Below, piece after piece: positions 1-64,000 of a stretch of 64,000 nucleotides of DNA. The position numbers and the translations under genes were made by a program. The first letter of the stretch is position 1. Each line of letters begins with the position of its first letter. Below the pieces are notes generated by a model, which saw only the letters and a list, made by a program, of their open reading frames with translations, had not been told where the DNA came from and searched no databases. The DNA is from Streptomyces luomodiensis (GTDB lineage: Bacteria; Actinomycetota; Actinomycetes; Streptomycetales; Streptomycetaceae), in NCBI RefSeq assembly GCF_031679605.1, contig NZ_CP117522.1, positions 7,998,001-8,062,000 on the forward strand, in the 5' to 3' direction.

Positions 1-178
1 GGTCCTTGAGGGACGAATTGCCTGGCCGGCAAGGGGTGGCGGGCAGGCAAAGGGTTTGTGGGGCGTTCACACAGCGGCGGTGTGGGCAGGTACCGTTCGA
101 CAGGAGCGGCCTCACCGCCGTGTCAGCACGCGACAGTTGTCGGACGAGAACTGCCTGTACGAGACGGAGTGCCACCGG

Positions 179-1060
179 ATGCAGCATGCAGTGGGGGCTC
201 CGCTGCCACCGCCCCACCAGCCGGGGCCGGTCCCGGGGCCGCGGGGCGCGGGCTGGGCCCAGGGCGCGAGTGCCAGCCATCACCCGGGACCCCATCCGAA
301 TCCCCCCGCACCGCCCGCGCCTCCCATGCCCGGACATCCCGCACCGCCCGCGCACCACCCGGTGTCGCCGCCACCGGCCCCGCCCGCGCACCCCGGGGCG
401 CCGCTGGAGACGGTGAACACCACCGGCCATGTCCAGCTGCCGCCCGGCGGCCCGGTGCCGCTGCCGCACCCTTCGCCGGACCCGTCGGTCGCCGACGCCT
501 CACAGGCGGCGGTGGCGGTGCTGCTGATCGGACCGGCCGGGGCGGGCAAGACGACGGTGGCGCGCTACTGGGCCGACCGCCGCCGGGTGCCGACCGCGCA
601 CATCAGCCTGGACGATGTGCGGGAGTGGGTCCGGTCCGGTTTCGCCAACCCCCAGTCGGGGTGGAACGAGAACTCCGAGGCGCAGTATCGCCTCGCCCGC
701 CGCACCTGCGGCTTCGCCGCCCGTAACTTCCTGGCCAACGGCATCTCCTGCATCCTCGACGACGCCGTCTTCCCCGACCGTCCGGTCGTCGGCCTCGGCG
801 GCTGGAAGCGCCATGTAGGCCCCGGGCTGCTGCCGGTGGTGGTGCTGCCGGGCCTGGAGATCGTGCTGGAGCGGAACGCGGCCCGCACCGGCAACCGCCG
901 CCTCAGCGACGAGGAGGTGGCGCGGATCCACGGCCGGATGGCGGGGTGGTACGGCTCCGGTCTGCCGATCATCGACAACTCCACCTATGACGTGGAGACC
1001 ACGGCCCGCATGCTCGACGAGGTGGTCGCCCGCTCCATCGCGAGCCCGCCCAGCTGGTAG
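179..1060 (+). CDS. Proline-rich P-loop ATP-binding protein
   Basis: The 293-residue protein has a disordered N-terminal ~100 residues very rich in Pro, Gly and His with several PPP runs, then a kinase-like P-loop domain. Walker A GPAGAGKTT lies at about residues 118-126, and a zeta-toxin/AAA_33-like fold follows (RNxxARTGNRR segment, IDNST near the C-terminus). Such domains phosphorylate small molecules or RNA ends, but no substrate can be assigned. I chose ATG 179 because the reading frame upstream lacks a ribosome-binding site and looks non-coding; GGAG near 160 precedes this ATG. It lies just upstream of the aminopeptidase P-like gene and efp, so its polyproline tract may be an EF-P-dependent translation target (inference). 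Confidence 0.75.
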   Translation: MQHAVGAPLPPPHQPGPVPGPRGAGWAQGASASHHPGPHPNPPAPPAPPMPGHPAPPAHHPVSPPPAPPAHPGAPLETVNTTGHVQLPPGGPVPLPHPSPDPSVADASQAAVAVLLIGPAGAGKTTVARYWADRRRVPTAHISLDDVREWVRSGFANPQSGWNENSEAQYRLARRTCGFAARNFLANGISCILDDAVFPDRPVVGLGGWKRHVGPGLLPVVVLPGLEIVLERNAARTGNRRLSDEEVARIHGRMAGWYGSGLPIIDNSTYDVETTARMLDEVVARSIASPPSW

Positions 1061-1120
1061 GACCCCCGTCCGGCCCCGTTCGACCGGCCGTGCCCGCCGG
1101 GCGTGCGTAGGCTCGGGAAC

Positions 1121-2236
1121 ATGTCCGAGGTGTACGCGGCCCGACGCGCCCGTCTGCGCGATCAGTGCACCGCGGCCGGGAGCGCGGCGGCGGTGGTGTC
1201 CCGGCCCGCCAATGTGCGCTATCTGTGCGGCGAGGTGCCGCCCGGGGCCGTGCTGTTGCTGGGCCCCGTCCAGGACGTGCTGGTGGCCGCCGACGTCCCG
1301 TTCCCCTCTCCGCTCCCCTCCTCCCTCCCTCCGCGTCCGGAGGAGCCGCGGCTGCTCGTCCTGCCCGGGGCGGACCGCGATCCGGCGGTGGCCGCCGCCG
1401 ATCTGGCCGCGGCGGACGGGGCCGACTCGCTGGCCGTGGAGGAGCACGATCTGACCGTCGCCCGCCACCGGGCGCTCGGCGCCGCGGCTCCTCGGGTCCG
1501 CCTCGCCGATCTGGGCCGGGCCGTGGAACAGCTGCGGATCGTCAAGGACGACGAGGAGATCGCCTGTATGCGGATCGCCGGGGAGCTCGCCGACCAGGCG
1601 CTCGGCGAGCTGCTGGAGTCGATCCTGGTGGGCCGCACCGAGCGGCATCTGGCGCTGGAGCTGGAGCGCCGGCTGGTGGACCACGGCGCGGACGGCCCGG
1701 CCTTTCCCACCGTCGTCGCGGCGGGGCCCCATGCGGGGCGCCCCGGCCATCTGCCCACCGACCGGCGGGTCGAGGAGGGCGACTTCCTCACCATCTGTCT
1801 CGGTGCCGACTACCGCGGCTACCGCTGCCAGGTGGGCCGTACCTTCGTCATCGGACCCTCGCCCGCGGACTGGCAGGTCGAGCTGTACGACGTCGTCTTC
1901 GCCGCCCAGCGGGCCGGGCGGGAGGCGCTGGTGCCGGGCCGGGCGTACCGGGATGTGGACCGGGTGACCCGTCAAGTGCTGGACGCGGCGGGCTACAAAG
2001 ACGCGCTGGAACCGTGTACCGGACACGGCGTGGGCCTGGAAATCCAGGAGGACCCTCGGCTCACACCCTCTGCCATGGGTAAACTGGACGCTTGTGTGCC
2101 GGTCACCGTCGAGCCGGGGGTCCACCTCCCGGGCCGGGGCGGTGTCCGGATCGACGACACGCTCGTCGTCCGCCCCGAGGCGGACGGCGGACCCGAGCTA
2201 CTCACCATCACGACCAAAGAGCTGCTCGCGCTCTAG
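1121..2236 (+). CDS. Aminopeptidase P-like protein (M24 family), metal site degenerate
   Basis: A 371-residue pita-bread-fold (M24) protein with an N-terminal creatinase-like domain and a C-terminal peptidase domain. Family members remove N-terminal residues preceding proline using two metal ions held by Asp, Asp, His, Glu, Glu. Aligned by eye, the first Asp (DxGA) is Cys226 and the second (SDxTRT) is Gln237. His302 ([12 protein letters not shown]) and Glu331 (VEPG) are kept, and the last Glu is Asp345 (GVRIDDT). Three of five ligands therefore differ from the consensus, so ordinary peptidase activity is doubtful. Start ATG 1121 is chosen over GTG 1103 because it begins at the domain start. 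efp follows after 106 nt; pepP/pepQ-type genes next to efp are common in bacteria. Confidence 0.85.
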
Positions 2237-2342
2237 GCTTCGGCCGCGGCTTGGCTACGGCCTTACGCTTCGGCTTCGGCCTGCGAACGGCGCGTCGCAT
2301 CTCTTCGGTCTCCGCCAGCGCAGTCCAGGAGATCCCGCAACC

Positions 2343-2909
2343 GTGGCATCCACGAACGACCTCAAGAACGGCATGGTGCTCAAGCTCGACGGCGGCCAGC
2401 TGTGGTCCGTCGTCGAGTTCCAGCACGTCAAGCCCGGCAAGGGCCCTGCTTTCGTGCGCACCAAGCTCAAGAACGTGCTGTCCGGCAAGGTGGTCGACAA
2501 GACCTTCAACGCCGGCGTGAAGGTCGAGACGGCCAATGTCGACAAGCGCGGCATGCAGTTCTCGTACAAGGACGGCGAGAGCTTTGTGTTCATGGACATG
2601 GACACCTTCGACCAGATCTACATCACCCCCGAGGTCGTCGGAGACAACGCCCGCTACCTGCTCGAGGGCTTCGAGGCCGTCGTGGCGATGTACGAGGGCA
2701 ACCCGCTGTACGTCGAGCTGCCCGCCGCCGTCGAGCTGGTGATCGAGTACACCGAGCCGGGTGTCCAGGGCGACCGCTCCACCGGCGGCACCAAGCCCGC
2801 CAAGCTGGAGACCGGCTACGAGATCGGCGTGCCGCTGTTCATCACCACCGGTGAGAAGATCAAGGTCGACACCCGCTCCGGTGAGTACCTCGGTCGGGTG
2901 AACAACTAA
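2343..2909 (+). CDS. efp: Translation elongation factor P
   Basis: A 188-residue EF-P with KOW-like, central OB and C-terminal OB domains. EF-P binds between the ribosomal P and E sites and relieves stalling at consecutive prolines. The loop that carries the modified residue in other bacteria reads KPGKGPAF here, with Lys at the tip position; actinobacterial EF-Ps work without known E. coli-type lysylation. The C-terminal signature [19 protein letters not shown] is intact. The GTG start at 2343 gives the family length. The preceding 106 nt is a cttcggc-rich low-complexity leader. nusB begins 3 nt after the stop, so the two are probably co-transcribed and coupled. Confidence 0.97.
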
Positions 2910-2911
2910 CC

Positions 2912-3355
2912 GTGGCTGCCCGCAACAAGGCCCGTAAGCGTGCCTTCCAGATCCTCTTCGAGGCCGATCAGCGCGGCAGCTCCGTGCAGACGGTGCTCGC
3001 GGACTGGATCCGGCACGCCCGGACCGACGACCGGCAGCCGCCGGTCAGCGAATACACGATGCAGCTCGTCGAGGGGTATGCCCAGCACATCGGGCGGATC
3101 GACGAGCTGATCGCCACCTATGCGGTGGGCTGGACGCTGGACCGGATGCCGGTCGTCGACCGGAACCTGCTGCGGCTGGGCACCTATGAGCTGGTGTGGG
3201 AGGACGCGACCCCGGACGCGGTGGTGATCGACGAGGCGGTGCAGCTCGCCAAGGAGTTCTCCACCGATGACTCGCCGGCCTTCGTCAACGGTCTGCTGGG
3301 CCGTATCAAGGAGCTGAAGCCGAGTCTGCGCCGCGATCAGGAGCACCAGGCATAA
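2912..3355 (+). CDS. nusB: Transcription antitermination factor NusB
   Basis: A 147-residue all-helical NusB protein. It binds boxA RNA with NusE (S10) and takes part in rRNA antitermination. The N-terminus MAARNKARKRAFQILFEAD is the classic family opening, and the C-terminal FVNGLLGRIKEL segment is also diagnostic. The GTG start sits 2 nt beyond the efp stop. A strong hairpin (3437-3485) lies downstream between nusB and the converging bldD gene. Confidence 0.96.
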   Translation: MAARNKARKRAFQILFEADQRGSSVQTVLADWIRHARTDDRQPPVSEYTMQLVEGYAQHIGRIDELIATYAVGWTLDRMPVVDRNLLRLGTYELVWEDATPDAVVIDEAVQLAKEFSTDDSPAFVNGLLGRIKELKPSLRRDQEHQA

Positions 3356-3436
3356 CCCCGCGCCGGACCGCTGGGCCGGAGGCCGGACGCCGCATGAGCC
3401 TGTCCTCACCGGCGAAGCGCGACTGAGCATGACAAA

Positions 3437-3485
3437 GCCGCCGGTGGCGATGGAGACCCAGAAGGGTCCCACCGCCACCGGCGGC
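3437..3485. terminator. Bidirectional hairpin between nusB and bldD
   Basis: A perfect 13-bp inverted repeat (gccgccggtggcg at 3437-3449, complement at 3473-3485) encloses a second small stem (gaccc/gggtc). It lies between two convergent genes and lacks a strong T-run, as is usual for Streptomyces terminators. Confidence 0.75.
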
Positions 3486-3531
3486 ACGTTTCTGCTGCTG
3501 GAGAAAGCCGATGCAGAGGGGCGAGAACGAC

Positions 3532-4032
3532 TCAGACGTCCTCGTGCTGGACCGCGCGGCGGGCGTCGGCGCCCAGCACGCCCCAGCTGATCAGCTGCTC
3601 GGTCAGCACGGACGGCGACTGGTCGTAGATGACGGCGAGGGTGCGCAGATCGTCCTGGCGGATGGAGAGCACCTTGCCGTTGTAGTCACCACGCTGGCTC
3701 TGGATCGTCGCGGCGTACCGCTGGAGCGGGCCCGCCTTCTCGACCGGCACATGTGCCAGCCGCTCCAGGTCCAGTACCAGCTTCGGCGGGGGCTCCGCGG
3801 CCCCGGCCGGGCTCGTGCCCGGAAGCAGCTCCTGCACCGGGACGCCGTAGAAGTCGGCCAGCTCGGCGAGACGCTGCACGGTCACGGCACGGTCACCGCG
3901 CTCGTACGACCCCACCACCACGGCCTTCCAGCGGCCCTGGGACTTCTCCTCGACACCGTGGAGGGAGAGGCCCTGCTGGGTGCGGATGGCGCGGAGCTTG
4001 GCCCCGAGCTGTTTGGCGTATTCGCTGGACAT
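3532..4032 (-). CDS. bldD: BldD, c-di-GMP-responsive master regulator of development
   Basis: A 166-residue protein. The N-terminal XRE-type helix-turn-helix spans about residues 8-65. The C-terminal domain carries the c-di-GMP signature at the canonical positions: R114-G115-D116 and R125-Q126-D127-D128. BldD dimerised by tetrameric c-di-GMP represses sporulation genes during vegetative growth in Streptomyces. The gene is monocistronic, converges on nusB and diverges from pyrR. Two matches to the BldD binding consensus lie 48-77 bp upstream of its ATG, which fits the known autorepression. Confidence 0.97.
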   Translation of the reverse strand: MSSEYAKQLGAKLRAIRTQQGLSLHGVEEKSQGRWKAVVVGSYERGDRAVTVQRLAELADFYGVPVQELLPGTSPAGAAEPPPKLVLDLERLAHVPVEKAGPLQRYAATIQSQRGDYNGKVLSIRQDDLRTLAVIYDQSPSVLTEQLISWGVLGADARRAVQHEDV

Positions 4033-4079
4033 AAAGCTCCCCGGACGCTGTATCGACGTGCGGCTTCACCGCGCGGCTG

Positions 4080-4109
4080 GTCACTCACTGTGAGGTTACG
4101 CAGCGTAAT
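4080..4109. promoter_or_regulatory. Two abutting BldD boxes upstream of bldD
   Basis: The published 15-bp BldD consensus is nTnACnC(A/T)GnGTnAn. Positions 4095-4109 (gttacgcagcgtaat) match every specified base. The adjoining 4080-4094 (gtcactcactgtgag) matches all but one specified base. They lie 5' of bldD, consistent with autoregulation. Because the intergenic region is shared, they could also touch pyrR transcription (inference). Confidence 0.8.
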
Positions 4110-4156
4110 TTCCATTCGTCAAGCCGAACGGAGCGGAGGGGCTCCGGCCAGGGGCG

Positions 4157-4188
4157 TTGACGGGGGCACTCGCTGCCCCTGCTAGTGT
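4157..4188 (+). promoter_or_regulatory. Candidate pyrR promoter
   Basis: TTGACG at 4157-4162 could be a -35 element, with the -10 within TGCTAGTGT (4180-4188). The exact -10 register is uncertain: 17 bp spacing gives TGCTAG, 20 bp gives TAGTGT. A start near 4195 would yield a ~60-nt leader containing the PyrR motif. Confidence 0.4.
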
Positions 4189-4208
4189 GAATGGCGCAAA
4201 TCCGACCG

Positions 4209-4836
<628 letters not shown>

Positions 4837-4976
4837 CGCCCCACTCCGACGGCGAGGAGAGCCCCGGCGATCCCGGGGCACCCGCCCGGACGGACCACCG
4901 GTGCCCGTAGGACACCGGTCCCCGCGCCTGCCCGCCCGCCTGCCCGCACCTCTTCTGTCACCCACGGAGCAACCGG

Positions 4977-5954
4977 ATGAAGCGCCACCTCATCTCGGCC
5001 GCCGACCTCTCGCGCGACGACGCCGTCCTGATCCTGGACACCGCCGAGGAACTGGCCCGGCTCGCCGACCGGCCGATCAAGAAACTGCCCACCCTGCGCG
5101 GCCGTACCGTCGTCAACCTCTTCTTCGAGGACTCGACCCGTACCCGCATCTCCTTCGAGGCGGCCGCCAAGCGGCTGTCCGCCGACGTGATCAACTTCTC
5201 CGCCAAGGGCTCCTCGGTCTCCAAGGGCGAATCCCTGAAGGACACCGCGCTCACCCTGGAGGCGATGGGCGCCGACGCCGTCGTGATCCGCCACCACGCC
5301 TCCGGCGCCCCGCACCGGCTCGCCACCTCCGGCTGGATCAACGGCGCCGTGGTGAACGCGGGCGACGGCACCCATGAGCACCCCACCCAGGCGCTGCTCG
5401 ACGCCTTCACCATGCGCCGCCACCTGAGCCCGGAGGGCTCCGGCGTCGGACAGGACCTGGCCGGGCGCCGGATCACGATCGTCGGCGACGTGCTGCACAG
5501 CCGGGTGGCCCGCTCCAACGTCCATCTGCTGTCCACCCTGGGCGCCGAGGTCACGCTGGTCGCCCCGCCGACGCTGGTCCCCTTCGGCGTGGAGAGCTGG
5601 CCCTGCGAGGTCGCCTACGACCTGGACTCGGTGGTCGGCAAGTCCGACGCCGTGATGATGCTGCGCGTCCAGCGCGAGCGCATGAACGCCGCGTTCTTCC
5701 CCACCGAGCGGGAGTACGCCCGCCGCTACGGCCTGGACGGCGACCGTATGGCGCGGATGCCGGAACACGCCATCGTGATGCACCCCGGCCCCATGAACCG
5801 CGGAATGGAGATCACCGCTGAGGTCGCGGACTCCGACCGCTGCACCGCCGTCGAGCAGGTCGCCAACGGTGTCTCGATCCGCATGGCCGTCCTGTATCTG
5901 CTGCTCGGCGGGAACGAGTCCGCCGTCGCCGCCCGCACCGAGGAGAGCAAGTGA
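4977..5954 (+). CDS. pyrB: Aspartate carbamoyltransferase catalytic subunit
   Basis: A 325-residue ATCase that condenses carbamoyl phosphate with L-aspartate, the committed step of UMP synthesis. The carbamoyl-phosphate signature [13 protein letters not shown] is near residue 50, the [10 protein letters not shown] motif near 138, and PGPMNRG near 265. No regulatory pyrI subunit is present, as usual in actinobacteria. Its stop overlaps the GTG of pyrC (GTGA), implying translational coupling. Confidence 0.97.
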
Positions 5955-7252
5955 CCATGAGCGACACGAACAAGACGCTGCTGCGCGGCGCGAAGGTGCT
6001 CGGCGGCGAGCCGCGGGACGTCCTGATCGAGGGGGAGCGCATCGCCGCGGTCGGCTCCGGCCTGGACGCCGACGGCGCCACCGTGATCGACGCCACCGGG
6101 CAGATCCTGCTGCCGGGCCTGGTCGACCTCCACACCCATCTGCGCGAGCCCGGCCGTGAGGACTCCGAGACGGTCCTGACCGGCACCAAGGCCGCCGCCG
6201 TCGGCGGCTTCACCGCGGTCCACGCCATGGCCAACACCTTCCCGGTCGCGGACACCGCGGGCGTCGTCGAGCAGGTCTGGCGGCTGGGCAGGGAATCCGG
6301 CTACTGCGACGTCCAGCCCGTCGGCGCGGTGACCGTCGGACTGGCGGGCAAGAAGCTCGCCGAACTGGGTGCGATGCACGACTCCGCCGCCGGGGTGCGG
6401 GTCTTCTCCGACGACGGCAAGTGCGTGGACGACGCGGTGATCATGCGCCGGGCGCTGGAGTACGTGAAGGCGTTCGACGGCGTCATCGCCCAGCACGCCC
6501 AGGAGCCCCGGCTGACCGAGGGCGCCCAGATGAACGAGGGCGTCGTCTCCGCCGAGCTGGGCCTGGGCGGCTGGCCGGCCGTCGCCGAGGAGTCGATCAT
6601 CGCCCGCGATGTGCTGCTCGCCGCGCACGTCGGCTCCCGGGTGCACATCTGCCATCTGTCCACCGCGGGCTCGGTCGAGATCGTCCGCTGGGCCAAGTCC
6701 AAGGGCTGGCACGTCACCGCCGAGGTCACCCCGCACCATCTGCTGCTCACCGATGAGCTGGTGCGCTCCTACAACCCGGTCTACAAGGTGAACCCGCCGC
6801 TGCGTACCGAGGCCGACGTGATGGCGCTGCGCGAGGCCCTCGCCGACGGCACCATCGACTGCGTGGCCACCGACCACGCCCCGCATCCGCACGAGGACAA
6901 GGACTGCGAGTGGGGCGCCGCGGCCATGGGCATGGTGGGCCTGGAGACGGCGCTGTCCGTGGTCCAGCACACCATGGTGGACACCGGGCTGCTGGACTGG
7001 GCGGGCGTCGCCGACCGGATGTCGGTACGTCCCTCGGCCATCGGCCGCCTGGCCGGCCACGGCCGCCCCGTCGCCGCCGGGGAGCCCGCCAACCTCACCC
7101 TGCTCGACTCCGCTTACCGTGGTGTGGTGAACCCCGCGGGCTTCGCCTCCCGCAGCCGCAACACTCCCTACGAGGGCCGCGAACTGCCGGGCCGCGTGAC
7201 GTACACGTTCCTGCGGGGGCGGGCGACGGTTGTGGACGGGAAGCTGGCGTGA
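5951..7252 (+). CDS. pyrC: Dihydroorotase
   Basis: A 433-residue type I dihydroorotase that cyclises carbamoyl-aspartate to dihydroorotate. Metal-site motifs are visible: [10 protein letters not shown] near residue 58, CHLSTAGS and [10 protein letters not shown] in the middle, and ATDHAPH near residue 308. GTG 5951 is preferred because GGAG at 5942-5945 is well spaced and the start overlaps the pyrB stop; ATG 5957 is the alternative and changes only two residues. The stop overlaps the next gene's GTG. Confidence 0.96.
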
Positions 7253-7965
7253 CATCTCCGAGTCATCCGGTGGCGGGCCTCGCGCATTTCGCGGGCCTCG
7301 CGGCCGAGCAGAAATCGCAGGAAGTGACGGACTGGGCGGCGCGGCTCGGCTGGGTCGTCGGGCTGCTGCTGGTCATCGCGCTCGTCTACTGGCTGATGCG
7401 CGAGGGCTGGAAGTGGCGCGGCACCCTCCAGGGCGACCTCCCCGAGCTGCCCGCGGCCCCCGACGAGCCCGGTGAGGCCGTGCTCGCCCACCCGTCGCCC
7501 ACCACCACCCTCAAAGGAAATGAGCCCCTTACACTCAGCGGCCGCTACCACGGCTCCACCACCGCCGGGCAGTGGCTGGACCGGATCGTCGCCCACGGCC
7601 TCGGCACCCGCAGCCGGGCCGAGCTCACCCTCACCGACCGGGGCGTGAGCGTGGTGCGACCGGGCGCCCGGGACTTCTTCATCCCCGCCGCCGAGCTGCG
7701 CGGCGCCCGGCTCGACAAGGGCATCGCCGGCAAGGTCCTCGCCGAGGGCGGACTGCTGGTGATCACCTGGCGGCTGGGCGAGAAGCTGATCGACTCGGGC
7801 TTCCGCTCCGACCACGCGGCCGAGCACCCGGCCTGGGTCGACGCCCTCACCTCCCTGAGCGCGAGCGACGAGAAGGCCCCGAGCAGCCAGAACGCCCCGG
7901 GCGACCAGAACACCCCGGACAACCAGAACAACCCCAGCAACCAGACGGAAGGCGCCGCACGATGA
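7249..7965 (+). CDS. Membrane-anchored PH-like domain protein within the pyr operon
   Basis: A 238-residue protein with one hydrophobic helix near residues 34-51 ([15 protein letters not shown]), then a soluble domain resembling bacterial pleckstrin-homology-like proteins ([32 protein letters not shown]). A low-complexity tail of Asn/Gln/Pro repeats ([17 protein letters not shown]) follows. GTGA and ATGA overlaps join it to pyrC and carA, so it is translated as part of the operon. No enzymatic motif is seen and its role is unknown; membrane anchoring of pyrimidine enzymes is only a guess. The unusual codons of the tail look like a recent repeat expansion. Confidence 0.85.
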
Positions 7966-9093
7966 CGACCTCCACCCGGGGGGCCAGCGCCCCCGCCGTA
8001 CTCGTCCTGGAGGACGGCCGCACCTTCCGCGGCCGCGCCTACGGGGCCGTGGGGGAGACCTTCGGCGAGGCCGTGTTCTCCACCGGAATGACCGGCTACC
8101 AGGAGACCCTGACCGACCCCTCCTACCACCGCCAGGTCGTCGTGATGACCGCCCCGCACATCGGGAACACCGGCGTCAACGACGAGGACCCGGAGTCCCA
8201 GCGGATCTGGGTCTCCGGCTATGTGGTGCGCGACCCGGCCCGCACGCCCTCCAACTGGCGCTCCCGCCGCTCGCTCGACGAGGAGCTGGCCGCCCAGGGC
8301 GTCGTCGGCATCAGCGGCATCGACACCCGCGCCCTCACCCGCCATCTGCGGGAGCGCGGCGCCATGCGCGTGGGCATCTTCTCCGGCGAGGCACTCGGCG
8401 ACGAGGCCGCGCTGCTGGCCAAGGTGCGCGCGGTCCCGCAGATGAAGGGCGCCGACCTGAGCGGCGAGGTGGCCACCGGCGAGGCCTACGTGGTCCCCGC
8501 GATCGGCACCAAGAAGTTCACCGTCGCCGCGATCGACCTGGGCATCAAGGGCATGACCCCGCACCGGATGGCCGAGCGCGGCATCGAGGTGCACGTCCTG
8601 CCCGCGACCGCGACGGTCGAGGACGTCTACGCGGTCGGCCCGGACGGGGTGTTCTTCTCCAACGGGCCGGGCGACCCGGCCACCGCCGACCACCCCGTCT
8701 CCCTGATGCGGGCCGTGCTGGAGCGCTCCACACCGCTGTTCGGCATCTGCTTCGGCAACCAGATCCTCGGCCGGGCGCTCGGCTTCGGCACCTACAAGCT
8801 GAAGTACGGGCACCGCGGGATCAACCAGCCGGTGCAGGACCGCACCACCGGAAAGGTGGAGGTCACCGCCCACAACCACGGCTTCGCCGTGGACGCCCCG
8901 CTCGACGCGCCGTCCGACACCCCCTACGGCCGCGCCGAGGTCTCCCACGTCTGCCTCAACGACAACGTCGTCGAGGGGCTGCGGCTGCTCGACCGCCCCG
9001 CGTTCAGCGTCCAGTACCACCCCGAAGCCGCCGCCGGTCCGCATGACGCCGCGTACCTGTTCGATCGCTTCGTGTCCCTGATGGAGGGCCAGC

Positions 9094-9101
<8 letters not shown>
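7962..9101 (+). CDS. carA: Carbamoyl-phosphate synthase small subunit
   Basis: A 379-residue glutaminase subunit that releases ammonia from glutamine for CarB. The N-terminal CarA domain ([17 protein letters not shown]) is followed by a class I glutamine amidotransferase domain with nucleophile Cys263 (GICFGNQ) and the catalytic His-x-Glu in YHPEA near the C-terminus. ATG 7962 overlaps the preceding stop (ATGA). carB starts 8 nt before its end. Confidence 0.97.
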
Positions 9102-12405
<3,304 letters not shown>

Positions 12406-12410
12406 GGCGA

Positions 12411-12440
12411 GGAGGGGGACACCGGCCGGTGTCCCCCTCT
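12411..12440. terminator. Palindromic hairpin after carB
   Basis: A 28-bp perfect palindrome (arm gagggggacaccgg at 12412-12425) lies directly downstream of carB and 50 nt before pyrD. It has no T-run. It may partly terminate or act as a processing point between carB and pyrD. Confidence 0.6.
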
Positions 12441-12492
12441 TCATGAGCCCGCTCCATGAGCCCACCTCTCGCCCGCGCCCAGAAAGCCCCTC

Positions 12493-13593
12493 ATGTACGC
12501 GCTCCTGTTCCACCTGATCTTCCGGCGGATGGACCCGGAGAAGGCACACCACCTGGCCTTCTCCTGGATCCGGCTGGCCGCCCGCATCCCGGTCCTGCGC
12601 ACCTTCGCCGCCGCCGTCCTCGCCCCCCGCCACACGGCGCTGCGCACCGAGGCGCTGGGCCTGCGGATGCACGGGCCCTTCGGGCTCGCCGCCGGATTCG
12701 ACAAGAACGCCGCCGGTATCGACGGCATGGCCATGCTGGGCTTCGACCATGTCGAGATCGGCACGGTCACCGCCCAGCCGCAGCCCGGCAACCCCAAGCG
12801 GCGGCTCTTCCGGCTGGTCGCCGACCGCGCCCTGATCAACCGGATGGGGTTCAACAACGAGGGCTCGGCGGCGGTCGCGGCCCGGCTCGCGGCCCGGCGC
12901 CCGGCCTTCCGTACGACGGTCGGCGTCAACATCGGCAAGACCAAGGTCGTCCCGGAGGCGGAGGCCGTCGCCGACTATGTGACCTCCGCCGAGCGGCTCG
13001 CCGTCCACGCCGACTACCTCGTCGTCAACGTCTCCTCGCCCAATACCCCCGGACTGCGGAATCTCCAGGCCGTGGACCAGCTGCGGCCGCTGCTGACCGC
13101 GGTCCGCGAGGCCGCCGACCGCACGGTCACCGGCCGCCGGGTGCCCCTTCTGGTCAAAATCGCGCCGGACCTCGCCGACGAGGACGTGGACGCGGTCGCC
13201 GATCTCGCGGTCGAGCTCGGCCTGGACGGCATCATCTCCACGAACACCACGATCGCGCGGGACGGCCTCGGCCTCACCTCCCCCGCGCGGCTCACCGCCG
13301 AGACCGGCGGCCTGTCCGGCGCCCCCCTGAAGGCGCGCTCCCTTCAGGTGCTGCGCCGCCTGTACGCCCGGGTGGGGGACCGGCTGACCCTGGTCGGGGT
13401 GGGCGGGATCGAGACCGCGGACGACGTCTGGGAGCGGATTCTGGCCGGTGCCACGCTGGTGCAGGGCTACAGCGGCTTCATCTACCGGGGCCCGTTCTGG
13501 TGCCGTGAGATCCATCACGGCCTGGCGGCCCGGCTGGCCGCGAGCCCGTACGCCACCCTCGCCGAGGCCGTCGGCGCCGAGGCCACCGCGTAA
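12493..13593 (+). CDS. pyrD: Dihydroorotate dehydrogenase (quinone, class 2)
   Basis: A 366-residue FMN enzyme that oxidises dihydroorotate to orotate and passes electrons to the membrane quinone pool. An N-terminal amphipathic segment ([20 protein letters not shown]) typical of class 2 enzymes precedes the barrel. [21 protein letters not shown] and the [10 protein letters not shown] phosphate loop are conserved. It lies between carB and pyrF. Confidence 0.96.
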
Positions 13594-13659
13594 ACCCGCC
13601 CACCGGCCCTACCCGACAACGCAGCGGTGCGGACGGGTCCGCACCCCGAGGAGACACCG

Positions 13660-14517
13660 ATGACCAGCCCCACCCCGTTCGGCGCCCGCCTGCGCGCCGC
13701 CATGGACGACCGCGGCCCCCTGTGCGTCGGCATCGACCCGCACGCCTCCCTCCTCGCCGACTGGGGCCTGGGGGACGATGTGGCCGGTCTGGAGCGGTTC
13801 ACCCGGACCGTCGTGGACGCCCTCGCCGAGCGGGTCGCCGTCCTCAAGCCGCAGTCGGCCTTCTTCGAGCGGTTCGGCTCACGCGGTATCGCGGTGCTGG
13901 AGCGGGCCGTCGCCGACGCGCGCGCCGCCGGGGCGCTGGTGCTGATGGACGCCAAGCGCGGCGACATCGGGTCGACCATGGCCGCGTACGCCTCCGCCTA
14001 CCTGGACCCCTCCGGTCCGCTGTTCTCGGACGCCGTCACCGTCAGCCCCTACCTGGGCTTCGGCTCGCTGCGCCCGGCGCTGGACGCGGCGCGGGCCGCC
14101 GGGGCGGGCGTCTTCGTGCTGGCCCTGACCTCCAACCCGGAGGGCGCCGAGGTGCAGCACGCGGTGCGGCCCGGCGGGACGACCGTCGCCGCCTCGGTGC
14201 TGGCCGCGCTCAAGGCCGAGAACGCCGCCGAGGCCGCCGAGGGCCGCCTCGGCTCGTACGGCGCGGTCGTCGGCGCGACGCTGGGCGGGGCGGTCCGGGA
14301 GGCGGGCGCCGAGCTGGCGATCGACGGGCCGCTGCTGGCCCCCGGCATCGGCGCCCAGGGCGCGACCCCCGCCGATCTTCCCGCGGTCTTCGGCCCGGCG
14401 GTCCGGAACGTCGTTCCAAGCGTCAGCCGGGGGGTGCTCCGGCACGGTCCGGATGCCGCGGCGCTGGTCGAGGCAGCCTCGCGAATGGCCGATGACGTGC
14501 GTGCCGTGGCCGAATAA
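13660..14517 (+). CDS. pyrF: Orotidine 5'-phosphate decarboxylase
   Basis: A 285-residue OMP decarboxylase (the longer 'type 2' form found in actinobacteria) that converts OMP to UMP. The catalytic signature LMDAKRGDIGSTM is near residue 98, and the C-terminal phosphate-binding GIGAQGATPADL is present. ATG 13660 with GAGGAG upstream was chosen over an in-frame GTG at 13627. It ends the pyr operon. Confidence 0.95.
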   Translation: MTSPTPFGARLRAAMDDRGPLCVGIDPHASLLADWGLGDDVAGLERFTRTVVDALAERVAVLKPQSAFFERFGSRGIAVLERAVADARAAGALVLMDAKRGDIGSTMAAYASAYLDPSGPLFSDAVTVSPYLGFGSLRPALDAARAAGAGVFVLALTSNPEGAEVQHAVRPGGTTVAASVLAALKAENAAEAAEGRLGSYGAVVGATLGGAVREAGAELAIDGPLLAPGIGAQGATPADLPAVFGPAVRNVVPSVSRGVLRHGPDAAALVEAASRMADDVRAVAE

Positions 14518-14583
14518 CCGGGTTGGTTTGCTCCTAAATGTCCGAGTCGAGCGAGTCTGACCAGGACTTTTCATCTGTTCTCG

Positions 14584-14612
14584 CTGACTGGAGCGGAATG
14601 GGCCGCTAGTCT
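14584..14612 (+). promoter_or_regulatory. Candidate sIHF promoter
   Basis: CTGACT (14584-14589) and TAGTCT (14607-14612) are separated by 17 bp in the 203-nt pyrF-sIHF gap. They resemble a housekeeping sigma-HrdB promoter. A transcript from here would have a ~100-nt leader. Confidence 0.4.
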
Positions 14613-14720
14613 CCGACGAGAGCGAACGCGCTGCTGCGTTGCGCGTTGCTCCCCAGGTGAGGGGCGACTAGGTTCCTCACGGTCCATATCCGACAGTTCG
14701 ACATCCGAGGTGACGTAGGC

Positions 14721-15044
14721 GTGGCTCTTCCGCCCCTTACCCCTGAACAGCGCGCAGCCGCGCTCGAAAAGGCCGCCGCGGCTCGCCGGGAGCGCGCCGA
14801 GGTCAAGAATCGACTCAAGCACTCCGGCGCCTCCCTGCACGAGGTCATCAAGCAGGGCCAGGAGAACGATGTCATCGGCAAGATGAAGGTGTCCGCTCTC
14901 CTCGAGTCCCTGCCCGGCGTCGGCAAGGTCCGCGCCAAGCAGATCATGGAGCGGCTCGGCATCTCCGAGAGCCGTCGTGTGCGGGGTCTGGGCTCCAACC
15001 AGATCGCGTCGCTCGAGCGTGAGTTCGGCGGCGCCGCCGGCTGA
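14721..15044 (+). CDS. ihf: Streptomycete integration host factor sIHF (MihF family)
   Basis: A 107-residue nucleoid-associated protein of the actinobacterial IHF type, unrelated in fold to E. coli IHF. A long N-terminal helix precedes a helix-two-turns-helix DNA-binding segment ([18 protein letters not shown], about residues 64-81). It binds DNA without sequence specificity, affects supercoiling, and influences sporulation and antibiotic production in Streptomyces. The position between pyrF and gmk is the conserved actinobacterial one. Confidence 0.93.
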
Positions 15045-15082
15045 CGTTTCCAGGCACTCCCGGGAACCTGGATAATCGCTGC

Positions 15083-15649
15083 ATGGCAGCACACTCCGCA
15101 CGACCGCGACTGACCGTGCTCTCCGGCCCCTCCGGGGTCGGTAAGAGCACGGTCGTCGCCCATATGCGCAAGGAACACCCCGAGGTCTGGCTCTCGGTCT
15201 CCGCCACCACCCGCCGGCCGCGTCCGGGTGAGCGGGACGGTGTTCACTACTTCTTCGCGGACGACGGGGAGTTCGACAAGCTCATCGCCAATGGTGAGCT
15301 GCTGGAGTGGGCCGAGTTCGCGGGCAACCGCTACGGCACTCCGCGCGAGGCGGTCATGGACCGCCTGGAGGCGGGCGAGCCGGTGCTGCTGGAGATCGAT
15401 CTGCAGGGCGCCCGGCAGATCCGCGAATCCATGCCGGAGGCGCAGCTGGTCTTCCTCGCGCCGCCGAGCTGGGAGGAGCTGGTGCGCCGGCTCACCGGCC
15501 GGGGCACCGAGGCGCCCGAGGTGATCGAGCGGCGCCTGGAGGCCGCCCGGACCGAGCTGGCGGCCGAGTCCGAGTTCGATACCACCTTGGTCAACACCTC
15601 CGTCGAGGACGTGGCGAACGAGCTGCTAGCCTTGATGCGAGTGGCTTGA
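15083..15649 (+). CDS. gmk: Guanylate kinase
   Basis: A 188-residue GMP kinase (GMP + ATP to GDP + ADP). The P-loop [12 protein letters not shown] is at residues 13-24. The GMP-binding [21 protein letters not shown] and the lid region follow. It lies 38 nt after sIHF and 46 nt before rpoZ, a typical nucleotide/transcription cluster. Confidence 0.97.
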
Positions 15650-15695
15650 TCTTCGATTCACTCTTGCCCTGAGGCGACATAAGGAAGGCTAGAGA

Positions 15696-15968
15696 GTGTC
15701 CTCTCCCATGACCGCGCCCGAGGGGATCATCAACCCTCCGATTGATGAGCTGCTCGAGGCCACCGACTCCAAGTACAGCCTGGTGATCTACGCGGCCAAG
15801 CGCGCGCGGCAGATCAACGCGTACTACTCCCAGCTCGGTGAGGGCCTGCTCGAGTACGTCGGTCCCCTCGTGGACACCCACGTCCACGAGAAGCCCCTGT
15901 CGATCGCGCTCCGCGAGATCAACGCGGGCCTGCTGACCTCCGAGGCCATCGAGGCCCCGGCTCAGTAA
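15696..15968 (+). CDS. rpoZ: RNA polymerase omega subunit
   Basis: The 90-residue omega subunit helps assemble and stabilise RNA polymerase. The core [19 protein letters not shown] and the [10 protein letters not shown] segment are diagnostic. The GTG start is preceded by AAGGAAGG. A strong hairpin terminator follows. Confidence 0.97.
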
Positions 15969-15991
15969 GTTCCAGATCGTTTTCGATCGCC

Positions 15992-16027
15992 CACCACCGG
16001 CCCGGCAGTCCTGCCGGGCTCGTGGTG
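15992..16027. terminator. Hairpin terminator after rpoZ
   Basis: Nested inverted repeats: gcccggcag/ctgccgggc (16000-16008 with 16011-16019) inside caccac/gtggtg (15992-15997 with 16022-16027). It lies between rpoZ and coaBC. Confidence 0.7.
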
Positions 16028-16098
16028 TGTCATGGGTACGTGCGGCGACCGGCGTACCGTGACGGGGCGTAGACGTACCCGGTGGGGAGAGCCGAGCG

Positions 16099-17307
16099 AT
16101 GGACAAGCCGAGGGTGGTCCTGGGTGTCAGCGGTGGGATCGCCGCCTACAAGGCGTGCGAGCTGCTGCGCCGCCTCACCGAGTCCGGCCATGCCGTACGC
16201 GTCGTGCCGACCGCCTCGGCGCTGCACTTCGTCGGCGAGGCGACCTGGTCGGCGCTGTCCGGGCAGCCGGCGACGACCGAGGTCTGGACGTCCGTCCACG
16301 AGGTGCCCCACGTCCGCATCGGCCAGTCCGCCGACCTGGTCGTGATCGCCCCCGCCACCGCCGATCTGCTCGCCAAGGCCGCCCACGGCCTGGCGGACGA
16401 CCTGCTCACCAATACGCTGCTCACCGCGCGATGTCCGGTGGTCTTCGCACCCGCGATGCACACCGAGATGTGGGAGCACCCCGCCACCCAGGAGAACGTG
16501 GCGACGCTGCGCCGCCGCGGCTCGATCGTCATCGAGCCCGCCGTGGGACGGCTCACCGGTGTGGACACCGGCAAGGGGCGGCTGCCGGACCCCGGGGAAA
16601 TCTTCGAGGTCTGCCGGCGGGTGCTGGCCCGCGGCGCCGAAGCGGCCACCCCCGACCTGGCCGGCCGCCATGTCGTGGTGAGCGCCGGCGGCACCCGTGA
16701 GCCGCTGGACCCGGTGCGCTTCCTCGGCAACCGCTCCACCGGCCGGCAGGGGTACGCCCTGGCCCGTGCCGCCGTCGCCCGGGGCGCGCGGGTGACGCTC
16801 GTCTCGGCCAACAGCGAGCTGCCGGATCCGGCCGGTGCCGACGTGGTGCGCGCGGGCACCGCGGCACAGCTGCGGGAGGCCGTGCTCAAGGCCGCCGCGG
16901 ACGCCGACGCCGTGGTGATGGCCGCCGCCGTCGCCGACTTCCGCCCCGCGCACTACGCCGAGGGGAAGATCAAGAAGCGTGACGGCGTGGAGCCGGAGCC
17001 GATCGCCCTGGTGCGCAATCCGGACATCCTCGCGGAGATCTCCGCGGAGCGCGCCCGCCCCGGCCAGATCGTCGTCGGGTTCGCCGCCGAGACCGACGAC
17101 GTGCTCGCCAACGGCCGCGCCAAGCTCGCCCGCAAGGGGTGCGATCTGCTGGTGGTGAACGAGGTCGGGGAGCACAAGACCTTCGGCGCCGAGACCAACG
17201 AGGCCGTGGTGCTCGCCGCCGACGGCACCGAGACGGCCGTGCCGCACGGCCCCAAGGGCGCGCTCGCCGACACCGTCTGGGACCTGGTGGTCCGCCGCCT
17301 GGGATGA
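16099..17307 (+). CDS. coaBC: Bifunctional phosphopantothenoylcysteine decarboxylase/synthase
   Basis: A 402-residue CoaBC (Dfp). The N-terminal flavoprotein half opens GVSGGIAAYKACELLRRL and decarboxylates phosphopantothenoylcysteine. The C-terminal CoaB half (SAGGTREPLDPVRFLGNRSTG near residue 195) ligates cysteine to phosphopantothenate with CTP. It serves CoA synthesis in the cytoplasm. The stop codon is embedded in a downstream hairpin. Confidence 0.96.
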   Translation: MDKPRVVLGVSGGIAAYKACELLRRLTESGHAVRVVPTASALHFVGEATWSALSGQPATTEVWTSVHEVPHVRIGQSADLVVIAPATADLLAKAAHGLADDLLTNTLLTARCPVVFAPAMHTEMWEHPATQENVATLRRRGSIVIEPAVGRLTGVDTGKGRLPDPGEIFEVCRRVLARGAEAATPDLAGRHVVVSAGGTREPLDPVRFLGNRSTGRQGYALARAAVARGARVTLVSANSELPDPAGADVVRAGTAAQLREAVLKAAADADAVVMAAAVADFRPAHYAEGKIKKRDGVEPEPIALVRNPDILAEISAERARPGQIVVGFAAETDDVLANGRAKLARKGCDLLVVNEVGEHKTFGAETNEAVVLAADGTETAVPHGPKGALADTVWDLVVRRLG

Positions 17308-17346
17308 GCCCGGCCCCGCGGCCGCCGTGCGGCCGATCGGGCTCAT
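17304..17346. terminator. Hairpin overlapping the coaBC stop
   Basis: Outer arms atgagcccg (17304-17312) and cgggctcat (17338-17346) enclose further GGCC-rich pairing. The stem includes the coaBC stop codon. Confidence 0.6.
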
Positions 17347-17548
17347 GACACGTCCGCATCCCGGAGGCGTGGCTGTATTTCCGCTTGAGGCAGGGTATCT
17401 TCCCGGACACGGCCTGCCCGTTCTGTGGGACGGGGATGCTTGACCGGTGGACGTGCCGGATAAACTGGCCCAGGAACCGCGCCGGGCGCAGCCCCCGAGC
17501 GGTCCCGACCATGATCAGCCAGCAGCCGCTGCAACCCCAGGGAGCGAT

Positions 17549-18757
17549 GTGTCCCGCCGCCTGTTCACCTCGGAATCCGTGACCGAGGGCCACCCCGACA
17601 AGATCGCCGACCAGATCAGCGACACCATCCTCGACGCCCTGCTCAAGGAGGACCCGACCTCCCGGGTCGCCGTCGAGACCTTGATCACCACCGGCCTGGT
17701 GCACGTGGCCGGGGAGGTGACCACCAAGGCGTACGCCCCGATCGCGGCCCTCGTCCGGAACAAGATCCTCGAGATCGGCTACGACTCGTCGAAGAAGGGC
17801 TTCGACGGCGCCTCCTGTGGCGTCTCGGTGTCGATCGGCTCACAGTCCCCGGACATCGCGCAGGGTGTGGACTCCGCCTATGAGCTGCGGGTCGAGGGCG
17901 ACGAGGACGAGCTGGACAAGCAGGGCGCGGGCGACCAGGGCCTGATGTTCGGGTACGCATGCGACGAGACGCCCGAGCTGATGCCGCTGCCGATCAACCT
18001 GGCGCACCGGCTCTCCCGCCGGCTGTCCGAGGTCCGCAAGAACGGGACCATCCCCTACCTGCGCCCCGACGGCAAGACCCAGGTCACCATCGAGTACGAC
18101 GGCCACAAGGCGGTCCGCCTGGACACCGTCGTGGTCTCCTCGCAGCACGCCTCCGACATCGACCTGGACTCGCTGCTGGCCCCCGACATCCGGGAGTTCG
18201 TGGTCGAGCACGTGCTGAACGAGCTGGTCGAGGACGGCATCAAGCTGGAGACCGAGGGCTACCGCCTGCTGGTCAACCCCACCGGACGGTTCGAGATCGG
18301 CGGCCCGATGGGTGACGCCGGCCTCACCGGCCGCAAGATCATCATCGACACCTACGGCGGCATGGCCCGCCATGGCGGCGGCGCCTTCTCCGGCAAGGAC
18401 CCCTCCAAGGTCGACCGCTCCGCCGCCTACGCCATGCGCTGGGTCGCCAAGAACGTGGTGGCCGCCGGACTCGCCCAGCGCTGCGAGGTGCAGGTCGCGT
18501 ACGCCATCGGCAAGGCCGAGCCGGTCGGCCTCTTCGTCGAGACCTTCGGCACCGCCGCGGTCGACGCCGAGAAGATCGAGAAGGCCATCTCCGAGGTCTT
18601 CGACCTTCGCCCGGCCGCGATCATCCGCGACCTCGACCTGCTGCGCCCGATCTACGCCCAGACCGCGGCGTACGGCCACTTCGGCCGTGAGCTCCCCGAC
18701 TTCACTTGGGAGCGCACCGACCGCGTCGACGCCCTCCGCGCCGCGGCGGGCCTGTAG
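17549..18757 (+). CDS. metK: S-adenosylmethionine synthetase
   Basis: A 402-residue MetK that makes SAM from methionine and [20 protein letters not shown] lies at the N-terminus, [12 protein letters not shown] at about residues 130-141, and the [19 protein letters not shown] phosphate loop near 273. GTG 17549 with AGGGAG upstream gives the family length. The 200-nt upstream region holds a weak possible promoter (TTGACC 17440, TAAACT 17461, spacing only 15). I could not fit it to a known SAM riboswitch class. Confidence 0.97.
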
Positions 18758-18805
18758 GACCCGACCCCCGGGGCCGGCAGGGCCCCGGGACGGTCACGGC
18801 TTCGG

Positions 18806-18842
18806 CGAAGGCCCGGACGCCCCCGCGGCGTCCGGGCCTTCG
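18806..18842. terminator. Strong hairpin after metK
   Basis: A 16-bp perfect stem (cgaaggcccggacgcc at 18806-18821, complement at 18827-18842) with a 5-nt loop. It lies between metK and priA. Confidence 0.85.
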
Positions 18843-18920
18843 CGTTCTCCCTGCCCGTGCGTGGCCGGCCCTGTCCGCGCGGGTCCGTCCCTGTCCGTGC
18901 GGTCTGCTAAGACTTGATCT

Positions 18921-21095
18921 GTGAGCAGGGACAACGAGCGGCCGAAGGACCCGGCGCAGCCGTCGGGAGGCGAGCAGCTCGCGCTCATCCGGGAGACCGT
19001 GCGCAAGGCCAAAGTGCCCCGGGCCAAGCCGCGGACCTGGCGCGGGGCCGCGCTGGCCGGCGAGCTGCCGGTGGCGCGGGTGCTCGTCGACAAGGGCCCG
19101 GTCCACCTCGACAAGCTGTGGGACTACGCGGTGCCGGCCGAGATGGACGCCGAGGCCCGGCCCGGAGTGCGGGTGCGGGTGCGGTTCGGGGCCGGCACGG
19201 GGAAGGTGCGCGAGGGGCGGCGCGAGGGCGGCGGACTGCTCGACGGCTACCTCATCGAGCGCGTCGCCGAGTCCGAGTACCGGGGCCCGCTGGCCGCGCT
19301 CGCGCAGGTGGTCTCCCCGGAGCCGGTGGTGGGGCCGGGGCTGCTGGCGCTGTGCCGGGCGGTCGCCGACCGGTACGCCGGATCGCTCGCCGATGTGCTC
19401 CAGCTGGCCCTGCCCAAGCGCAACGCCCGCGCCGAAGGTGAGCCGTCACCGCCGCCGCTGCCCCCGCCGGGACCGCCCGCGCCCGGCAGCTGGGACCGCT
19501 ATCCGGCCGGGCCCGGGTTCCTGGAGGCGCTGGCCCGCGGTGACCGGCCGCGCGCCGTATGGACCGCGCTGCCCGGACCGCACTGGCCCCGGGAGTGGGC
19601 CACCGCCGTAGCCGCCACGCTCGCCTCCGGCCGCGGGGCGCTCGTCGTCGTCCCCGACGGGCGGACCGCCGCGCGGGTGGACGCGGCGCTCGCGGAGGCG
19701 CTCGGCGGTCCGGGGCGGCATGTGCTGCTCACCGCCGACCTCGGGCCCGAGGAGCGCTACCGCCGCTGGCTGGCGGTCAGCCGGGGCTCGGTCCGGGCGG
19801 TGGTGGGCACCCGGGCGGCGATGTTCGCACCCGTCCGGGACCTGGGGCTGGTGGGGATCTGGGACGACGGGGACCGCAGCCACAGCGACGACCGGCTGCC
19901 CCAGCCGCACGCCCGCGATGTGCTGCTGCTGCGCGCCGTCCATGAGCGGACGGGCTTTCTGCTGGGCGATCTCGGCCGTACCGTCGAGGCCGCCCAGCTG
20001 GTGGAGAACGGCTGGGCCCGGCCGCTGGAGGCCGGGCGTGAGCAGGTCCGGGCGGCCGCCCCGCTGATCCGTACGGTCGACGAGGGCGAGGTGGCCCGCG
20101 ACGCGGAGGCCCGCGCCGCCCGGCTGCCCACGCTCGCCTGGCAGACCGTACGGGAGGCGCTGACCCGGGGCCCGGTGCTGGTGCAGGTGCCGCGCCGGGG
20201 CTATGTGCCGAGGCTGGCCTGTGAGCGCTGCCGGGAGCCCGCGCGCTGTGCGCACTGCTCGGGTCCGCTGGAGGCGCGGGACGCGGACCATCTAGTGTGC
20301 GGATGGTGCGGGCGGGCCGAGTCCTCCTGGCACTGCCCCGCATGCGGGGGCGTACGGCTGCGGGCGTCCGTCGTGGGCGCCCGGCGCACCGCCGAGGAGC
20401 TGGGCCGGGCCTTCCCGGCCGTCCCCGTCCGCACCTCCGGCCGGGACCATGTGCTGACCTCGGTGCCGGACCGCCCCGCGCTCGTCGTCAGCACACCGGG
20501 CGCCGAGCCCGTGGCGGAGGGGGGCTACGCCGCGGCGCTGCTGCTCGACGGCTGGGCCCTGCTCGGCCGCCCCGATCTGCGCGCCGGTGAGGACGCGCTG
20601 CACCACTGGCTGGAGGCGGCGTCGCTGGTCCGCGGCCACGGCGCGGGGGGCGGGGACGGCGAGAGCGATCGGGGCGGCACCGTGGTGATCATGGCCGAGC
20701 CGACGCTGCGGCCCGTCCAGGCGCTGGTTCGCTGGGACCCGGCCGGATACGCGGCGCGTGAGCTGGCCGAGCGGTCCCAGCTGGGCTTTCCGCCCATCTC
20801 ACGGATGGCGGCGGTGACCGGCCCCGCGGAGGCGGTGGAAGAGCTGATCGCCTCGGCCGGACTGCCCGGGGAGGCCGAGAAGCTGGGTCCCGTGCCGCTG
20901 CCCCCGGCGCCCCCCGGCCGCCCGCGCCGCCCCGGGGACCCGCCGCCGGGCGAGGTCTGGGAGCGTGCGCTGCTCCGGGTGCCCCCCGGCCAGGGCAGCG
21001 CCCTCGCGGCGGCCCTCAAGGAGGCGAAGGCCCGCCGCCTGGCCCGGGGGGTGAAGGACCCCGCGGTGCGGATCGACCCTCTGGACATCGGCTGA
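18921..21095 (+). CDS. priA: PriA-like primosomal protein N', helicase motifs absent
   Basis: A 724-residue PriA homologue. The N-terminal 3'-DNA-binding domain (VARVLVDKGPVHLDKLWDYAVP) is clear. The eight-cysteine zinc module (CERC, CAHC, CGWC, CPAC; roughly residues 434-475) is intact. The helicase domain has lost Walker A (no GxGKT; the equivalent reads LASGRGALVVVPDGRTA) and the DEAH box (DDGD). It probably restarts replication by DNA binding and recruitment rather than unwinding, as reported for other actinobacterial PriA proteins. A GTG start is used. Confidence 0.9.
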   Translation: MSRDNERPKDPAQPSGGEQLALIRETVRKAKVPRAKPRTWRGAALAGELPVARVLVDKGPVHLDKLWDYAVPAEMDAEARPGVRVRVRFGAGTGKVREGRREGGGLLDGYLIERVAESEYRGPLAALAQVVSPEPVVGPGLLALCRAVADRYAGSLADVLQLALPKRNARAEGEPSPPPLPPPGPPAPGSWDRYPAGPGFLEALARGDRPRAVWTALPGPHWPREWATAVAATLASGRGALVVVPDGRTAARVDAALAEALGGPGRHVLLTADLGPEERYRRWLAVSRGSVRAVVGTRAAMFAPVRDLGLVGIWDDGDRSHSDDRLPQPHARDVLLLRAVHERTGFLLGDLGRTVEAAQLVENGWARPLEAGREQVRAAAPLIRTVDEGEVARDAEARAARLPTLAWQTVREALTRGPVLVQVPRRGYVPRLACERCREPARCAHCSGPLEARDADHLVCGWCGRAESSWHCPACGGVRLRASVVGARRTAEELGRAFPAVPVRTSGRDHVLTSVPDRPALVVSTPGAEPVAEGGYAAALLLDGWALLGRPDLRAGEDALHHWLEAASLVRGHGAGGGDGESDRGGTVVIMAEPTLRPVQALVRWDPAGYAARELAERSQLGFPPISRMAAVTGPAEAVEELIASAGLPGEAEKLGPVPLPPAPPGRPRRPGDPPPGEVWERALLRVPPGQGSALAAALKEAKARRLARGVKDPAVRIDPLDIG

Positions 21096-21155
21096 GCCGG
21101 TCCTTGCCCAGTCCGCGGACGGCACCTCCCGGCGGTGGCCGGGACTGACCCGGCG

Positions 21156-21674
21156 TCAGCCGTGGCGGGGGCCGGGGAAGGGGCTGGAGCTGGGCCGGGG
21201 GTCCTCGCGGAGGTGCGGCGTCGACTGCGGCGGGACCGTGCGCGCGGCGGGCACCGAGGGGACGGCGGCGGACTCGGCGGGGCGGCCGGTGGACGGCTCG
21301 CCGCCCTCGGACGCGTTCTTCGCGGCGGCCCGGCGGGCGCCGTAACGGCGGTGCACCGCCTGCTTGGTGACGCCGAGTGCCGAGCCCACCGCGTCCCAGG
21401 AGAAGCCGAGCGAGCGGTCGAAGTCGACCGCCGCCGTGACCAGTGTCTCGACGCTGTCCCGCAGCTCCTGGGCGAGCCGCACGGTGGGGGCCGGGGCGCG
21501 TCCGTAGACCACGAAGCCGGCGGACGGGCCGGTGCGCCGGGGGCGGTAGACATTGCCGAGCTGGGCGGTGAGCGTGCGCAGCGCGTCCACCTGCCGGCGG
21601 ACCCGCTCGATGTCCCGGACCAGGAGGTGCAGGCTGGCCCGTGCCTGGGCGTCATGAGTTGCGTGGTCGGCCAT
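21156..21674 (-). CDS. Putative helix-turn-helix DNA-binding protein
   Basis: A 172-residue protein with an N-terminal helical region ([22 protein letters not shown]), then a predicted HTH ([21 protein letters not shown], about residues 112-132) and a disordered Ser/Pro-rich tail. The HTH fits a sigma-region-4-like or MarR/LuxR-like helix pair. Start ATG 21674 was chosen because upstream in-frame sequence is proline-rich and looks non-coding. It is convergent with priA and divergent from fmt. The target is unknown. Confidence 0.75.
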
Positions 21675-21963
21675 GTACAAGCCTCTCGAACCGGCGTTGA
21701 CGGGGGATGGGGTGGATGAGGGATGCGGTGCTGGACGGGGAAGAGGGACGGACGGCGGGAAACGCGTCGGGCCGCTCGGCGGCGGCCCGACGCGGGTCAA
21801 TCTGCCTTGACCAACGCGGCACCCGCCCGTCGGTCACGGTCCGGGGGCGTGCGGGAGTCCGCCCGTACGCCCCCTCGCCTCGGCGGACCATAGACTTCAG
21901 ACGCTGTTCCCGAGTGCCCGACGTTCGTGTCGTATCCGCTGTGTGAGAGGTAGTTCGCCACCC

Positions 21964-22896
21964 ATGAGGCTCGTCTTCGCCGGTACCCCCGAGGTCGCCC
22001 TGCCCGCTCTGGACGCGCTGATCGCGTCGGAGAAGCACGAGGTGGTGGCCGTGGTGACCCGTCCCGACGCGCCAGCCGGACGCGGTCGCCGGATGGTGGC
22101 CGGCCCGGTCGCCGAGCGGGCCGAGGAGGCGGGCATCGAGGTGCTCAAGCCCGCCAGGCCGCGCGACCCGGAATTCCTCGCCCGGCTCGGCGAGATCGCG
22201 CCGGACTGCTGCCCGGTGGTGGCCTACGGCGCGCTGCTGCCCAAGGCCGCGCTGGACATCCCGGCGCACGGCTGGGTCAATCTGCACTTCTCGCTGCTCC
22301 CCGCGTGGCGGGGCGCGGCCCCCGTGCAGCACGCCGTGCTCGCGGGCGACGAGATGACCGGCGCCTCGACGTTCCAGATCGAGGAGGGGCTGGACTCCGG
22401 GCCGGTGTTCGGGGTGGTGACGGAGGAGGTGCGGGCCACCGACACCAGCGGCGATCTGCTGACCCGGCTCGCCCTCGCCGGTGCGGGGCTGCTCGCGGCG
22501 ACGATGGACGGCATCGAGGACGGCACCCTGCGCCCGGTGCCGCAGCCGGCCGAGGGCGTCTCGCTCGCCCCGAAGATCACCGTCGAGGACGCGCGGATCG
22601 ACTGGACGGCGCCCGCCCTGCGCGTCGACCGGCTGGTGCGGGCGTGCACGCCCGCACCGGGGGCGTGGACCACCTTCCGGGGGGAGCGGCTGAAGGTCGT
22701 CTCGGCGCGGCCGGTGGCGGACCGTACGGACCTGGAGCCCGGCCGTCTGGCCGCGACCAAGAAGGCGGTGTACGTGGGCACGGGCAGCCATGCCGTGGAG
22801 CTGACCTGGGTGCGTCCGCAGGGCAAGAAGCCGATGCTCGCGGCGGACTGGGCGCGCGGGGTGCGGATCGCGGAGGGCGAGCGGCTCGGCGCCTGA
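21964..22896 (+). CDS. fmt: Methionyl-tRNA formyltransferase
   Basis: A 310-residue Fmt that formylates initiator Met-tRNA using 10-formyl-THF. The catalytic signature [19 protein letters not shown] is near residue 108, and the C-terminal OB domain is present ([17 protein letters not shown]). ATG 21964 follows GAGAGG. The next gene is an ABC exporter with its own promoter; in other Streptomyces I recall fmt being followed directly by rsmB, so the exporter may be an insertion here. Confidence 0.96.
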
Positions 22897-22933
22897 CCGG
22901 GGGCGGGAGGTGGGCGCGCCGGGGCGGTGGGAG

Positions 22934-22964
22934 TTGACCTCAACCTAAGTTGAAGTCTTACGTT
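22934..22964 (+). promoter_or_regulatory. SoxR/MerR-type promoter of the ABC exporter
   Basis: TTGACC (22934-22939) and TACGTT (22959-22964) are separated by 19 bp. The spacer and -35 contain the near-perfect palindrome acctcaacctaagttgaagt (22937-22956). The layout, an overlong spacer filled by an ACCTCAA-type dyad, is that of the E. coli soxS promoter and other SoxR boxes. A redox-responsive MerR-family activator is therefore predicted to drive the exporter. No soxR gene is in the window. Confidence 0.75.
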
Positions 22965-22989
22965 CCTCACGAGACCTCGGAGGTACGTG

Positions 22990-24942
22990 ATGGACATGCA
23001 GGCCACCGCCTGGCAATCCCTTTACCGGACGGCCAATGCCGCAGACGACCGGCGGCCCTTCTCCCGCGAGACACTGCGCCGCATCGGCGCCTTCGCCCGT
23101 CCGCACCGCCGCCCGCTGCTGCTGTTCCTGGTGCTGAGCACGGTCACGGCGGTGCTCGCGGTGGCTACACCGCTGCTGGCCGGCCGGGTGGTGGACGCGA
23201 TCGTCCACCGTTCGGGACAGCAGACGGTCCTCGGGCTGGCCGGGCTCATCGCCGCGATCGCCGTGGCCGAGGCGGCCCTGGGGCTGCTGACCCGCTGGCT
23301 GTCGGCGAACATCGGCGAGGGGCTGATCCTCGATCTGCGCACCGCCGTCTTCGACCACGTCCAGCGGATGCCGGTGGCGTTCTTCACCCGGACCCGCACC
23401 GGTGCGCTGGTCAGCCGGCTCAACAACGACGTGATCGGCGCGCAGCGGGCGTTCAGCGACACCCTCTCCGGGGTGGTCGGCAATGTCGTGACGCTGCTGC
23501 TCACCCTGGTCGTGATGGTCGGGATCTCCTGGCAGATCACCCTGCTGACGCTGCTGCTCCTGCCGCTCTTCCTGCTGCCCGCCCGCCGGGTGGGCGGGCG
23601 GCTGGCGAAGCTGCGGCGCGAGGCGGCCGCGCACAACGCGGCGATGGGCACCCAGATGACCGAGCGCTTCTCCGCGCCCGGGGCGACGCTGGTCAAGCTG
23701 TTCGGCCGGCCCGCCGAGGAGTCCGCCGCATTCGCCGTACGGGCCCGGCGGGTGCGGGACATCGGGGTGCGCACCGCGATGGTCCAGGTCTCCTTCGTGA
23801 CCGCCCTGACCCTGGTCTCCGCCCTGGCCCTCGCCCTGGTCTACGGCCTCGGCGGCTGGTTCGCGCTGCACGGGCGGCTCGACCCCGGCGCCGTCGTCTC
23901 GCTCGCGCTGCTGCTCACCCGGCTCTACGCGCCGCTGACCGCGCTGGCCGGGGCGCGGGTGGAGGTCATGAGCGCGCTGGTCAGCTTCGAGCGGGTCTTC
24001 GAGGTGCTCGACCTTCAGCCGCTGATCACCGAGAAGCCGGACGCCCGGGAGGTCCCGGAGGGGCCGGTGTCGGTCGAGTTCGACCGCGTCGACTTCGGCT
24101 ACCCGGCCGCGGACAAGGTCTCCCTCGCCTCTCTGGAGGAGGTGGCCACCCTGGACACCCGCGGTGGCGTCCAGGTCCTGCACCAGGTGTCCTTCCGCGC
24201 CGAACCGGGCCAGATGGTCGCGCTGGTGGGCTCCTCCGGCGCCGGGAAGTCGACCATCGCGCAGCTGCTGCCGAGGCTCTACGACGCCGACGCCGGCGCC
24301 GTACGGATCTCCGGGGTGGACGTCCGCGACCTGACCGCCGGCTCGCTCCGCGCCACCCTCGGCCTGGTCACCCAGGACGGCCATCTCTTCCATGACTCGA
24401 TCCGCGCCAATCTGCTGCTGGCCCGGCCCGAGGCCACCGACGAGGAGCTGTGGGAGGTGCTGCGCCGGGCCCGGCTGGAGGGACTGATCGCGGCCCTGCC
24501 GGACGGTCTCGACACCGTCGTGGGCGAACGCGGCTACCGGCTCTCCGGCGGTGAGCGCCAGCGGCTGACCATCGCCCGGCTGCTGCTGGCCCGCCCCCGT
24601 GTGGTGATCCTCGACGAGGCCACCGCGCATCTGGACGCCACCTCGGAGGCCGCCGTGCAGGAGGCGCTCGCCGAGGCACTGGAGGGGCGCACCGCGGTGG
24701 TGATCGCCCACCGGCTGTCCACGATCCGGGCCGCGGATCTCATCCTCGTCGTGGAGGACGGCCGGATCGTGGAGCGCGGTACGCACACCGCGTTGCTGGC
24801 CGCCGGCGGTCGCTACGAGGAGCTGTACCGCACCCAGTTCGAGCAGCCGGCGGCCAAGGACGCGTTGGCCGTGGACGGGAGGACCGTGGACGGGACGGCC
24901 GTGCCCGGCGGCCCCACGACCGCCGAGGCCCCGGCGACGTAG
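22990..24942 (+). CDS. ABC exporter, fused permease and ATPase
   Basis: A 650-residue half-transporter of the type IV (multidrug/lipid) exporter class. An N-terminal six-helix transmembrane domain (about residues 40-310) precedes the nucleotide-binding domain. Walker A GSSGAGKST is at 414-422, LSGGERQR near 518, and Walker B VVILDEA near 538 with the H-loop IAHRLS. It acts as a dimer in the membrane; the substrate is unknown. ATG 22990 has GGAGG at a 6-nt spacing. The SoxR-type promoter upstream suggests export of redox-active compounds. It may be a later insertion between fmt and rsmB. Confidence 0.93.
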   Translation: MDMQATAWQSLYRTANAADDRRPFSRETLRRIGAFARPHRRPLLLFLVLSTVTAVLAVATPLLAGRVVDAIVHRSGQQTVLGLAGLIAAIAVAEAALGLLTRWLSANIGEGLILDLRTAVFDHVQRMPVAFFTRTRTGALVSRLNNDVIGAQRAFSDTLSGVVGNVVTLLLTLVVMVGISWQITLLTLLLLPLFLLPARRVGGRLAKLRREAAAHNAAMGTQMTERFSAPGATLVKLFGRPAEESAAFAVRARRVRDIGVRTAMVQVSFVTALTLVSALALALVYGLGGWFALHGRLDPGAVVSLALLLTRLYAPLTALAGARVEVMSALVSFERVFEVLDLQPLITEKPDAREVPEGPVSVEFDRVDFGYPAADKVSLASLEEVATLDTRGGVQVLHQVSFRAEPGQMVALVGSSGAGKSTIAQLLPRLYDADAGAVRISGVDVRDLTAGSLRATLGLVTQDGHLFHDSIRANLLLARPEATDEELWEVLRRARLEGLIAALPDGLDTVVGERGYRLSGGERQRLTIARLLLARPRVVILDEATAHLDATSEAAVQEALAEALEGRTAVVIAHRLSTIRAADLILVVEDGRIVERGTHTALLAAGGRYEELYRTQFEQPAAKDALAVDGRTVDGTAVPGGPTTAEAPAT

Positions 24943-24985
24943 GCTGGTCCCTTCAGCCCGATCCGTCCCCCGGAGCACATTTCCC

Positions 24986-26458
24986 GTGACCGACCAGCCC
25001 CGTCGTCGCCGCCCCCACGCCCCGAACCGGCCAGGCAAGCCCTACCGCCGTCCGCAGAAGGACCCCGTGCGGATCCTCGCCTTCGAGGCGCTGCGGGCGG
25101 TCGACGAACGGGACGCGTACGCCAACCTCGTGCTCCCGCCCCTGCTGCGCAAGGCGCGGGAGAGCGCGGAGGCCGGCCACGGGCCGCGGTTCGACACCCG
25201 GGACGCGGCGCTCGCCACCGAGCTGGTCTACGGCACGCTGCGCCACCAGGGCACCTATGACGCGATCATCGCCGAATGCGTGGACCGCCCGCTGCGCGAG
25301 GTGGATCCGCCGGTGCTCGATGTGCTGAGCCTCGGCGCCCACCAGCTGCTGGGCACCCGTATCCCCACGCACGCCGCCGTCTCCGCGAGCGTCGAGCTGG
25401 CCCGGGTGGTGCTCGGCGACGGGCGGGCCAAGTTCGTCAACGCCGTGCTGCGCCGGATCGCCGGCCATGACCTCGACGGCTGGCTGGAGCGGGTCGCCCC
25501 GCCCTACGACGAGGACCCCGAGGAGCATCTGGGCGTCCGCCACTCGCATCCGCGCTGGGTCGTCTCCGCCCTGTGGGACGCGCTCGGCGGCGGCAGCGCC
25601 GGTATGGAGGAGCTGCTGGCCGCCGACAACGAACGGCCCGAGGTCACCCTCGTCGCCCGGCCCGGCCGGGCCACGGCCGGGGAGCTGCTGGCCGCGGTGG
25701 GCGAGGGGGCCGCGGTGCCGGGCCGCTGGTCCCCGTACGCGGTGCGGCTCACCGAGGGCGGCGAGCCCGGGGCGCTGGAGGCGGTGCGCGAGGGGCGCGC
25801 CGGGGTGCAGGACGAGGGCAGCCAGCTGGTGGCCCTCGCACTGGCCAACGCCCCGCTGGAGGGGGCGGACCGGCGCTGGCTGGACGGCTGCGCCGGCCCC
25901 GGCGGCAAGGCCGCGCTGCTCGCCGCGCTCGCCGCGGAGCGCGGCGCCTTCCTGCTGGCCGCCGAGAAGCAGCCGCACCGGGCCCGGCTGGTGGCCAGGG
26001 CCCTGGCGGGCAACCCCGGCCCGTACCAGGTGATCGCCGCGGACGGCACCCGGCCGCCGTGGCGGCCCGGCGGTTTCGACCGGGTGCTGGTGGACGTGCC
26101 GTGCACCGGGCTCGGTGCGCTCCGCCGCCGCCCCGAGGCCCGCTGGCGGCGCCGCCCCGAGGACCTCGACGGCTTCGCCCCGTTGCAGCGCGGGCTGCTG
26201 CGGGAGGCCCTGGCCGCGGTGCGGATCGGCGGGGTGGTCGGCTACGCGACCTGTTCCCCGCATCCGGCCGAGACCAGGGCCGTGGTCGAGGACGTCCTCA
26301 AGGGGCGTGGCGGCCCGCCCGCCACCGCGGAGTGGATCGACGCCCGCCCGCTGCTGCCCGGGGTGCCCGAGCTGGGCGACGGCCCCGACGTCCAGCTGTG
26401 GCCGCACCGGCACGGTACGGACGCGATGTATCTGGCCCTGCTGCGCCGCACCGGCTGA
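24986..26458 (+). CDS. rsmB: 16S rRNA (cytosine-967-C5) methyltransferase RsmB
   Basis: A 490-residue protein with an N-terminal NusB-like RNA-binding domain (about residues 25-160) and a C-terminal SAM-dependent m5C methyltransferase domain. The SAM loop DGCAGPGGKAALLAAL is near residue 305, and motif IV VDVPCTGLGALRRRPEARWR carries one catalytic cysteine. The second cysteine is in YATCSPHPAET. It methylates C967 of 16S rRNA. The GTG start is 43 nt after the exporter. Confidence 0.94.
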   Translation: MTDQPRRRRPHAPNRPGKPYRRPQKDPVRILAFEALRAVDERDAYANLVLPPLLRKARESAEAGHGPRFDTRDAALATELVYGTLRHQGTYDAIIAECVDRPLREVDPPVLDVLSLGAHQLLGTRIPTHAAVSASVELARVVLGDGRAKFVNAVLRRIAGHDLDGWLERVAPPYDEDPEEHLGVRHSHPRWVVSALWDALGGGSAGMEELLAADNERPEVTLVARPGRATAGELLAAVGEGAAVPGRWSPYAVRLTEGGEPGALEAVREGRAGVQDEGSQLVALALANAPLEGADRRWLDGCAGPGGKAALLAALAAERGAFLLAAEKQPHRARLVARALAGNPGPYQVIAADGTRPPWRPGGFDRVLVDVPCTGLGALRRRPEARWRRRPEDLDGFAPLQRGLLREALAAVRIGGVVGYATCSPHPAETRAVVEDVLKGRGGPPATAEWIDARPLLPGVPELGDGPDVQLWPHRHGTDAMYLALLRRTG

Positions 26459-26486
26459 CCGCACCCGGCCCGGTCCCGGGGCGCGG

Positions 26487-27494
26487 CTATTCCTCCGGGA
26501 CCGCCGGCAGGGCCTCCCGGGGCCGGTCGGTCGGGGCGTAGCGGGTATCGGCGCGGGCGGTCGGGCTGAGGTCCTCGTGCACCGCGCGGGCCACCGCCTC
26601 GATGGTGGCCACGCCCGCCTCCATGGTGTGGTTGTCCTGGGTGAGCACGGTAAGCGTGTAGTCGTGGCCGCCGCCGGTGAAGGCGCCGATGCTGTGCACC
26701 CGCCAGCCGTGCGTGGACCGCTCCAGCCAGCCGTTCTTCACATGGATCCGGGTGCCGCCCGGGGCACCGGCCGGGGTGCCCCAGCGCTGGGCGTGGACGA
26801 CCTTGCCCATCAGGGTGAGGAGGTACCGGCGGGAGGCGTCGCTGAGCACCGTGTTCGGGTGGGTGATCAGGCCCAGGAGCCGTTCCTGGTCGTTCGCGGT
26901 GATCCGGGTGAGGCCCCAGTAGCCGTCCTTACCGGGCACGGTGTCGGTCATTCCGGCCGTCCGCAGGAACGCCGTGACCCGGGCGGGTGTGAGCTGCTTC
27001 CACAGCTTGCTGGTCGACCCGTTGTCCGACTTGGTGATCATGGCGGTGGCCAGGGTCTTCTCGCGCTTGGTCAGGGCCCGGCGGTGATGTTGCGCGTCCC
27101 ACAGCAGCGTCGCCAGGACCGTCACCTTCACCACGCTCGCGGAATCGAACCGCTGGTTCGCGCGCAGGGTGCAGGAGGTGTGCGTGGTGTGATCGCGGAG
27201 GCTGATCGCGGTGGTGGCGGACCGGCCGCGCAGCGCGGCCGCGATGTCCTTGGACAGCTTGCCGGCCAGCCCGGACCGGTGCGAGACGCAGACCGGGCGC
27301 GTTGCGGTGGCCGCGGTGGTGGCGGTGGCCGCGGTGGTGGCGGCAGAGGTGGCGGAGGCGGCCGGGGCGGTGGCGGAGGCGGCCGAGGCGGCCGAGGCGG
27401 GCCCCGCCCCGGCGACCGGCGCCATGACGACGGCCGCCGCCAGCGCCGCGCACACCACGGCGCGGGGGTGTCGGGGTAGTCGGTGTCTCGTCAC
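26487..27494 (-). CDS. Secreted serine hydrolase, class A beta-lactamase-like
   Basis: A 335-residue protein with an N-terminal Sec signal peptide (hydrophobic core about 11-30, cleavage near ASA). An Ala/Thr repeat tract follows (about residues 35-65), encoded by gcggtggcggtgg-type DNA repeats. The penicillin-recognising motifs are SVVK at 120-123, SDN at 156-158 and KNG at 253-255 in place of KTG. Such secreted proteins may be beta-lactamases or cell-wall D,D-peptidases; I cannot decide between them. It is convergent with rsmB and divergent from rpe. Confidence 0.85.
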
Positions 27495-27640
27495 CCGGAT
27501 CGCCTGTTTCCCTCGTCCCCATGATCCCGTCTCCGACGCCGTCCGTCGATCCGGGCGGGACCCAAGTGATCACGGCGGTGGGCGCCTTCGCGCTGATCCC
27601 GGCTCCATGGACCGGCGCCGGTCGTGGGAGGCTTGGTGCC

Positions 27641-28339
27641 ATGGCCCTCCAGATCAGTCCCAGCATCCTGTCCGCAGACTTCTCCCGCCTGGCGGACGAG
27701 GCCAAGGCGGTGGAAGGCGCCGACTGGCTCCACGTCGACGTCATGGACAACCACTTCGTCCCCAACCTCACCCTCGGTGTCCCTGTGGTCGAAGCGCTGG
27801 GCAAGGCCACGGACACACCGATGGACTGCCATCTCATGATCGAGGACCCGGACCGCTGGGCGCCGCAGTACGTCGAGGCGGGGGCCGGTTCGGTCACCTT
27901 CCACGTGGAGGCCGCGGCCGCGCCGGTCCGGCTGGCGCGCGAGATCCGGGCCAAGGGCGCGCGGGCCTCGATGGCGCTCAAGCCGGCCACGCCCATCGAG
28001 CCGTACGAGGACCTGCTGCCCGAACTGGACATGCTGCTGGTGATGACCGTGGAACCCGGCTTCGGCGGCCAGGCGTTCCTGGACATCATGCTGCCGAAGA
28101 TCCGCCGCACCCGGCAGCTCATCGACAAGCACGGACTGGAGCTGTGGCTCCAGGTGGACGGCGGGGTCTCGGCCGCCACCATCGAGCGGTGTGCCGAGGC
28201 GGGCGCCGATGTGTTCGTGGCGGGCTCGGCGGTCTACGGTGCCCAGGACCCGGCCAAGGCCGTCAGCGAACTGCGCGGGCTCGCCGAGAAGGCGACCGGC
28301 GCCCCCGGAACACCCGGCCACGCGGCTACCGGTCGGTGA
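27641..28339 (+). CDS. rpe: Ribulose-phosphate 3-epimerase
   Basis: A 232-residue TIM-barrel epimerase that interconverts ribulose-5-P and xylulose-5-P in the pentose phosphate pathway. Signatures [35 protein letters not shown] and VDGGV are intact. ATG 27641 has GGGAGG 9 nt upstream. An in-frame ATG 120 nt upstream would add a segment unlike the family. Confidence 0.96.
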
Positions 28340-28423
28340 ACTCACGGGCAATGGGCAAACCAACTCCGCCGTTTCTGACAGGATGAACGGTGAGTCCGGA
28401 CAGTGAATAGTGAGGAGACCGCG

Positions 28424-29440
28424 GTGTCGACGGGCCGTTCAGCCACGCGGATGGGACCCGCCGAACTGGTGCAGGCGGCGGCCATGGCGCGCCGCTTCTA
28501 CCTCGAGGGCAAGTCCAAGATCCAGATTGCCGAGGAGTTCGGCGTCAGCCGCTTCAAGGTCGCGCGTGTGCTGGAGACGGCGCTCGAGCGCGATCTGGTG
28601 CGCATCGAGATCCGAGTTCCCGCCGAACTCGACGCCGAGCGCTCCGACGCGCTGCGCGCCCGCTACGGGCTGCGCCACGCGGTCGTCGTGGAGTCCCCGG
28701 CCGACGCCGAGGCCGACACCCCGGACCCGGAGAACCTGGGCGAGGTGGCCGCGGACCTGCTGGGCGAGCTGGTGACCGAGGGGGACGTGCTGGGGCTGGC
28801 CTGGGGACGTTCCACGATCCACATGGCGGCCGCGCTGCACCGGCTGCCCCCGTGCACCGTGGTCCAGCTCACCGGCGTGTACGACGCGGGTACGGCGGAG
28901 CGCGGTTCGGTGGAGGCGGTGCGCCGCGCCGCCGCCGTCTCCGGCGGGGAGGCGCACCCCATCTACGCGCCGATGCTGCTGCCGGACACGGCCACCGCGG
29001 ACGCCCTGCGCGGCCAGACCGGGATCGCCCGCGCCTTCGAGTACTTCGACAAGGTCACCGTGGCCTGCGTCTCCATCGGCTCCTGGGAGGCCGGGATCTC
29101 CACGGTCTACGACATGCTGTCGGAGGAGGAGCGGGCCCACTACGAGAGCCTGGGCGCCGCCGCCGAGATGTCGGCCCACCTCTTCGACGCCGAGGGCCGC
29201 CGCATCGGCCGTGACCTGGGCGAGCGCTGCATCACCGTGGAGGCCGACCGGCTGCGCCGGATCCCCGAGGTGGTGGCCATCGCGGGCGGCCGCCGCAAGG
29301 CCGAGGCGATCGGGGCGGTGCTGAGGTCCGGCCTGGTCACCAGCCTGGTGACGGACACCGCCGCGGCGGACCACCTGCTCGCCGAGATCACCCCCGGCGC
29401 CCGCCCCGCCCTGGACCGCGCGGACCCGGACGGCGCATAG
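28424..29440 (+). CDS. SorC/DeoR-type sugar-binding transcriptional regulator
   Basis: A 338-residue regulator with an N-terminal HTH (KSKIQIAEEFGVSRFKVARVL) and a C-terminal SorC effector domain (GLAWGRSTIHMAAALHRLPP; the NagB/RpiA-like fold binds phosphosugars). The acidic C-terminus is tandem Asp/Ala. GTG 28424 with GAGGAG at 28412-28417 is chosen; GTG 28403 would add seven residues. Its position after rpe suggests sensing of a pentose or pentose-phosphate effector (inference). Confidence 0.9.
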   Translation: MSTGRSATRMGPAELVQAAAMARRFYLEGKSKIQIAEEFGVSRFKVARVLETALERDLVRIEIRVPAELDAERSDALRARYGLRHAVVVESPADAEADTPDPENLGEVAADLLGELVTEGDVLGLAWGRSTIHMAAALHRLPPCTVVQLTGVYDAGTAERGSVEAVRRAAAVSGGEAHPIYAPMLLPDTATADALRGQTGIARAFEYFDKVTVACVSIGSWEAGISTVYDMLSEEERAHYESLGAAAEMSAHLFDAEGRRIGRDLGERCITVEADRLRRIPEVVAIAGGRRKAEAIGAVLRSGLVTSLVTDTAAADHLLAEITPGARPALDRADPDGA

Positions 29441-29568
29441 CCGGCCGCCTACGCCCTGACGGGCGGAGCGTCCCGGCCCCGCGACGCCCGGCACGGTGCC
29501 CCAGCCACGGCCGGGGGACGCCGGCCCGCGACGCCGGCGCGGCGCCTCCGGCCACCGCCGGGATGCGT

Positions 29569-29663
29569 GGCGTCTCCGGTACGGCTGGGAGATGTCGGCT
29601 TGTGACGCTCGGCGCGGCGTCTCCGGCCACGGCTGGGAGGCGTCGGCTTGCGACGCCCGGCAT
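29569..29663. repeat. Two 47/48-bp imperfect tandem repeats (with flanking partial copies)
   Basis: Units at 29569-29615 and 29616-29663 both begin ggcgtctccgg and continue ggctggga, tcggcttg, gacgc. Degenerate partial copies flank them on both sides (about 29470-29568 and 29664-29700). They lie where the C-terminal third of the LanC-like gene would be. Confidence 0.7.
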
Positions 29664-29692
29664 GGCGCCCCGGCACGGTCGGGGGACGTGGC

Positions 29693-30223
29693 GCCTCCGG
29701 CCATGCGCCCGGTGATCCGGGCCAGCCCGGCGAGGCCGTGACACAGTCCGGGGTCGTCGATCCCCCGCAGGCCGCCGGGGCGGGCGAAGACCGCCCGTAT
29801 CGCCTCGGCCGCGGTGTGCACCCACGCGTCCTCGCCGAGCGCGACTCCGGCGAGGTGGAGCGCGCGGGCGATGCCCGGGGTGCCGTAGCACCAGCTCGCC
29901 CGCTGGGGCTCCAGGACCGGCCGGGCGGGGGCCAGTTCCTGGTCGGCGGAGACCGTACCGGGCCATCCGGGGCCGGCGTCCGGGTGCTCCTGACGCCAGC
30001 TCATCAGCCATCGGGCGATACGGCGGATGGCCGTGTCGTGGTCGGGGACGCGCAGTCCGCGCGTCCAGCACAGGGACAGCAGCGCGAGCGGTCCGGCGGC
30101 ACCGTGGGCGAGGCCCAGGTCGAGCACCCACTCCCGTCGCCGCGGGTCCGCGGCGGCGGGCCACGGGGGGCTGAACCAGCCGGGCAGCGGTCCGGCCTCG
30201 GCCGTGACGGGCTCGGTTGGCAC
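29693..30223 (-). pseudogene. Truncated LanC-like lanthionine cyclase remnant
   Basis: The minus strand encodes three LanC landmarks in order: GLAHGAAGPLALL, SWCYGTPGIARAL and GLCHGLAGLARI. The spacing from the motif His to the first zinc Cys is 72 residues, and between the two zinc cysteines 49, matching the LanC family. About 170 N-terminal residues expected before the HG motif are missing. After CHG the frame runs into tandem repeats and then antisense to the SorC gene without a stop, so the C-terminus is also lost. A GTG at 30223 could start a short product, but I regard this as decay. Limits are approximate. Confidence 0.7.
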
Positions 30224-30257
30224 GAAAGGGCACCCAACGGCGTCTTGGAGTAGATGA

Positions 30258-31919
<1,662 letters not shown>

Positions 31920-31958
31920 GGCTCAGCGGGGGCCGGCTCCGGTCCGGCCCACACACGA

Positions 31959-31995
31959 CCGTGGCCCCACTCGGCTCGGGTGAGTGGGGCCACGG
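31959..31995. terminator. Strong hairpin after guaB1
   Basis: A 14-bp perfect stem (ccgtggccccactc 31959-31972 with its complement 31982-31995) and a 9-nt loop. It lies between guaB1 and the convergent DUF2637 gene, so it can serve both. Confidence 0.85.
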
Positions 31996-32014
31996 CGATC
32001 TCTCGTGGTGTGCC

Positions 32015-32806
32015 TCACCTCGCCACTCCGCGCTGCTCACCCCTGGTGCGGGGGAGCGCGTGGCGCGGGGGGCTGGTGAGGGTGATCTGCCGCACCAGCT
32101 GGTGGAACGAGACCAGCGCGGCGACCGGGGGAAGACCGGCGACGGCCATGCTGGGCGCGTTCTTCGGGGCGTGGGCGACACACAGGAACACCGCGATGGT
32201 GGAGAAGAGCACCACCACGGCCCAGGAGTGGGCCGCGCCCCGGCGGTGCAGGGCGGCCCGCAGCACCGACAGCGAGGCGACCAGCCAGGGTCCGTAGACC
32301 AGCAGGGGCCACCACGCCGCCATGGACTCCGAGGTGCTCGGGGAGGCCAGATAGCGCAGCGGACGGTAGGAGATCATTCCGCCGAGCACGCTCAGCATGG
32401 CGACGATGACCGTGGTGACGGCCGCGAAGAGCAGGCTGATCACGTGCAGCCACGGCATCGTCGGCAGCCGGAACCGGACCCGGCGGCGCTTGCCGCGCCC
32501 GCGCACATGCGCGGGGGAGGGGGAGGGCGAGGGGGCGCGGAGCGGGCCGGCCGGTCCGATGGGGCCGGTGGTGTGCACCGGCTCCTCGGCGGAGGTGGTC
32601 TGGAGCAGCCGGGCCAGGTCTCCCTCCAGGTCCCAGCGGCTCTCGATGGTCTCCGGGTCGGGCAGGGAGAAGTCGGGCAGCGGGAAAGGGTTCATCTCAT
32701 GGTCGACGGCCGCCTCGAACCGCTCCCCGGGAGGGGGCGCGGGGGCGGGTCGGTGGCCGGTGGGAGAGGGCCCGTAGCCGCCCGGCCTCGGCTCGGTGTA
32801 CGTCAT
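32015..32806 (-). CDS. DUF2637 multi-pass membrane protein
   Basis: A 263-residue protein. The N-terminal ~120 residues are soluble and Pro-rich with a basic patch (RGRGKRRRVRFR). Four predicted membrane helices follow, beginning LHVISLLFAAVTTVIVAMLSV, which is the DUF2637 pattern seen in many streptomycete chromosomal and plasmid-transfer (SpdB-like) proteins. ATG 32806 overlaps the stop of the 68-residue gene upstream (ATGA). Function is unknown. Confidence 0.85.
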   Translation of the reverse strand: MTYTEPRPGGYGPSPTGHRPAPAPPPGERFEAAVDHEMNPFPLPDFSLPDPETIESRWDLEGDLARLLQTTSAEEPVHTTGPIGPAGPLRAPSPSPSPAHVRGRGKRRRVRFRLPTMPWLHVISLLFAAVTTVIVAMLSVLGGMISYRPLRYLASPSTSESMAAWWPLLVYGPWLVASLSVLRAALHRRGAAHSWAVVVLFSTIAVFLCVAHAPKNAPSMAVAGLPPVAALVSFHQLVRQITLTSPPRHALPRTRGEQRGVAR

Positions 32807-33009
32807 GCCGTGACGCCCGGTTCCGGGGTGTCGGAGCGCTGGAGGAAGTCGGCCTCGATCCGGCCCAGCGCCCGGAGGAAGTCCTCCCACACTCTCGCGC
32901 GGTATTCGAGCGGATAGCGCTCGCCGTCACCCCCCTGGTCACGGGGCCGGAACACGGGTTCGGCCGGGAGGCGGGAGTGATCGGGTGGTTGCAGGCTGTC
33001 AGTGGTCAC
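32803..33009 (-). CDS. Small hypothetical protein coupled to the DUF2637 gene
   Basis: A 68-residue acidic protein (DQGGDGERYPLEYRARVWEDF segment, then a predicted helix LRALGRIEADFLQ). It starts at GTG 33009 and ends by a 4-nt overlap with the DUF2637 start. The overlap and good codon bias support it as real. I do not recognise the family. Confidence 0.65.
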   Translation of the reverse strand: MTTDSLQPPDHSRLPAEPVFRPRDQGGDGERYPLEYRARVWEDFLRALGRIEADFLQRSDTPEPGVTA

Positions 33010-33319
33010 GTCCCCACCAACGACCGCTAAAATAGTGCAGTATCGCGGCATTCGGGTGAAACGCGCGCTGACGCGCGCAGTGTCTCGCAACGATTCCACG
33101 CCGCGCGCCCCCGCGCGCAACGTTGCGACGGGGATGCGCAACCATGGTGCATTACGGCCGTCGGCGGACGGCTCATAGGGTCTTGCGCTGACGTGGAGTG
33201 GCGGGGACCGGCTGCTCGGCGATTCCAACCTGCGGGTTTGCCTTCCGGGCACCCGTATGTCCGCAGTTCGGTCGCCACCACCTGATGGCAGCGATGGCAG
33301 CGATGAAGGAGCCACCCAA
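33010..33319. other. Intergenic region between divergent genes
   Basis: No gene is seen. It holds the starts of two divergent units. An AT-rich patch (33029-33043, ctaaaatagtgcag) could be the -10 of the minus-strand pair. A run of cgcgcg-rich short inverted repeats lies at about 33060-33120. GAAGGAG at 33304-33310 is the ribosome-binding site of the permease. Confidence 0.5.
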
Positions 33320-34792
33320 GTGTCGGAGCACGGCGCAGCACCGCCCGCTACCCAGCAACCGGAATCAGACCCTCCGGTCGGTGGACTGGGCGCCCGGCTG
33401 ATGCGGCGCAAGCCGGTGGAGCGGCTGGTCGCCGAGGGCGGCCAGGGTGAGGGCGGGAGCCTGCGGCGCTCGATGGGCGTATGGCAGCTCACCATGATCA
33501 GCATCGGTGCCACGCTGGGCACCGGTATTTTCGTGGTGCTCGGCGAGGCGGTACCGGACGCCGGACCTGCGGTCGTGGTGTCCTTCGTCATAGCCGGTCT
33601 CACCGCGCTGTTCTCCGCGCTGTCCTACGCCGAGCTGGCGGGCACCATCCCGGTCTCCGGCTCCTCCTACTCCTACGCCTACGCCACCATGGGCGAGCTG
33701 ATCGCCTGGATCTGCGGCTGGTGTCTGATCCTGGAGTACGGGGTCTCGGTGGCGGCCGTCGCCGTCGGCTGGGGCGAGTACCTCAACGAACTCCTCGACG
33801 GTGCCTTCGGCGTCACCATCCCCGACGCCCTGGCCGCCCCGCCCGGGGACGGCGGCGTCTTCAATCTGCCCGGTCTGCTGGTGGTGCTGCTGGCCATGGC
33901 GTTCCTGCTGGGCGGCGCCAGGGAGAGCGCCCGCGCCAACGCGATCATGGTGGGTGTGAAGATCGCGGCGCTGATCCTGTTCTGCGCCGTCGCCTTCACC
34001 GGCATCCGGGCCGGGAACTACACCCCGTTCATGCCGCTGGGCATGGCGGGCGTCAGCGCCGCCGGTGCCACCCTCTTCTTCTCCTACATCGGCTTCGACG
34101 CCGCCTCCACGGCCGGTGAGGAGGCCAGGAACCCGCAGCGCGACCTGCCCCGCGCGATCATGCTCTCGCTGGTCGTCGTGACCGCGCTGTACTGCCTGGT
34201 CGCCGCCGTGGCGGTGGGCGCCCTGCCGTGGCAGCGGTTCTCCGGCACCGAGGCCGCGCTCGCCTCGATCATGAAGGATGTCACCGGCCAGGGCTTCTGG
34301 GCCGTGCTGCTCGCCGCCGGTGCGGTCGTCGCGATCGCCTCCGTGGTGCTGACCGTGCTCTACGGGCAGACCCGCATCCTCTTCGCGATGTCCCGGGACG
34401 GGCTGGTGCCCAAGGTCTTCTCCACGGTCCACGCCGGGACCGGGGTGCCCCGCGCCAACACCCTCATCGTCTCGCTCTTCTGCGGTGTCCTCGCCGCCGC
34501 GGTCCCGCTCGGCCAGCTCGCCGACGCCACCAGCATCGGTACGCTCTTCGCCTTCGCGCTGGTCAACATCGCCGTGATCGTGCTGCGCCGGACCCGGCCC
34601 GCCATGCCCCGCACCTTCCGGGTGCCGCTGTCCCCGCTCTTCCCGCTGATCGGCTTCGCGCTGTGCCTGTGGATGATGAGCAGTCTCCAGCCGGTGACCT
34701 GGGTGGTGTTCGGGGGCTGGATGGCCGTTGGCCTTGTGCTGTACTTCGCCTACGGCTTGCGCCGATCCCGACTGGCCACGGCAGAGAAGTGA
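33320..34792 (+). CDS. Cationic amino acid (APC/CAT family) permease
   Basis: A 490-residue permease with about 12-14 membrane helices. TMISIGATLGTGIFVVLGEAVPDAGPA is split into the conserved helix 1 motif GATLGTGIFV and the following turn. FFSYIGFDAASTAGEEARNPQRDLP is the CAT-family loop. GTG 33320 follows GAAGGAG. It is followed directly by an Lrp-type regulator and davA/davB homologues, which points to lysine or another cationic amino acid as substrate (inference from context). Confidence 0.9.
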   Translation: MSEHGAAPPATQQPESDPPVGGLGARLMRRKPVERLVAEGGQGEGGSLRRSMGVWQLTMISIGATLGTGIFVVLGEAVPDAGPAVVVSFVIAGLTALFSALSYAELAGTIPVSGSSYSYAYATMGELIAWICGWCLILEYGVSVAAVAVGWGEYLNELLDGAFGVTIPDALAAPPGDGGVFNLPGLLVVLLAMAFLLGGARESARANAIMVGVKIAALILFCAVAFTGIRAGNYTPFMPLGMAGVSAAGATLFFSYIGFDAASTAGEEARNPQRDLPRAIMLSLVVVTALYCLVAAVAVGALPWQRFSGTEAALASIMKDVTGQGFWAVLLAAGAVVAIASVVLTVLYGQTRILFAMSRDGLVPKVFSTVHAGTGVPRANTLIVSLFCGVLAAAVPLGQLADATSIGTLFAFALVNIAVIVLRRTRPAMPRTFRVPLSPLFPLIGFALCLWMMSSLQPVTWVVFGGWMAVGLVLYFAYGLRRSRLATAEK

Positions 34793-34802
34793 TTCCCCCG
34801 CA

Positions 34803-35258
34803 GTGCGACTGAACGATCTCGACGAACGCATCGTCCACGCCCTCGCCGAGGACGCCCGCCGCTCCTACGCCGACATCGGCGAACTGGTCGGACTGTCCGC
34901 GCCCGCCGTCAAACGGCGGGTGGACCGGCTGCGCGCCGAGGGCGCCATCACCGGCTTCACGGTGCGGGTCGACCCGGCGGCGATGGGGTGGGAGACCGAG
35001 GGCTTCATCGAGCTGTTCTGCCGCCACAAGACCTCCCCGGCCGACATCCGGCGGGGCCTGTCGCGCTACCCCGAGGTGGTGTCCGCGTCGACCGTCACCG
35101 GTGACGCGGACGCCATCGTCCAGGTCTTCGCCTCCGATATGCGCCACTTCGAGCGGGTGCTGGAACGGATCGCGGGGGAGGCGTTCGTGGAGCGCACCAA
35201 GTCCGTGCTGGTGCTCTCGCCCCTGCTGCGGCGGTTCGGCTCGGGGACGCCCTCGTAG
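34803..35258 (+). CDS. Lrp/AsnC family transcriptional regulator
   Basis: A 151-residue Lrp-type protein. The N-terminal HTH (LDERIVHALAEDARRSYADIGELVGLS is the opening helix set, with SAPAVKRRVDRLRAEG as recognition helix) precedes a C-terminal RAM effector domain (VSASTVTGDADAIVQV). Such regulators sense amino acids. It starts at GTG 34803, 10 nt after the permease, and is probably co-transcribed. It likely controls the adjoining lysine genes. Confidence 0.92.
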   Translation: MRLNDLDERIVHALAEDARRSYADIGELVGLSAPAVKRRVDRLRAEGAITGFTVRVDPAAMGWETEGFIELFCRHKTSPADIRRGLSRYPEVVSASTVTGDADAIVQVFASDMRHFERVLERIAGEAFVERTKSVLVLSPLLRRFGSGTPS

Positions 35259-35509
35259 GCGCGGACGGCGCCGAACGGTGCTGCACGGCGCCGAATGGTG
35301 CTGCACGGCGCTGAACGGCGCCGGGGCGGCGGCGCCGGCCGAGCGGGAGGTCCGGTGCGAGGGCCCGGTGCGCAATGAATCGCCGCGCACCGCGCCCCAC
35401 GCGTCATGAATCGACGCCGGACGCAATGATCGCGCCTTGTTGGGCGATCCGGAGGCGACGTACTGTTTTTACGCCCCTCCGCCCGCCCGTCTCGCCTCAA
35501 GGTCTGCCC

Positions 35510-36307
35510 ATGCCGCCGCTGCGCACCGCTCTGCTCCAGAACTCCGGTCACCCCGGCGACCCCGCCCAGAACCTCAAGGTCCTCGACGAGGCCGCCGCCC
35601 GCGCGGCGGCCGACGGGGCCGGGCTGCTCGTCACCTCCGAGATGTTCCTGACGGGCTATGCCATCGGCGGCGGCGTACGGGAGCTGGCCGAGCCCGCCGA
35701 CGGGCCGAGCGGCCGGGCCGTGGCCGAGATCGCCCGGAACCACGGCCTCGCCATCCTCTACGGCTACCCCGAGCGCCACGCGGGAGCCGTCCACAACTCC
35801 GCCCGGCTCGTGGGCCCGGACGGCACCGAACTCGCCAACTACCGCAAGACCCACCTCTACGGCTGCTTCGAGCGGGACGCGTTCACCCCCGGCGAGACCC
35901 CCGTCGTCCAGGCAACCCTCGGCGAGCTGACCGTCGGCATCCTGATCTGCTACGACGTGGAGTTCCCGGAGAACGTCCGGGCCCACGCCCTGGCCGGGAC
36001 CGATCTGCTGCTGGTGCCCACCGCGCAGATGCACCCCTTCGAGTTCGTCGCCGAATCCCTGATCCCGGTACGGGCCTTCGAAAGCCAGATGTACATCGCG
36101 TACGTCAACCGCAGCGGACCCGAGGGGGAGTTCGACTTCATCGGCCTCAGCTGCCTGGCCGGGCCCGACGGCGCCACCTGTCTGCGGGCCGGCCGCGGGG
36201 AGGAACTCCTCCTCGGCGACGTCGCCCCCAAGCTGCTGGCCACCTCGCGCCGGATCAACCCGTATCTGCGCGACCGCCGCCCCGGTCTGTACAGCTCTCT
36301 CGGCTGA
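35510..36307 (+). CDS. davA: 5-aminopentanamidase-like nitrilase-superfamily hydrolase (DavA-like)
   Basis: A 265-residue carbon-nitrogen hydrolase with the Glu44/Lys113/Cys147 catalytic triad (SEMFLTGY, YRKTHLYG, LICYDVEFPEN). The length and sequence pattern recall Pseudomonas DavA, which hydrolyses 5-aminovaleramide to 5-aminovalerate. The DavB-like flavoenzyme gene follows after 79 nt, which strongly supports this substrate. A wider gap (251 nt) with gctgaacggcgcc-like repeats separates it from the lrp gene. Confidence 0.85.
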   Translation: MPPLRTALLQNSGHPGDPAQNLKVLDEAAARAAADGAGLLVTSEMFLTGYAIGGGVRELAEPADGPSGRAVAEIARNHGLAILYGYPERHAGAVHNSARLVGPDGTELANYRKTHLYGCFERDAFTPGETPVVQATLGELTVGILICYDVEFPENVRAHALAGTDLLLVPTAQMHPFEFVAESLIPVRAFESQMYIAYVNRSGPEGEFDFIGLSCLAGPDGATCLRAGRGEELLLGDVAPKLLATSRRINPYLRDRRPGLYSSLG

Positions 36308-36386
36308 TCCGGCCCCGCCGCACCCGACCCACCCGTACCGCCCAGTACCACCCGTACCACCCTCAGCAGCCAGGAGTCCGTAGCCC

Positions 36387-38096
36387 ATGACGTCCACGGT
36401 GCCCAACGCCGTCCACGACGAGCGGGACGCGCACGCTCCCGATCCCCTTCCGCCCGTCACCATGTTCGGTCCGGACTTCCCCTACGCCTACGACGACTAC
36501 CTCGCCCACCCCGCGGGCCTGGGCCAGATACCCGCGACCGAGCACGGCGCCGAGGTCGCGGTCGTCGGCGGCGGTCTGTCCGGCATCGTCACCGCCTACG
36601 AGCTGATGAAGATGGGTCTGAGGCCTGTGGTCCACGAGGCCGACCGGATCGGCGGACGGCTGCGTACCGTCGGCTTCGAGGGCTGTGACGACTCGCTGAC
36701 CGCCGAGATGGGCGCGATGCGCTTCCCGCCGTCCTCCACCGCCCTCCAGCACTACATCGACCTGGTGGGCCTGCGGACCGAGCCGTTCCCCAACCCGCTG
36801 GCCCCCGACACCCCCTCGACCGTCGTCGACCTCAAGGGCCGGTCCCACTACGCCCGCACCATCGACGATCTGCCCCCGGTCTACCGCGAGGTGGCCGACG
36901 CCTGGCGGACCTGTCTGGAGGAGGGAGCGGACTTCTCGGACATGAACCGCGCCATCCGCGAGCGGGACGTCCCCCGGATCCGGGAGATCTGGGCGCGGCT
37001 GGTGGAGAAGCTCGACAACCAGACCTTCTACGGCTTCCTCTGCGACTCCCCGGCCTTCGCCTCCTTCCGCCACCGGGAGATCTTCGGCCAGGTCGGCTTC
37101 GGCACCGGCGGCTGGGACACCGACTTCCCCAACTCCATCCTGGAGATCCTGCGGGTCGTCTACACCGAGGCCGACGACCACCACCGCTCCATCGTCGGCG
37201 GCAGCCGGCAGCTTCCGCTGCGGCTGTGGGAGCGAGAGCCCCAGAAGATCGTCCACTGGCCCCAGGGCACCTCGCTGTCCTCGCTGCACGGCGGTGCGCC
37301 CCGGCCGGCCGTGACCCGGCTGCACCGGGCCGCGGGCGACCGCATCGTGGTGACCGACGCGAGCGGTGACATCCGCTCGTACCGGGCGGTGGTCTTCACC
37401 GCGCAGTCCTGGATGCTGCTGTCCCAGATCGACTGCGACGACTCGCTCTTCCCGATCGACCACTGGACGGCGATCGAGCGCACCCACTACATGGAGTCCA
37501 GCAAGCTGTTCGTGCCGGTGGACCGGCCGTTCTGGCGGGACAAGGACGAGCGCACCGGCCGGGACACGATGAGCATGACGCTCACCGACCGGATGACCCG
37601 CGGCACCTATCTGCTGGAGACCGGCCCGGACCGGCCCGCCGTCATCTGCCTCTCGTACACCTGGTGCGACGACAGCCTCAAGTGGCTGCCGCTGTCGGCC
37701 AACGAGCGGATGGAGGTGATGCTCAAGTCGCTCTCGGAGATCTATCCGGGCGTCGACATCCGCAAGCACATCATCGGCAGCCCGGTCACCGTCTCCTGGG
37801 AGAACGAGCCCTACTTCATGGGCGCGTTCAAGGCCAACCTGCCCGGCCACTACCGCTACCAGCGGCGGCTGTTCACCCACTTCATGCAGGACCGGCTGCC
37901 CGCCGACCGGCGGGGCGTCTTCCTCGCGGGCGACGACATCTCCTGGACGGCGGGCTGGGCCGAGGGCGCCGTCCAGACCGCGCTCAACGCGGTCTGGGGC
38001 GTCATGCACCACTTCGGCGGCTCCACCGATCCCACGAACCCCGGGCCGGGCGACCTGTACGACCGGATCGCGCCCGTCGAACTGCCCGAGGACTGA
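36387..38096 (+). CDS. davB: L-lysine 2-monooxygenase-like flavoprotein (DavB-like)
   Basis: A 569-residue FAD amine oxidase fold protein. The dinucleotide motif VVGGGLSG is at residues 59-66, followed by the GGRLRT segment. Blocks such as FGPDFPYAYDD, EMGAMRFPPSSTA, FGQVGFGTGGWDTDFPNS and AGDDISWTAGWAEGAVQT resemble Pseudomonas lysine 2-monooxygenase from memory. That enzyme converts lysine with O2 to 5-aminovaleramide, the substrate of DavA. AGGAG at 36374 precedes ATG 36387. A tryptophan or other amino acid monooxygenase is the main alternative. Confidence 0.85.
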   Translation: MTSTVPNAVHDERDAHAPDPLPPVTMFGPDFPYAYDDYLAHPAGLGQIPATEHGAEVAVVGGGLSGIVTAYELMKMGLRPVVHEADRIGGRLRTVGFEGCDDSLTAEMGAMRFPPSSTALQHYIDLVGLRTEPFPNPLAPDTPSTVVDLKGRSHYARTIDDLPPVYREVADAWRTCLEEGADFSDMNRAIRERDVPRIREIWARLVEKLDNQTFYGFLCDSPAFASFRHREIFGQVGFGTGGWDTDFPNSILEILRVVYTEADDHHRSIVGGSRQLPLRLWEREPQKIVHWPQGTSLSSLHGGAPRPAVTRLHRAAGDRIVVTDASGDIRSYRAVVFTAQSWMLLSQIDCDDSLFPIDHWTAIERTHYMESSKLFVPVDRPFWRDKDERTGRDTMSMTLTDRMTRGTYLLETGPDRPAVICLSYTWCDDSLKWLPLSANERMEVMLKSLSEIYPGVDIRKHIIGSPVTVSWENEPYFMGAFKANLPGHYRYQRRLFTHFMQDRLPADRRGVFLAGDDISWTAGWAEGAVQTALNAVWGVMHHFGGSTDPTNPGPGDLYDRIAPVELPED

Positions 38097-38117
38097 AGCG
38101 GTCCGGCGGGAGCCCGT

Positions 38118-38819
38118 TCAGCGCGCCGACGGCAGCGGAGTGAGCAGGAAGCGCCCGACCAGGCCCACCGTCGCGTCGATCCGCTCGGCGAACTCCGCCG
38201 CCAGCTCCGGCAGTCCGCGCAGCCCCCACAGTGCGCGGAACGCCGCCCACGCGGCGTCCCGCGCCTTCTCCAGGCTCCACGAACCCACCAGATGGGTGAG
38301 CGGATCGGCCACGTCCAGCAGGTCGGGACCGGGCATCAACTCCTCCCGGATCCGCTCCTCCATCCCCGTGAGCAGCGTGCCGATCCGGTCGAAGTCGCCC
38401 TCCAGGACGTCCGGCTCGACACCCCGGGCCCGGCAGGTGTCCAGCAGCGCGAGCGCCAGGTCGTGGCCGATATGGGCATTGATCCCGCAGAGCGCGAACT
38501 GCACCGGGTGGACGTCCGGATGGCGCCGCAGCTCGAACAGCGGCCGCCAGCAGGCGGGCGGCCGCGCCCCCGTGGTCACCGCGTCGACCGCCGCCAGATA
38601 GCGCCCGGCGAACCGCACGTCCAACTCCTCGGTGGCGGACGGGTCATGGAAGTATCCGTCCGCCAGTCGGCGGCCGACCTCCTCGGTGACCGACAGGTAC
38701 ACCCCGTTGAAGACCGCCACCCCGTCCCCGGGCGGCAGCGCCGCGCCGAGCGCGCCCATGCGCGCCACGACGTTCTTCACGGTGTGCGGAGCCGGCCGCG
38801 TGTGCGTGGGCATCGTCAT
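38118..38819 (-). CDS. DUF5995-like protein
   Basis: A 233-residue helical protein. Conserved-looking stretches are GDGVAVFNGVYLSVTEEV, FAGRYLAAVDAV, FALCGINAHIGHDLALAL and WSLEKARDAAW. I place it in the DUF5995 family found in actinobacteria; its His-rich NAHIGHD segment might bind metal. ATG 38819 or 38813 are both possible. It is convergent with davB and its function is unknown. Confidence 0.7.
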   Translation of the reverse strand: MTMPTHTRPAPHTVKNVVARMGALGAALPPGDGVAVFNGVYLSVTEEVGRRLADGYFHDPSATEELDVRFAGRYLAAVDAVTTGARPPACWRPLFELRRHPDVHPVQFALCGINAHIGHDLALALLDTCRARGVEPDVLEGDFDRIGTLLTGMEERIREELMPGPDLLDVADPLTHLVGSWSLEKARDAAWAAFRALWGLRGLPELAAEFAERIDATVGLVGRFLLTPLPSAR

Positions 38820-38936
38820 GGACGCCACAGTGGCAGGCCGGACCGGGGGCGGTCCTGCCGTACGCCGCCACGTCCCCTGGACGGCTGAACGCCGCGTCAA
38901 CCGGTGCGTACGTCCAGGGCTACCGAGGACTACCGG

Positions 38937-40319
38937 CTAGGCCGGCCGGTCGTCGTCGTATTCGCTGGTGCCCGCGTCCAGCAAGGGCTCCTGCTGCTTC
39001 AGATGCGCCGGGGCCAGGGCGCGCAGGACGTGGTAGCCGAGCAGCACCACGATGGTGCCGAGCGCGATCCCGCCCAGCTCGAAGTTCTGGCTGACCTTCA
39101 GGCTGACGCCGCCGACGCCGATGATGACGCCCGCCGCGACCGGCACCAGATTGAGCGGATTGCGCAGGTCAACCTTGTTGTGCACCCAGATCTGCGCACC
39201 GAGCAGCCCGATCATGCCGTAGAGGATCACGGTGATCCCGCCCAGCACCCCACTGGGCACCGCCGCCACCACCGCGCCGAACTTCGGGCACAGCCCGAAG
39301 AGCAGCGCGAACCCCGCGGCCGCCCAGTACGCGGCGGTGGAGTACACCCGGGTGGCCGCCATGACGCCGATGTTCTCGGAGTACGTCGTATTGGCCGGGC
39401 CGCCGACCGCCGTGGAGATCACGGTCGCCGCGCCGTCCGCGGCGATCGCCGTGCCCAGCTGGTCGTCGAGCGGATCGTCGATCATCTCCCCGACCGCCTT
39501 CACATGCCCGGCGTTCTCGGCGATCAGCGCGATCACCACCGGCAGCGCCACCAGCACCGCCGACCAGTGGAAGCTCGGCGCGTGCAGGGACGGCAGACCG
39601 ATCCAGTCCGCCTTGGTCACCCCGGACAGATCCAGCCGCCAGTGGTCGGTGACCCGTCCGCTGCCGTCCACCGAGTGGATCATGCCGAAGACGCGGTCGA
39701 AGACCCAGGAGACCGCATAGCCGAAGACCAGCCCCAGGAAGATCGCGATCCGCGACCAGAAACCCCGCAGACAGACCACGGCCGCCCCGGTGACCAGCAT
39801 CGTCAGCAGCGCGGTCCACTGGTCGGCGGGCCAGTACGTACCGGCGGTCACCGGTGCCAGGTTGAACCCGATCAGCATGACCACCGCGCCGGTCACTACC
39901 GGCGGCATCGCGGCGTGGATGATCCGCGCGCCGAACTTCCGTACCGCCAGACCGCTCAGCAGCAGCACCCCGCCGACCACCAGGATCGCCCCGGTGACGG
40001 CGGCGCTGCCGCCGCCCTGCGCCCTGATGGCGGCGGCCACACCGACGAAGGACAGGCTGCAGCCCAGATAGCTGGGGATCCGGCCGCGGGTCGCGAGCAG
40101 GAAGAGGACGGTCGCGACCCCGGACATCATGATCGCGAGGTTGGGGTCGAGCCCCATCAGCACCGGGGCGACAAAGCTCGCCCCGAACATGGCCACGACA
40201 TGCTGCGCGCCCAGCCCCGCCGTCCTCGGCCAGGACAGCCGCTCATCCGGCTTGACGACGGCACCGGGGGCGGGGGTGCGCCCATCGCCGTGCAGGGTCC
40301 AGCGCACGCCGAGGCCCAT
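38937..40319 (-). CDS. uraA: Uracil/xanthine permease (NCS2 family)
   Basis: A 460-residue, about 14-helix transporter. The nucleobase signature QHVVAMFGASFVAPVLMGLDP, split here into QHVVAMFGA and VAPVLMG, lies at the N-terminus. IAENAGHVKAVGEMIDDP and the SENIGVMAATRV motif are also NCS2 hallmarks. It imports uracil with protons for salvage, which complements PyrR's possible UPRT activity. AAGGAAG precedes the ATG. The upstream 70 nt is comparatively AT-rich and probably holds its promoter. Confidence 0.93.
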   Translation of the reverse strand: MGLGVRWTLHGDGRTPAPGAVVKPDERLSWPRTAGLGAQHVVAMFGASFVAPVLMGLDPNLAIMMSGVATVLFLLATRGRIPSYLGCSLSFVGVAAAIRAQGGGSAAVTGAILVVGGVLLLSGLAVRKFGARIIHAAMPPVVTGAVVMLIGFNLAPVTAGTYWPADQWTALLTMLVTGAAVVCLRGFWSRIAIFLGLVFGYAVSWVFDRVFGMIHSVDGSGRVTDHWRLDLSGVTKADWIGLPSLHAPSFHWSAVLVALPVVIALIAENAGHVKAVGEMIDDPLDDQLGTAIAADGAATVISTAVGGPANTTYSENIGVMAATRVYSTAAYWAAAGFALLFGLCPKFGAVVAAVPSGVLGGITVILYGMIGLLGAQIWVHNKVDLRNPLNLVPVAAGVIIGVGGVSLKVSQNFELGGIALGTIVVLLGYHVLRALAPAHLKQQEPLLDAGTSEYDDDRPA

Positions 40320-40389
40320 GACTGCTCCACTTCCTTGCTACGGGGGGAATCGCACCAATGTTAGATGGCCGAAAATATGCCCGTTGCAG

Positions 40390-41331
40390 CTATGTGCGGG
40401 TGCCGCCTGTGACGTCATCGGTGACGTCATCCGTGACGTGATCGGTGACGTCATCTGCGAAGTCCTCGGCCAGTGACTGCGCCTCGGCATAGGTGGGCAG
40501 GCCGGCGGTCCGGTCCGGGTCGGTACCCAGGTCGGTACGGCCGGTGGGGTGGGCGATCGTCCAGGCCAGTTCGACGGCGCGGTCCAGCGCGGCCCGGAAG
40601 AGCAGCGAACCGCAGCTGATCCGGCGCACCCCGAGCTCCGCCAGCCGCTCATAGGTGTGGCGGCCGGGTGCGAAGAGGATGTTCAGCGGGGTTCCGCCCA
40701 GGTCGCGGACGAGTGCGCCGATGTCCCGCTCATCGGTGAGCGCGGGCACGAAGACACCGTCGGCGCCCGCCCGGACATACGCTTCGGCACGCTCGAAGGC
40801 GGCGGCGCGGGAGGGCGGCACGGCTCCGGCGCCACCGATCGCGGCGAGCCAGTGGGTGTCGGTCCGGGCGTTCACGAACAGCCGGGGCACCCGCTCCTTG
40901 ACCGCCGCGATCACCGCGCACTGCCGGGCCAGGGGCGCGAGGGTGCCGTCGGGGCGTCCGTCCTCGATGTTCACGCCGACGACCCCGGCCCGGTCCAGCT
41001 CGGCCGCGAGCGCCGCGACCTCCTCGGGCCGGTCGCTGAACCCGCCCTCGATGTCGACGCTTACCAGCGCGGGAAGACGCGCGATGCCCCGGGCGAGGGC
41101 GAGGGTCCGGTCGCGGGTGGCGCCCGTCGCGTCCGGCAGCCCGGCCGCCGCCGCCACGCCGAGACTGGTGGTGCCGATGGCGGGAAAGCCGCGCCGGGCG
41201 AGGGCCGCGGCGGAGGCGTGGTCCCAGGCGTTGGGCAGCAGCAGGGGCCGCTCGCCGTGGTGGAGCCGGTGGAAGGCGGTGTGGCGGTCGAGCGGGGTGG
41301 GCGCAGTGCCGTCGCCGGTGTCGTCGGTCAT
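40390..41331 (-). CDS. Isocitrate lyase/PEP mutase family protein
   Basis: A 313-residue TIM-barrel protein. LLPNAWDHASAAALARRGFPAIGTTSLG, represented by its AWDHASA and GTTSLG parts, is the family opening. SVDIEGGFSD and GVNIEDG contribute the metal site. The isocitrate-lyase KKCGH motif is absent, so it belongs to the PEP mutase/carboxyvinyl-phosphonate-like subfamily; the substrate is unknown. The last residues are a DDVTD-type repeat made by a 12-bp DNA repeat, so the C-terminus appears recently extended. Confidence 0.85.
   Translation of the reverse strand: MTDDTGDGTAPTPLDRHTAFHRLHHGERPLLLPNAWDHASAAALARRGFPAIGTTSLGVAAAAGLPDATGATRDRTLALARGIARLPALVSVDIEGGFSDRPEEVAALAAELDRAGVVGVNIEDGRPDGTLAPLARQCAVIAAVKERVPRLFVNARTDTHWLAAIGGAGAVPPSRAAAFERAEAYVRAGADGVFVPALTDERDIGALVRDLGGTPLNILFAPGRHTYERLAELGVRRISCGSLLFRAALDRAVELAWTIAHPTGRTDLGTDPDRTAGLPTYAEAQSLAEDFADDVTDHVTDDVTDDVTGGTRT
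40409..40456. repeat. Four tandem 12-bp repeats
   Basis: Four copies of gtgacgtcatcg or one-base variants run at 40409-40420, 40421-40432, 40433-40444 and 40445-40456. Each contains the palindrome tgacgtca or a near copy. They are in frame with the 3' end of the PEP mutase-like gene and add four-residue units to it. Confidence 0.9.
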
Positions 41332-41382
41332 ACCGCCGACCGTAGATCCGGATCGTTTCGGCCCCCACCGAACGATGACGTG

Positions 41383-41576
41383 GTCACCCGGTGGTGTTGG
41401 TGTCGTGGCCGGGTGGCCCGGTCACCCGGTGGTGTGGTCACCGAAGGGGCGCCATGCCCGGTGGTGTCGTGACCGGGGTGCCGCCGCTCGCCGCCATTCC
41501 GCCGTCACCCGGTGGCGCCGTCACCCGAAGGGGCGTCGTGACCCGGTAGTGCCGCTGCTCGCCGCCATCCGCCGTC
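41383..41576. repeat. Degenerate direct repeats in a 296-bp gap
   Basis: Copies at 41437-41506 and 41520-41576 share gtcacc(c)gaaggggcg, a gtgacc-gg segment and ctcgccgccat-ccgccgtc. The sequence gtcacccggtgg also recurs at 41383, 41421 and 41504. No gene is seen between 41332 and 41627. Confidence 0.65.
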
Positions 41577-41627
41577 CCTCGTCGCCCGCCTCAGCCGTCG
41601 CCCGCGCCGTCCCTGCCGCCCCCGCCG

Positions 41628-42362
41628 TCACTCCGGGGCGGTGATGCCGAGCAGTTCGTCCAGCGCGTGTTCCCCCTCCGGGCTCACCCGCAGCGCCCGT
41701 CCCTTGCCGATGCGGACGCACCAGCCGGTGTCCAGGACATGACGGCACAGGGCGGCCCCGGCGAGTCCCGCCAGATGCGGGCGGCGCTCGGTCCAGTCGA
41801 GACAGCTGCGGACCATCGGCCGCCGTCCGCGCGACGCGGTGCTCGCGAGGTCGATGCCGAGCTCCCGGAACCAGGCCATCCCCGCGTCGGTCAGCGCGAA
41901 CCCGGTCACCTTCTGGAGCAGCCCGCGCTCCAGCATGGCGTCCGTGATGGCGGTCCCGAGCCGCCCGGCGAGGTGGTCGTAGCAGGTGCGGGCCCGCGCC
42001 ATGGCGCCGCTCGCGCTGGCGGCGCGCAGCGAACGGGGCGGTGGCGGGGGCGCGGCATGGGCGGACAGGTCTTCGATCAGCTGCGCGATCTGGGGCCCGG
42101 CCAGCCGTACGTAGCGATGCCGACCCTGGCGCTCCTCCGCCAGCAGTCCGCCCTCGATGAGCCGGGTCAGATGCTCGCTCGCCGTCGACGGGGCGACCCC
42201 GGTGTACCGGGCCAGCTCCCCCGCGGTCCACGCCCGCCCGTCGAGCAGGGCGAGGCACATGGCGGCGCGGGTCTCATCGGCGACGAGCGCGGCCAGCCGG
42301 GCGAGCTGGGGTCCGCGGAGTCCGCTGGGTGCGGTGGACCGGGTGGGCGTGGTGGGGCTCAT
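41628..42362 (-). CDS. ArsR-like winged-helix transcriptional regulator
   Basis: A 244-residue protein with an N-terminal ArsR-type winged helix (ETRAAMCLALLDGRAW, AGELARYTGVAPSTASEHLTRL, EERQGRHRYVRLA wing). The longer C-terminal part (ARTCYDHLAGRLGTAITDAML, LTDAGMAWFRELGID) matches regulators that also bind an organic effector. No metal-binding CxC is visible. ATG 42362 begins at the domain; the upstream in-frame sequence is Arg-rich and non-coding in appearance. The target is unknown. Confidence 0.87.
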   Translation of the reverse strand: MSPTTPTRSTAPSGLRGPQLARLAALVADETRAAMCLALLDGRAWTAGELARYTGVAPSTASEHLTRLIEGGLLAEERQGRHRYVRLAGPQIAQLIEDLSAHAAPPPPPRSLRAASASGAMARARTCYDHLAGRLGTAITDAMLERGLLQKVTGFALTDAGMAWFRELGIDLASTASRGRRPMVRSCLDWTERRPHLAGLAGAALCRHVLDTGWCVRIGKGRALRVSPEGEHALDELLGITAPE

Positions 42363-42567
42363 GGGTCCATGGTGCGGGGCGGACGTTGCGGCCCGCACCG
42401 AAGGGTCGGGGCACGGGGCGGGTGCGGCCCGTCGCCGGGGGCGCCGCCGGTCGGTGCGGCTTTTGTCGCGCACCTGCGGCGGCGCAGGGGGGCCGGGTTC
42501 GGCGCCATCACCGTCCGGCAGGCAGCCGGGGCCGTCCCCCGGCCTCCGGCTCCCGTGCCCCGGCCCG

Positions 42568-43791
42568 TCAGGGCAGTGTGGCCTCGGACGCGGACGGATC
42601 GGGCCGCGCCGCCGAGTCTGGCGACGAGGGCGTCCGCAGCACCCCCGCGCCCGCCACCAGCCCCAGCGTCAACGCAGTGACCAGGCAGAACGAGATCGTC
42701 AGCGAGGTCAGGTCGGCGATCGAACCGATCGCCGCCGGGGCGATCAGCCCCGAGGTGTACGTGATCGTGGCGACGCCCGCGATGGCCTGGCTCGGGGCCG
42801 GGCCGCTGCGGCCCGCGGCGGCGAAGGCCAGCGGCACCACGACCGCGATGCCCAGGCCGATGAGGCCGAATCCGGCGATGGCGAGGGCGGGACCGGGGGC
42901 GGTGACGACGAGCAGCCCGCCGGCGGTGGCCAGGACACCGCCCGTGCGTACGGTCCGCACCGGGCCGAAGCGGCCCACCACCGCGTCCCCGATGAGCCGG
43001 GCGCCGGCCATCGTGCAGGAGAAGGCGGTGGTGCAGGCGGCGGCGACCCCGGGGGAGGAGTCCAGGACGTCCCGCAGATAGACCGCCGACCAGTCCAGGC
43101 TCGCGCCCTCGGCGAAGACCGCGCAGAACCCCACCGCGCCGATGATCAGCGCGGAGCGGGGCGGCAGGGCGAAACGGGGCGGCGGGTGCTCCTCGGGGGC
43201 GCTGCGCAGATCGAGGACCCAGTGGCAGGCCACCGCGCCGAGCACGGTGAGAACCGCGGCGGCGATGCCGAGGTGGAGCCGGGCGTCGGACTCGGCGTGC
43301 GCGGCGATCGTGCCCGCCGCGGAGCCGGTGAGCGCGCCCGCGCTCCACATGCCGTGCAACCCGGACATGATCGAACGGCCGAGGCGGTTCTCGACCTCCA
43401 CGCCGAGGGCGTTCATGGCGACGTCGGACATCCCGGAGGTCGCGCCGTAGACGAAGAGCACCCCGCACAGCCAGACCAGACCGGGGCTGACCGGCGGCAT
43501 CACCAGCCAGGCGGTCCACAGGGCGAGCAGCCCGCGCAGCGCCGCGCGGGCGCCGAAGCGATGGCTGATCCGCCCGGCCAGGGGCATCGCGACCGAGGCC
43601 CCGATGGCGGGAAAGGCGAGCGCCAGGCCGAGCTGACCGGCGCTGAGGTCCAGCCGCTCCTGGATCCAGGGGATGCGGGTGGCGAAATTGCCGGTCACCG
43701 CGCCGTGCACGGCGAACACCGCCGCGACGGCCACCCGTGCCCGCCGTACGGGGCGCATCTCGGGCGTCCCGGATTCTTTGAGCCTGCCCAT
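42568..43791 (-). CDS. MFS transporter
   Basis: A 407-residue, 12-helix major facilitator. The GRISHRFGARAALRG loop corresponds to the MFS motif A position. FVYGATSGMSDVAMNALGVEVE and MSGLHGMWSAGALTG match the fucose-permease/YbjJ-like subgroup, which includes sugar transporters and exporters. It is divergent from the ROK regulator across a 140-bp region with a clear dyad, so it is likely its target. Confidence 0.9.
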   Translation of the reverse strand: MGRLKESGTPEMRPVRRARVAVAAVFAVHGAVTGNFATRIPWIQERLDLSAGQLGLALAFPAIGASVAMPLAGRISHRFGARAALRGLLALWTAWLVMPPVSPGLVWLCGVLFVYGATSGMSDVAMNALGVEVENRLGRSIMSGLHGMWSAGALTGSAAGTIAAHAESDARLHLGIAAAVLTVLGAVACHWVLDLRSAPEEHPPPRFALPPRSALIIGAVGFCAVFAEGASLDWSAVYLRDVLDSSPGVAAACTTAFSCTMAGARLIGDAVVGRFGPVRTVRTGGVLATAGGLLVVTAPGPALAIAGFGLIGLGIAVVVPLAFAAAGRSGPAPSQAIAGVATITYTSGLIAPAAIGSIADLTSLTISFCLVTALTLGLVAGAGVLRTPSSPDSAARPDPSASEATLP

Positions 43792-43870
43792 ACCTGTCGC
43801 ACCCTCCCCGCAGCGCGGCCTGTACCGATGGTCACAGCTGGTCCCAGATCCCGAATGGTCCCAGCGGAAA

Positions 43871-43893
43871 CTATCAGGAAGGCTCCCTGATAG
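43871..43893. promoter_or_regulatory. Inverted repeat in the MFS-ROK divergent region
   Basis: ctatcagg (43871-43878) and cctgatag (43886-43893) form a perfect 8-bp dyad with a 7-bp spacer. A direct repeat tggtccca flanks it on the MFS side. This is a plausible operator for the ROK regulator, controlling itself and the transporter. Confidence 0.6.
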
Positions 43894-43931
43894 ATAGAGT
43901 TTTTCCGGCAGCCTTCTGGAAGGATCCCGGC

Positions 43932-45173
43932 ATGACCTCGACGAGCGCGTCCGTGGCGGGCCGCACCGCCTCCCCGAGTACGGCGCGGGCCATCAACGAC
44001 CGCCTCGCCCTCCAGCTGCTCAAGGACAAGGGGCCGTTGACCGCGGGGCAGCTGAAGTCGCTCACCGGCCTGTCCCGCCCCACCATCGCGGACCTCGTCG
44101 AGCGGCTGCGGCAGACCGGACTGGTGGCGGTGGTGGGGGAGACGGGGGCGGAGCGCCGGGGGCCCAACGCCCGGGTGTACGGGATCGTCGCCGACAGCGC
44201 GCATGTGGCCGGGGTCGACGTCCGTACCGACAGCGTCGCCGTATGCGTGGCCGATCTGCTGGGCCGGACCCTGGCCGAGGAGTCGCTGCCGGTGGCCCCG
44301 GACACGGACCCGGCGCGGACCGTGGCGGCCGCGGTGGCCCTGGTGGAGCGGGTGGCCGAGCGGGCCGGGGCGGTGCGGCTGCACCACATCGGCATCGGGG
44401 TACCCGGTCTCATCGACCCCGCCACCGGGGAGCTCAACGCCACCAGCGGACTGCCCTCCTGGCACCGTGAGCTGGCCACCGCGCTGCACGGCGGTCTCGC
44501 GGCGCCGGTGCTGCTGGAGAACGAGGTCAATCTGGCGGCCGTCGCCGAACAGCGGCTGGGCGCGGCGCGCGACCGCGACACTTTCGTCCTGCTGTGGCTC
44601 GGCCACGGCGTCGGCGCGGCCGTGGTGCTCGACCGGATGCTGCGGCGCGGTGCCTCCGGCGGCACCGGCGAGATCGGCTTCCTGCCGGTGCCGGGCACCT
44701 CGGGACTGCCCTCCGCCACCGGCTGCGACGGCGGGTTCCACTCCCTGGTGTGCAGCGCCGCGGTCTGCGAACTCGCCAAGGAGCACGGCCTGACGGCCGC
44801 CGCGGGCGGTGCGGGCGGCGAGGCCCGGCGCGGGGCCGGAACGGAGGACGCCGGTGCGGCGGAGGCGGTGATCCGCGCGGCCCTCGGGGCGGGGGAGCGG
44901 GGCGAGCCGTTCCTGGACGAGCTGGCGGCCCGGATAGCGGTGGGTGTCGCCGCGATCTGCGCGGTGCTCGACCCGGGATGTGCGGTGCTCGGTGGTGAGG
45001 TGGGCCGGGCCGGGGGCGATGCGCTCGCCCGGCGGGTCGCGGAGCGGGTCGCCCGGCTGTCACCGCTGCGGACACGGGTGTGCGCGGGGGCGGTGGGCGG
45101 CGGCGGGGTGCTGCGCGGGGCCGTGCTCACGGCGATGGACGCGGCGCAGAACGAGCTGTTCGGCGCCGCCTAG
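43932..45173 (+). CDS. ROK family transcriptional regulator
   Basis: A 413-residue protein with an N-terminal winged helix (GPLTAGQLKSLTGLSRPTIADLVERL) and a C-terminal ROK (sugar kinase-like) domain (VAGVDVRTDSVAVCVADLLG, GIGVPGLIDPATGELN). The usual ROK zinc cysteine cluster is reduced. A kinase loop GGTGEIGFLPV is present. It probably senses a sugar or sugar derivative and controls the divergent MFS gene. Confidence 0.88.
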   Translation: MTSTSASVAGRTASPSTARAINDRLALQLLKDKGPLTAGQLKSLTGLSRPTIADLVERLRQTGLVAVVGETGAERRGPNARVYGIVADSAHVAGVDVRTDSVAVCVADLLGRTLAEESLPVAPDTDPARTVAAAVALVERVAERAGAVRLHHIGIGVPGLIDPATGELNATSGLPSWHRELATALHGGLAAPVLLENEVNLAAVAEQRLGAARDRDTFVLLWLGHGVGAAVVLDRMLRRGASGGTGEIGFLPVPGTSGLPSATGCDGGFHSLVCSAAVCELAKEHGLTAAAGGAGGEARRGAGTEDAGAAEAVIRAALGAGERGEPFLDELAARIAVGVAAICAVLDPGCAVLGGEVGRAGGDALARRVAERVARLSPLRTRVCAGAVGGGGVLRGAVLTAMDAAQNELFGAA

Positions 45174-45386
45174 GCCGCCTGGTCCGGCGCCTGGTCCGGC
45201 TTCCTCGTTTTCGGCCGCTTCGGTCTCCTCGTTCGGCCTCGGTTCGGCCTCGTTCGGCCTCGGTCCGGCTCCGGGGCGCACCGGCCGCGGCCGGCCCCCT
45301 CGCCACCGGGTGAGGGAGGCCACACCCACCTCGCATCCCACCTGCGCTGATGGCCATGGCAGACTGGGGCCGTACCAGTGACGTCA

Positions 45387-45513
45387 GCGCACTCCGGGGT
45401 CGGTGAAAATCCGAACCGGCGGTTACAGTCCGCGACCCGTCCGCTGCCAGCGGCCGGTTGACCAGGTGAAATTCCTGGACCGACGGTGAAAGTCCGGATG
45501 GGAGGCAGTGCGC
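45387..45513 (+). promoter_or_regulatory. FMN riboswitch (RFN element)
   Basis: All canonical RFN blocks are present: ggtcggtgaaaatcc, accggcggttacagtccgcg, gttgaccaggtgaaattcc, and cgacggtgaaagtccggatg. The closing stem P1 pairs gcgcac (45387-45392) with gtgcgc (45508-45513). FMN binding is expected to shut down rib gene expression. The ribD start lies 152 nt further on. I see no terminator with a T-run, so the expression platform may be translational or Rho-linked. Confidence 0.97.
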
Positions 45514-45665
45514 GGCGGTAGCGACATCACCGGTGCGCCGCCTCGGCGGTCCGCCCTTCCCCGGCGCGGACCCGTTGCCGAACCCGGCGTGCTGGCGACG
45601 CCGTTTCCGCTTCCGTGTCATCTCGACAGCCCCGGAGTCCGTGCCCGAAGAGGCAGGAGGACCCG

Positions 45666-46805
45666 GTGGCCACCGCAGCCGAAACCCAGGCGATGCGCCA
45701 CGCCGTCGCGCTCGCCGCCCGCGGCCTCGGCCACACCAGTCCCAACCCCGTGGTCGGCTGCGTCATCCTCGACGCCGACGGCCGGGTCGCCGGCGAGGGC
45801 TGGCACCAGCGGGCGGGCGGACCCCACGCCGAGGTCCACGCGCTGCGCGCGGCGGGAGAGCGGGCCCGCGGCGGCACCGCCCTCGTCACCTTGGAACCCT
45901 GCAACCACACCGGCCGCACCGGTCCCTGCGCCCAGGCCCTGATCGCCGCCGGGATCGCCCGCGTCCGCTACGCCGTCGCCGACCCCACCGCACAGGCCCG
46001 GGGCGGCGCCGCCACTCTCGCCGCCGCCGGGATCGACGTCGCGGCCGGGCTGCTGGCGCAGGAGGCCGAGGCGGTCAACGAGCCCTGGCTGACCGCGATG
46101 CGCCGCGGCCGCCCCTTCGTGCTGTGGAAGTACGCCGCGACCCTGGACGGCCGCAGCGCGGCCGCCGACGGCACCAGCCGGTGGATCACCTCCCCCGACT
46201 CCCGCGCCGATGTGCACCGGCTGCGCGCGGAGGCCGACGCCGTCGTCGTCGGCTCCGGCACCCTGCGCGCCGACGACCCCCACCTGGCCGTACGGGGCCG
46301 GGAGTCAGTCACCCAGCCGCTGCGGGTCGTCGTGGACTCGGGCGCCACCGTCAAGCCCGGCGCCCGGGTCCTGGACGACGCCGCTCCCACGCTGATCGCG
46401 GTGGCCGAGGACACCAGCACCGCCCATCTGCCCCGGCGGCCGGGCGTGGAGACCGTACGGCTGCCGCGCGCGGCCGGGACCGGCCTGCTGATCCCCGCGC
46501 TCCTGGCCGAACTGCATGGCCGCGGGGTGCGCTCCGTCCTGCTGGAGGGCGGGCCCACCCTCGCGGGCGCGTTCCTCGCCGCGGGCGCGGTCGACAAGGT
46601 CGTCGGCTATCTCGCCCCCGTTCTGCTCGGCGCGGGCCCCGCCGCCCTCGCCGACGCCGGAATCACCACCATCACGCGGGCGTTGCGGCTCGAGACGGTC
46701 GATGTCACCCGGCTCGGCCCCGATCTGCGCGTCACCGCCGTTCCCACGGTTGTCACCACCCCCGCCACCCCCACCACCCCCGCTTCCCTCGCCGAGGAGA
46801 ACTGA
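45666..46805 (+). CDS. ribD: Bifunctional riboflavin deaminase/reductase RibD
   Basis: A 379-residue enzyme performing two steps of riboflavin synthesis. The N-terminal deaminase has the zinc site HAEVHALR and PCNHTGRTGPC. The C-terminal reductase starts near KYAATLDGRSAA (about residue 157) and includes VLLEGGPTLAGAF. GTG 45666 with AGGAGG upstream is preferred; the upstream extension has no support. It is the first gene under the FMN riboswitch. Confidence 0.95.
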   Translation: MATAAETQAMRHAVALAARGLGHTSPNPVVGCVILDADGRVAGEGWHQRAGGPHAEVHALRAAGERARGGTALVTLEPCNHTGRTGPCAQALIAAGIARVRYAVADPTAQARGGAATLAAAGIDVAAGLLAQEAEAVNEPWLTAMRRGRPFVLWKYAATLDGRSAAADGTSRWITSPDSRADVHRLRAEADAVVVGSGTLRADDPHLAVRGRESVTQPLRVVVDSGATVKPGARVLDDAAPTLIAVAEDTSTAHLPRRPGVETVRLPRAAGTGLLIPALLAELHGRGVRSVLLEGGPTLAGAFLAAGAVDKVVGYLAPVLLGAGPAALADAGITTITRALRLETVDVTRLGPDLRVTAVPTVVTTPATPTTPASLAEEN

Positions 46806-46806
46806 A

Positions 46807-47451
46807 GTGTTCACCGGAATTGTCGAAGAACTGGGTGAGATCGTCGCCATCGAGCACCTGGGCGACGCGTCCCGCTTCCAGGTGCGCGGCCCCGTCGTCA
46901 CCGAAGGGGCGAAGCACGGCGACTCCATCGCCGTCAACGGCGTCTGTCTCACCGTCGTCGACATCATCGGTGACGCCGAGGGCGACCGGTTCAGCGCCGA
47001 TGTGATGGCCGAGACGCTGGAACGCTCCAGCCTCGGCGCGCTCGGCGTTGGCTCCCGGGTCAACCTGGAGCGCCCCATGGCGCTCGGCGGGCGGCTCGGC
47101 GGCCACCTCGTGCAGGGCCATGTGGACGGCACCGGCACCATCGTGGAGCGCAAGCTCTCCGAGCACTGGGAGATCGTGAAGATCTCGCTGCCCGCCGAAC
47201 TGAGCCGCTATGTGGTCGAGAAGGGCTCCATCACGGTCGACGGCATCAGCCTCACCGTCGTGGACGCGGGCCCCGACTACTTCACCGTCAGCCTCATCCC
47301 GACGACCCTCGCGCTCACCACGCTCGGGGTCAAGCAGGCCGGGGACCCGGTCAACCTCGAGGTGGACGTGCTCGCCAAATACGTCGAGCGGCTGCTGGGA
47401 CGGGACGGCGGCGCCCAGAACGACGAGGCCACCGACGAGGCCACCCCATGA
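46807..47451 (+). CDS. ribE: Riboflavin synthase alpha chain
   Basis: A 214-residue trimeric riboflavin synthase that dismutates lumazine to riboflavin. Two tandem lumazine-binding halves are evident, opening [17 protein letters not shown] and, near residue 100, [13 protein letters not shown]. It starts 1 nt after the ribD stop. Its end overlaps the ATG of a 32-codon ORF. Confidence 0.96.
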
Positions 47452-47546
47452 GCGCCGCACCCGCGGCCGCCGGCCCGCACCTGGTGACGATGCCCGCGCC
47501 GCGGCGCCGCGCGGGCGGAGAAGCGATTGCAAAGGACACCCCATGA
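47448..47546 (+). CDS. 32-residue ORF bridging ribE and ribBA
   Basis: This ORF starts with an ATGA overlap on the ribE stop and ends with another ATGA overlap on the ribBA start, so a ribosome could pass straight through. The product is Ala/Pro-rich at the N-terminus and basic in the middle (PAPRRRAGG). Related Streptomyces have a riboflavin-transporter gene (ribM) at this spot, so this may be a replacement spacer or a reduced remnant. No homology is recognised. Confidence 0.45.
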
Positions 47547-48874
47547 GCGAGGCATACGCGGTCCCCGAGCCGCACCAGAGCGGCCCGGCCGCCCCACTGC
47601 GCACCGCGCGGTGGCCCGACGAACTGGTGCTGGACCCCATTGAGCGGGCCATCGCGGAAATCGCCGCGGGCCGCCCCGTCGTGGTCGTGGACGACGAGGA
47701 CCGGGAGAACGAGGGCGACCTCGTCGCCGCGGCCGAGACGATCACCCCCGAGATCGTCGCCTTCATGATGAACGAGTGCCGCGGGCTCATCTGCGCCCCC
47801 ATGGAGGGCGCCGACCTCGACCGGCTCCGGCTCCCGCAGATGGTCGAGGAGAACACCGAGTCCATGCGGACCGCCTTCACCGTCTCGGTCGACGCCACCG
47901 CCGAACACGGCGTCAGCACCGGTATCTCCGCCGCCGACCGGGCCGCCACCCTGCGGCTGCTGGCCGACCCGGCCACCACCCCCGGCGAGCTCGTGCGCCC
48001 CGGCCACATCTTCCCGCTGCGCGCCCGCCCCGGCGGAGTGCTCGCCCGCGACGGCCACACCGAGGCCGGGGTCGACCTCGCCCGGCTGGCCGGACTCCGC
48101 CCGGCGGCCGTGATCTGCGAGATCGCGGGGGAGGACGGTGCCATGCTGCGCCTGCCCGCCCTGGTCGCCTTCGCCCGCAAGCACGACCTGGCGATCGTCT
48201 CCATCGCCGACCTGATCGCGTACCGCAAGCCCGCCGAACCGCTGGTGCGGCGCGAGGCCGAGACCCGGCTGCCCACCGCCTTCGGCGACTTCCGGGCGTA
48301 CGGCTACCGCGCGGCCGACGGCGTCGAGCACATCGCGCTGGTCCAGGGCGAGCTCGGGGACGGCGAGGACGTGCTGGTCCGGGTCCACTCCGAATGCCTC
48401 ACCGGCGACGTCTTCCACTCGCTGCGCTGCGACTGCGGCCCCCAGCTGCACGCCGCCCTGGAGCGGGTCACCGCCGAGGGCCGTGGCGTCGTCCTGTACC
48501 TGCGCGGCCACGAGGGGCGCGGCATCGGACTGCTGTCCAAGCTGCGCGCCTACGAGCTCCAGGAACTGGGCCGGGACACCCTGGACGCCAACCTGGAGCT
48601 CGGCCTGCCCGCCGACGCGCGGGACTACGCCGCGGGCGCGGAGATCCTCGCCGACCTCGGCGTGCGCTCGCTGCGGCTGATGACCAACAACCCGGAGAAG
48701 ACCACGGCGCTGGTCGGGCACGGGCTGCGGGTCACCGGCCGGGAGCCGATGCCCGTCCAGGCCGGGGAGCACAATCTCCGCTATCTCCGGACGAAGCGGG
48801 ACCGGATGGGGCATGACCTGCCCTGGCTGGACGGTGACCGGGCCGAGCCCGTATCGGCCTGCGGCAACCAGTAG
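47543..48874 (+). CDS. ribBA: Bifunctional DHBP synthase/GTP cyclohydrolase II
   Basis: A 443-residue fusion. The N-terminal RibB domain ([30 protein letters not shown]) makes dihydroxybutanone phosphate. The C-terminal RibA domain carries the zinc cysteines in [17 protein letters not shown] and the [11 protein letters not shown] loop and opens the GTP ring. ATG 47543 overlaps the tiny ORF's stop, and AAAGGA precedes it. Confidence 0.96.
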
Positions 48875-48965
48875 CAGCCATCCCCACACACTCGGTACCT
48901 GCGCATATGCAGGCACGCACTACCGAAGAACCCCAAGAACCACCGAAGAACCACCGAGGAGAGAC

Positions 48966-49451
48966 GTGAGCGGTAAGGGCGCCCCCGAACTGTCCGTGAA
49001 GAACTGCGGAGACCTGCGCGTCGCCGTCATCGCCGCACAGTGGCACGAAAAGGTGATGGGCGGGCTGCTCGACGGCGCCCTGCGCGCGCTGGGAGAGCTC
49101 GGCATCGACGAGCCCACCGTGCTGCGGGTGCCGGGCAGCTTCGAGCTGCCGGTGGCCGCCAAGGTGCTCGCGGGCCACGGCTACGACGCGATCGTGGCCC
49201 TGGGCGTGGTCATCCGCGGCGGCACCCCGCACTTCGACTACGTCTGCCAGGGCGTCACCCAGGGGCTGACCCAGGTCAGCGTGGCCACCGGCGTGCCCAT
49301 CGGCTTCGGCGTGCTGACCTGCGACACCGAGGAGCAGGCCATCGACCGGGCCGGACTGGAGGGTTCCAGCGAGGACAAGGGCCACGAGGCGGTCACCGCC
49401 GCCGTCGCCACCGTCGCCGGCCTGCGGTCGGTCGCCCGGCCCTCGCGCTGA
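48966..49451 (+). CDS. ribH: 6,7-dimethyl-8-ribityllumazine synthase
   Basis: A 161-residue lumazine synthase. [27 protein letters not shown] and [16 protein letters not shown] are family hallmarks, with His in GGTPHFD as general acid/base. It forms the icosahedral or pentameric enzyme feeding RibE. GTG 48966 follows GAGGAGAG. The gap to ribBA contains an aagaacca(cc)gaag-type short repeat. Confidence 0.96.
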
Positions 49452-49487
49452 GCCGCGCCCCGGGCCCCCAGTAGGATGGCGCACACC

Positions 49488-49760
49488 ATGTCCAAGAAGA
49501 CGTTCGAGGAGCTCTTCGCCGAGCTCCAGCAGAAGGCCGCCACGGCCGACCCCGCCTCCTCCCGTACCGCCGAGCTGGTCCACGCCGGTGTGCACACCAT
49601 CGGCAAGAAGGTCGTGGAGGAGGCCGCCGAGGTGTGGATGGCCGCCGAGTACGAAAGCGACGAGGCGACCGCCGAGGAGATCTCCCAGCTCCTGTACCAC
49701 CTTCAGGTGATGATGGTCGCCAAGGGGCTGACCCTCGACGACGTCTACGCCCACCTCTGA
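49488..49760 (+). CDS. hisE: Phosphoribosyl-ATP pyrophosphatase
   Basis: A 90-residue helical MazG-like enzyme that performs the second step of histidine synthesis. [16 protein letters not shown] and [14 protein letters not shown] form the metal-binding helices. ATG 49488 matches the known streptomycete length; ATG 49476 would add four residues. It precedes hisG by 99 nt. Confidence 0.94.
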
Positions 49761-49859
49761 CCCACCCGTAACCCCGCCCGCCCCGGCACCGGCTCCCGCC
49801 GACGGGCCACCCGGCCACCCGGCCACCCGGCTACCGAACTACCGAAGGAAAGAGCACTC

Positions 49860-50708
49860 ATGCTGCGCATCGCCGTCCCCAACAAGGGTTCACTGTCCGA
49901 GCCTGCGTCGGCGATGCTCCATGAGGCCGGCTACCGGCAGCGCAAGGACCGCAGGGAACTGGTCCTCGTCGACGCCGAGAACGAGGTCGAGTTCTTCTTC
50001 CTCCGCCCCCGCGACATCGCCGTGTACGTGGGCTCCGGCCGGCTCGACATCGGCATCACCGGCCGTGACCTGCTGCTGGACTCCGGCTCCCAGGCCGAGG
50101 AGATCATGCAGCTCGGCTTCGCCGGGTCCACCTTCCGCTACGCCACCCGCCCCGGCACGGCGAAGGACGTCAGCGAGTTCGGCGGGATGACCGTGGCCAC
50201 CTCCTTCTCCGGACTGGTCACCAAGCACCTCGCCGACAACGGCGTGGACGCCGCCGTGGTCCACCTCGACGGCGCGGTCGAGACCGCCATCCAGCTCGGT
50301 GTCGCCGAGGTCATCGCGGATGTGGTGGAAACCGGCACCACCCTGCGCAACGCCGGGCTGGAGATCATCGGCGAGCCCATCCTGGAGTCCGAGGCGGTCG
50401 TCATCCGCCGCACCGGCGCCCCCACCGACGACCCCAAGGTCCAGCAGTTCCTCCGCCGGATGCAGGGCGTCCTGGTCGCCCGGCGCTACGTGATGATGGA
50501 CTACGACATCCGGGTGGAGCAGGTGGAGCGCGCCGTGGCGCTCACCCCGGGCCTGGAGTCGCCCACCGTCTCCCCGCTGCACCACGAGGGCTGGGTCGCG
50601 GTCCGCTCGATGGTCCCCACCAAGGACGCTCAGCGGATCATGGACGAGCTCTACGACCTGGGGGCACGGGCCATCCTCACCACCGGCATCCACGCCTGCC
50701 GCCTCTGA
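49860..50708 (+). CDS. hisG: ATP phosphoribosyltransferase (long form)
   Basis: A 282-residue HisG that starts histidine synthesis from ATP and PRPP. The N-terminal transferase part (AVPNKGSLSEPASAML, GITGRDLLLDSG) and the PRPP loop (VADVVETGTTLRNAGL) are clear. A C-terminal ~75-residue HisG_C domain (SPTVSPLHHEGWVAVRSMV) mediates histidine feedback. AAGGAAAG precedes the ATG. Confidence 0.96.
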   Translation: MLRIAVPNKGSLSEPASAMLHEAGYRQRKDRRELVLVDAENEVEFFFLRPRDIAVYVGSGRLDIGITGRDLLLDSGSQAEEIMQLGFAGSTFRYATRPGTAKDVSEFGGMTVATSFSGLVTKHLADNGVDAAVVHLDGAVETAIQLGVAEVIADVVETGTTLRNAGLEIIGEPILESEAVVIRRTGAPTDDPKVQQFLRRMQGVLVARRYVMMDYDIRVEQVERAVALTPGLESPTVSPLHHEGWVAVRSMVPTKDAQRIMDELYDLGARAILTTGIHACRL

Positions 50709-50783
50709 CGGCTTCCCCCTCGCCTCCCTGACCCCAGCCCTGCCCCTTCCCTGCCCTTTCCCTGCCATCGAGAGGCCGGCCAC

Positions 50784-51239
50784 GTGTCCGCCCCCGCGTC
50801 CCCGCCCACCCTGCCCGTCACCTTCCGGCCGACCAGGACCCGGGCCGTGCTGATGACGGTCGGCGTCGCCGCCCTGGTCGTCCTCACGGCCGTCGCCCTG
50901 CTGCTGGAGTCGCTGGGGCCGGGGGAGAGGGCCAGCTTCGTCGTCACCGGACTGCTGTTCTTCGGGGTGCTGATGCTGCTCAGCCGCCCCAAGGTGGTGG
51001 CCGAGGAGGGCGGGGTGACCGTGATCAACCTCACCACCAAGCGCCGGCTGGAGTGGGCGGAGGTGCTCCGGGTCAATCTGCGCCCCGGCGACCCCTGGGT
51101 CTATCTGGACCTCGCCGACGGCACCAGCCTGCCCGCGATGGGCATCCAGCCGGGCATCGCGAAGGCGCGGGCCATCGACGACGCGCGCGCCCTGCGCGCG
51201 CTCGCCGAGCGGCACGGCACCGGCCGTGCCGCTCACTGA
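50784..51239 (+). CDS. PH-domain membrane protein
   Basis: A 151-residue protein with two membrane helices (AVLMTVGVAALVVLTAVAL and FVVTGLLFFGVLMLL) and a C-terminal bacterial PH-like domain (EEGGVTVINLTTKRRLEWAEV, GDPWVYLDLADG). This matches the family widely found after hisG in actinobacteria. The role is unknown. Confidence 0.85.
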   Translation: MSAPASPPTLPVTFRPTRTRAVLMTVGVAALVVLTAVALLLESLGPGERASFVVTGLLFFGVLMLLSRPKVVAEEGGVTVINLTTKRRLEWAEVLRVNLRPGDPWVYLDLADGTSLPAMGIQPGIAKARAIDDARALRALAERHGTGRAAH

Positions 51240-51523
51240 GCCACCCGGCCGGGCGGCCCGGCCGGTGCGGCGGCCCGGCCGGTGCGTGCGGCGGCCCGGC
51301 CGGTGTGCCGATCGGCACTCCAACGGCGCGAGGGGCCTGCCCGTCACCCCCCATCCTTGATTACCCTGTTGCCGGGGCCGAACGGTGCCCCGCCCCGCCT
51401 CTTGCTGAGCGCACGCCCCCGTGCGCCCCGGCGGGCTCCCCTGCGACCCGAGGAGTGACTCCCTCCGCAGATGGACGGATCGTCCTGTAGTACCTGCGCC
51501 GCCGCCGACCACGAGGCGGCGGC

Positions 51524-52900
51524 ATGAGCATCACGCTGTCCCTCCTGCTGCTGTCCGCGGCACTCGTCCTGATCCTCGCCAACGGCTTCTTCGTGGCCGC
51601 CGAATTCGGCCTGGTCACCGTCGAGCGGCCGGACGCCGAGCGAGCCGCCGACGAGGGCGACCGGCGCGCCCGTACCGTCGTCGAGGCGCTGCGCGAGCTG
51701 TCCTTCCAGCTCTCCGGCACCCAGCTCGGCATCACCATCACCTCGCTGATCGTCGGCATGCTCGCCGAGCCCGCGCTCGGCCATCTGCTGACCGCCCCGC
51801 TGGAGGCGGTCGGGCTGCCCCACGGGGCCGTCTCCGGCATCGCCGTCGTGCTGGGCATGCTGCTGGCCTCCGCCGTCCAGATGGTCATCGGCGAGCTGGT
51901 GCCCAAGAACTGGGCGGTCTCCCGGCCGCTCCAGGTCGCCCGCTTCGTCGCGGGCCCGCAGTACGCCTTCGCCCGCTTCTTCCGGCCCGTGATCGCCCTG
52001 CTCAACACCGTGGCCAACCGGCTGGTGCGGGCGCTGGGTGTCGAGCCCACCGAGGAGCTGGCCTCCGCCCGTACCCCCGGTGAGCTGGTCTCGCTGGCCC
52101 GCCACTCGGCGCGGGCCGGCGCGATCGAGCAGGACACGGCCGATCTGTTCGTCCGGACCCTGGCCCTGGGCGAGCTGACCACCCAGCATGTGATGACCCC
52201 GCGGGTGCGGGTCAGCGCGCTGCACTCCTCGGCGACCGCCGTGGATGTGCTCAACCTCACCCGGGCCACCGGGCTGTCCCGCTTCCCCGTCTACCGCGAC
52301 CGGCTGGACGAGGTCATCGGAATGGTGCACCTCAAGGACGCCCTCGCGGTGCCCGCGCGGGACCGGCTGCGCACCCCCGTCAGCCGGATCGCCCAGCCCC
52401 CGCTGCTGGTCCCCGAGACGCTGCCGGTCCAGCCGCTGCTGGAGCGGCTGCGCAGCGAGCAGCCGATAGCCGTCGTCGTCGACGAGTACGGCGGCACGGC
52501 CGGTGTGGTCACCCTGGAGGACATCGTCGAGGAGCTGGTCGGCGAGGTGCGCGACGAGCACGACGACGAGGCCGCGGAGACCCCCGACCTGGTGCAGACC
52601 GCCACCGAGGACGGCCGCCCCGCGTGGGACGCCGACGGCGGCTGCCGCGTCGACGCCCTGCGCCGGATCGGCCTCGACGCGCCCGACGGGCCGTACGAGA
52701 CCGTGGCCGGGCTGGTCGCCGATCTGCTGGCGCGGATCCCGGTCCCCGGCGACACCGCCGAGCTGCCCGGCTGGCAGCTGGCCGTCCGGCAGGTCGGCCA
52801 CCACCGGGCGGAGCTGGTGCGCATCGTCCGTACGAAGCCGGGTACCCCGCCCGTGCACGCGAGTGCCGGAGCAATGGCCGGGGAGGAGAACGCGCGATGA
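51524..52900 (+). CDS. CNNM/CBS-domain membrane protein (hemolysin C-like), first copy
   Basis: A 458-residue protein. The N-terminal CNNM transmembrane domain (LANGFFVAAEFGLVTVER) is followed by a CBS pair (MTPRVRVSALHS, FPVYRDRLDEVIGMVHLKDAL, VVVDEYGGTAGVVTLEDIVEELVGEV) and a C-terminal CorC/HlyC domain. Family members are linked to Mg2+ or Co2+ efflux. Its stop overlaps the start of a second copy. Confidence 0.93.
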   Translation: MSITLSLLLLSAALVLILANGFFVAAEFGLVTVERPDAERAADEGDRRARTVVEALRELSFQLSGTQLGITITSLIVGMLAEPALGHLLTAPLEAVGLPHGAVSGIAVVLGMLLASAVQMVIGELVPKNWAVSRPLQVARFVAGPQYAFARFFRPVIALLNTVANRLVRALGVEPTEELASARTPGELVSLARHSARAGAIEQDTADLFVRTLALGELTTQHVMTPRVRVSALHSSATAVDVLNLTRATGLSRFPVYRDRLDEVIGMVHLKDALAVPARDRLRTPVSRIAQPPLLVPETLPVQPLLERLRSEQPIAVVVDEYGGTAGVVTLEDIVEELVGEVRDEHDDEAAETPDLVQTATEDGRPAWDADGGCRVDALRRIGLDAPDGPYETVAGLVADLLARIPVPGDTAELPGWQLAVRQVGHHRAELVRIVRTKPGTPPVHASAGAMAGEENAR

Positions 52901-54006
52901 GTCTGGTACAGCTTCTCTTCGCCGCCCTGCTGGTCCTCGCCAACGGCTTCTTCGTGGGCGCCGAGTTCGCCCTGGTCTCGGTGCGCCGCAGCCAGATCGA
53001 GCCGCGCGCGGCCGAGGGCTCCGGGCGCGCCCGTACGGTGCTGACGGGCCTGGAGAACCTGCCGCAGATGATGGCGGCCGCGCAGTTCGGCATCACCGTC
53101 TGCTCGCTGACCCTGGGCGCGGTCGCCGAGCCGACCGTGGCCCATCTGCTGGAGCCGGTGTTCCACCTCGTCCACCTGCCCGAGCAGCTGGTGCACCCCC
53201 TGGGCTACGCCATCGCGCTCGCCGTGGTCGTCTGCCTGCATCTGGTCATCGGCGAGATGGTGCCGAAGAACCTGGCCATGGCGGCGCCGGACCGGACCGC
53301 GCTGTGGCTCGGCCCCGGACTCGTCGCCTTCGCGCGGCTGTGCCGGCCGGTCACCGCGCTGCTGGGGGCGTGCGCTCGGCTGGTGCTGCGGCTGTTCCGG
53401 GTTGAGCCCAAGGACGAGATCGAGGCCGTCTTCACCAGTGAGCAGCTGACCCATCTGGTCGAGGACTCCCATCAGGCCGGACTGCTCGACCCCGGTGAGC
53501 ACGAGCGGCTCGCGGACGCCCTGGAACTGGGCAGCCGCCCGGTCACCGACGTCCTCCTGGACCCGGCGGGCCTGGTCACCGTCGACCCCTCGGTCACCCC
53601 CCGGCAGATCGAGGAGCTGACCGTGCGGACCGGCTACTCGCGCTTCCCGGTGCGCGGCCCCGGCGGCGCCTTCATGGGCTATCTGCACGTGAAGGACGTC
53701 CTGGAGCTGGAGTTCCCGGAGCGGGCCGTGCCACAGCGGCTCTGGCATCCGATCGAGACGCTCCGGGCGGAGCTCCCGCTGGACGACGCCCTCACCGCGA
53801 TGCGCCGGGCCGCCTCCCACCTGGCGGCCGTCGCCGACGCGTCGGGCACGGTGCTCGGGCTGGTCGCCCTGGAGGACGTCCTGGAGATGCTGGTGGGCGA
53901 GGTCCACGACCCCTCCCACCGGGACGAGGGCCGCCCCGGCCGGGTGACCGGACAGCGGGGCGAGCCGACGGCCCCGGCGGACGAACCGGCGATGGTCGCG
54001 CGGTAA
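52897..54006 (+). CDS. CNNM/CBS-domain membrane protein, second copy
   Basis: A 369-residue paralogue of the preceding gene, joined by ATGA overlap. It opens LLVLANGFFVGAEFALVSVRRS. The CBS pair is degenerate and the C-terminal CorC/HlyC domain is missing. The tandem pair is likely to form a heteromeric transporter or sensor (inference). Confidence 0.92.
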   Translation: MSLVQLLFAALLVLANGFFVGAEFALVSVRRSQIEPRAAEGSGRARTVLTGLENLPQMMAAAQFGITVCSLTLGAVAEPTVAHLLEPVFHLVHLPEQLVHPLGYAIALAVVVCLHLVIGEMVPKNLAMAAPDRTALWLGPGLVAFARLCRPVTALLGACARLVLRLFRVEPKDEIEAVFTSEQLTHLVEDSHQAGLLDPGEHERLADALELGSRPVTDVLLDPAGLVTVDPSVTPRQIEELTVRTGYSRFPVRGPGGAFMGYLHVKDVLELEFPERAVPQRLWHPIETLRAELPLDDALTAMRRAASHLAAVADASGTVLGLVALEDVLEMLVGEVHDPSHRDEGRPGRVTGQRGEPTAPADEPAMVAR

Positions 54007-54841
54007 CCCACCCAACGACGCCAAGCCTTCGCCCCGCCAGGGGCGAAGCTTCCGGCGTCCGGCCTCCGGCCTGCCTCCCGGCCTCCGGCCTCTGGCGTCC
54101 GGCGTTCGGCTTCCGGCCACTGGCCCCGGCCCGTGGCTCCCGGCGTCCGGCCCCGGGCCCTCGGCGTCCGGCCCCGGGCCCCCGGCTTCCGGTGCCCGGG
54201 GTCCGACCTCCGGCTTCTGGCCCCGGCGTCCGGCCCCGGGCCCCCGGCTTCCGGTGCCCGGCGTCCGACTTCCGGCCTCTGGCCCCGGCGTCCGGCGTTC
54301 GGCGTCCGGCCTCCGCCCTGCCTCCCGGCCCCCGGTCAGAGGCGAGGCCCCTGAGCCCCGCCTCCGGGCGAGCCCCCGGCTCCCGGTGGAGTCTCCGGCT
54401 CCTGAGCGAGCCCCCTGGCTCCTGGTGGAGTCTTCTGGGTGGGCCCTCGACTCCGGGGCGGGGCTCCGGGCTGCCGGGTGAGTCCGCGGCCCGGGGCGAG
54501 TCTCTGGCCCCGGGGCGAAGCTCTGGCTCCTGGGCGAGTCCCCGGCCCCGGGTGCCCCGCAGGCTGGACCCACCGCGGCTGGGGCGGACGTCGCTCGGTG
54601 GAGCACTTTTCGGTGCCGGGCGGCGGAGCCCACCGTGTCGGCCGTGCTCCGGACCTGCGTCGCTCGGCGGCGCGCAGCCGGGGCCATGCTGCAGGCCGGG
54701 GCCAGGCGGCGGCATGCGGCCATGCGGCAGGCCGGCCATGGGACGGGGCGCGGCCGTGCGGCGGGGCGCGGCCATGCGCACGCAGGCCGGGGCCAGGCGA
54801 CGGGGCGGGGCACCCCCCGCGCGGTTCGGCGGGGGCGGTGT
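54007..54841. repeat. 835-bp gene-free stretch of degenerate GC-rich repeats
   Basis: Three blocks are seen. At about 54050-54340 are multiple ccggcgtccgg and ccggcctccgg units, including two ~62-bp near-identical copies beginning ccccgggcccccggcttccg at about 54173 and 54235. At about 54360-54560 are gcgagtccccgg/ggctcctggtggagtct variants. At about 54670-54800 are gcggccatgcg and aggccggggccaggcg units. All six frames open here only because of base composition. No gene is supported. Confidence 0.75.
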
Positions 54842-56791
54842 TCAGGTGAGCGGGGGGTCCTGGGGGTCGCGGTACATGGGGCCGCGGCCGGACAGGACCT
54901 CCCCGTACGCCTGCATCAGATCCGGCAGCCGCAGCGTGGCGAGGTCGTCGCGGGTCGGGGTGCCGGTCCAGCCGGAGAGCCGCAGATCGCGGTAGGCGCA
55001 GCTCTTCTCGTACAGCGTGCGCAGGAACCGGCCGTTCCCCAGCTCGTCGATCCAGCCCTGGTCCACCACATGGCCGCTGATGCTGCGCAGCTCCTCCAGG
55101 GCCTCCTCGTCCCACACGTCCCCGTTCTCCGCGGCCAGCACCTCACCGATCCGGGTGAGCTCCAGCGGGCGGTAGCTGGGGAAGTCCACGCGCGTGGTGA
55201 AGCGGGAACCGAGGCCGGGGTTGGCGGCCAGCAGCCGGTCCATGCCCTCGGGATAGCCGGCGAGGATCACCACGAGCCGGTCGCGGTTGTCCTCGGCGCG
55301 CTTGAGCAGCACCTGGAGCGCCTCGTCGCCGTAGGCGTCGCCCTTGCTGTAGCCGGAGTTGGACAGGCTGTACGCCTCGTCGACGAAGAGCACCCCGCCG
55401 AGCGCGGAGTCGATCAGCTCATTGGCCTTCACCGCCGTCTGGCCCAGGTACTCGCCGACCAGATCGGCGCGCCCGGCCTCCACCAGGTGGTCGCCGCCGA
55501 GCAGGCCGAGGGCGTAGAAGACCCGGCCGAGGATGCGGGCCACGGTGGTCTTGCCGGTGCCGGAGGGGCCGGAGAAGACGAAGTGCCGCTTGGGTGGCTG
55601 GACCGGCAGGCCCTGCCCGGCGCGCAGCCGCGCCATGTGGAGCTGCGCCGACAGCGCCCGCACCTGCCGCTTGACCGGCTCCAGGCCGACCATGCGCTCC
55701 AGCTCCTGTAGCGCGCTCTCCAGCAGCACCGGATCGGAGGGGCCGGGCTGGGACGGCAGACCCGCCCGCTCACGGGTGCCGCCCGCACCCACCACGGCCG
55801 GGCCCATCCGGGGCGGTCCCGCGGGTCCCGCGGGTCCCGCGGGTCCCGCGGGTCCCGCGGGTCCCGAGGGTCCCTCGCCCGGGGCCCGCGGATCGCGGCC
55901 GTCGGTGGGCAGCGGATCGGTGGGCAGCGGATCGGCGGGGTCGGTGGCGGTGCTGTCCCGGCCGTCCACATCCTGGCCGCCGGTCCCGGCCAGCGAGATG
56001 GTGGCCAGATCCGCGGGCTCGTCCAGCCCGTCGGACTCGGCGATCGCCGCGAGCCGCGCCGAGGTGTCCATGAAGGCGGAGTCGATGCGGTGCACGGCGC
56101 GGTAGAGGGGGAGCGCGGCGGCGCTGCGCCCGGTGCCCTCATGGGCGCGGGCGAGCCAGTAGCGCAGCTCCTTGCGCTGGGGCTGTTCGCTGCGGCAGCG
56201 CATCAGGGCGGCGGCGAGCAGCGGTTCGGCCTGGCTGTACATCTCCAGCCGGACCCGCGCCATCCCGGCGAACAGACCGGCCTCGATGCCCAGGAACGGA
56301 TCGTCCAGCAGCGGGTCGGTGTGGCGCACCAGCTGCTCCCAGTCCTTGACCAGATAGGCGCGGCAGGCGTGCAGGAAGCGGGCCTGGGGATCGGCCTCCA
56401 CCGGAGGGCAGCCGGCCAGCGCCCGGTCCAGCTCGGGCACATGGCGGCCGTCGAGCCAGTGCGAGGCATGGGCGAGCAGCAGATCCCGGCCGGTTTCCAG
56501 CACCGGCTGGACCCACCAGCCGAGCCAGTACCAGGAGTTGAGGGTGCGGCGGTGGCGGGCGCGCTGCTCGCCGAAGCGGTCGCGGTGCCTGTACATCCGC
56601 AGCAGCGCGGCCGCCGTGTCGGCTCGCAGCGCGTGCAGTCCGAGCCAGGCGTCGGCCATGCCGGGATCGAGCCGTGTCGCGGTCCGGAACTCCTCCTCGG
56701 CCTGTGCGTACGCGCCCATCGTGTAGGCGTCGACGGCTCGCAGCCAGGCGAGATCGGCCGGGGCGTGCGAACTGTGCGTGCCGAAATCCAT
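54842..56791 (-). CDS. CbxX/CfqX (EccA-like) AAA ATPase with TPR N-terminus
   Basis: A 649-residue protein. The N-terminal ~270 residues form a TPR-like helical domain similar to that of ESX EccA. A Gly-Pro-Ala linker (residues about 300-330) is encoded by 9-bp DNA repeats near 55818-55860. The AAA domain follows, with Walker A GPSGTGKTT at about 408-416, Walker B GVLFVDEAYSLS near 470, and a GSRF arginine finger. EccA-type ATPases serve type VII secretion, but no ESX genes are adjacent. ATG 56791 begins at the domain. Confidence 0.88.
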   Translation of the reverse strand: MDFGTHSSHAPADLAWLRAVDAYTMGAYAQAEEEFRTATRLDPGMADAWLGLHALRADTAAALLRMYRHRDRFGEQRARHRRTLNSWYWLGWWVQPVLETGRDLLLAHASHWLDGRHVPELDRALAGCPPVEADPQARFLHACRAYLVKDWEQLVRHTDPLLDDPFLGIEAGLFAGMARVRLEMYSQAEPLLAAALMRCRSEQPQRKELRYWLARAHEGTGRSAAALPLYRAVHRIDSAFMDTSARLAAIAESDGLDEPADLATISLAGTGGQDVDGRDSTATDPADPLPTDPLPTDGRDPRAPGEGPSGPAGPAGPAGPAGPAGPPRMGPAVVGAGGTRERAGLPSQPGPSDPVLLESALQELERMVGLEPVKRQVRALSAQLHMARLRAGQGLPVQPPKRHFVFSGPSGTGKTTVARILGRVFYALGLLGGDHLVEAGRADLVGEYLGQTAVKANELIDSALGGVLFVDEAYSLSNSGYSKGDAYGDEALQVLLKRAEDNRDRLVVILAGYPEGMDRLLAANPGLGSRFTTRVDFPSYRPLELTRIGEVLAAENGDVWDEEALEELRSISGHVVDQGWIDELGNGRFLRTLYEKSCAYRDLRLSGWTGTPTRDDLATLRLPDLMQAYGEVLSGRGPMYRDPQDPPLT

Positions 56792-57025
56792 CACGTCCCC
56801 CACAACCCCTGCCCCCGTGGATGCCGCAGGGGCGACTGCCCCTTTCGCATCGTACCTGCGCAGGCCGGATGGGCCGAGGGTGCCGCACTGCTGTTCGTCG
56901 CAATCCCACAAGGTCGGGCGGGTGTGCGCGGGGGCGTGTAAGGGGCGCGCGGGTCCTGAGACAGATCGTCACGCAGGGTGAGCGAGCGGCGGCGCAAAGG
57001 AGCGGAAAACCGGCGCCAGACAGGA

Positions 57026-57063
57026 CGAAGCCCCCGATCACGGGGGAACAACCGGGGGCTTCG
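57026..57063. terminator. Hairpin between the uridine kinase-like and AAA genes
   Basis: Arms cgaagcccccg (57026-57036) and cgggggcttcg (57053-57063) are perfect 11-mers with a 16-nt loop. It lies 125 nt beyond the end of the minus-strand kinase gene. The whole gap 56792-57187 (396 bp) contains no supported gene; this hairpin, the palindrome at 57074 and presumably the AAA promoter occupy it. Confidence 0.65.
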
Positions 57064-57073
57064 CGTTGTGGGA

Positions 57074-57089
57074 CGACTCGTACGAGTCG
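57074..57089. repeat. 16-bp perfect palindrome
   Basis: cgactcgtacgagtcg is self-complementary with no spacer. It sits next to the terminator hairpin and 283 bp upstream of the AAA ATPase start, so it could be an operator or part of the same folded transcript end. Confidence 0.5.
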
Positions 57090-57187
57090 CACATTGAGAA
57101 CGTAAGACCTGTATGGGCCCCGGGTCAAGCCGAGTTGGGGCACGCGTCACGCGTCGGGCGCGGTCCGCCCCGGTCGGCCACATCGGG

Positions 57188-57829
57188 TCACGCTGTGTGA
57201 GGGCAGAGGGTGTTTCGGTCGGTCGCCGCAGGTCCCGGTAGCACCTCATACCCCTCCTTTCGCTGGAGTACCAACCCTCCGGCGTACGGACGGGAGGGGT
57301 CGTCGGCGAAATGCGCACGCTCGGCGGGCAGCCATCCGTCCCAGAATGCGGACAGCCCCGGACCGTCCCGCAGCTGTCCGCGCCGCCAGGAGTCCCGGTC
57401 CGGCAGCTCCATCCACAGCAGTCGGGCCAGCCACGGGCGCACCGCGCGGCGGCCGCTGCCCACCCCCTCCAGCAGCACGACCGGCGCCGGATCGAGCCGC
57501 CGCCGGGTGACGGCGAAGCGGCGCTCCACCCAGTCGTACGGGGCGTATCGCGCGGCCGCGCCCCGGGCGAGCGGGGCGAGCACCTGGGTCCGCAGCCGTT
57601 CCGCCCAGCCGAAGAGCTCCTCGTGCGTGGCGAAGTCGTCGGTGTGCAGCACGGGCGCGCCGCCGAGTGCCTCGGCGAGCCGCCCGGCGAAGGTGGTCTT
57701 CCCGGAACCGGCGTGCCCGTCGACCGCGACCAGCCGGACCGGCCCGCAGGACGGCGGCAGCGCGCACAGGCGCCGCGCCAGCGCGTCCAGGGTGCCAACC
57801 GGTGGGTATGTTCGCATCGGGACCACCAT
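57188..57829 (-). CDS. Uridine kinase-like P-loop protein
   Basis: A 213-residue P-loop NTPase. Walker A VDGHAGSGKTTFAGRLAEAL is near residues 36-55, and the HTDDFATHEELFGW and LLEGVGSGRRAVRP segments match the uridine kinase-like family. It may phosphorylate a nucleoside, though annotated substrates in this subgroup are unproven. ATG 57829 or 57817 may be used. It is divergent from the C39 peptidase. Confidence 0.8.
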   Translation of the reverse strand: MVVPMRTYPPVGTLDALARRLCALPPSCGPVRLVAVDGHAGSGKTTFAGRLAEALGGAPVLHTDDFATHEELFGWAERLRTQVLAPLARGAAARYAPYDWVERRFAVTRRRLDPAPVVLLEGVGSGRRAVRPWLARLLWMELPDRDSWRRGQLRDGPGLSAFWDGWLPAERAHFADDPSRPYAGGLVLQRKEGYEVLPGPAATDRNTLCPHTA

Positions 57830-57927
57830 ACGGCCCCTCCGGCTCGTTCACGCCATTGGTTCACACCAATATTGATGCAGCGGGCGCCGGGGGAATCACT
57901 GGCCTGGGACCCCTCGCGGCGGCCATA

Positions 57928-57959
57928 GTTGTGCGACTGCCGCAGTTGTGCGACTGCCG
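57928..57959. repeat. Two 15-bp direct repeats, 17-bp period
   Basis: gttgtgcgactgccg occurs at 57928-57942 and 57945-57959. It lies 47-78 bp upstream of the C39 peptidase start in a divergent region, a position typical of an activator or repressor site. Confidence 0.6.
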
Positions 57960-58005
57960 TGCACCCGCCGCCCATTGGACTGGACGACGACTGGGGGAAA
58001 CCCGC

Positions 58006-59448
58006 ATGACCAGATCCGGATCCACACCCCGCCGCTCCGTGCTCGCCGCCGCCCTCGGCGTCGCGGGCGCCGCCGCCGTCTCCACGACGGCCGTCACGGC
58101 CGCCTCCGCGGCGCGGACCTCCACGACCCCCGGGACGTCCACGACCCCCGGGACCTCCGCCGCCCCGGCGGCCTCCGAGGCCACGGCCACCAAGGCCAAG
58201 GCCGGCCGGGTCGCGGAGTACCACGGCTGGAGCGGCCACGCCGACTGGCTGGCCGGTGCCGCCAAGGGCGTCCGCGCCGAGGCCGGTGCCCGCCCCGGCA
58301 TCGTGATCTCCCGCCCGCTGGGCAGCGTGGACTACACCGACCCGCACACCGGCACCAAGGCCGCCTGGGAGTACGCCACCTGGACCTCCCCGGTGCGCAC
58401 GCTCTCCGTGCCCGCCACCGAGGCCATCGTCTCCTGGAACGCCCGCACCCCCGCCGGCACCTGGATCCAGATCGAGCTGAAGGGCACCTACACCGACGGC
58501 TCCGCGACCCCCTGGTACGTGATGGGCCGTTGGGCCTCCGGCGACGGCGCCTCCTCCATCCGGCGCACCTCGGTGGACGGCCAGAGCGACGACAAGAGCT
58601 CGGTGTGGACCGACACCCTCTCCATCGACGACCCGGCCGACGGGCTGCGGCTGGCGACGTACCAGGTGCGGCTCACCCTCCACCGCAAGCCCGGCACCAC
58701 CCTCACCCCCACGGTGTGGCGGGTCGGCGCGATGGGCTCGGACGTCCCCGACCGGTTCGAGGTGCCCGCCTCCACGCCGAGCCTGTCCACGGGGCGCGAG
58801 CTGGCCGTACCGCGCTACTCGCAGGAGATCCACAAGGGCCAGTACCCGGAGTACGACAACGGCGGCGAGGCGTGGTGCAGCCCCACCTCCTCGCAGATGA
58901 TCATCGAGTACTGGGGCCGCAAGCCCTCCGCCGCGGACCTGGCCTGGGTCGACCCGGACTACGCCGACCCGCAGGTCTGCCACGCCGCCCGGTCCACCTT
59001 CGACTACCAGTACGAGGGGTGCGGCAACTGGCCGTTCAACGCCGCGTACGCCGCCACCTACCGCGATCTCCAGGGTGTGGTCACCCGGCTGGACTCGCTC
59101 ACCGACGCCGAGAAGCTGATCGACGCCGGCATCCCGCTGATCACCTCGCAGTCCTTCCTCGCGACGGAGCTGGACGGCGCGGGATACGGCACCTCGGGCC
59201 ACCTGATGACCGTCGTCGGCTTCACGGCCGACGGCGACGTCATCGCCAACGACCCGGCCTCGCCGGACAACGAGGCGGTCCGCCACGTCTACCAGCGGCG
59301 CCAGTGGGAGAACATCTGGCTGCGCACCAAGCGCTACGACGCGAACGGCCAGGTCAAAAGCGGTACCGGAGGGGTGTGCTACCTCTACTTCCCGGCCAGG
59401 CCGACAGCGGCTCAGCGCCGCGTCCTGCGGGAGCTGGGGATCCGGTAG
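58006..59448 (+). CDS. Tat-exported C39-type peptidase family protein
   Basis: A 480-residue secreted protein. The N-terminus carries a twin-arginine signal (STPRRSVLAAALGVAG), then a Thr/Ser/Pro linker with a TSTTPG repeat. A middle beta-rich domain (about 75-260) precedes the C39-like papain fold, with Cys291 (EAWCSPTSSQM), His399 (SGHLMTVVGF) and Asp416 (NDPAS). It is probably an extracellular cysteine peptidase; no ABC-transporter or bacteriocin gene is near. GGGGGAA precedes ATG 58006. Confidence 0.88.
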   Translation: MTRSGSTPRRSVLAAALGVAGAAAVSTTAVTAASAARTSTTPGTSTTPGTSAAPAASEATATKAKAGRVAEYHGWSGHADWLAGAAKGVRAEAGARPGIVISRPLGSVDYTDPHTGTKAAWEYATWTSPVRTLSVPATEAIVSWNARTPAGTWIQIELKGTYTDGSATPWYVMGRWASGDGASSIRRTSVDGQSDDKSSVWTDTLSIDDPADGLRLATYQVRLTLHRKPGTTLTPTVWRVGAMGSDVPDRFEVPASTPSLSTGRELAVPRYSQEIHKGQYPEYDNGGEAWCSPTSSQMIIEYWGRKPSAADLAWVDPDYADPQVCHAARSTFDYQYEGCGNWPFNAAYAATYRDLQGVVTRLDSLTDAEKLIDAGIPLITSQSFLATELDGAGYGTSGHLMTVVGFTADGDVIANDPASPDNEAVRHVYQRRQWENIWLRTKRYDANGQVKSGTGGVCYLYFPARPTAAQRRVLRELGIR

Positions 59449-59494
59449 TCGGGCTGGGCCGGGCTGGAAGCCTGAAGGCCCGTGCCCGGCCGGT

Positions 59495-60433
59495 TCATCG
59501 GGCGTGGGCCAGCAGGCGCCGCAGGACGTCGTCGGCTACCCGCCCCACCGTGTCCGCGGGGCCGCCGTCGATCTCCCGCAGCCCGGTCGGACTGGTGATG
59601 TTCACCTCGATGAGCCGGTCTCGTATGAGGTCGACACCGGCGAAGGCGATCCCCCGCCCGATCAGCTCGGGGCGGAGCACCGCACAGATCGCGCGGTCGG
59701 TCTCCGTGAGGGGGACCGCGGTCGCCGAGGCCCCGACGGCCATGTTGCACCGGAAGTCGGGCGCCTTGGCGGTGCGGCGGAGCGCGGCGACCGGTTCGCC
59801 GTCGACGACGAGGACTCTGCGGTCGCTGTGGGTGCCGTCGTCGACGAAACGCTGAAGTACCACGTGTCGCCGCCCCCGCGCGGTGCCGACCTCGATCAGG
59901 CCGGGGAGGTTCGGGTGTCCGTGTTCCAGCAGCAGGACGCCACGTCCGCCCATGGCATCCGTCGGCTTGAGGACCGCCCGGCCCCATCGCCCCACCGCGT
60001 CGGCCAGTTCCGCCGCGGAGGCGCTCACCACGGTCTCCGGGGTGAGCTCGGGGAAGCGCAGCGCGAAGAGCTTCTCGTTCGTGCTCCTCAGCGCGTCAGG
60101 GCTGTTGCACACGGGAGTGCCGCGTCGCTGCGCGAAGTCCAGGAGATACGTGGCCCGCAGATAGTCCTCGTCCACCGGCGGATCGGTGCGTACGAGCACG
60201 AGGCCGACATGGTCCAGGTCCACGACCTCGGCCGGGCCGCGGCCGAGGAAGCCGGACCGCGGATCGGCCGCGCGGGCGCGGGCGAACACTTTGCCGTCAC
60301 GTACGGACAACTCGCGCATCTCGGCCATGAGTACCTGGTGACCGCGCGCCGCGGCGGCCCTCATCAGCGCGATCGACGAGTCGTGACCGGGGTCGAGCCG
60401 GTCCGGCGGGTCGACGAGGAACAGCAGCCTCAT
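59495..60433 (-). CDS. Glutathione synthetase-like ATP-grasp ligase
   Basis: A 312-residue protein similar to bacterial GshB. Near residue 90, VRTDPPVDEDYLRATYLLDFAQRRG and the following NSPDALRSTNEKL (cited as parts DPPVDEDYL and RSTNEKL) are GshB hallmarks. LKPTDAMGGRGV is the ATP-grasp glycine loop, and IEVNITSPTGLREI the Mg-ligand block. GshB joins glycine to gamma-glutamylcysteine, yet streptomycetes normally make mycothiol and no gshA is in view, so another peptide-like product is possible. ATG 60433 overlaps the amidohydrolase stop. It is the last gene of the operon. Confidence 0.85.
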   Translation of the reverse strand: MRLLFLVDPPDRLDPGHDSSIALMRAAAARGHQVLMAEMRELSVRDGKVFARARAADPRSGFLGRGPAEVVDLDHVGLVLVRTDPPVDEDYLRATYLLDFAQRRGTPVCNSPDALRSTNEKLFALRFPELTPETVVSASAAELADAVGRWGRAVLKPTDAMGGRGVLLLEHGHPNLPGLIEVGTARGRRHVVLQRFVDDGTHSDRRVLVVDGEPVAALRRTAKAPDFRCNMAVGASATAVPLTETDRAICAVLRPELIGRGIAFAGVDLIRDRLIEVNITSPTGLREIDGGPADTVGRVADDVLRRLLAHAR

Positions 60434-61323
60434 GCGCGGAGCCCGGTGTCCACCAGCCGCCGCGGGTTGTGGACCAGGATCTGCCGGCGCAGCGCGGCGT
60501 CGTCCACCCAGTCGCAGAAGAGGTCGGCGAGGTCGGCGACGTCCGGCGCGGACTCTCCCATCCGTACGAAGGGCCAGTCCGAGCCCCACAGCAACCGTGC
60601 CGGCGCGGCCTCGACCAGGGCGTCGTGGAACGGGCGGGCGTCCGCGTAGCCCCGGTCGGGGTCTCCCACGCGGCACAGCGTCAGCTTCACCCAGGCCGCG
60701 CCGTCCTTCACGCGGTCGAGCAGGGCACGGAAAGCCGCCGAGTCGGGGCCGGCGGCCACATCGGGCTGCGCCAGATGGTCCAGGACGACCGGGACGCCGG
60801 TGCCGGAGAACTCGTCCACCAGCCGGACGCAGTCCTCCAGCCCCGCCCAGATCTGCGCGTGGATGCCCAGCTCGCGCATGACCGGCGCCAGGGCACGGAA
60901 CGCCTCGGTCCCGATGGCGCCGGGGAAGCGCGCGCCGGTGGCCGGGGCGATGCGGTCGTTGAACCGCAGGGCCCGGACGCCGGCGGCGTGCAGCCGTGCC
61001 AGCTCACCGGCCGGGCAGTCGGCGGTGGCCACGCCTACGCCCACGGCCCGGCCCTCCGACCGCGCCAGCGCGTGCTCCAGCGCGCTCGTGTCGTTCCCGT
61101 AGGGCGCGGGCTGTACGAGCATCCCGCGCGCGGTGCCGGTGCGGTCGAGCATGCCGAGGTACGTTCCCGCAGGCGCGTCCGGGATCGGATAGGTGGACGG
61201 GCCGGTCGGGAACCGGTCGAAGGGCCCGAAGACGTGGGAGTGGCAGTCCCAGGCGTCGGCCGGGAAGTCCCGGGCCGCACGCGTGGGCATGCGCGGCGGG
61301 ACGGTGCCGTCTGTCGTGGTCAC
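60430..61323 (-). CDS. LigI-like amidohydrolase (2-pyrone-4,6-dicarboxylate hydrolase family)
   Basis: A 297-residue TIM-barrel amidohydrolase. The opening WDCHSHVFGP has His28/His30, with His183 (LDHLAQPD) and Asp249 (GSDWP) at the LigI-like catalytic positions. LigI opens a pyrone lactone in lignin-derived aromatic degradation. Relatives act on other lactones or ring-cleavage products, so the substrate is open. It starts 3 nt after the CMD-like gene and overlaps the ligase start. Confidence 0.85.
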   Translation of the reverse strand: MTTTDGTVPPRMPTRAARDFPADAWDCHSHVFGPFDRFPTGPSTYPIPDAPAGTYLGMLDRTGTARGMLVQPAPYGNDTSALEHALARSEGRAVGVGVATADCPAGELARLHAAGVRALRFNDRIAPATGARFPGAIGTEAFRALAPVMRELGIHAQIWAGLEDCVRLVDEFSGTGVPVVLDHLAQPDVAAGPDSAAFRALLDRVKDGAAWVKLTLCRVGDPDRGYADARPFHDALVEAAPARLLWGSDWPFVRMGESAPDVADLADLFCDWVDDAALRRQILVHNPRRLVDTGLRA

Positions 61324-61326
61324 GGC

Positions 61327-61956
61327 TCAGCCCGCCGTCTTCGTCATCTCGGCGGGCGCGCCGAGTGTGGCTTCGGGCAGCTCCATGAGCCGGCGCACCG
61401 GGCCGGCCGCGGACGCCAGTGGGCGCTCCCCGCCGGGCACCGGGATCCGGTGGACGTTCAAGGTCATGGCGACCAGCGTGTAGTAGCCGACGACGGACGA
61501 GAGTTCGACGGCTCCCACCTCGCCCCAGCGCTGCCAGACCCGCTGGTACACCTCTTCGTCGACATCGCCGGTCTGCTGGAGCGTGCGGGCGAACTCATGG
61601 ACGTCGTAGGCGTCCTGGTCGTGGAAGACGGGGGGCTCACCGACCCGGAGGGCCTCGACGATCTCCGCTGCCAGACCCGCGCGCAGCGCGGCGTCCGCGT
61701 GGATCGACCATTCGAGCTGGGCGGTCCAGCGACGGGCCACGACGAGGATGGCCAGCTCGTTGAGGTGTTCGGGCAGGCTGGTGCCGTACCGCAGGATCTC
61801 GCCGAACCGCTGCCAGCGGTCGGCGAGTTCGGGCCGGTGCAACGCCGCTCTCAGCGGTCCGACCAGCCGGGCGCGGGGTCCGTTCACGACGTCGCGGTAG
61901 ACCCTCTCCTGCTCCGGGGTCATCACCTCGGGGTCGAACAGTGGGATGCGGGGCAC
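61327..61956 (-). CDS. Carboxymuconolactone decarboxylase-like protein
   Basis: A 209-residue protein of the CMD/AhpD-like fold. The conserved helix is RRWTAQLEWSIHADAALRAGL (residues about 95-115; cited in part as EWSIHADAALRAGL). The AhpD CxxC peroxidase motif is absent, so it is not a thiol peroxidase. It resembles CMD-like proteins commonly placed in aromatic or lactone catabolic operons. GTG 61956 has AGGAGA upstream on its strand. The gap to the CoA-transferase is 53 nt. Confidence 0.8.
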   Translation of the reverse strand: MPRIPLFDPEVMTPEQERVYRDVVNGPRARLVGPLRAALHRPELADRWQRFGEILRYGTSLPEHLNELAILVVARRWTAQLEWSIHADAALRAGLAAEIVEALRVGEPPVFHDQDAYDVHEFARTLQQTGDVDEEVYQRVWQRWGEVGAVELSSVVGYYTLVAMTLNVHRIPVPGGERPLASAAGPVRRLMELPEATLGAPAEMTKTAG

Positions 61957-62009
61957 GAAGGACTCTCCTGGTTCTCGTTCGTTCGCTGAAGAGGGCGGTG
62001 ACCGGCTCG

Positions 62010-63179
62010 TCAGGCGCGGGTTTCGGCCGTGAGCTCGTGGGTGATCTCCGCCCCGTGCTGTCCGAGCAGTGGCGGGGCCGTGTCGAAGTCGAGCGCGGCG
62101 TTGCGAAAGCGCAGGGGGCTGACCACCTGGGGAACGGAACCCAGGGTCGGGTGCGGCAGGTGCCGGACCATCTCGCGGTGGCGCACCTGCTCGTCGGCGA
62201 AGGCCATCGGCACGGTGTTGATGGGGCCGCACGGCACCGAACGGCTGCCGAGTTCGTGCAGCCAGTGCTCGAGGTCGCCTTCGGCCAGCGTGTCCCGGAT
62301 GAGGGAGGTGAGCGCTTCCACGTTGCGCACGCGGGCCTCGTTGGTGGCGTAGTCGGGGTCGGCGGCGAGGTCGGGCATGCCGAGCGCCTCGCAGAACTGG
62401 ACGAACTGCCCGTCGTTGCCGACCGCGACGACGAGGTGGCCGTCCCGGCAGGGGTACACGTCCTGCGGCTGGATGTTCGGGTGCCGGTTGCCGCGGCGGA
62501 CCGGCACGTCACCGGAGATCAGGTGGTTCATCGCTTGGTTGGCGAGGATGCCGACCTGGACGTCCAGCATGGCGAGGTCGATGTGGTCGCCCTCCCCGGT
62601 GCGGTCCCGGTGGGCGAGGGCGGCCAGCACGCCGGTGGCCGCGTACATGCCGGTGAAGAGGTCCACCACCGGGATGCCGACCTTCTGCGGGCCCCCTCCC
62701 GGCCGGTCGTCGGGCTCGCCGGTGACGCTCATCAGCCCGCCCATGGCCTGGATCATGAAGTCGTAGGCGGCCTGGTCACGACGCGGGCCGGTCTGGCCGA
62801 AACCGGTGATCGAGCAGTAGATGAGGTCGGACTTGACGGCCCGCAGGTCCTCGTAGCCCAGTCCGTACCGGTCGAGCGTGCCGGCCTTGAAGTTCTCCAG
62901 CACGATGTCGCTGGTGGCGGCGAGCCGGCGGACGAGTTCCTGCCCCTCGGCGGTGGCGAGGTCCGCGGTGACCGAGCGCTTGCCCCGGTTGACGGAGAGG
63001 AAGTAGCCGGACTCCGTGTCCAGGAACGGCGGTCCCCAGGAGCGGGTGTCGTCGCCGGTGCCCGGCCGTTCGACCTTGATGACGTCGGCGCCGAGGTCGG
63101 CGAGCACCTGGCCGGCCCACGGTCCCGCCATGATGCGGCTCAGGTCGAGCACGCGCACATGCGTCAGCGGGCCCGTCAC
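62010..63179 (-). CDS. Class III (CaiB/BaiF family) CoA-transferase
   Basis: A 389-residue CoA-transferase. LSRIMAGPWAGQVLADLGADVIKVE is the family opening (cited in part: GPWAGQVLADLGADVIKVE). Catalytic Asp140 lies in AAYDFMIQAMGG. TGMYAATGVLAAL and GNDGQFVQFCEALG are also typical. It moves CoA between carboxylic acids such as an alkyl succinate, mesaconate or formate-like donor. GTG 63179 overlaps the GST-like gene's stop (GTGA). Confidence 0.92.
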   Translation of the reverse strand: MTGPLTHVRVLDLSRIMAGPWAGQVLADLGADVIKVERPGTGDDTRSWGPPFLDTESGYFLSVNRGKRSVTADLATAEGQELVRRLAATSDIVLENFKAGTLDRYGLGYEDLRAVKSDLIYCSITGFGQTGPRRDQAAYDFMIQAMGGLMSVTGEPDDRPGGGPQKVGIPVVDLFTGMYAATGVLAALAHRDRTGEGDHIDLAMLDVQVGILANQAMNHLISGDVPVRRGNRHPNIQPQDVYPCRDGHLVVAVGNDGQFVQFCEALGMPDLAADPDYATNEARVRNVEALTSLIRDTLAEGDLEHWLHELGSRSVPCGPINTVPMAFADEQVRHREMVRHLPHPTLGSVPQVVSPLRFRNAALDFDTAPPLLGQHGAEITHELTAETRA

Positions 63180-63826
63180 GACGCGCTCCCGGTGGCGAGT
63201 GCGGCGGAGTCGTCGACGATCCGCGTGGCGCGCATCGACGGACGCTCGGACACCTCGGCGTGCCATGCGGCGAGGTTCGGCCGCCCGGCGCGCCAGTGAA
63301 GTACGTCCCAGCGGAAGTCCAGGTGCGCCAGGGCGATCGCCACCGACACCCGGCCGATGTCGAAGCGTTCCCCGAGTTCGCCGGCGCGGGACTCGAGGTG
63401 GTCGAGCGTCGTCGTCACCTTCAGGCCGAAGGCGTCGAGGTAGGGGTCGGCGGCGTCGTGGGCGAGGCCACGGTCACGATGCCAGTTGCGCCATATGAGG
63501 AGCAGGTCGAGCAGGCCGTCACCGAGGGCCTGGAGCGAGGCCGCCCGGAAGTACTCCGCCTCGTCGCGCGGGTACAGCACCGTGTCACCCGCCCTGCGGG
63601 CGAAGAACTCGCAGATCACCCGGGAGTCGAGCAGGACGCGCCCGTCGTCGAGCAGCAGTGTGGGGATCTTGTTGAGCGGATTGGCGCTCAGCACCTTGGG
63701 GTTGGGCTCGGACATCTGCACCGGGGTGCGTTCGGTCTCGACGTCGTCCACCTGGCCCGTCTCGTGCAGTACGACCATGACCTTGCGGACGAACGGTGAT
63801 TTCGGGGACCAGAACAGTCGCACCAC
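63176..63826 (-). CDS. Glutathione S-transferase-like protein
   Basis: A 216-residue GST fold. The N-terminal thioredoxin-like domain has the Ser-containing LFWSPKSPFVRKV (possible catalytic serine), cis-proline KIPTLLLDDG and the DSRVICEFF acid-Ser motif that binds the gamma-glutamyl group. An all-helical C-terminal domain follows. Zeta-class relatives isomerise maleyl compounds. The start is GTG 63826 (or 63823), preceded by TAGGAG on its strand. It is the first clear gene of the operon. Confidence 0.88.
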   Translation of the reverse strand: MVRLFWSPKSPFVRKVMVVLHETGQVDDVETERTPVQMSEPNPKVLSANPLNKIPTLLLDDGRVLLDSRVICEFFARRAGDTVLYPRDEAEYFRAASLQALGDGLLDLLLIWRNWHRDRGLAHDAADPYLDAFGLKVTTTLDHLESRAGELGERFDIGRVSVAIALAHLDFRWDVLHWRAGRPNLAAWHAEVSERPSMRATRIVDDSAALATGSAS

Positions 63827-63833
63827 AGACTCC

Positions 63834-63872
63834 TAAGTCATTAATGCAGCTTTATAGCTTTTTACGGTAAGG
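63834..63872 (-). promoter_or_regulatory. AT-rich region upstream of the GST-like gene
   Basis: This is the most AT-rich patch seen in the window's final part, and on the minus strand it includes two AAAGCT copies around TATAA and an ATTAAT. It is a likely promoter or operator of the terminal operon. Individual -35 and -10 boxes cannot be assigned with confidence. Confidence 0.4.
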
Positions 63873-63905
63873 GTGTGCCCCTGTCGGTGGCAAGTCACCT
63901 CTGGG

Positions 63906-64000
63906 TCAGGCGTGGACGGAGATGTCCAGACGGACGACGTCACCGCGGTACATGCCGTCACCGACGAAGACCACGGACCCGTCCGCGTCGACCGCCGTGC
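63906..64000 (-). CDS. Partial CDS, C-terminal 30 residues of an unknown protein
   Basis: The window ends inside this gene. The readable tail is ...TAVDADGSVVFVGDG then MYRGDVVRLDISVHA and a stop at 63906-63908. The alternating hydrophobic pattern suggests a beta-strand-rich C-terminus; I do not recognise the family. The 79-nt AT-rich gap before the GST-like gene may separate it as its own unit. Confidence 0.6.
   Translation of the reverse strand, partial: TAVDADGSVVFVGDGMYRGDVVRLDISVHA

Follow-up and report, generated by a model that had tools for sequence, protein, structure and literature searches.

In Rhodococcus sp. AD45 and other isoprene-degrading Actinobacteria, the iso cluster comprises a CoA-transferase, GSTs and a cluster-borne glutathione synthase (PMC4676930, PMC7355492), along with a monooxygenase, the IsoI and IsoJ GSTs, IsoH and gshA. 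According to the accessible part of PMC4676930, the iso genes, including gshA and gshB, are transcribed on isoprene; neither a CMD-like nor a LigI-like protein is named in the accessible parts of these papers. Similarly, the sty cluster on plasmid pGCWB2 of Gordonia rubripertincta CWB2 combines gshB with GST-type genes, a CoA-transferase and a styrene monooxygenase. Streptomyces is described as devoid of glutathione (GSH) in the accessible part of PMC8552685, which makes the GSTs of this genus puzzling. The operon reported here lies near the end of the 64,000-nucleotide stretch of Streptomyces DNA that we analysed (the window), and joins a GST, a CaiB CoA-transferase, a CMD-like protein and a LigI-like hydrolase to a GshB-like ligase (Table 1).

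Table 1. Coordinates of the operon and its upstream flank (window positions; those prefixed L009 lie beyond the window end).
Feature	Position	Strand	Remarks
Ligase GshB	59495-60433	-	last operon gene; ATGA 4-nt overlap, start codon over the amidohydrolase stop
LigI-like amidohydrolase/lactonase	60430-61323	-	3-nt gap to the CMD-like gene
CMD-like protein	61327-61956	-	53-nt gap to CaiB
CaiB CoA-transferase	62010-63179	-	GTGA 4-nt overlap with GST
GST	63176-63823	-	first operon gene; alternative GTG start at 63826
Intergenic region before GST	63824-63905	-	AT-rich stretch at ~63829-63870 with AGCT-ATAA-AGCT and AGGAG
GntR-UTRA (HutC-like) regulator, 3' end	63906-64000	-	continues as L009:1906-2649; Pfam GntR and UTRA
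MFS transporter	L009:2686-3993		upstream of the GntR gene; Pfam MFS_1

The sequence-only reading had described five packed minus-strand genes with GTGA and ATGA overlaps. All five were confirmed as open frames with high third-position GC, as were both overlaps, and their Pfam families are GST_N families, CoA_transf_3, CMD, Amidohydro_2, and GSH-S_N with GSH-S_ATP. The same neighbourhood, with identical gene order and both 4-nt overlaps, occurs in two other Streptomyces loci (L030 and L031), against which all five genes have dN/dS values of 0.09-0.34, the values against L030 coming from few changes per gene (2-6 non-synonymous, 6-12 synonymous). Since the order and both overlaps are kept in these loci and dN/dS is low, the operon is not a chance arrangement.

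The GST (Pfam GST_N_2, 57 bits) is closest in the PDB to YibF (4ibp, E 8.8e-42), and its top NCBIfam model, PRK10357 (YibF), is itself under cut-off. Across an alignment of 71 rows that includes the window protein, residues S9, P54 and D66 are kept throughout (100%) and S67 almost throughout (99%), and the genome has no other match to this GST at E<=1e-5. A zeta-type class is not supported, and a MaiA identity was dropped, the maleylacetoacetate isomerase model TIGR01262 scoring 24.5 bits where 171.05 is required. CaiB is a class III (CaiB/BaiF) CoA-transferase (Pfam, 445 bits), closest to succinate-glutarate CoA-transferases, and is up to 73% identical to proteins of proteobacterial loci versus 44% to its top paralog in its own genome. 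The CMD-like protein is diverged, with a weak Pfam CMD match (26.6 bits) just above the cut-off of 23, and its profile has no match in the PDB at E<=0.1. The LigI-like hydrolase (Pfam Amidohydro_2, 119 bits) has a profile matching the 2-pyrone-4,6-dicarboxylate hydrolase 4d8l (E 5.4e-54), which we take to be LigI, and keeps H28, H30, H183 and D249 in 100% of 42 rows. More specific identities were rejected, as no model for a named lactonase, PcaC or a dicarboxylate CoA-transferase reaches its cut-off: 4-sulfomuconolactone hydrolase scores 162.5 against 500, succinate-glutarate CoA-transferase (NF052585) 468.6 bits against 750, and the CMD-like protein has no NCBIfam match at E<=0.001 that would make it PcaC (4-carboxymuconolactone decarboxylase).

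We compared the best 80 CMD loci out of 366 relatives, two from Streptomyces and 78 proteobacterial by title; 19 of the 80 are shorter than 20 kb, so that some neighbours may escape counting. Among the 78 proteobacterial loci, a GST (56 loci), a CaiB (63) or an amidohydrolase (39) lies no more than 4 kb from CMD and on its strand; both GST and CaiB do so in 42, and all three in 22. The top identities to the window proteins are 50-69% for CMD (78 loci), 48-73% for CaiB (74), 41-56% for GST (73) and 45-55% for the amidohydrolase (39). GST is not strictly a cluster member, because five of the 80 loci lack a match to it (L045 and L109, and also L068, L069 and L103, which fall short of 20 kb). Judged by these comparisons, the GST, CaiB, CMD-like and LigI-like genes of the window are members of a catabolic cluster that occurs chiefly in Proteobacteria. 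A CMD at 60% identity is also carried by a Micromonospora genome. In two further genome groups, the CMD search gave weak matches (30%) in 2 of 8 genomes, and none at E<=1e-35 in 35.

The fifth gene sets the Streptomyces loci apart: gshB was found near CMD in both of them and in none of the 78 proteobacterial loci (up to 10 kb read per side). The ligase, listed as a 393-aa frame with an over-extended start, has 312 aa when begun at the ATG of the overlap. It exceeds both NCBIfam equivalog cut-offs, narrowly for TIGR01380 (301.5 versus 299.05) and more clearly for PRK05246 (302.5 versus 272). Its residues 3-307 align with residues 4-313 of E. coli GshB (1gsa, E 3.1e-56), the DSS, RxDPP, LKPxDxMGG, N-TSPT and REI stretches being preserved, and its dN/dS is 0.15-0.17. 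In a tree of 48 rows, which takes in 17 proteobacterial gshB genes out of the 21 found and leaves out L027 and four metagenome rows, the six GshBs of this type group together (100/100) on a long stem (0.81), within a larger clade (99/96) that also contains the GshBs of Rhodococcus, Gordonia, Pseudonocardia and sty, and the actinobacterial-type GshBs are split from the 17 proteobacterial ones (100/99, midpoint root). Together, these data make the ligase look like a GshB of the actinobacterial isoprene/styrene-cluster type.

All 23 genomes tested, hosts of 23 of the 80 loci, contain a gshB above cut-off. The 21 proteobacterial copies lie elsewhere, outside the loci read, and the sole gshB found in this genome and in the two other Streptomyces is the terminal operon gene with its 4-nt overlap. 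Such genes are rare: 11 of 394 genomes of the class (this one included) match the window GshB at E<=1e-30, the other ten at 35-50% identity, and 7 of 199 genomes of the genus (this one included) do so at E<=1e-10, the best-scoring other being 32% identical. For some of Amycolatopsis, Saccharopolyspora, SID8361 and NPDC044780, contigs of equal length give a hint of co-location. As to the precursor, the genome contains a single GCS2 protein, which is EgtA (above cut-off) in an egtABCD operon ~7.3 Mb away, and no PF04262 ligase was found in it; MshC is present.

The sequence-only reading had pointed past the window end for a regulator, a transporter or acyl-CoA genes, and all three kinds lie just beyond it. 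The top NCBIfam models of the GntR and MFS proteins, HutC and D-galactonate transporter respectively, are both under cut-off. The AT-rich stretch before GST is identical in L030 and mostly kept in the more distant L031; it is a candidate promoter/operator, and the operon is probably under GntR control. Beyond the MFS gene lie divergent, damaged fumarase/tartrate-dehydratase-like genes (a frame change and ~400 absent bases relative to Streptomyces sp. S465), and the further cluster genes encode two enoyl-CoA hydratases (crotonases) and one hydroxyacyl-CoA dehydrogenase, which suggests that a lactone or dicarboxylate is channelled into beta-oxidation. No thiolase was found among the cluster genes scanned, and neither a monooxygenase nor gshA among the genes called from window position 54842 to L009:19673. 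From the hydratase damage and the lack of a thiolase among the scanned genes, the pathway may be incomplete in this strain.

We consider it fairly likely that this is a proteobacterial-type catabolic operon to which actinomycetes attached gshB, thereby supplying the cofactor of its GST. The gene families, layout, conservation, gene distribution and GshB relationship are read from the sequence; from them we infer GSH production, regulation, the order of the steps and the substrate class. EgtA of the ergothioneine pathway would make gamma-glutamylcysteine, a supply that we assume, and the operon GshB would add glycine to yield glutathione while the operon is on. In the simplest case glutathione would be a cofactor for catalysis by the GST, an example being cis-trans isomerisation of an unsaturated acid; otherwise the GST would use it in conjugation. 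The LigI-like hydrolase would open a lactone, the CMD-like protein would remove a carboxyl group or act on a lactone, and CaiB would convert the (di)carboxylate so formed into its CoA thioester. This would then be hydrated and oxidised by the crotonases and the hydroxyacyl-CoA dehydrogenase of the neighbouring genes, and cleaved by a thiolase whose gene lies elsewhere. The earlier interpretation is partly supported: its core, a carboxylic-acid or lactone pathway served by a thiol cofactor from the ligase, has support from comparison (the GshB models, conservation, and the attachment of gshB only in the actinomycete loci read). We also lean, though only slightly, towards on-demand glutathione in a few Streptomyces (probably also in Amycolatopsis and Saccharopolyspora), where an actinobacterial-type gshB at the operon end would divert gamma-glutamylcysteine only while the pathway runs.

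The ligase might instead make another gamma-glutamyl peptide or, as a tailoring enzyme, attach an amino acid to an intermediate, beside a GST that does not use glutathione. This we hold to be unlikely: the barely exceeded TIGR01380 cut-off, the long stem of the clade and the reported lack of glutathione in Streptomyces (accessible part of PMC8552685) would fit it, but the ligase can be aligned with E. coli GshB over its whole length, the conserved stretches being kept, its tree neighbours are GshBs of GSH-using actinobacterial clusters, and the absence of gshB from the 78 proteobacterial loci, with copies elsewhere in the 21 hosts checked, is easier to reconcile with cofactor supply than with a ligase specific to the pathway. 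That gshB rides along by chance, or is a gene for general stress next to a catabolic operon with which it has nothing to do, appears quite improbable in view of the ATGA overlap and the gene order, which the three Streptomyces loci read all share, the low dN/dS, and the occurrence of related gshB genes in GST/CoA-transferase clusters. Still, with gshB in few actinomycete genomes, one ancestral event could explain the co-location, and of 11 other actinobacterial gshB stretches (from ten genomes of the class) only L115 has a sty-type partner and none has a window-type GST or CaiB match.

A different purpose, namely GSH-dependent detoxification or tailoring of an electrophile rather than use of a carbon source, would be compatible with glutathione supply by GshB. 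The obscure role of YibF-type GSTs, an MFS protein that could serve export, and the damaged hydratase genes agree with it. We nevertheless find it rather unlikely, since crotonases and a hydroxyacyl-CoA dehydrogenase adjoin the operon, TctC uptake receptors occur in 45 of the 80 loci, and a 3-oxoadipyl-CoA thiolase is above cut-off in both proteobacterial loci with a thiolase that were scanned.

If a proteobacterial-type pathway did acquire gshB in this way, the capture of a cofactor gene would be a route for pathway transfer between thiol worlds, and the operon a natural test of a pathway crossing from a GSH organism to a mycothiol organism. The operon predicts where and when a Streptomyces would make glutathione, as well as the enzyme that would use this thiol. 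It also draws attention to a catabolic cluster of Proteobacteria in which glutathione is likely needed, and for which a literature search found neither a characterised member nor a known substrate.

Compared with known systems, the window hydrolase aligns with LigI (2-pyrone-4,6-dicarboxylate lactonase) and 4-sulfomuconolactone hydrolase over the HxH, His and WGxDWP stretches. The proteobacterial GntR-GST-CaiB-CMD(-LigI-like)-ECH cluster, found for example in Pseudomonas juntendi (L038), Paraburkholderia (L032) and Roseomonas (L159), has the same families as the window operon, and the L038 gene order is the same except for its two GSTs. Unlike the window operon, the proteobacterial loci lack gshB and often have TctC receptors, a PcaF-type thiolase or a D-2-hydroxyacid dehydrogenase nearby. 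With the iso cluster, the operon shares the CoA-transferase, a GST and the cluster-borne glutathione synthase, the Rhodococcus and Gordonia GshBs falling in the same wider clade. It differs by its YibF-like GST (with no IsoI match at E<=0.001 in NCBIfam), by the absence of a monooxygenase among the scanned genes and by a gshB without an adjoining gshA. The sty cluster of CWB2, whose GshB is 46% identical to that of the window, contains a styrene monooxygenase and also a neighbouring gene like gshA, whose match to EgtA stays under cut-off. The window operon is neither an isoprene nor a styrene cluster, given its different GST type and the lack of a monooxygenase among the scanned genes, and these clusters of other Actinobacteria are precedents for a cluster-borne gshB.

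The compact operon of five minus-strand frames proposed from the sequence alone, with its GTGA and ATGA overlaps, was confirmed in the window sequence. The genome is a single contig of 10.04 Mb, in which the window occupies positions 7998001-8062000. Both overlaps also occur in Streptomyces sp. S465 (L030) and Streptomyces NBRC 110028 (L031), the operon genes of which are 87-99% identical to those of the window, with dN/dS values of 0.09-0.34 for all five genes (0.15 and 0.17 for gshB); the GshB is also 98% identical to its homologue in a third Streptomyces. The ligase scores above the cut-off, in one case narrowly, with each of the two models for bacterial glutathione synthase, and aligns end to end with the Escherichia coli GshB (1gsa). 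By its matches to family models and PDB entries the GST is YibF-like, and not of the zeta type that the sequence-only reading brought up. In named models and structures, CaiB is closest to succinate-glutarate and succinate-hydroxymethylglutarate transferases, scoring under the specific cut-off; the hydrolase is closest to a 2-pyrone-4,6-dicarboxylate hydrolase, and the CMD-like protein matches Pfam CMD weakly and nothing in the NCBIfam or PDB searches.

Positions of the operon genes and their neighbours (window coordinates, or coordinates of L009, the stretch continuing past the window end)
Feature	Position	Strand	Remarks
AAA protein	54842-56803	-	type VII secretion EccA1 N-terminal domain
C39-like peptidase	58039-59448	+	convergent to the gshB end of the operon
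Ligase (GshB)	59495-60433	-	5th in transcription order; starts at the ATG within the ATGA overlap
LigI-like amidohydrolase (AmHy)	60430-61323	-	4th
CMD-like	61327-61956	-	3rd
CaiB	62010-63179	-	2nd
GST	63176-63823	-	1st
GntR-UTRA	L009:1906-2649	-	upstream of operon
MFS transporter	L009:2686-3993	-	upstream of operon
Fumarase/tartrate-dehydratase-like two-subunit enzyme, remains	L009:4187-5277 (window ~66187-67277)		divergent from MFS transporter
GntR-FCD regulator, then two enoyl-CoA hydratase-like genes and a 3-hydroxyacyl-CoA dehydrogenase			after hydratase remains

Beyond the window end we found the regulator (GntR), the transporter (MFS) and the acyl-CoA genes (enoyl-CoA hydratase-like) that had been suggested as possible companions. 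The GntR and GST genes are separated by 82 bases enclosing a conserved AT-rich stretch. The two fumarase/tartrate-dehydratase-like genes, intact in S465, show in the window strain a frame change and a loss of about 400 bases across their junction, with flanks about 98% identical to S465 on both sides. At the other end, S465 has a similarly sized frame at the position of the C39-like peptidase.

Scanning named genomes with the CMD alignment yielded 366 relatives. The 80 best were retained for comparison: S465, NBRC 110028 and 78 proteobacterial by title; of these 80 loci, 19 span less than 20 kb. At E<=1e-15 and identities of 38% (GST), 55% (CaiB) and 40% (AmHy), the 78 proteobacterial loci encode, within 4 kb of CMD and on its strand, GST (56), CaiB (63) and AmHy (39); GST and CaiB occur together in 42, and with AmHy in 22. 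A GST lies anywhere in 75 of the 80 loci, and none was found in L045, L068, L069, L103 and L109. No CMD ortholog at E<=1e-35 was found in the 393 other class genomes drawn. GshB is present in both Streptomyces loci and in none of the 78 proteobacterial ones. A whole-genome TIGR01380 search in the hosts of 23 of the 80 loci (21 proteobacterial, two Streptomyces) found a gshB over the cut-off in all 23, outside the CMD loci read in the 21 proteobacteria and, in S465 and NBRC 110028, as the operon gene only. Therefore, in this sample, the operon lacks gshB in hosts that already possess one, and includes it in hosts from a genus said to be devoid of glutathione (GSH). Likewise, the operon copy is the only GshB match of the window genome at E<=1e-10 in a protein search, and this genome has one GST of the operon type at E<=1e-5. 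It also encodes MshC, for mycothiol synthesis. EgtA makes gamma-glutamylcysteine, and the only GCS2 protein of the window genome is EgtA (over cut-off, within egtABCD), no PF04262 ligase being found there; the operon GshB would draw on the gamma-glutamylcysteine from EgtA.

In the GshB tree (48 rows, midpoint root) the proteins of the window, three other Streptomyces, Saccharopolyspora and Amycolatopsis form one clade (100/100) with a long stem, nested in a wider clade (99/96) with GshBs from the styrene-degradation (sty) cluster, Rhodococcus, Gordonia, Pseudonocardia, Aeromicrobium and Nocardioides, and separate (100/99) from 17 proteobacterial host GshBs. For CaiB, identity reaches 73% with proteobacterial copies, versus 44% with its best paralog in the window genome. 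From this tree position and these identities, the operon looks like a mosaic of proteobacterial-type catabolic genes and an actinobacterial-type gshB; a direction of transfer for the catabolic genes would rest on distribution and identity. GshB and CMD proteins are each encoded on a 12,804-base contig in Saccharopolyspora NPDC000995, as are GshB and AmHy each on a 19,017-base contig in SID8361. Among 11 other actinobacterial gshB stretches (L115-L125, from 10 class genomes), one (L115) has a sty monooxygenase match and five (L115, L117, L120, L123, L124) have gshA-like matches near gshB. In another genome of the genus (G014, at L126:9679-11514), a GshB homologue just below the cut-offs (268.3 versus 272 and 258.5 versus 299) adjoins an IsoI-like GST (115 versus a cut-off of 300). 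An SDR and a partial match to gshA accompany them, and the group may be an independent GSH module.

As to the pathway, frame clusters within 10 kb on each side of CMD in the 80 loci, each named by scanning one or two of its members, comprise TctC receptors (45 loci), acyl-CoA dehydrogenases (38), two-subunit fumarase-like hydratases (31 and 28), D-2-hydroxyacid dehydrogenases (19) and a 3-oxoadipyl-CoA thiolase cluster (19), both thiolases scanned passing the PcaF cut-off. Annotated plasmid copies of GST-CaiB-CMD in two Roseomonas and one Paracoccus lie near fumarate-hydratase genes, and in Paracoccus also near pcaF. These neighbouring families and plasmid copies suggest a route, its order and substrate being inferred, in which a lactone would be opened, then decarboxylated, isomerised in a GSH-dependent step, converted by CoA transfer and directed by beta-oxidation towards 3-oxoadipyl-CoA. 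No thiolase was found among the scanned genes of the Streptomyces cluster. In Tropicibacter, the frame adjoining CMD (L072:10592-11812, + strand) is a fusion of a flavin-reductase domain and a crotonase, which may be a local feature, because several other Rhodobacterales loci have two separate frames in this cluster.

PMC8552685, in the parts seen, describes GSH use as rare among Actinobacteria and reports that Streptomyces is said to lack it. Among the matches listed in the open-licence literature, we saw none that reports a GSH-synthase operon from Streptomyces or the proteobacterial GST-CaiB-CMD cluster. The operon brings its own GshB, and we infer that it is catabolic and GSH-dependent. 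Similarly, the isoprene-degradation (iso) cluster has GSH-synthesis genes beside CoA-transferase and GST genes: the portion seen of PMC4676930 places gshA, gshB1 and gshB2 among the iso genes and reports transcription on isoprene, and additional iso clusters appear in what was seen of PMC9804861 and PMC7355492. As compared with these known GshB-carrying catabolic clusters, the operon is new in its pathway, which is different, and in its genus, which is held to be without GSH.
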